A DNA stretch of 23,166 nucleotides, taken from a virus. How positions within the stretch are numbered: the stretch's first letter is position 1; each line of letters opens with the position of its first letter. The DNA lies in IMG/VR virus record IMGVR_UViG_3300045282_000239, positions 1 to 23,166 of that record, one strand, 5' to 3'. Under the pieces are notes generated by a model. The model did no database searches. It was not told the DNA's origin and was given only the letters and a program-made list of their open reading frames with translations. Below are positions 1 through 23,166 of the stretch, in pieces. The translations under genes and the position numbers were made by a program.

Positions 1-220
1 CGCATTCGGCCTGCAGGTAGATAATCCCCTTCCAATTGGCGCGGTCGAGATCGACCTTCTGACTGACGGCCATGATATGATCCCAGGCCGACATCTTGCG
101 CCCCTGCACGTTCTCGGTCTCAGTCCTCGTCCTCCTCACTTTGGCATGGTGCTGGAACATCCGCACCTTCTGGAATCCCGCCGCCTTCTTTGGCTGCCGC
201 TGTCGGATTGGGTAATTCAC
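1..220 (-). CDS. Hypothetical protein, truncated by window edge
   Basis: An open frame runs from a GTG at 220 off the left edge (73 codons visible, no stop). The GTG is chosen because a GGGAGA ribosome binding site lies about 8 bases upstream; the first in-frame ATG would lose about 20 residues and has no such site. The visible protein begins VNYPIRQRQPKKAAGF, is very basic for about 40 residues, then has a more ordinary part (SAWDHIMAVSQKVDLDRANW). The product is not recognised. The basic start would suit nucleic-acid contact, but this is inference only. It is the last visible member of the leftward small-gene series. Confidence 0.55.
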   Translation of the reverse strand, partial: MNYPIRQRQPKKAAGFQKVRMFQHHAKVRRTRTETENVQGRKMSAWDHIMAVSQKVDLDRANWKGIIYLQAEC

Positions 221-286
221 TCGAATCGTTCTCCCTGACTGGAACCCGATTGAATTATCGGGTGCCCGCTCGGGGGGACGATCCCC

Positions 287-460
287 CTAATTCCCCCTCC
301 TGGGATCGAGATCGTGGTCGATCTCGCACTGCCACTCGATCATGACCTGCTCGGTCTCACGCATCACCTTTTCATATTCCGCCATGATCGCGATGAACTC
401 ATCGAAGGGCATCGCGCCCTCCATGTACATCGCGAGCGCCTTCATCGGGTTCGGTCGCAT
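287..460 (-). CDS. Small hypothetical protein (57 aa)
   Basis: The frame is open further upstream, but the start is placed at ATG 460 because GGAGG sits four bases before it and the upstream extension looks like a shadow. The product, MRPNPMKALAMYMEGAMPF..., is a single probably helical, acidic small protein with amphipathic character (FDEFIAIMAEYEKVMRETEQVMIEW) and a charged tail. No family is recognised. It follows 517-654 in the same direction after a 56-base gap, so it is probably part of the same leftward transcript. Confidence 0.55.
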   Translation of the reverse strand: MRPNPMKALAMYMEGAMPFDEFIAIMAEYEKVMRETEQVMIEWQCEIDHDLDPRRGN

Positions 461-516
461 ATAGCCTCCATGGCTGGTTAACGGGAATTCTACCATCGCC
501 CTTGCCCCCGAGTCAA

Positions 517-654
517 TTACTCGGGCGGCGGCTGTGAATCGGTCAACCGGGCAATCAACACCGGGATCGACATCGGCTTCGGCATCGGGGGCTCGGTCCA
601 CTTGACCGGCTCCCACCGCTCCATCCGCCTGATCAGCTCCCTGATCGGCCTCAT
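517..654 (-). CDS. Small hypothetical protein (45 aa)
   Basis: The start at 654 is fixed by an ATGA overlap with the stop of the upstream gene (651-806) and a GAGGG element just before it. The protein starts MRPIRELIRRMERWEPVKW and ends in a proline-rich tail (TDSQPPPE). The first 15 residues are basic and likely helical. Nothing in it identifies a function. It is translationally coupled to its upstream neighbour and belongs to a chain of three overlapping small genes, a layout typical of phage early regions. Confidence 0.55.
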   Translation of the reverse strand: MRPIRELIRRMERWEPVKWTEPPMPKPMSIPVLIARLTDSQPPPE

Positions 655-806
655 GCGGCCCTCATCAGGTCGCGGTACTCGGTGCAGTCGACCTTCCAGA
701 TCGAGTCCATCATCCACCTCCACTCCAGGGAAACGGGATCGAGCCACCACAGCTGCCATCCGATGCCGCCCGGTTCGATCACGTACACGCCGTCAGTTGC
801 GCTCAT
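651..806 (-). CDS. Small Trp-rich hypothetical protein (51 aa)
   Basis: The start at ATG 806 has a strong GGAGG site five bases upstream and overlaps the stop of the preceding gene (ATGA at 803-806). The 51 residues are tryptophan-rich (GWQLWWLDPVSLEWRWMMDSIW), with alternating polar and aromatic residues that suggest a small beta structure. The C-terminus (YRDLMRAA) runs into the next gene through another ATGA overlap. No family is recognised. The two tight junctions and good ribosome binding site are the main evidence that it is real. Confidence 0.6.
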   Translation of the reverse strand: MSATDGVYVIEPGGIGWQLWWLDPVSLEWRWMMDSIWKVDCTEYRDLMRAA

Positions 807-916
807 TCCGCCCTCCTCCCCAGTATGCGGACCAATTCCGCCCAGTTCCTGAATCCCCACGCCTTGGCATCGGCATCGCGCTTGGCATCGAGCCACGCCT
901 TCTCAATCTCGGTCAA
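803..916 (-). CDS. Small hypothetical protein (37 aa), probable TTG start
   Basis: The best start is TTG at 916, because a full AGGAGG lies six bases upstream. Upstream in-frame ATGs (at about 940 and at 1036) have no good ribosome binding site. The product, MTEIEKAWLDAKRDADAKAWGF..., is one or two amphipathic helices ending in the basic ILGRRAE. It is the first gene of a leftward three-gene overlap chain (803-806 and 651-654 are ATGA junctions). Function is unknown. If an upstream start is used, up to 40 residues would be added. Confidence 0.5.
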   Translation of the reverse strand: MTEIEKAWLDAKRDADAKAWGFRNWAELVRILGRRAE

Positions 917-1657
917 TTCGTGCCTCCTGACTGCCATCCGACCCCATGTCGGATAGCCGCTCGGAATCGCGATTTGAATCTGGCGCGGGGAACCCACGTC
1001 CCGAATTCGATATCGGGATGCAGATCCCCCGCCCATTGGCGGTTGTTAGTTGCCGCATTGGCAACCGATCGCACTCGCTTGTCTGATTCTCATAAATCTC
1101 GGTAGGAAGGCCTCGATCGTCCGAATCAGGTTCGCGGGTGGGTTGGCCGCTCCCCTCGTGGGGGTGTCACCGGCCGGTTTAGGCATGGACTGTGTTAATC
1201 TGTCCTCAATCTCCCGCCACGTCGCGCGTCTGATGGCTCGCTGTCTTCGCCGTGCGGTTCCTCCCATGTGGGGATCATGTCTCTATCCCCTGCCGCTCTC
1301 ACACCCGATCCGATATCGAGTGATCCTGCCGCATTCCTGGTGGCTCTTATCCGCACCTCCACGTTGGCTCTAGGTCGTCGCCAGCGGTTCGCTCGGGTGG
1401 ATTGATCGGGGTATCCCGCCCAGCATCCCCGCCCGCATTCTCCATGCGGCCGGTTCGGCTGGGTCGGGGGATCGCCCCTCACTGCCAGTTATTCAGTTGT
1501 CAAAGATCCCGCCGCCCGCCGTCCCCATTGGGGATCGGTCGGTCTTTCCCTCGCACGCTTCCCACGTCGTGCCTCGGTCCCGTGCCCCCGCCGCCGGGGG
1601 AACCGGATCGAAACGCGAGGTTATGGCATGCGCGTCCTCACCCGGCCGAGCGGGGGA
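917..1657. other. No convincing gene
   Basis: About 740 bases between the two leftward small-gene clusters. Open frames exist on both strands, for example leftward 1482->1195 (possible short start at 1279 beginning MIPTWEEPHGEDSE) and leftward 1267->1046. None combines a good ribosome binding site, coupling to a neighbour and plausible composition. The leftward transcript from 2408 probably reads through this stretch. I see no promoter or terminator that I can support. Confidence 0.4.
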
Positions 1658-1954
1658 TCATCCCCGATCGACCGGCCGGAAGCGCCGGAACCCGGCTGCA
1701 TTGGTCATTGCCTCAGGTCCATTGGTTGGGACCGGGGCCGCCTCGCCGCCGCCGCATTCCTTGCAATATCGGATCACCTTGGTGAATCGGACCCAACGCG
1801 CCTCACTTGGCCGCGTCCATCCGCCCGGTCCCTTCGGACCTTCCTTCCATTGCCCGCCGAATCCCGCCGGAACGCGGATCAAATCCGCGCTCGGGAACAG
1901 CCGACCGCATCGGTTGCAATCGAGCATTCCCGAGGTTGACTTGCGAGACGACAT
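1658..1954 (-). CDS. Small zinc-ribbon-like protein (98 aa)
   Basis: The start is ATG 1954, which overlaps the stop of the upstream small gene (TGATG) with AGGG just before it. Two CxxC pairs, C13/C16 (DCNRCGRLF) and C64/C67 (YCKECGGG), are about 48 residues apart and fit a treble-clef or zinc-ribbon metal site. Between them lies a Gly/Pro/Trp-rich loop. The tail after residue 70 is low-complexity and basic. Small proteins of this kind are common in phage early regions and may bind nucleic acid or protein; the exact role is not visible. It is the last gene of the 2408->1658 chain. Confidence 0.7.
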   Translation of the reverse strand: MSSRKSTSGMLDCNRCGRLFPSADLIRVPAGFGGQWKEGPKGPGGWTRPSEARWVRFTKVIRYCKECGGGEAAPVPTNGPEAMTNAAGFRRFRPVDRG

Positions 1955-2064
1955 CACACCCTGCCTTTCCCACCGAAGAGGACCAGAAGCTCGGCCCAAC
2001 GGGCCGCCGACACGACGACGGCGGCCGGGGGGACGAGCCCCCCGACCGCGACCGCCGCCGCCAT
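1954..2064 (-). CDS. Very small hydrophobic protein (36 aa)
   Basis: The start at ATG 2064 overlaps the stop of the gene before it (TAATG) with GGAG eight bases upstream, and its stop overlaps the next start (TGATG). The sequence, MAAAVAVGGLVPPAAVVVSA followed by ARWAELLVLFGGKGRV, is strongly hydrophobic and could form one membrane segment or a hairpin broken by the PP pair. No family is recognised. The evidence that it is translated is the double stop/start coupling; a chance open frame in GC-rich DNA is the alternative. Confidence 0.45.
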   Translation of the reverse strand: MAAAVAVGGLVPPAAVVVSAARWAELLVLFGGKGRV

Positions 2065-2408
2065 TACCCGATCTCCGCGACGGGCTCGACGGCCGACTCG
2101 ACCACCGCGACGACGGGGGCGACAGGCGCGACCGCCGCCGACCGCCGCGCCGACCGCGAGCGCCGGGCCGCCGGGGCCGCGACGGGGACGACCGACCCCC
2201 GCCGCGCCAGCATCAGGACCGCGCCCGCCCGACCCGCGACCGGGATATCGTCGATCGCGACGACGCCCCGCTCGACGCGGATCGCCCAGCCGACCGAGCG
2301 ACCGTCGCAACCGGGGAACCACGTCCGGCCGGTGCCGCGACCGCAACCGCAAGCGCAGGGACGAGAGACGGGAGCGAGGCGCGGGAGACGGGGAAGAGAA
2401 GAAGCCAT
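2064..2408 (-). CDS. Small CxCxC...FPGxD motif protein (114 aa)
   Basis: The start at ATG 2408 has an excellent GGAGGTG site five bases upstream. Residues 18-37 carry C18, C20 and C22 followed by FPGCD at 31-35. I recall a similar motif, C-x-C-G-C-G...F.PGHD, from small proteins of actinobacteria and their phages; here Cys34 takes the place of the usual His, which would still suit metal binding. Residues 40-70 look like a small beta domain (WAIRVERGVVAIDDIPVAG). The rest is an Ala/Val/Arg-rich low-complexity tail. It is the first gene of a leftward chain of three coupled genes. Confidence 0.65.
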   Translation of the reverse strand: MASSLPRLPRLAPVSRPCACGCGRGTGRTWFPGCDGRSVGWAIRVERGVVAIDDIPVAGRAGAVLMLARRGSVVPVAAPAARRSRSARRSAAVAPVAPVVAVVESAVEPVAEIG

Positions 2409-2580
2409 GGGAACACCTCCGAAACCAACCGACCCGGCCACCGCGCCCGCGAGAACCGCCGAGGCGCCCGACCGAGGAGGGGGGAGGGGGAGGGAACCCG
2501 CCCGCCGCCCCCCCGCATATAGCTCTCTTCACGCCGATCGGACATTGGCACAATGGGTCCCCCCAGCGCAATGTGCGGCC

Positions 2581-2593
2581 GGGGGGGGGGGGG
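2581..2593 (+). repeat. 13-G homopolymer tract
   Basis: Thirteen consecutive G residues at 2581-2593, preceded by GGCC. Such a run is prone to slippage in replication and to sequencing or assembly length error, so its exact length should be treated with caution. Confidence 0.85.
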
Positions 2594-2715
2594 TAGCGGG
2601 CAATGTGGGAAATCGCAGGGTCCCCCCTCATCCACCCCCCTAATCCCTACCCTGGGGGTATCGGATATTGGTTGCGATCGGGGCTAATTGGGTCCCTCGT
2701 ACCCCCTAATCTAGA

Positions 2716-2753
2716 GGGGTGGGGGTAAGGGTGGGGGCGGGATCGGGGCCGGG
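2716..2753 (+). other. G-quadruplex-type motif
   Basis: G runs of 4, 5, 3, 5, 3, 4 and 3 are separated by loops of 1-3 bases on the plus strand. A second motif with four GGG runs (loops of 5, 3 and 3) lies at 2821-2843. Folding is predicted only from the pattern. Confidence 0.5.
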
Positions 2754-2782
2754 ATCGCGCCCACCCCTAATCATGCTCGCGC

Positions 2783-2797
2783 CGCTGCTTCGCAGCG
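2783..2797 (+). other. Small perfect hairpin
   Basis: CGCTGC at 2783-2788 and GCAGCG at 2792-2797 form a six-base-pair stem with a TTC loop. No T tract follows, so it is not a typical terminator. Role unknown. Confidence 0.4.
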
Positions 2798-2901
2798 TCG
2801 CTCGCAGGGTATTAATCGGCGGGATTAAGGGTATGGGTACGGGTAAATCTCAATTACCCTCGCGCACGCGGGGGCGGCCTATACAGATATTAACAATCTA
2901 C

Positions 2902-2931
2902 TTGACAACCAGGCAACGGGCATGGTACCCT
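2902..2931 (+). promoter_or_regulatory. Candidate promoter for the rightward late operon
   Basis: A perfect -35 box, TTGACA, at 2902-2907 is followed after 18 bases by TACCCT at 2926-2931, which fits the TAnnnT minimum for a -10 box. Transcription would begin near 2938, about 45 bases before the first rightward gene. It lies in the only sizeable gap upstream of the structural genes and reads in their direction. The weak -10 suggests moderate strength or need for an activator. Confidence 0.6.
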
Positions 2932-2983
2932 CTGGAGGGGAGTCGGCCAGGGACACCGTGAATTCGATTAAGGGGTACCAACC

Positions 2984-3184
2984 GTGATGGACCTGAATAT
3001 AAAGGTCAAGATCGATACCAGCGAGTTCGATCAAGCAATCGAGCGCATGAAAAAGGACCTGGAGGCGATCGATCGCAAGTCGATCGATCTCACGGTGGGG
3101 GCATTAGGGGCATCTGTGGTGATGGCTGCTCCCAGGGTCATCTCCCGGCGATCCCTGCTGGGACTAGGGTGGAGGAAGCGATAA
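2984..3184 (+). CDS. Small hypothetical protein upstream of terS (66 aa)
   Basis: Tandem starts GTG 2984 and ATG 2987 are possible; AAGGGG ends eight bases before the GTG, so GTG is given. The N-terminal half is a charged amphipathic segment (KVKIDTSEFDQAIERMKKDLEAIDRK) that is likely helical. It is followed by a hydrophobic stretch (LTVGALGASVVMAA) and a basic tail (SRRSLLGLGWRKR). The stop overlaps the terS start (TAATG), so the two are translationally coupled. I do not recognise a family. The position suggests a packaging accessory role, but nothing in the sequence proves it. Confidence 0.55.
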   Translation: MMDLNIKVKIDTSEFDQAIERMKKDLEAIDRKSIDLTVGALGASVVMAAPRVISRRSLLGLGWRKR

Positions 3185-4047
3185 TGGGCACATCGCCGGG
3201 CGATTTCGGTAAATCCAAGGCCCACCTGCAGTGCACCGCGAAATCGAAGCGATCGGGGGAGCGCTGTAAGGGACCCGCGATCTATGGGTCCCGCACCCAG
3301 AAGTGCCGGATGCATGGGGGAGGGGCATCGATCGGAATCGCCGACCCCAGCTTCAAGCATGGCCGTTACTCCCGCTACCTGCCCGCCGACATGACCCGCC
3401 TCTATGCCGAGGCGCTATCCAATCCCGAACTGCTGGAGATGCTCGACCATATCGCGCTGCTGGAGGCCCGGATCCAACACATCCTGGCCGACAACGCGGC
3501 CGGGGACCCGGTACCCAACTGGCAGGAGGTCAAGGATCTATTCAATTCGCTGGAGGCCGTGGTATCGACCGGCGACAAGGAATTGATCACGGGGGCATTC
3601 GAGAATGCACGCAAAGCGATCGCCGCCGGGATCAGCTGGGATCGTACCTGGGGACAGGTCAGCGATACCATGGAGCAGCTCAGGAAGATGACCGACACCG
3701 AAGTCAAGCGCAAGAAGGAGCTAAACCAGATGGTGCCGATCGAGCGCATCATGATCCTGATGTCGGCGGTCGGCATGGCGGTCAAGCGCAATGTCACCAA
3801 TGCCGATGAGGTCCAGAAGGTCCACGCCGAACTGGCCCTGCTGATCGGATCGAACGCCACCCCCGGCGACCGCGGATTGAAAGTAATGCGGGTCGGGCCG
3901 GAGGTCATCGATGTGTCACCCGAGACGCGAGGGGTCAAGGGCGGGCGATCCACGAGGGCGGCCAACCTGCGGAAGAAGAAGGAGCGCGAGGCAGTCGATC
4001 CGCCGCTCCCACCGGTCACCACCACTGCCCCCAATCCCAATCCGTGA
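3184..4047 (+). CDS. terS: Terminase small subunit-like protein (287 aa)
   Basis: The start at ATG 3184 is preceded by GGAGG and overlaps the previous stop. The N-terminus has a C17...C28...C41..H44 pattern (RCKGPAIYGS, CRMHGGG) followed by FKHGRYSRYLP, the HGG/KHGRYS layout common in phage DNA-packaging small subunits that lie before terL. Residues about 75-205 are helical and charged, as expected for an oligomerising core; the C-terminus is basic and proline-rich. The small subunit normally recognises viral DNA and loads the large subunit. Assignment rests on this motif and on the position directly upstream of terL; it is longer than the usual 140-200 residues because of the zinc-like N-terminus. 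Confidence 0.7.
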   Translation: MGTSPGDFGKSKAHLQCTAKSKRSGERCKGPAIYGSRTQKCRMHGGGASIGIADPSFKHGRYSRYLPADMTRLYAEALSNPELLEMLDHIALLEARIQHILADNAAGDPVPNWQEVKDLFNSLEAVVSTGDKELITGAFENARKAIAAGISWDRTWGQVSDTMEQLRKMTDTEVKRKKELNQMVPIERIMILMSAVGMAVKRNVTNADEVQKVHAELALLIGSNATPGDRGLKVMRVGPEVIDVSPETRGVKGGRSTRAANLRKKKEREAVDPPLPPVTTTAPNPNP

Positions 4048-4157
4048 CCTGGATCATCCTCGCGGCGGCGATCGCATTCATCCTGCACTGCCCAATCTTG
4101 AAGCCGTGGTTCGGATTCCGCCGCCCATTCGGGCATAAGGGCAAGTGGTTCACCTAG
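4044..4157 (+). CDS. Small predicted membrane peptide between terS and terL (37 aa)
   Basis: GTG 4044 overlaps the terS stop (GTGA) and the frame closes with TAG immediately before the terL ATG, so it fills the gap exactly. The product has a hydrophobic helix at its start (TWIILAAAIAFILHCPIL), then an aromatic and basic tail (KPWFGFRRPFGHKGKWFT). This is the form of a single-pass small membrane protein with a positive inside tail. There is no strong ribosome binding site, so expression would depend on coupling from terS. Function unknown; holin-like or membrane-anchoring roles are possible but unsupported. Confidence 0.5.
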   Translation: MTWIILAAAIAFILHCPILKPWFGFRRPFGHKGKWFT

Positions 4158-5930
4158 ATGGCTCGCAATCGCGATCACGATATCCCCGCGATCCTCGGCC
4201 GCCATGGCGGGGGAGGAGCGGAGCTGAAGGCGCGGGAGATGCTGTTGCGCGGGTTGGAATACAACCCCCGCGAGGTGATCGTCCCCAAGCTATCCAAATA
4301 TCAGGTCGAGCAGGAATCCGGCATCCTCGCTGAATCCTTCCGCAAGTATATTCCCAGGGCGTGGCCGATTGTCGAGCCATCGACATTCATACCCAACTGG
4401 CATATCGATGCGATCGCCGAGCACCTGGAGGCGGTAACGGCGGGCGATATCCAGGACATCCTGATCACCATGCCGCCCCGCCATTCCAAATCGCTGACCA
4501 TCGTGGTGCTGTGGCCGACCTGGGAATGGATCAACCTGCCATTCAACCGCTGGGTGTTCGCATCCTATGCATTCAGCCTGTCGGTCCGCGACTCGATCAA
4601 GCGGCGCAAGGTCATCCGATCGGCATGGTACCAGGAGCGCTGGGCCGATCGATATCAGCTAATTGAAGAGCAGAATACCAAGATCCGGTATGAGAATGAT
4701 CGCAATGGGTATATGCTGGCCAGTTCAGTAGGGGGATCCAATACCGGTGAGGGCGGTGAGCGGATAGTCGCGGACGATCCACATAACGTCAAGGAGGGTG
4801 AGAGCGACAAGGTGAGGAAGGAGACGGTCGATTGGTGGAATATTGTAATGTCCACCAGACGCAATGATGCCGATAAATCGGCCCGGATCGTGGTCCAGCA
4901 GCGGGTCCACGAGGCCGATGTCGCCGGGGATATCATCGAGAAGGGGGGTTACGTACACCTCAACCTACCGACCGAGTTCGGATTCGCGGGCGGCCAGAGG
5001 TGCAGGACCGGGTGGATGTCCAAGAAGGAGGGCAAGTACAGGGTATGGGAGGACCCGCGAAAGGAGGAGGGGGAGCTGTTGAACCCCGCGAGGTTCGGTC
5101 GGAGCGCCAATGAGGCGGCCAAGATCGACCTCGGAGACTACCAGTATGCCGCCCAGCACGGCCAGAATCCCACCCCTCCCAAGGGTCAGATTATCCAGGC
5201 CAGCTGGTTGAAATATTACGGGGGGCCGACCGGGGTCCAGATCCCCGATTGGACCAACTGTACCAACCAGTTCATGCCGCTGCTCTCAATCGATTCCAGC
5301 TTCAAGGAGCACCGCGATACCGACTTCGTGGCAGGTCTGGGGTGGGCGCAGTTCGGTGCCGATATCTACCTGATGCCCATCTGTATCCACAAGCGGATGA
5401 ATTTCCCCGCGACCATCGATGCGATTGCCGAATTCGTGGGCGGCGAGAACCTCGATGGCGAGCATTATCCTGGGATCTACCCATTCATCAAGATGAAGCT
5501 GGTCGAGACGAAGGCCAACGGCGACGCGATCATCGATACACTGAAGCACAAGATCCCCGGCATGTTCCCGTTCGATCCTGGTAATGCATCCAAGGAATCG
5601 CGATTGCAGGCGGGCAGCTGGCGATTCAGGGCCGGGAATGTCTACCTGCCCCATGAGTCGATCGCTCCATGGATCAAGGAATATGTGTACGAACTGTGCG
5701 CATTCCCGAAGGCCAAGAAGGATGATTACGTAGACGCGACCAGCCAGATGCTGCTATTCGTCGGCGGCGATCTCAAGGTCGATGGCGTCCCGATCATGAC
5801 CACGCAGGTCAGCCCATGGATCGGACCGAACGAGGTGACCGCTGATGGGACCGAGGCGATGGTGAGCGTGTCGGTGTGGAATGCCGATGGGTGGACCGTC
5901 CCCCGCTCCAAGTCGCGATGGAGGAGCTGA
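4158..5930 (+). CDS. terL: Terminase large subunit (590 aa)
   Basis: The ATP-driven packaging motor and nuclease. The ATPase domain has a Walker A-like motif TMPPRHSKS at about 104-112, of the PPRHxKS type found in large terminases, a Walker B segment RIVADDPHN at about 202-210, and a motif III-like stretch (STRRNDADKSARIVVQQRV, about 232-250). The C-terminal RNase H-like nuclease domain shows LLSIDSSF (D379), an acidic strand near LVETK (E450) and DYVDATSQ (D526), matching the expected acidic triad. Length is usual for the family. The start follows the previous stop directly. Downstream the stop overlaps the next start (TGATG). Confidence 0.93.
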   Translation: MARNRDHDIPAILGRHGGGGAELKAREMLLRGLEYNPREVIVPKLSKYQVEQESGILAESFRKYIPRAWPIVEPSTFIPNWHIDAIAEHLEAVTAGDIQDILITMPPRHSKSLTIVVLWPTWEWINLPFNRWVFASYAFSLSVRDSIKRRKVIRSAWYQERWADRYQLIEEQNTKIRYENDRNGYMLASSVGGSNTGEGGERIVADDPHNVKEGESDKVRKETVDWWNIVMSTRRNDADKSARIVVQQRVHEADVAGDIIEKGGYVHLNLPTEFGFAGGQRCRTGWMSKKEGKYRVWEDPRKEEGELLNPARFGRSANEAAKIDLGDYQYAAQHGQNPTPPKGQIIQASWLKYYGGPTGVQIPDWTNCTNQFMPLLSIDSSFKEHRDTDFVAGLGWAQFGADIYLMPICIHKRMNFPATIDAIAEFVGGENLDGEHYPGIYPFIKMKLVETKANGDAIIDTLKHKIPGMFPFDPGNASKESRLQAGSWRFRAGNVYLPHESIAPWIKEYVYELCAFPKAKKDDYVDATSQMLLFVGGDLKVDGVPIMTTQVSPWIGPNEVTADGTEAMVSVSVWNADGWTVPRSKSRWRS

Positions 5931-6193
5931 TGGCAGGCGAGAGCGAGTCGATCGCTGATGCATTGTCCAGGGTATCCGGGATCCCGAGATCCGAAATGGA
6001 TGAGATCTGGCAACAGGTCAAGGTCAATTCCGAGCGCCTGAGATCCTGCCAGCGCCCGCACGATTTCAGCGAGATTACCCGGCAGATCGGGTCCATCCCC
6101 AGGGAATACCGATGCACGAAATGTCAGGGCACCGTCGATTCGATTCACCGCAGCTGGTATATTGAGGGGCTAAAGGACGGTAAGAATGGCTAA
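5930..6193 (+). CDS. Small zinc-ribbon-like protein between terL and portal (87 aa)
   Basis: The start at ATG 5930 overlaps the terL stop (TGATG) with GGAGG five bases upstream; an in-frame ATG at 5918 would lie in front of that site. After a helical charged N-terminus, there is a CQRPHDF segment followed about 22 residues later by YRCTKCQG and then SWYIEGL. The pattern C...H...CxxC suggests a single zinc-binding unit. Similar tiny zinc proteins occur in phage packaging regions. Its stop overlaps the portal start by eight bases. Function unknown. Confidence 0.7.
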   Translation: MAGESESIADALSRVSGIPRSEMDEIWQQVKVNSERLRSCQRPHDFSEITRQIGSIPREYRCTKCQGTVDSIHRSWYIEGLKDGKNG

Positions 6194-8120
6194 CACGAGC
6201 AAGATGGGTCCATTGGTAGCGCCCGATGGCAGCGAGTTGAGCCCGGTCGCCCCCCAGCCGGAGGTCGATACCGAGGGGCAGGCCCAGACATCCGAGCAGG
6301 GATTCAACTCATTCGGTATCTCCGGCCTGACCCGCTATGGTCCCGTATCCCGCATCTATGAGGAATTCCTGCGGGAGCTGCAGGGTCCACAGGGGATGAA
6401 ATCCTACCGCGAGATGATGGACAATGATCCGATCGTGGGGGCGATCATGTTTGCGGCCCAGCACCTCTGCCGCAAGGTCAGCTTCCACATCAAGCCCGCC
6501 GATTCCACCCCCGAGGCCCGCGCCGTCGCCGATTTCGTGGGCGGCTGCCTGTTCGATGACATGGAGGCGACGTGGCCAGATACCCTCTCCGAAATCATCA
6601 CCATGATCCCATTCGGGTGGGCGCTCATGGAATTCAGGATGAAGCGGCGGATGGGGATGGAGCCCATCAATTTCACCCCGCCCGATGCCAGCGTGAGCGG
6701 TGAGAATGGAATCGGGACTCCGGTATCCGATTTTGCCCCATCCCGGTTCGAGGATGGTGGGATCGGGTTCCGCTCGTGGTCGCTCCGGTCCCAGGAGACA
6801 CTGTTCATGTGGGAATTCGATGAGGATTCCAATGCGACAGTGATGCAGCAGATGGCCCCGCCCGATTACCGGATCCGGCGCATCCCGCTCACCAAGTCGC
6901 TCCTGTTCCGTACCCAGGTTGCCAAGAATAACCCCGAGGGCAGATCGGCCCTCCGTAACGCCTGGGTATCGTACTACATGAAGAAGAACCTGCAGGTATT
7001 CGAGGGGATCGGCGTCGAGCGCGATCTCGCCGGGTACCCGATGATCCAGATCGAGAAGCCTGATATCAACAATGGGCTCGCCGTCCCCGATATCTGGAAT
7101 GCCCAGGACCCCAAGATGGTGACCCTGCTCGCCGCCATGCAGAAGATCGTGCGCTCGGTCAGGCGCGATGAGCAGGAGGGGATGGTGATGCCATGGTGGG
7201 CGAAATTCTCCCTGGTATCATCCGGATCGCGACGCGCTCACGATACCAACTCGATCATCAGCAGGTACGATCAGCGGATCGCCATGTCGATGATGGCTGA
7301 CTTCATCATGCTCGGGCATGAGGCGGTCGGGTCGAAGGCACTGGCCGCGACCAAGATCTCCTTGTTCACATCGGCGCTATCCTCGTTCATGGATACCGCA
7401 TCCGCGGTCGTTGACCGCCGCGCCATCCCCACCCTGCTCAAGTTCAATGGCATCCCCATGGAACTGGCCCCGACCCTCGAGCATGGTGACGTCGAATCGA
7501 TCAACATCCAGGAGCTCGGTGAGTTCATCTCCAAGCTGGCCGGTACCGGATTCAATCCGCTGGCCAGTTTCGAGGCCCAGAAGGCGGTATTGGAGGCCGC
7601 CCGCATCCCCACTACCGGCATCGTGGACCCCAGCGCCCCCAATGTCAGCGGCGAGCTTGGCGATTCCACGTCCGACATCAGCGGGTATGGTGCCCCGGTC
7701 GATCCACAGGGGACGACCACGGGTGCCCCATCGGTCCTCACCGCGAAGTCGGCGCAGGCCGCGAGGGTCGGATTGGCCAAGATGCAGGCGGATGTCGCCG
7801 CTCTCGGGGCCGGTCTGACCGCCCTCAATGACAATTTCAAGAAATACTTCGATATGGCCACGCCACCGGCCCCGCCCAATGTCACCGTCCACTCCCATGC
7901 CGCCCCGGTTACCATCAACCCGCCCGATATCAACGTCCATGCCGCGCCGGTCACCGTCCACCCCCCTGGCATCCACGTCGATGCTCCCGATATCCACGTC
8001 GATGCCCCGGAGATCACCGTGGTGACATCGGATGGTCGGGAGATGATTGTCGATCGTACCGTCAAGCGGGATGCTCAGGGTAATCTGCTGGGGTCAATTG
8101 ATCGGGTGAGGAGGGAATAG
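6186..8120 (+). CDS. Portal protein, DUF935/Mu gp29-like (644 aa)
   Basis: Forms the ring at the unique capsid vertex through which DNA enters. The N-terminus GLTRYGPVSRIYEEFLRELQG..., then SYREMMDNDPIVGAIMFAA, and PFGWALMEFRMKRR are typical of the DUF935-like portal group. The body extends to about residue 520. Residues about 560-615 hold a run of short beta repeats of the form AAPVTVHPP / IHVDAPDIHVDAPE, ending in a charged segment (DRTVKRDAQGN) often seen at portal C-termini. AAAGGA upstream supports ATG 6186. Position directly after terL agrees with the call. Confidence 0.88.
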   Translation: MANTSKMGPLVAPDGSELSPVAPQPEVDTEGQAQTSEQGFNSFGISGLTRYGPVSRIYEEFLRELQGPQGMKSYREMMDNDPIVGAIMFAAQHLCRKVSFHIKPADSTPEARAVADFVGGCLFDDMEATWPDTLSEIITMIPFGWALMEFRMKRRMGMEPINFTPPDASVSGENGIGTPVSDFAPSRFEDGGIGFRSWSLRSQETLFMWEFDEDSNATVMQQMAPPDYRIRRIPLTKSLLFRTQVAKNNPEGRSALRNAWVSYYMKKNLQVFEGIGVERDLAGYPMIQIEKPDINNGLAVPDIWNAQDPKMVTLLAAMQKIVRSVRRDEQEGMVMPWWAKFSLVSSGSRRAHDTNSIISRYDQRIAMSMMADFIMLGHEAVGSKALAATKISLFTSALSSFMDTASAVVDRRAIPTLLKFNGIPMELAPTLEHGDVESINIQELGEFISKLAGTGFNPLASFEAQKAVLEAARIPTTGIVDPSAPNVSGELGDSTSDISGYGAPVDPQGTTTGAPSVLTAKSAQAARVGLAKMQADVAALGAGLTALNDNFKKYFDMATPPAPPNVTVHSHAAPVTINPPDINVHAAPVTVHPPGIHVDAPDIHVDAPEITVVTSDGREMIVDRTVKRDAQGNLLGSIDRVRRE

Positions 8121-8543
8121 ATGGCCCACGATCTCAAGCTGTCGCACGTCGCCGCATCGGCGGGTATCGATGCAGTGCTCGCCCTCCTCAATGGAGGGTT
8201 CATCGATATCTACGATGGGGCGAAACCGGCCAATGCCAATATCGCGGTCGGATCGCAGGTCCGATTGGCCAATTTGCAGCTGGGGACGCCTGCATTCGCG
8301 CCCGCCGTTGCTGGGATCGCGGTCGCCAACCCGATCGGCCCCTGCCTAGACAACGATGCCAACGGGACCGCGAGCTGGGCGAGGTTGCGCAAGTCCGATC
8401 ATTCGACTGCAGTCCTCGATCTGACGGTCGGGCAGGATGCGCCGGGCGGTCCCGCCAACTGCGATATCAATCTGGACAACATTAATATCCAGATCCATGC
8501 CCAGACCACCATTCTCACACTGATGTTACAGTTGCCCGAATAG
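8121..8543 (+). CDS. Small virion-like structural protein (140 aa)
   Basis: Begins immediately after the portal stop with GAGGAGGG upstream. The sequence has the layout of a phage protein type I have seen near portal genes: a helical start (AASAGIDAVLALLNGGFIDIYDGAKPA), an LQLGTPAF segment, then NGTASWARLRKSDHSTAVLDLTVG and a beta-rich C-terminus (NINIQIHAQTTILTLMLQLP). These are Gly/Ala/Thr-rich beta proteins without assigned enzymatic role, probably structural or fibre-associated. No signal peptide or membrane segment is seen. The function is inferred from form and location only. Confidence 0.7.
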   Translation: MAHDLKLSHVAASAGIDAVLALLNGGFIDIYDGAKPANANIAVGSQVRLANLQLGTPAFAPAVAGIAVANPIGPCLDNDANGTASWARLRKSDHSTAVLDLTVGQDAPGGPANCDINLDNINIQIHAQTTILTLMLQLPE

Positions 8544-8558
8544 GGCAGGGAGATCCAG

Positions 8559-9047
8559 ATGGCCGTCCTCGATTTCGTCCAGGTCGCCACCGATGGGCCG
8601 GGCAAGCGCATCGTCAATGTCAAGCATACCGGGGCCGGTCCCGGCGGGGTCGATGTCTACGGGCAGGTTACCCACGTCACCGACCCCACCGATCCTACCA
8701 AGGTGGTCGGGGCCGCGAGTGCCCTGCCCTCTCCATCGGCCGTCGGCATGGTCATGCGTGAGGCCCCCCACAATGTCGATACCGGCAATCTGCTGCTCAC
8801 CGCCGCGATCCAGACCCTGGTATCGGGCGATGTCTGGGGGCATCACCTGTTCATTGTCAACCTCACCGACTCCATCCACTGGATCGGCATCGAGGATGCC
8901 GCTGGCCACAAGTACCTGACTATGTACCCGCTGCCGCCCCGCGATTTCCGTTCGATTCCGTTGGGCGGGATGAAATTCACCGGTGGGGTATTCGCCACCA
9001 CCGATGAAGATTCGTTAATCCGTGCGCAGTTCGTGGGAGATCAGTAA
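8559..9047 (+). CDS. Virion-associated beta-rich protein (162 aa), unknown
   Basis: ATG 8559 has GGGAG six bases upstream; the stop overlaps the next start (TAATG at 9044-9048). The protein starts MAVLDFVQVATDGPGKRIVNV and is beta-rich throughout, with Gly/Pro/Thr turns and a C-terminal LPPRDFRSIPLGGMKFTGG segment of the sort found in tail-spike or fibre accessory proteins. It is directly coupled to the large repeat protein downstream, which suggests the two work together. No catalytic motif is seen. Confidence 0.65.
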   Translation: MAVLDFVQVATDGPGKRIVNVKHTGAGPGGVDVYGQVTHVTDPTDPTKVVGAASALPSPSAVGMVMREAPHNVDTGNLLLTAAIQTLVSGDVWGHHLFIVNLTDSIHWIGIEDAAGHKYLTMYPLPPRDFRSIPLGGMKFTGGVFATTDEDSLIRAQFVGDQ

Positions 9048-12000
9048 TGCGATCCAAGATTATAGCGATTGTCGTCCTCATCCTGATGCTATCGACCGGC
9101 CTGAGCGGTCAGGATCAGTTTACATCGGCCACGCTCAGCTCGGCGACCTGTCCCGGCAGCGGCTGTGTGACCCTCCAGATCGCCAATGGGGCGACCGCCG
9201 CCATTCAGATCACCGGTACGTGGGTAGGTGTCCAGACGTTCCAAGCGACGGTCGATGGTACCACATTCTTCCAGATCCCGAATACCATCCCCGCTACCGC
9301 CAATGGCATGTGGACATTCAGCGTCGCTGGCTTCCGTGCGGTGAGGGTACGGACGACCACATTCACATCGGGGTCGGCAGTTGTCTCGCTCCGGGTATCG
9401 ACTGCCTCTACCGGGATCATCGCCAGCCGCTCGGTGACCGGTACAATGGCCAGCAGTGGGACATCCTTCGACATCGATACTACTGGGATGGCGACGCTGA
9501 TCGGGTACGAGAATACGAACGCGACCGCGCAGTACTCCCTGTACGGATCGGCCGATGGAGTGAACTTCTACGATATCATCCCGGTCACCCAGCCGGGATC
9601 TGCCGGGCAGGGATACCCGGATATTCAGCGTACAACCGTTATTCAGAGCATGTTCAAGGCAAATGTTGCAGGTCATGCTATGGTGCGTCTCTCTCGATTC
9701 GGCGGCACCGGATCGGCGAATTGGACGTTTGGACTATCGCCTGCTCCATACAACACCGGATCGTCGGTGGTGGTATTCGGTCCGAATGGGAACGGGATCA
9801 CGGTCGATGGAAGTGGCCTGCTGAAAGTCGATGCCAGCGGCACCAACCTGAACGTTTCCGGTATTGATACCGAGAGCGGCAGTCCTTCTGCCTTCCATTT
9901 GAATGTCGGCGGAATCTACAACGACAGTATGGCGGCCGTGACGCCATCGGCGCGTACTGGCGGATTCAGGATCACCCCTAACCACGCGTTGCATGTGAAT
10001 CTGCGCGACCAGTCAGGGGCCGAGTTGACGTCGCTACCCGTGACTGGCACGTTCTTTCAGGCCATCCAGCCGGTCAGCGGGACGTTCTGGCAGGCCACCC
10101 AGCCGGTTTCGATTGCGACCATGCCATCGACTCCGGTAACGGGAACATTCTGGCAGACGACTCAGCCGATATCAGGGACCGTGACCGCCACCGGACCTGT
10201 CACCGACACCCAGCTGCGGGCGACCCCGGTCCCGGTATCGGGAACCGTGACCGCGACCACAGGCGGCCTCACAGACACGCAGCTGCGAGCGTCTGGTGTT
10301 GGAATCCTCGGTGTCCCCCTTACCGCGACCGGGACGATTACGGCGAACGCGCAGAACGTTACTATCAATATGTCGGCGGCATCCTATGGCACCGTTGGGA
10401 TCAGCAACACCGGGACATGGAATGGGGCGCTCACTGCCCAGACCAGTGTGGATGGAACGAATTGGGCTGATACCGTTGCGTGTGATACATCGAGCGGAAC
10501 TTGCTCGGCTATCCTCGTCCCCAGCACTACTTCCGTCGCCAACGTCTCCGGCGCGCACTCATTCCGGATCCTGAGTTCCGCCGGAACAACTGGGACCACG
10601 ACGATCAACCTGCGGGCGACCTCGATGTCCGCGAATATGATCCGCCTGTCCAACGCAGTCAGCCTCGCGGGAGCACCGACGGTCAGCCTCGCGTTCGGAA
10701 CCGAGGTCAACCAGAACGTGCTATCCACGTGGAATGTCGCGCTCGCGTCTGTTCCGACGCACGCGGTCACCGGTCCGGTGACGGACACCCAGCTGCGAGC
10801 CTCCGCTGTTCCGGTCTCCCTCGCGACGGTTCCCTCTCACGCTGTTACCATCGCGACCCTCCCTGCCCTGACGGCCGGTTCCGCCGTTATCGGTCACGTC
10901 ATCAACGATACGGGGTCTACGACGGCGGTTACCGGGACGGTCGCCGTTAGCGGACCTATTACCGATACCCAGATCCGAGCGACGCCGCTGCCGGTGACGG
11001 GTACCATGACCGCGAACGCCGTCATCTCGACGGTGAACAGTTCGACCGCGACCCTCGGCATCGGCGCGGTGTTCACCGGGACATCAGAGGACATCACCGA
11101 GTATGCCGACATACGGGTCTACGTCTTCGCGGATCAGGCATCCGCGACCGACGGTCTTTCGATCCAACAGTCAAGTAACGGAACCAACTGGGATGTGACC
11201 GACGTCTATACCATCCCGGCATCGACCGGGAAGACCTTCAGCGTCCCGGCCTCGGCGAAATTCTATCGGGTGGTATACACCAACGGCGGGGTCGCCAATA
11301 CCGCCTTCCGCCTACAGACCATCTTCCGCAAGGTCGTAACCAAGTCATCGTCGGTGCGCCCGCAGGATGCGCGGACCAACGACAACGACATGGAAGAGGC
11401 GGCGGCCTACATCAGCGGGTTCAACGGGACTACATGGGATCGAATCCGATCGGGCGGCAATAACAACGATGCCGAGGCGGTCGCCACCACCGGGCAGCTC
11501 GATGTCGAAGCGCACAACATGGCGTACAATGGGGCGACCTGGGATCGCATCCGTACATCGGTGAAGGGGACGCAGGCGACCACCGCTCTCGCCACCCAGG
11601 ATCTCAAGGATTCCGGCCGCACCTCTGTAATGATCACCGCGACGGTCGCTTCGACGGCGACTGCCGAGACGCTGATCACGCTGACCCGCAGTGTCGGCCT
11701 CGCGGCGACCGGCACCTGTAGCTCCTGCACGATTACCACCGGGAAACGGTTTCGAATTCAATCGATCGCGATCTCTGCCCGCAAAAGCACAGGAACCGTC
11801 GCCGCGAACGTTACGGTCAATTTCCGTGCGGCCGTTGCGGGTGCGACCACGGCAGCGTCACCGCTCCAGATGCATTTCATGGCCCCGTTGCCAGCCAGCG
11901 CCGTTGCCGTACTGTTTCCTCCGATCATGATTCCTGACGGCTTCGAGATTGATTCCAACTCGGCGACTAATACGTTCGGCATGACGATCACAGATCCGGG

Positions 12001-12061
12001 CTGGGTGACCGCCGCACAGATCTCGACTTTCGATATCACGCTCGTCGGATACGAGTATTAG
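9047..12061 (+). CDS. Large multi-domain repeat protein with signal peptide; fibre/adhesin-like (1004 aa)
   Basis: The N-terminus MRSKIIAIVVLILMLSTGLSG is a textbook signal peptide (basic start, 13-residue hydrophobic core, small residues before QDQ). Residues about 23-125 and 128-235 are beta-sandwich-like units (QATVDGTTFF; YGSADGVNFYD). Residues about 328-420 carry PVSGTFWQATQPVS and DTQLRATPVPVSG repeats. A third sandwich (437-531, QTSVDGTNWAD) is followed by more DTQLRA repeats, a fourth (about 665-767, QQSSNGTNWD) and two NGTTWDRIR units near 790 and 827, then a C-terminal beta domain. The composition is Thr/Ser/Ala/Gly-rich. The repeats are typical of phage fibre or adhesion proteins; the signal peptide is not. 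Coupled to the upstream gene by TAATG. Confidence 0.75.
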   Translation: MRSKIIAIVVLILMLSTGLSGQDQFTSATLSSATCPGSGCVTLQIANGATAAIQITGTWVGVQTFQATVDGTTFFQIPNTIPATANGMWTFSVAGFRAVRVRTTTFTSGSAVVSLRVSTASTGIIASRSVTGTMASSGTSFDIDTTGMATLIGYENTNATAQYSLYGSADGVNFYDIIPVTQPGSAGQGYPDIQRTTVIQSMFKANVAGHAMVRLSRFGGTGSANWTFGLSPAPYNTGSSVVVFGPNGNGITVDGSGLLKVDASGTNLNVSGIDTESGSPSAFHLNVGGIYNDSMAAVTPSARTGGFRITPNHALHVNLRDQSGAELTSLPVTGTFFQAIQPVSGTFWQATQPVSIATMPSTPVTGTFWQTTQPISGTVTATGPVTDTQLRATPVPVSGTVTATTGGLTDTQLRASGVGILGVPLTATGTITANAQNVTINMSAASYGTVGISNTGTWNGALTAQTSVDGTNWADTVACDTSSGTCSAILVPSTTSVANVSGAHSFRILSSAGTTGTTTINLRATSMSANMIRLSNAVSLAGAPTVSLAFGTEVNQNVLSTWNVALASVPTHAVTGPVTDTQLRASAVPVSLATVPSHAVTIATLPALTAGSAVIGHVINDTGSTTAVTGTVAVSGPITDTQIRATPLPVTGTMTANAVISTVNSSTATLGIGAVFTGTSEDITEYADIRVYVFADQASATDGLSIQQSSNGTNWDVTDVYTIPASTGKTFSVPASAKFYRVVYTNGGVANTAFRLQTIFRKVVTKSSSVRPQDARTNDNDMEEAAAYISGFNGTTWDRIRSGGNNNDAEAVATTGQLDVEAHNMAYNGATWDRIRTSVKGTQATTALATQDLKDSGRTSVMITATVASTATAETLITLTRSVGLAATGTCSSCTITTGKRFRIQSIAISARKSTGTVAANVTVNFRAAVAGATTAASPLQMHFMAPLPASAVAVLFPPIMIPDGFEIDSNSATNTFGMTITDPGWVTAAQISTFDITLVGYEY
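10034..11001 (+). repeat. Internal coding repeats (VTGTFWQ.TQPVS and DTQLRA.PVPV units)
   Basis: Within the 1004-residue protein, three TGTFWQ-type units start near 10037, 10076 and 10139, and four DTQLRA/DTQIRA units near 10205, 10274, 10787 and 10964. DNA copies have diverged (for example gacacccagctgcg versus gatacccagatccg), so these are old duplications kept at protein level. One sandwich domain (10357-10640) separates the two repeat groups. Confidence 0.7.
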
Positions 12062-12074
12062 CTAGGGAATCGCT

Positions 12075-12503
12075 ATGCTCCTCGATCTACGGTCCCTCTA
12101 CGAGGCCGCCGGGGTCGTCTCCCCCGATTCAGTCGGGTCGGGAGCAGCTACCCTTGCCCACATCGTCGCATCGGGGACAGGGACATCGACCGGGGCAACC
12201 GCTCCCCCTATCGATCACGGTGGCCTCCCCATCGCGATATCCGGTCATGCGTGGCCGGATCAGCCGGGGTGGAAGATCCCGAGGAAGGAACGCCCATCTA
12301 CCGGCAGCGGGTGGGCGGCCACCGATCGGGTGATCGCATCCGGGAGCGGCAAATCGACGCTGCGCCCGGTCCACCATCCGCCGCTTACCAGGATCTCATC
12401 GAAAGGGCACGGGTACGCATCCCTGAGCGCGATCCAGTGTGAGGGGCGCGGCACCCACGATCGGATTCGACTGGAGGATGAGGAATGGCTGGCGATCACG
12501 TAA
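12075..12503 (+). CDS. Hypothetical protein (142 aa)
   Basis: ATG 12075 has AGGGA six bases upstream, 14 bases after the large repeat gene. The start MLLDLRSLYEAAGVV is probably a short helix; the rest is Gly/Ser/Thr-rich (ASGTGTSTGATAPPIDHGGLP) with basic C-terminal parts and looks flexible or fibrous. No family is recognised. The end overlaps the next gene by 19 bases. It may be a small partner of the fibre-like protein upstream, but this is only from position. Confidence 0.55.
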   Translation: MLLDLRSLYEAAGVVSPDSVGSGAATLAHIVASGTGTSTGATAPPIDHGGLPIAISGHAWPDQPGWKIPRKERPSTGSGWAATDRVIASGSGKSTLRPVHHPPLTRISSKGHGYASLSAIQCEGRGTHDRIRLEDEEWLAIT

Positions 12504-12745
12504 GCACGGAGTCGATGGCATGCCCGACCTGCGGCTGCCATTGCAGCAGTGGTAAGGTCGGGCTGCCCGATCCCAATGCCGCCGAGCAGGTCCAGATCTC
12601 GATCGATGACCTGATCGCGATGTGCCACGAGCGGGCGAACAAGATGGGGAGCGGCAATCCCAATCGCCTGCTATTCCTCAATTGCGCCTACGCGATCCAC
12701 CAGCTGGCAACCCGGCTGTCGTTCTTTGAGGGCACCGTCCACTGA
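12485..12745 (+). CDS. Small cysteine-rich protein (86 aa)
   Basis: ATG 12485 follows GGAGGATGAGGA. The N-terminus has CPTCGCHC, a CxxCxCxC cluster that could bind zinc or another metal with few other ligands nearby (a later Cys lies in AMCHERA). Residues 35-80 are probably two helices (ISIDDLIAMCHERANKM; LLFLNCAYAIHQLATRLSFF). This looks like a small metal-stabilised helical protein. Function unknown. It sits between the fibre-like block and a helix-turn-helix gene. Confidence 0.6.
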   Translation: MAGDHVSTESMACPTCGCHCSSGKVGLPDPNAAEQVQISIDDLIAMCHERANKMGSGNPNRLLFLNCAYAIHQLATRLSFFEGTVH

Positions 12746-12753
12746 GGGGGCAT

Positions 12754-13236
12754 ATGGAAGATGATCCAGATCTGATTACCGTGCAGCAGTTCGCCGACCG
12801 CTACCGCGTCGATGCCTCGATGGTCCGCTCGTGGGTACGCTCCGGCCACATCGCCTATGAACTGGTAGGACCGCGCCGGTTGCGCCGGGTACGGGTATCG
12901 GCCCTCGTGGTCCCGATCGTACCGCCCACAATCATTCCACCGCCGCCGCCGGGTCCACGCAACTGCGATCCGGAGATCACGATCATTCTGCCATCGCCCT
13001 CGACCGAGCCGCCGTGGTCGGTAGATTTTTCCTGTGAGAGCGACAATGGGGAGGGCACTCCCAATCCGGCAGATGAGCACACCGAGTTCGACAAGGAAAT
13101 CAAAGAAGGAGAGGCAGATGGGAATCAACGACCGGATGGTGGACCCCGAGAAGAACCCGCTGGTGTCGGAGGAAATGAAAAAGGTACTGGTCGAGGAAAA
13201 GCGAAGGGAGCAAAACGAGACGCTCGCCGTCCTTGA
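12754..13236 (+). CDS. Excisionase/MerR-like helix-turn-helix protein with low-complexity tail (160 aa)
   Basis: Residues about 7-48 form a winged helix-turn-helix of the excisionase/MerR type: LITVQQFADRYRVDASMVRSWVRSGHIAYELVGPRRLRRVRVSAL (given in parts: TVQQFADRYRVDASMVRSW, then GHIAYELV, then a basic wing). A proline-rich segment follows (IIPPPPPGP), then an acidic and finally Gly/Arg/Lys-rich tail. The tail beyond 13118 overlaps the next gene in another frame and has poor third-position GC, so it may carry little constraint. GAGGGGG upstream supports ATG 12754. Probably DNA binding; target unknown. Unusual in a structural block. Confidence 0.7.
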   Translation: MEDDPDLITVQQFADRYRVDASMVRSWVRSGHIAYELVGPRRLRRVRVSALVVPIVPPTIIPPPPPGPRNCDPEITIILPSPSTEPPWSVDFSCESDNGEGTPNPADEHTEFDKEIKEGEADGNQRPDGGPREEPAGVGGNEKGTGRGKAKGAKRDARRP

Positions 13237-13420
13237 TGTCCTGCGCCGTACCCGTAAGGCCAGAGGCGGGGTCGGTGCCCCCCTCAAGGTGCCTGCCCAC
13301 CTCGGCGGCACCGATGATGGCCTAATCGTCCTCACCGACCCCGATAGCATTGAGGAGCTGGTAGAGAACGAGCGCGAGGAGGCCAGTAAGGGTGATAAGC
13401 CGATCGATCTCAAGGATTGA
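13118..13420 (+). CDS. Small charged protein (100 aa), unknown
   Basis: ATG 13118 has AAGGAG six bases upstream and the frame shows the GC-rich third positions typical of this genome from the first codons, so the start is placed here although it lies inside the previous gene. The product is highly charged: a helical N-terminal half (NPLVSEEMKKVLVEEKRREQNETLAVLDVLRRTRKARG), a middle GVGAPLKVPAHLGGTDDG and an acidic helix (IEELVENEREEASKG). Such proteins can be scaffolding or assembly factors; I do not recognise it. The stop is two bases from the glycosyltransferase start. Confidence 0.65.
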   Translation: MGINDRMVDPEKNPLVSEEMKKVLVEEKRREQNETLAVLDVLRRTRKARGGVGAPLKVPAHLGGTDDGLIVLTDPDSIEELVENEREEASKGDKPIDLKD

Positions 13421-13422
13421 TC

Positions 13423-13992
13423 ATGATCACCACCCCACCCCGATTCTCGGTGATCGTGGCAACGATCGGGCGCGATACCCTCCCTCGCGCCCTCCGTTCC
13501 CTCGCCTCCCAGCCGCTATCTCACGGCGATGAGGTCCTGGTCGTCGGCGCTAGCGATCGGGTCAATCGCCTTGCTACCACATTCGGGTACACCTATATCC
13601 ATTGTAAACCCGGTGGCGATTACGGGGCGGCCGAGCGGACATTAGGGATGGAGTATGCCCGCGGTACCCACCTAGCATTCCTGGATGATGATGATGTCTA
13701 CCTTCCGGGGGCATTCAATGCGATGCGGCAGGTGGCTGTCGAGCACCCCGCCAGCCCCATCATGTTCCGCATGATCGATCCCAATGGGGCGCTGTTATGG
13801 ATGGATCCCGAGATCCGGATGGGCAATCACGGCACCCCCCAGTTCGTACCTCCCAACTATCCTACCAAGCTGGGCAAGTGGACATCCCGGTACGAGGGTG
13901 ATTTCGACTTCTGCACATCGACCCTCGCCCTCTACCCGCCCAATTCCCTGATCTGGTCCACGGCCATCATCTATGCTTGCCGTCCCAAGTAA
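13423..13992 (+). CDS. GT-A fold glycosyltransferase, family 2-like (189 aa)
   Basis: Transfers a sugar from a nucleotide-sugar donor to an acceptor. The N-terminus FSVIVATIGRDTLPRALRSLASQ is the nucleotide-binding strand and helix of family 2 enzymes. GMEYARGTHLAFLDDDDVYLPGA at about 75-97 contains the DxD metal site (D88-D91) with the usual preceding A-G-x-x-x-x-F context. After it come a short acceptor part and an aromatic C-terminus. At 189 residues it is a minimal catalytic domain with no membrane segment, so it is likely cytoplasmic and acts on phage proteins or soluble donors. AAGGA upstream supports ATG 13423. Location among virion genes points to virion glycosylation; this is inference. 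Confidence 0.8.
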   Translation: MITTPPRFSVIVATIGRDTLPRALRSLASQPLSHGDEVLVVGASDRVNRLATTFGYTYIHCKPGGDYGAAERTLGMEYARGTHLAFLDDDDVYLPGAFNAMRQVAVEHPASPIMFRMIDPNGALLWMDPEIRMGNHGTPQFVPPNYPTKLGKWTSRYEGDFDFCTSTLALYPPNSLIWSTAIIYACRPK

Positions 13993-14221
13993 GCCGATCA
14001 AGAGGAAGCCCCTCCCCGAGGCGATCAGCGTCCGCCAGACCGCCGAGATCCTCGGGGTGTGCACCCTCACCATCCGCCGATGGATCAAGCGGCGGTACAT
14101 TAAAGCTTATCGGGTCGGTCCTTTCCTGATTCGCATCCCGCGCAGCGAGATCTCGCGGATGCGCACCGTCATGGTCGTCGATGAGGATAAGTACAGCCAC
14201 CCCCTATATCCCAGGGTGTAA
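13973..14221 (+). CDS. Excisionase-like helix-turn-helix protein (82 aa)
   Basis: Residues about 17-58 have the layout of the helix-turn-helix 17 (excisionase/MerR) group: AISVRQTAEILGVCTLTIRRW, then IKRRYIKAYRVGPFLIRIPRSEI as the wing. A basic N-terminus (KPIKRKPLPEA) and a short tail complete it. It overlaps the glycosyltransferase end by 20 bases and has no clear ribosome binding site, so translation may be coupled. Role could be transcription control or DNA architecture. No integrase is visible nearby, so excisionase function is not supported. Confidence 0.7.
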   Translation: MLAVPSKPIKRKPLPEAISVRQTAEILGVCTLTIRRWIKRRYIKAYRVGPFLIRIPRSEISRMRTVMVVDEDKYSHPLYPRV

Positions 14222-14290
14222 CCTCCGGACATATGCACAATTATTAACAATTAACCGGCCTTCCCTCTGAGGCATGCTCCAATCCGTGGT

Positions 14291-14743
14291 ATGCCAACTA
14301 CGGCGTTCCAGATCTCCAAGCTGGATGACGACCTTCACCTCGTCTTCGGGTACGCCAATGTGTCGATCTCGAAATCGACATCGGGTGGATCGGGCGGCAA
14401 GGAGTTCTTCGACCTCCAGCGCGACTCCATTCCGCCCGCCGAGCTTGAGAAGGCCGCCTACGATTTCGTCCTGGATTTTCGCGATACCGGCGAGATGCAC
14501 AAGGGCGATTCAGTCGGCCGCCTGATTGAATCGATCGTATTCACACCCGACAAGCTGCAGGCGCTCGCCACCGATCCAGTGAGCGGGGTCGTCTACGAGG
14601 AGGGGCTCGCCGTCCTCAAGCAGCTACTCCCGCCGCGCTGGTGGGTGGGATTCAAGCTGGAACCGGCCTCCTATCAGGCCGTCAAGTCCGGTAAATACAA
14701 GATGTTCTCGATCGCCGGTGAAGCCGACAGAACGGAGGTGTGA
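14291..14743 (+). CDS. XkdF-like prohead protease (150 aa)
   Basis: Matures the procapsid by cleaving scaffold and capsid parts. The sequence follows the XkdF-type serine protease pattern: KEFFDLQRDSIPPAELEKAAYDFVLDF, then GEMHKGDSVGRLIES (H70, S81), VFTPDK, PPRWWVGFKLE and finally YKMFSIAGEA (S140). His70 and Ser140 are the likely catalytic pair by analogy with prohead proteases, though I cannot align them here. The size is small but normal for the family. It is followed with one base gap by a scaffold gene, as is usual. The ribosome binding site before ATG 14291 is weak. Confidence 0.82.
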   Translation: MPTTAFQISKLDDDLHLVFGYANVSISKSTSGGSGGKEFFDLQRDSIPPAELEKAAYDFVLDFRDTGEMHKGDSVGRLIESIVFTPDKLQALATDPVSGVVYEEGLAVLKQLLPPRWWVGFKLEPASYQAVKSGKYKMFSIAGEADRTEV

Positions 14744-14744
14744 G

Positions 14745-15845
14745 GTGTCCAAGCCAGCACCCAAACCCGGAATCCTGCGCAACCTCAGGATCAAGCGGGT
14801 CGATCTGGTGGATGCTGGTGCAAATTTCGATGCATCCACTGGCGACGGTGCCCATATCATGCTGTTCAAGAGGGATGTCAGCAAGGACTCCCCGAGCATG
14901 TCCCAATCCCATGTCGATGTCCCGATCGGATGCACCTGCTCCGGGAAGGGGACATGCGAAAAGTGCAAGGAGATGAAATTGTCCACCAAACCATCTGCCA
15001 CATTCAAGTCGCTAGTCGACAAGATGTTGTCGCTATTCGGCGAAACCGATGTCGCCAAGCGGACGGCCGCGATCGAGGAGATCCAGAAGGAGGCCGTCGA
15101 GATCTCGGCCGCCGCCCCCGGTGCCCTCCCCGTTCCCGGTGCCCTGCCCGCCGCCGCGCCCCCGGTCCATCCCGCCGCCGCCCCAGCCGCCCCCGCTGCC
15201 GCGCCCCCAGTTCCGCCATCGGTCAAGGACTTCCTCACCAAGGCGATCATGGAGTGCGGTGCCGGTCCGTTCCCGGCGGGTCATCCGGTGCACGCCCTCA
15301 AGGCGCTTCTCGATCAGATGTCACCGGCCGTACCCGCCGCCCCCGTACCCGCAGCCACACCGGCTGCCCCCGCTCCACCCGTCGCCAAGGGAGATACCAC
15401 CGTGGATGCTGAAGTCGCCAAGCGCATGACCGATCTCGAAAAGCGAGCCACCGATGCCGAGGCGGCGGTGCTGGTCGAGAAGAACCTCCGTCTCGACCGC
15501 GAGATGACCGACATCCTCAAGGGGTTCAAGGCCACCCCGTTCGATCTCGCCAAGGACGTCGCCGTCTACCGCAAGATGAAGGAGGACGACCCCGCCGCAT
15601 TCGAGCGGACCATGGCGATCCTCAGGGCCACCGATGCCCAGCTGGCCGGGTCGGACCTGTTCAAGAATATCGGGTCCCCGATCTCGGGTGGCGCGGACGG
15701 CAGCGCGTGGGCGCAGATCGAGGCCAAGGCCGATGCCCTGCTGGAGAAGTCGGCCGACGCCACCCTGACCCGCGAGCAGGCCATCGAGAAGGTCATGTTC
15801 GCGAACCCGAAGCTCGTCAAGATGTACCGCGACCAGCAGCAGTAG
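14745..15845 (+). CDS. Scaffolding-type capsid assembly protein (366 aa)
   Basis: GTG 14745 is selected because GGAGG lies six bases upstream, just after the protease stop. The start, ILRNLRIKRVDLVDAGANFDAS and HIMLFKRD, is the segment often found in the protein following XkdF-type proteases. C63, C65, C71 and C74 form a small zinc-knuckle-like cluster. Two Ala/Pro-rich linkers (about 121-159 and 194-213) flank a short helical unit. Residues about 220-265 predict a coiled coil, followed by a helical C-terminus. Scaffold proteins guide capsid shell assembly and are removed or degraded. The position between protease and capsid genes supports this. Confidence 0.72.
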   Translation: MSKPAPKPGILRNLRIKRVDLVDAGANFDASTGDGAHIMLFKRDVSKDSPSMSQSHVDVPIGCTCSGKGTCEKCKEMKLSTKPSATFKSLVDKMLSLFGETDVAKRTAAIEEIQKEAVEISAAAPGALPVPGALPAAAPPVHPAAAPAAPAAAPPVPPSVKDFLTKAIMECGAGPFPAGHPVHALKALLDQMSPAVPAAPVPAATPAAPAPPVAKGDTTVDAEVAKRMTDLEKRATDAEAAVLVEKNLRLDREMTDILKGFKATPFDLAKDVAVYRKMKEDDPAAFERTMAILRATDAQLAGSDLFKNIGSPISGGADGSAWAQIEAKADALLEKSADATLTREQAIEKVMFANPKLVKMYRDQQQ

Positions 15846-15894
15846 GAGCGACCCTGATCCCGTTCCGATAGTTCAGATTTAAGGAGAATCGAGC

Positions 15895-16302
15895 ATGCCA
15901 TTCCAGGGACAGATGCCGCTCAAACTGACCGGTGCCAAGGCGGGTGCCGGGTTGACAGTTGCGACGGCGCAGTACAAGTGGGTCAAGCTGAGCGCGGACA
16001 ATACCGTCGTCCTCTGCGCTGCTGTCACCGATCAGCCGATCGGTGTCCTTCAGGCCCCGGTCGCCGCGACCGGCGATCCCGTCGATGTCGTCGTGGTCGG
16101 GGAAACCCAGATCCAGGCCGACGTCTCGATCACCGCCGGTCAGAACCTCGGCACGTCGGCCGATGGACAGGCATCGATCGTCACCCCAGGTCCCGGCACG
16201 TTGTGGAACTGCGGGAAGGCCGTCAACGTCGCGGGTGCCACCACCGCTGGCAACCTGATCACCGCGGTCGTCAACTGCGTGAACCCATCGCCCGCCGCGT
16301 AA
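15895..16302 (+). CDS. Head decoration protein, DUF2190-like (135 aa)
   Basis: Good AAGGAG site before ATG 15895. The protein is a small Ala/Val/Gly-rich beta protein: KLTGAKAGAGLTVATAQYKWVKLS, DQPIGVLQAPVAATGDPVDVVVVGETQIQADVSITAGQNLGTSADG. This is the form of head-decoration/stabilisation proteins that lie just upstream of the major capsid gene. It lacks enzymes motifs, signal peptide and membrane segments. Expected to coat the outer face of the capsid at the three-fold axes in many copies. A glycosylation target is possible because it would be surface exposed. Confidence 0.75.
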   Translation: MPFQGQMPLKLTGAKAGAGLTVATAQYKWVKLSADNTVVLCAAVTDQPIGVLQAPVAATGDPVDVVVVGETQIQADVSITAGQNLGTSADGQASIVTPGPGTLWNCGKAVNVAGATTAGNLITAVVNCVNPSPAA

Positions 16303-16344
16303 TGTTGGGTGTCAATTAACCCAGGCATTTCAGGAGAAGATTAG

Positions 16345-17334
16345 ATGCCCAGCCCGTACCTGTCACAGATCCACGTGGATCGACCACTGACCAACATGTC
16401 AGTGGCGTACATCCAGTCGGACAAGATGTTCATCGCCGGGAAGGTATTCCCGATCGTGCCGGTGGACAAGAAATCCGGACTCTACTTCGTCTACAGCAAG
16501 GACGATTGGTTCCGGGACGATGCCCAACTCCGCGCACCGGCCGCCGAGTCGGCGGGCGGAGGGTACGACATCAGCAACACCGGGTACGTCTGCAACGTGT
16601 GGGCGTTCCACAAGGACGTCGATGAGCAGGAGATCTACAACGCCGATGCGCCGATCTCCCCCGAACGCGACGCCGCCCGGTTCGTCACCCGCAAGCTGCT
16701 GCTGAGGCAGGAGATCCAGTGGGTCACCGATTACATGACCACCGGTATCTGGACCGGTTCATCGACCGGTACCGACATCGTGCCCGGCGTCCTGTGGGAT
16801 GACCCACTGTCAACCCCGATCGAGGACATCCAGGCTCAGCAGCTGGCGGTCCTCACCAATACCGGATTCGAGGCCAATGCCCTCGTCCTCGGATTCGCCG
16901 TCTACCTCAAGCTGATCCGGCACCCCGACATCATCGACCTGATCAAGTACGGGGCCGGTCCCGGCAACCCGGCGATCGCGAATGAGGCCGCGCTCGCCAA
17001 GATCTTCGGCGTCGAGAAGGTCTACATCTCCAAGGCGGTCAAGAACACCGCCGCGAAGACGCCGGGGTCGAACACCTTCACCGGCACCATGGTCGCGGGC
17101 AAGGGCGTCCTCCTCGCCTACGTCAATTCGTCGCCGGGGATCATGGAGCCGTCGTCGGGGTACACCTTCATGTGGAAGGGCATCTCGCGGGGGCTGGGAT
17201 CGACCATCGCCTCCTACCGCATCCCGATGCCGTGGCTCGGCCTCGAAACCGTGCGCATCGAGTCCGAGATCGCCTTCGCGAACAAGGTGATCGGTGGCGA
17301 CCTCGCCGCGTTCTTCAACGGGGCCATCCCATAA
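16345..17334 (+). CDS. Major capsid protein (329 aa)
   Basis: AGGAG upstream of ATG 16345. The sequence begins PSPYLSQIHVDRPLTNMSVAYIQ and continues FIAGKVFPIVPVDKKSGLYFVYSKDDWFRDDAQLRAP, which is the N-terminal arm and E-loop region of a group of HK97-fold major capsid proteins. The middle (TRKLLLRQEIQWVTDYM) is the spine helix, and the C-terminal part has A-domain strands. There is no N-terminal delta domain, consistent with a separate scaffold. Codons favour GAC for Asp more than most neighbours, typical of high expression. It is followed by a strong hairpin. Confidence 0.88.
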   Translation: MPSPYLSQIHVDRPLTNMSVAYIQSDKMFIAGKVFPIVPVDKKSGLYFVYSKDDWFRDDAQLRAPAAESAGGGYDISNTGYVCNVWAFHKDVDEQEIYNADAPISPERDAARFVTRKLLLRQEIQWVTDYMTTGIWTGSSTGTDIVPGVLWDDPLSTPIEDIQAQQLAVLTNTGFEANALVLGFAVYLKLIRHPDIIDLIKYGAGPGNPAIANEAALAKIFGVEKVYISKAVKNTAAKTPGSNTFTGTMVAGKGVLLAYVNSSPGIMEPSSGYTFMWKGISRGLGSTIASYRIPMPWLGLETVRIESEIAFANKVIGGDLAAFFNGAIP

Positions 17335-17354
17335 ATCGATCTTCGCCAAGGGAC

Positions 17355-17379
17355 GGGGGTGGGTATCGATCCCACCCCC
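17355..17379 (+). terminator. Strong hairpin after the major capsid gene
   Basis: GGGGGTGGG at 17355-17363 pairs perfectly with CCCACCCCC at 17371-17379 around a seven-base loop (TATCGAT). This is nine base pairs of almost pure G-C. The following ACGGTTCTACC has no full T tract, so termination may be partial, which would lower expression of the downstream connector genes relative to the capsid. It lies 21 bases after the capsid stop. Confidence 0.75.
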
Positions 17380-17411
17380 ACGGTTCTACCATCAATCAAT
17401 CAGGAGATCCC

Positions 17412-17978
17412 ATGACGGACAAGGCACACGAGATGAGCGAAGGTCAGATCCGGCGCGAGAGGGCGGAAGCCGCCCACTCCAGCGGGCACGAGCCTCCCCC
17501 GGATGGCGCGGTTCCCGTTCCCGATGGTTCCCTACCCAAAACGGGGACGACCAGACCGCAGGACGATCCGCCCCCGGCGGCACCGCTTACCGAATTCTCC
17601 AAGGGGGCAACGACGCCGGCGGATGTGGCGGCGGCCAAGGCCGAATCCGATGCCGCCGCCCGGCGGGCGACCCAGACCAGCGGTGCCCGCGATTCCAACC
17701 ACCCCGACGGGCTACGCCGACCCGATGGGTCATACGTCCCTTTCGGTACCCGCGAGCATGAGTCCAAGGCATCCGGTCGCGCCAAGTACGATGATCGGGT
17801 CAAGGAGGGGGTCAAGCAGGTGATTACTGCCCTGCAGATGCAGACCTCCAATCTGCACGATCTCATCGATCACATCGACAACCACGGAACGGTGACCCGC
17901 AATCAGATCGATCACGTCAAGGGCAAGATCGAAGACGTGATTCGGGGCCTGAGCGAGGCATCGGGCGTACCGAGCTAG
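17412..17978 (+). CDS. Hypothetical protein with disordered N-part and C-terminal helices (188 aa)
   Basis: ATG 17412 has GGAG five bases upstream and lies directly after the capsid hairpin. Residues 1-100 are polar, Pro/Ala/Asp/Arg-rich and probably disordered (GHEPPPDGAVPVPDG; KGATTPADVAAAKAESD). Around 107-117 there is a PDGSYVPFGTRE segment. The C-terminus (about 130-183) is predicted helical or coiled coil (RVKEGVKQVITALQMQTSNLHDLIDHIDN). Product not recognised. As the first gene after the capsid it may be a minor head protein. Confidence 0.62.
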   Translation: MTDKAHEMSEGQIRRERAEAAHSSGHEPPPDGAVPVPDGSLPKTGTTRPQDDPPPAAPLTEFSKGATTPADVAAAKAESDAAARRATQTSGARDSNHPDGLRRPDGSYVPFGTREHESKASGRAKYDDRVKEGVKQVITALQMQTSNLHDLIDHIDNHGTVTRNQIDHVKGKIEDVIRGLSEASGVPS

Positions 17979-17988
17979 GGCCAGGGCG

Positions 17989-18171
17989 ATGACGGGCACA
18001 TCAGAGGCAATCCGCACGACCACCTACGTGGTCGCCAAGAGCAAGGTCATCGGGGGCAGGCCATATGCCCCCGGTGACCCGTTCGATATCTCCCAACTGG
18101 ATGATCACAAGGTCAGCCAGCTGCTCGCTCAGCGCATCATTCGCCCCGTCATGTCTCAACCGGACACTTAA
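17989..18171 (+). CDS. Small head-connector-region protein (60 aa)
   Basis: The body YVVAKSKVIGGRPYAPGDPFDISQLDDHKVSQLLAQRIIRP is a pattern seen in many small phage proteins coded between capsid and head-tail connector genes: a strand, a G-x-x-Y-x-P-G-D turn and a helix ending in an R-x-I-x-P. No function has been assigned that I can name. An AGGG site lies very close to ATG 17989, so the ribosome binding site is only fair. The gene lies ten bases after the previous stop. Confidence 0.65.
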   Translation: MTGTSEAIRTTTYVVAKSKVIGGRPYAPGDPFDISQLDDHKVSQLLAQRIIRPVMSQPDT

Positions 18172-18230
18172 AATCCCACCCCAGCTCCGGATGGCGACGC
18201 CGATCATGGTGTCGATGGGAAGGAGATCAG

Positions 18231-18458
18231 ATGGCCGCAGGATCAGCAGGTTTGTTCAGGGTCAGCACGCTGGCGGTTGGTAAGGCTTGCATCACCACAT
18301 TCGCTGGTGCCCCCGTCAGCGGCGCATCCGGGACCTACAAGGGGACGGTCCGCGCCAACCCCGGTTCCCTCCTCATCGACGTCACCAACCTATTCCTGTA
18401 TATCAACACCGGCACCAAGGCCAGCCCGACCTGGACCAAGGTGGGGTTGCAGGTATGA
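18231..18458 (+). CDS. Small beta-rich virion-like protein (75 aa)
   Basis: AAGGAG is followed by ATG 18231 at a suitable distance. The sequence has a short Ala/Gly-rich N-terminus and then strands with NPGSLLIDVTNLFLYINTGTKASPTWTKVG, a pattern I have seen in small phage head or tail decoration proteins. It overlaps the next gene by four bases (ATGA). No signal peptide or membrane segment. Likely structural; not recognised more closely. Confidence 0.6.
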   Translation: MAAGSAGLFRVSTLAVGKACITTFAGAPVSGASGTYKGTVRANPGSLLIDVTNLFLYINTGTKASPTWTKVGLQV

Positions 18459-18883
18459 GCGTCAGACCAAGCATTCGTGCGACCCTGTACTCGGCCACAA
18501 TCACGGCCGCGATTACGGCTGTTGCTCAAGCCGTCGTCGGCGGCCTTACCAGTTGCCGCTATCTGGTCCTGCAGGCCAATTTCGTATATGGGTCGGGCGG
18601 GACCAGCGCCGATGTCTGGGTGCAGACCAGCGTTGATGGCGGGGTGACGTGGTTCGACATTGCCAACTTCCACTTCCTGGTGGCGAGCGGCAAGAAGATC
18701 CATGTGATCGACATCAACCCCGCGACTCCATTCCCACCGGCCACGGTCCCGGCATCGGGGGCGCTGGCGGCAAATACGATCCTGAACGGGGTCCTGGGTG
18801 ATCGCTTCCGCGCCCTCGTCACCACGGTTGGGACCTATGCCGGGGGCACCACATTCGCAGTCGATATGGTGGCCAAGGGGTAA
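18455..18883 (+). CDS. Beta-sandwich virion-like protein (142 aa)
   Basis: ATG 18455 overlaps the previous stop (ATGA). The core CRYLVLQANFVYGSGGTSADVWVQTSVDGGVTWFDIANFHF is a beta-sandwich pattern with the motif QTSVDGGVTW, and residues 50-140 are strands with Gly/Ala/Thr turns. The same motif occurs in the large repeat protein (QTSVDGTNWAD). Single-domain proteins like this sit between capsid and connector genes in many siphovirus-like genomes and could decorate the head or neck. Exact role unknown. Confidence 0.62.
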   Translation: MSVRPSIRATLYSATITAAITAVAQAVVGGLTSCRYLVLQANFVYGSGGTSADVWVQTSVDGGVTWFDIANFHFLVASGKKIHVIDINPATPFPPATVPASGALAANTILNGVLGDRFRALVTTVGTYAGGTTFAVDMVAKG

Positions 18884-18886
18884 ATC

Positions 18887-19360
18887 ATGGCCTGGACCTA
18901 TGATCCTACTCAGTTCGGCAGCACAACGGTGGGGACGGTCGCCGGATCGACCATCGGGGTACGATACCAGATCCGGTTGATGCTGCAGGATACCAATACC
19001 GCCCGCCAGCTGTTCCAGGATGAGGAGATCGACTGGCAGCAGACCCAGGAGAGCAACATGTGGATGGCGGCGGCAGCGCTCGCCGACATCCTGGTTGCCA
19101 AGGGCGGAGGGGTAAAATCGAAGCGGATCTCAGAGTTCGAGATCCAGTACGACCCGCGAATGTACCTGACGATCGCGACCCGGTTGCGGGCACGCGGCAT
19201 GGACTATCAGGTGCCTTACGCGGGCGGCATCTCCAAGGCGGATAAGGCCGCACAGCAGGGCGATCCTGACTGGGTGCGTCCGAGCATTGCGAGAGGGCAT
19301 GGCGACAATCCCGAGGCCATGAACCCTGCGCCCATTACCAACCCGTTGACCACGATCTGA
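18887..19360 (+). CDS. Head-tail adaptor (head completion) protein (157 aa)
   Basis: AAGGGG before ATG 18887. The sequence is typical of gp6/gp15-type adaptors: GVRYQIRLMLQDTNTARQLFQDEEIDWQQTQ, then a long helix with AAAALADILVAKGGGVKSKRISEFEIQYD and a C-terminal unstructured tail. The RLMLQDTNxxxxLFQDEEI segment is the main diagnostic feature. These proteins form a ring under the portal that links it to the stopper and tail. It is followed two bases later by a glycosyltransferase gene that separates it from the stopper gene. Confidence 0.78.
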   Translation: MAWTYDPTQFGSTTVGTVAGSTIGVRYQIRLMLQDTNTARQLFQDEEIDWQQTQESNMWMAAAALADILVAKGGGVKSKRISEFEIQYDPRMYLTIATRLRARGMDYQVPYAGGISKADKAAQQGDPDWVRPSIARGHGDNPEAMNPAPITNPLTTI

Positions 19361-19362
19361 TC

Positions 19363-20388
19363 ATGCGCATCCTATTCGTATGGCCGGTTGCCACATTCTC
19401 CGTCTGGGATGTGGCACGCGGCTATCGGTCGGCGTTCGCCAAGATCGTTGGCGAGGAGAATATCCGCGATTACAACCTGAATACCCGATCCGATCACCAT
19501 CGGCGGGCGCTCCCTGCCCCGCAGAATATTGATCCGGTCACGGTGTCGCGGCTGGCATCGGAGACGGTGGTATGCGAAGCCATCTACTTCGATGCCGACG
19601 TGGTGTTCATCGTGTCCGGCCTCAATTTCCACCCGGTCGCCCTCAATGCGTTACGCAAGATCGGGATCCATGTCGCGACCATCCTCACCGAGTCCCCCTA
19701 CGATGATGATCCGCAGCTGGAGTGGACATCGGTGTACCCCGAGATGTCGATATTCACTAACGAGCTGATATCAGCCAAGCGCTATGGCTGGGAGTACGTC
19801 CCACATTCGTACGATCCCGAGATCCACAAGCCGGTGCCCCCATCCAAGTCCTGTGACGTCCTGATGTGCGGTACCGGCTGGGTAGAGCGGCAGAAGGTGC
19901 TGGAGGCGGTCGATTGGGAGGGGATCGATCTCCGCCTGATGGGGCTGTGGCCGTCGATCGAACCGCACATGAAGCTGGCCCCGTACGTCCATCAGGGTTG
20001 CATCGATAACCTCCAGATGCCCGCGATCTATGCCGGAGCCAAGATCTGCCTCAATATCCACCGCGAATTTCAGGGGGCGATGAGCCTGAATCCTCGGGCC
20101 TACGAGGTCGCCGCCTGTGGGGCATTCCAGATCTCGGATTACCGCAAGGAGATCGACTTCGTATTCGGCGATAGCGTTCCCGTATTCTACAATCCGGACG
20201 ATCTCGGTCGCTTGATCCGTCACTACCTCGCGAATGATGGCGATCGGGTGACATGCGCGATTACCGCCAAGATCAATGTCAACAACTGTACATTCGACCA
20301 TCGGGCCGAGCAGGTAATCGACAAGATCAGGCGCGACCTAAAGGCACACCAGTCGCGCAAGGCCCATCGATCGGAGGTGACCACATGA
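19363..20388 (+). CDS. GT-B fold glycosyltransferase, CgeB-like (341 aa)
   Basis: The start MRILFVWPVATFSVWDVARGYRSAF is the N-terminal Rossmann strand and helix of a GT-B enzyme. Further on are HVATILTESPYDD, YVPHSYDPEIHKP (about 145-156) and, in the C-terminal domain, SLNPRAYEVAACGAFQISDYR (about 240-260), the donor-binding signature of CgeB-type glycosyltransferases. The family uses nucleotide-sugar donors. No membrane segment, so cytoplasmic. It sits between adaptor and stopper genes, and its stop overlaps the stopper start (ATGA). Ribosome binding site before ATG 19363 is weak. Substrate unknown; virion proteins or cell surface are the natural candidates. Confidence 0.82.
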   Translation: MRILFVWPVATFSVWDVARGYRSAFAKIVGEENIRDYNLNTRSDHHRRALPAPQNIDPVTVSRLASETVVCEAIYFDADVVFIVSGLNFHPVALNALRKIGIHVATILTESPYDDDPQLEWTSVYPEMSIFTNELISAKRYGWEYVPHSYDPEIHKPVPPSKSCDVLMCGTGWVERQKVLEAVDWEGIDLRLMGLWPSIEPHMKLAPYVHQGCIDNLQMPAIYAGAKICLNIHREFQGAMSLNPRAYEVAACGAFQISDYRKEIDFVFGDSVPVFYNPDDLGRLIRHYLANDGDRVTCAITAKINVNNCTFDHRAEQVIDKIRRDLKAHQSRKAHRSEVTT

Positions 20389-20723
20389 GCTTCTCCACGG
20401 TCGATGAATGGGCGGACTTCATGCCCGACACCGTGACCCTCGACGCGTGGGTCGGGAAGACGGTATCCGATGCCCCGATCTATGCACTCGCCCCCGCCAC
20501 ATTCCAGGCTCGCGTCGAGATCAAGAACCACATGATCCGCGACAACAAGGGGAATGAGATAGTAGCTCGCGGCCGGGTATTCATGCGGACGACCGTAATC
20601 CCCGATACCCGCGACAAGCTGGTATTGCCCGGCCGCTTCGAGCCGGTGTCGCCCCCGATCCTCGCCGTCAATCCGGTGAGCGATGAGAGCGGCACCCATC
20701 ACGTGACGCTGGAGATCGGGTAA
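20385..20723 (+). CDS. Head-tail stopper-like protein (112 aa)
   Basis: ATG 20385 overlaps the previous stop with GGAGG upstream. The protein is beta-rich: FMPDTVTLDAWVGKTVSDAPIYALAPATFQARVEIKNHMIRD, then GNEIVARGRVFMRTTVIPDTRDKLVLPG, typical of small stopper proteins that close the head-tail channel before tail joining. Length is normal for that group. Its neighbours (adaptor upstream, gp10-like downstream) also fit. Its stop overlaps the next start (TAATG). Confidence 0.72.
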   Translation: MSFSTVDEWADFMPDTVTLDAWVGKTVSDAPIYALAPATFQARVEIKNHMIRDNKGNEIVARGRVFMRTTVIPDTRDKLVLPGRFEPVSPPILAVNPVSDESGTHHVTLEIG

Positions 20724-21310
20724 TGGCCAAGAAGGTATTCAAGGCGCCGCCGCTCGCGGCCGATGCGGCGGTATTCAAGAAAATCGAGGCCAAGAAGGCA
20801 GCACTTCTCGCCCCGACCGTCGATTTCACATCGGGGTCCGAGGGGGCGGATGTGTTCTTCTCGGTATCGGGCATCAAGTCGCTGTCCCATAACCTGCTGG
20901 AGCTATCGGGGGCGAGCATGGATGCCGCCGGGTACGAGCTTGCCACCATCGCCCGCGAGATCATCGAGGATGCCAAGGAGAATTACTGCCCGTACCTGTT
21001 TGGCCACCTCAAGGCGTCCGGCGATTCCGATGAATACCAGCCCAACAAGGGGATCCAGCTGACCCAGATCATGATGTGGTTTGGCGGCGTGGTCGGTCCC
21101 GAGGCCAAGGAAGCAGGCATCGTCAGCGCCAACCATTACGCGCTGGAACAGCACGAGAACATGGAATTCAAGCACCCGATCGGCGGGCCGAAGTACCTGG
21201 AGCGACCATTTGACAAGGTGCGCCCAACCATCCTGCCGCGCCTCGCCGTTGCCATTGGGAAGGCGCTCGACATGAACCCATCGTTCGTTTCGTTCGGCCT
21301 TGGGGAGTAG
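20723..21310 (+). CDS. HK97 gp10-like tail completion protein (195 aa)
   Basis: ATG 20723 overlaps the previous stop, GGAG upstream. The C-terminal half, IVSANHYALEQHENMEFKHPIGGPKYLERPFDK, is the signature of HK97-gp10-like tail proteins (YAxxQHE...HPxGGPKYLERP). The N-terminal part is helical (GYELATIAREIIEDAKENYCPYLFGHLKAS). These proteins act at the tail end that joins the head. Slightly longer than many family members because of an N-terminal extension of about 50 residues. Confidence 0.82.
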   Translation: MAKKVFKAPPLAADAAVFKKIEAKKAALLAPTVDFTSGSEGADVFFSVSGIKSLSHNLLELSGASMDAAGYELATIAREIIEDAKENYCPYLFGHLKASGDSDEYQPNKGIQLTQIMMWFGGVVGPEAKEAGIVSANHYALEQHENMEFKHPIGGPKYLERPFDKVRPTILPRLAVAIGKALDMNPSFVSFGLGE

Positions 21311-21312
21311 TC

Positions 21313-21714
21313 ATGGTACTGGCTGAACTGGTCACCTATCTGGCATCTCAGGGGATCGGGACCCCGGCCGTCAACCTCACCTACGGGTCGATGCCTAGCG
21401 AACCCGATGCCTGCACCACCCTCTACGAATACGGCGGGATGCCCGATGAGACGGTCCTCGGTCAGCCTTTCGTCCCCAGCCTCGAATACCCCAAGATCCA
21501 GGCCAAGACGCGGGGAGCACCCAACGATTACGAGGGTCCGCGCCAGAAGATCCAGGATATCGTGGGCGCATTCACCAAGGTGGTCAACAACAACCTGCCT
21601 GGGTACAAGGCCATCCTGTCGCTACAGCCGCCGTTCCCGCTGCGTCGCGATGAGAATCTCCGCTTCGAGTTCGTCTGCAATTTCCAGGTGACGCGCGACT
21701 ATAGTTCCACCTAG
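21313..21714 (+). CDS. Tail terminator-like protein (133 aa)
   Basis: GGGGAG five bases before ATG 21313. The pattern VLAELVTYLASQGIGTP, then CTTLYEYGGMPDETVLGQ, YPKIQAKTRGAPNDYEGPRQKIQDIVGAF and a C-terminal strand DENLRFEFVCNFQVTRDY matches small tail terminator (minor capsid-like) proteins that cap the tail tube and interact with the head. The length is usual. Position after the gp10-like gene and before the major tail protein supports it. Confidence 0.78.
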   Translation: MVLAELVTYLASQGIGTPAVNLTYGSMPSEPDACTTLYEYGGMPDETVLGQPFVPSLEYPKIQAKTRGAPNDYEGPRQKIQDIVGAFTKVVNNNLPGYKAILSLQPPFPLRRDENLRFEFVCNFQVTRDYSST

Positions 21715-21723
21715 AGGCATACC

Positions 21724-22104
21724 ATGGTCCATCATTACGTATCGACGGCATGCCAGCACGGTCGCCATGATGAGTGCAGGGGGACCTGCAAATTCTGCTC
21801 ATCGCCATGCCTATGTCCCCACCATCACGCCGAGCTTATGGGGCGCGTGAACCTGAAGCTCGATCACATCATCACGCAAGGAGATAAGCTGATGGCAGTC
21901 AATCAACAGACTCGCGACGTCCTTGCCCGCATCGACAAATCGACATCCGATCTCGCCGACCGGATCAAGGCTGCGCTCGCGCAGATCTCCACCGGGATGA
22001 CGGCCGATGAGGTCGCGGCGGTCAACGCCGAACTCGGCGGCGTCGCCGATCACCTCGACGGGATGGCGAAGGATCCCGACAATCCGGTGCCGCCAGCGGC
22101 GTAG
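21724..22104 (+). CDS. Zinc-finger/coiled-coil protein with internal start (126 aa)
   Basis: GAGG is six bases before ATG 21724. Residues 10-35 are Cys/His-rich (C10, C18, C22, C25, C29, C31 and a following PHHH), a small zinc-binding unit similar to C-x-HGRHDEC...CK.C small phage proteins. Residues about 44-110 are a coiled-coil-type helical segment (RVNLKLDHIITQGDKLMAVNQQTRDVLARIDKS) and the end is DPDNPVPPAA, common in small phage accessory proteins. An in-frame ATG at 21892 has its own AAGGAG, giving a possible 70-residue short form with only the helical part. Role unknown. Confidence 0.68.
   Translation: MVHHYVSTACQHGRHDECRGTCKFCSSPCLCPHHHAELMGRVNLKLDHIITQGDKLMAVNQQTRDVLARIDKSTSDLADRIKAALAQISTGMTADEVAAVNAELGGVADHLDGMAKDPDNPVPPAA
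21878..21894 (+). promoter_or_regulatory. Internal ribosome binding site and start
   Basis: AAGGAG at 21878-21883 is eight bases before an in-frame ATG at 21892. It is stronger than the site at the gene's own start and would yield MAVNQQTRDVLARIDKS..., 70 residues, without the zinc-binding unit. Confidence 0.55.
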
Positions 22105-22187
22105 GCATGGGTGGGGATTACGATCGATCGAGGGCGCCGCCGATTCAATCGCGCCAGTGGATGACAGCAGCAGAATAAGGAGATTAG

Positions 22188-22589
22188 ATGTCACAAGCGA
22201 TTCACGGTAAAGCCGCAGTCCTCTACCTCGGGGCGAATGGCGGCACCGCAATCTTCATCGCGGAGCAGGTCGATTGGTCGCTCGACTTCGATATGGCGAT
22301 CGTCGATGTGTCGCCATTGAACAACAAGTGGAAGAAGTTCGTCAAGGGCATGGCGGGCTATACCGGCGCATTCGCCGGGAATTACGATGACAGCTCCAAT
22401 CAGCTGTTCCTGGCATCCCTGAGCGATGTCGCCGAGAAGTGGTACCTGTACCCCAACTCGCTCAAGATGGGCAACTTCTACTTCGGCACCGCGTGGGTCC
22501 AGCTGGGCAAGATCGCAGCGGGATCGACGACGGCGAAGGCATCCACCGGGTTCAAGATCACCGGGGATGGAGCGCTGAGCAACGTCTGA
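22188..22589 (+). CDS. Major tail (tube) protein (133 aa)
   Basis: A very good AAGGAG site precedes ATG 22188 after an 83-base gap that lets it be a strongly translated gene. The sequence shows IHGKAAVLYLGANGGTAIFIAEQVDWSLDFDMAIVDVSPLNNKWKKFVKGMAGYTGAFAGNYDD, the fold pattern of short tail tube proteins, where a strand-rich core is followed by a loop and helix. The end (GSTTAKASTGFKITGDGAL) is typical too. Forms the tube of stacked rings. The tail terminator upstream and the probable assembly chaperone downstream agree. Confidence 0.78.
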   Translation: MSQAIHGKAAVLYLGANGGTAIFIAEQVDWSLDFDMAIVDVSPLNNKWKKFVKGMAGYTGAFAGNYDDSSNQLFLASLSDVAEKWYLYPNSLKMGNFYFGTAWVQLGKIAAGSTTAKASTGFKITGDGALSNV

Positions 22590-22894
22590 TGTTGACGGCT
22601 AACCGTGGCCAGATCTATGTAGGATACCAGCTGGCCGCGACCATTGAGCAGGTGGAGTTGAGGCCGGTGCCGATCACCGCGATCGGGACACCGGCCGTCC
22701 ACAGCGGATTGGCGGTGATCAGGACCCTCGATCGGTTCTGGATCACCCAGCGCCCCATGTCGATCTCAATCTGGATGGGATCGAGATGGTGGACATGGGA
22801 AAGGACGGAGGTGAGCGTACCGATCATCCCGACAGTTGGGGCACAGATTGACATCAAGGTAATGGGCGCACCGGAAGTTACCAAATTCATATGA
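22589..22894 (+). CDS. Small tail-region protein (101 aa), unknown
   Basis: ATG 22589 overlaps the tail tube stop (TGATG); there is no strong ribosome binding site, so it is likely coupled. The protein is beta-rich with several tryptophans (DRFWITQRPMSISIWMGSRWWTWERTEVSVP) and no catalytic motif. It could be a minor tail or tail-tube partner. Ends seven bases before the next gene. Not recognised. Confidence 0.65.
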   Translation: MLTANRGQIYVGYQLAATIEQVELRPVPITAIGTPAVHSGLAVIRTLDRFWITQRPMSISIWMGSRWWTWERTEVSVPIIPTVGAQIDIKVMGAPEVTKFI

Positions 22895-22901
22895 GGCATC
22901 C

Positions 22902-23166
22902 ATGGACAACGATTTCGACGCACCACCCGACCCGGAGATCCCCGAGATCCCGATCGAGCCGATCGAGCCCCTCAAGAATTTCGTAGATCCCGAAACGATC
23001 CATGTCCCGCTGTCGAATGGCGGGTGGGTCAAGATCAAGAAGTACCTGAACATCTTCGACCAGCGCCGCGCCGAATCGGCCGGGGTGGTCTACGTGCGGG
23101 TCGAGGATGTCGATGAGAACGGCCACAAGATCAAGACCATCGTTGATCGCATTGACTGGTCGCTAT
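22902..23166 (+). CDS. Probable tail assembly chaperone, truncated by window edge
   Basis: ATG 22902 has GAGG six bases upstream. Eighty-eight codons are visible and the frame runs off the right edge. The start is acidic and proline-rich (DPEIPEIPIEPIEPLKNF), then LSNGGWVKIKKYLNIFDQRR and a charged part. Genes shortly after the major tail protein in siphoviruses usually encode tail assembly chaperones, often with a programmed frameshift near the end that would lie beyond this window. The function is inferred from gene order and the acidic small-protein character; no diagnostic motif is visible. Confidence 0.55.
   Translation, partial: MDNDFDAPPDPEIPEIPIEPIEPLKNFVDPETIHVPLSNGGWVKIKKYLNIFDQRRAESAGVVYVRVEDVDENGHKIKTIVDRIDWSL

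Follow-up and report, generated by a model that had tools for sequence, protein, structure and literature searches.

Two glycosyltransferases of different fold in the structural gene block of a virus, and the linkage of one of them to the major tail protein gene

Two glycosyltransferase genes lie among the head and tail genes of a soil virus, in an IMG/VR record of 23,166 bases, which was analysed over its whole length and is called the window here: which protein, glycan or nucleic acid would these enzymes act on? The reading frames at 13423-13992 and 19363-20388 are both present, on the plus strand, and are flanked by structural genes identified through profile matches (terminase, portal, S78-type protease, scaffold/decoration-like protein, major capsid protein, head-tail connectors and major tail protein, MTP). 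An earlier note on this DNA had described two glycosyltransferases of different fold within a head and tail gene block, and this description is borne out by the reading frames, their Pfam matches, confident models and structural neighbours.

Two enzymes with GT-A and GT-B folds

The product of the first gene, GT2 (13423-13992), is a compact GT-A glycosyltransferase of 189 residues, a single domain with no C-terminal extension, which matches PF00535 (E 8.7e-11, 42.5 bits against a curated cut-off of 23.3) and is modelled by AlphaFold2 with a pLDDT of 95.0 and a pTM of 0.91. Its Foldseek matches include the fucosyltransferase WrtF (9omn, E 6.5e-12) and a Leptospira glycosyltransferase of about 190 residues (6p61), so that a minimal GT-A domain has a solved precedent. 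Together with the GT-A fold the protein has a D-x-D-type motif: residues 88-91 (DDDD, 13684-13695, within FLDDDD at residues 86-91) form the predicted metal and nucleotide-sugar site, and D89 and D90 are invariant in an alignment of 21 family members, as are G159, D160, W178 and P188. The invariant G159-D160 is a candidate for the acidic catalytic base.

The product of the second gene (GT-B, 341 residues, 19363-20388) is a CgeB-like glycosyltransferase, which matches PF13524 (Glyco_trans_1_2; E 2.8e-21, 76.4 bits, cut-off 25) and is modelled with a pLDDT of 96.5 and a pTM of 0.92. The model has the two Rossmann domains of the GT-B fold, and its Foldseek matches are GT-B enzymes (7qsg, MshA 3c4q, BshA 3mbo); across 30 sequences, P112, Y113, H155, D165, G170, R176, G194, Y223, R234, P244, R245, E248, R261 and R314 are invariant. 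An assignment to the classical GT4 enzymes with their EX7E motif was rejected: E248 is invariant, but the position eight residues further on is Q256 in the window and is not glutamate in the relatives. Both proteins thus pass the Pfam searches proposed in the earlier note, and of the intact donor sites that it presupposed, the confident folds and invariant residues of both enzymes speak in favour, while the second glutamate of EX7E is missing from the GT-B.

The same note had reported no membrane anchor in either enzyme, and indeed there is no obvious one, the most hydrophobic 19-residue segments (Kyte-Doolittle 1.07 and 1.71) lying inside confidently folded globular domains. Neither reading frame is a chance frame, since the nearest relatives keep both genes at the same places, with 70-71% amino-acid identity, and since dN/dS against the nearest relative (Nei-Gojobori, each enzyme separately) is 0.21 for GT2 and 0.25 for GT-B, indicating purifying selection on both. 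The gene order of the window recurs on three contigs (L001, L003 and L005), as far as each contig reaches, with enzymes about 70% identical.

The GT-B gene is tightly packed between its neighbours: its ATG lies 2 nt past the stop codon of the preceding gene (18887-19360, plus strand; phrog_1732, of unknown function, in an adaptor-like position), and it overlaps the following gene by 4 nt (ATGA) at 20385. That gene (20385-20723, plus strand) matches phrog_3881 (E 2.3e-6), a head-tail connector, and occupies the stopper position. The packing and the common strand suggest that the glycosyltransferase genes are co-transcribed with the structural genes.

Linkage of the GT-B gene to the major tail protein gene

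The MTP of the window, the tail-tube protein (133 residues, 22188-22589, plus strand; phrog_10528 and phrog_1407, major tail protein), is encoded five genes downstream of the GT-B and more than ten genes away from GT2. In relatives the association with the GT-B is closer. A scan of viral sequences with the GT-B alignment gave 316 relatives, of which 80 were kept and their genes called with our own gene caller; in 49 of the 59 non-redundant copies having a next gene, that gene belongs to a single cluster, identified by PHROGs as the MTP. A GT2 gene lies nearby in 27 of 62 non-redundant GT-B loci. In the reverse direction, a scan with MTP alignments finds a GT-B within 300 nt upstream of 66 of 68 non-redundant MTPs, a proportion that describes this MTP clade and not tail proteins at large, the alignments having been seeded with GT-B-linked MTPs; in an enlarged set, into which a clade lacking the GT-B was drawn on purpose, the GT-B is adjacent in 119 of 156. 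Bacterial genomes hold the same pair, GT-B followed by MTP, in all five phage-type copies (MAGs of Gallionellaceae, Actinomycetota, Acidimicrobiia and Propionibacteriaceae, and the cultured Klenkia brasiliensis DSM 44526), and no MTP match is found at any of 28 other, more distant bacterial loci.

The pairing persists over phages with different head modules. The usual slot of the GT-B is between the tail terminator and the MTP. Methyltransferases share this slot, and now and then it has a gene for a GNAT acetyltransferase, for a DegT/DnrJ/EryC1 aminotransferase or for a radical-SAM protein. The window itself, L001 and L037 depart from this: their GT-B is at another place in the structural block, in L037 between the terminase and portal genes. 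Since neighbouring tail genes are inherited together, their adjacency does not prove that one encodes an enzyme and the other its substrate.

The two enzymes are further connected by natural fusions. In four relatives a GT2 homologue (59-61% identical) and a GT-B form one reading frame, of 547 residues in L006, where both PF00535 and PF13524 are detected, and of 566 residues in L008-L010; L163 and L221 (the latter from the same contig as L008) have this architecture too. In L011, GT2 is fused to a TylF-like methyltransferase domain, with the GT-B directly after. Such single-frame fusions, as Rosetta-stone evidence, argue that the two activities work together; against a joint module counts the group L012-L024, in which the GT2 family is present and this GT-B is not. 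The earlier note had proposed that the two enzymes build a virion glycan jointly, and of this the cooperation gains from the fusions and from the near-obligate linkage of GT-B and MTP genes, the modification itself staying conjectural.

Among 50,697 isolated-phage records in INPHARED, tblastn at 1e-5 gives no match to GT2 or to GT-B, nor to the GT2::GT-B fusion or a second relative of each enzyme; a GT2-GT2 protein gives two weak partial matches only, and tblastn with the MTP gives none. A literature search combining CgeB, phage and glycosyltransferase found no paper.

The tail tube as candidate acceptor

These considerations make it probable that GT2 and GT-B constitute a module for the glycosylation of virion proteins, specifically of the tail tube, with the MTP as the leading acceptor. 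The earlier note had listed the Ser/Thr-rich 1004-residue protein, the decoration protein and the MTP side by side; judged by synteny, the MTP would be the most likely of the three, and nothing points to either of the others. The GT-B would move a sugar from a host nucleotide-sugar onto the MTP during late gene expression, before or during tail assembly, and GT2 would then extend this by another sugar. Methyltransferases may tailor the glycan in relatives, as may an aminotransferase or acetyltransferase in rare cases, and the outcome would be a tail tube covered with glycan. The GT-B is placed first because it is nearly always found with this tail protein, GT2 being optional. Catalysis, donor, order of action and acceptor residue are what we infer from genes and models.

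For the acceptor residue, conservation points to Tyr88 of the MTP (codon at 22449-22451, plus strand, in YLYPNS), a candidate site of glycosylation or recognition. Within the 156 non-redundant MTPs this tyrosine of the LYP motif is found in all 119 with an adjacent GT-B and in 6 of 7 with a GT-B further away, the window included, the sole exception being L007, with a GT-B of no more than about 25% identity; it is found in none of the 26 MTPs lacking the GT-B, from which L298 was left out (it is from the same contig as L037, has its GT-B beyond the fetched piece, and has the tyrosine). Tyr88 is the most conserved MTP column in the GT-B phages and is variable in the relatives lacking the enzyme, in contrast to the columns that rank next in conservation, which are kept with and without GT-B alike. 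No GT-B was found in ten GT-B-less contigs searched over their whole length by a search run without a positive control. Repeated joint loss of Tyr88 and GT-B is not supported: one or two changes suffice on the tree, essentially one clade split, and in two further scans the GT-B group yielded no additional lineage lacking the enzyme. Moreover, the solved MTP of phage R4C (8gtb), a distant relative (E 0.0018), has LELYP with an aligned tyrosine and no such glycosyltransferase. Given the single clade split and this counter-example, Tyr88 is put forward only as a hypothetical site, and the full proposal, that the GT-B O-glycosylates the invariant Tyr88, that the glycan is lengthened and capped by GT2 and methyltransferases, and that this is widespread in uncultured phages, is tentative and appears rather unlikely as a whole.

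Other readings taken up (ALTERNATIVES) are DNA modification, host-surface modification and other virion acceptors. The enzymes might glycosylate another virion protein (capsid, tape measure, fibre or the Ser/Thr-rich 1004-residue protein), the slot beside the MTP being merely convenient for late expression; the dispersal of the window's two genes among head genes, the position of the GT-B in L037, and a capsid among the glycosylated proteins of mycobacteriophages (PMC11256854 and PMC12619734) agree with this. It is nevertheless unlikely, as the GT-B tracks the MTP family over phages with different capsids and no other structural gene cluster occurs in as many of the loci. If the enzymes instead altered glycans on the host surface, in an infection or in a lysogen, for serotype conversion or superinfection exclusion, one could point to the more distant bacterial CgeB-like relatives, which are cellular enzymes, some of them beside other glycosyltransferase genes, and to the relatives that are prophages; with no Gtr-type membrane partner or flippase recognised beside the genes, soluble folds predicted for both enzymes, a location in the late structural block and not in a lysogeny region, and near-obligate linkage to the MTP, this is quite improbable.

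Hypermodification of phage DNA bases is a very improbable function. DNA is a possible substrate of viral glycosyltransferases (Pyle et al. 2024, as cited by PMC12619734), and a gene of the thymidylate synthase family (PF00303) is present in 2 of 14 related virus records (L035 and L044, both of the window's wider group); against this, the other 12 records, which are fragments, have no PF00303 gene, Tet_JBP (PF12851) is found in none of the 14 fragmentary records by a search that had no positive control, and the glycosyltransferase genes sit with tail genes, to which relatives add methyltransferases and an aminotransferase of sugar-acting types. That the genes are decayed or selfish cargo (morons) with no virion role would fit their variable position among relatives and the optional GT2, and is extremely unlikely in view of dN/dS values of 0.21-0.25, the invariant residues and a GT-B kept in 66 of 68 MTP loci.

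Comparison with known glycosyltransferases and glycosylated phages

Among enzymes of the GT2 type, WrtF (9omn), SpsA (1h7q) and 6p61 have in common with the window GT2 the GT-A fold and the D-x-D-type site, with a query TM-score of about 0.7-0.8; they differ in sequence, being 15-19% identical, and the GT2 of the window consists of one minimal domain. The Glyco_trans_1_2 (CgeB-like) enzymes share both fold and Pfam family (PF13524) with the window GT-B; for the cellular ones identity is mostly 24-34%, along a part of the protein, and there is no linkage to an MTP, whereas the phage branch is linked. Phages also encode glycosyltransferases of GT-A and GT-B folds that glycosylate DNA. The window enzymes have these fold types, and differ in that no partner base-modification gene was recognised in the window or most relatives, the records being fragments and the Tet_JBP search as qualified above.

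Glycosylation of virions is known in mycobacteriophages of the Che8 type (Freeman et al. 2023, via PMC11256854 and PMC12619734), and capsid and tail-tube proteins are reported there to bear glycans. The glycosyltransferases are phage-encoded and without obvious membrane anchors, as in the window, and Che8 gp108 appears by eye to be a fusion of a GT2 and a methyltransferase, like L011. The parallel drawn in the earlier note holds for the kind of system but not for its enzymes: Che8 has no convincingly homologous glycosyltransferases and no isolated phage matched those of the window. The Che8 enzymes score only 4-14 bits on the window's GT2 profile and have no meaningful score on its GT-B profile, so that no homology is convincing. 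The arrangement differs as well, the three annotated glycosyltransferase genes of Che8 being at the far end of the genome, distant from the structural genes, whereas in the window the GT-A and GT-B genes are inside the structural block and in its family the GT-B is tied to the MTP gene.

Glycosylation of phage virions is known from few isolates, and the system of the window is a distinct set of enzymes. By gene order this GT-A/GT-B set is tied to one structural protein, on many uncultured phage contigs and in the genome of a cultured actinobacterium, which suggests that the uncultured viruses keeping a GT-B beside the tail-tube gene, in hundreds of related sequences, may put sugars on their own tails. 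Since gene order here names a candidate acceptor, and the cultured actinobacterium is a possible strain for a test, the frequency and purpose of tail glycosylation become directly testable.

Possible sugar-tailoring genes and variants around GT-B

In three related loci (L054, L072 and L101), genes lying between relatives of GT2, the compact GT-A enzyme (13423-13992, plus strand), and those of GT-B, the CgeB-like PF13524 enzyme (19363-20388, plus strand), encode a GNAT acetyltransferase and a DegT/DnrJ/EryC1 sugar aminotransferase; these genes suggest an amino sugar as donor or product there. Elsewhere, L104 and L107 carry two different GT-B paralogues per structural block, one of which precedes the major tail protein gene, and a Gallionellaceae locus (L113:11695-12521) has two such tail genes in tandem, downstream of GT2, a methyltransferase and GT-B. 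Within the wider group to which the window belongs, contigs L035 and L044 each encode a divergent thymidylate-synthase-family protein, which could act in nucleotide metabolism or base modification.

Genes upstream of GT2

An HTH_17-like ORF (12754-13236) overlaps the next one, which starts at 13118, by about 119 nt in a different frame; relatives of both frames (12754-13420) occur, overlapping alike, in L001 and L005, near relatives that share the window's gene order as far as their contigs extend. Between portal and protease lies the gene of a 1004-aa protein (9047-12061; 26% Ser/Thr); its N-terminus (MRSKIIAIVVLILMLSTGLSGQ) resembles a signal peptide, and it has a weak match to DUF6385 (E 6e-4), an odd set of features for that place. 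At the left end (1-2900), AT/GC skew differs and the called genes are all short and on the minus strand; a module boundary is likely here.

Larger cassettes in other phages

Other uncultured phages (L012, L014-L024) carry a bigger cassette than the window's, without a window-type GT-B, with portal/capsid genes on one side and adaptor genes on the other. It encodes a protein made of two GT2 units fused in tandem (GT2-GT2), along with additional GT2-like proteins, one that is GT4-like and one that resembles a methyltransferase.
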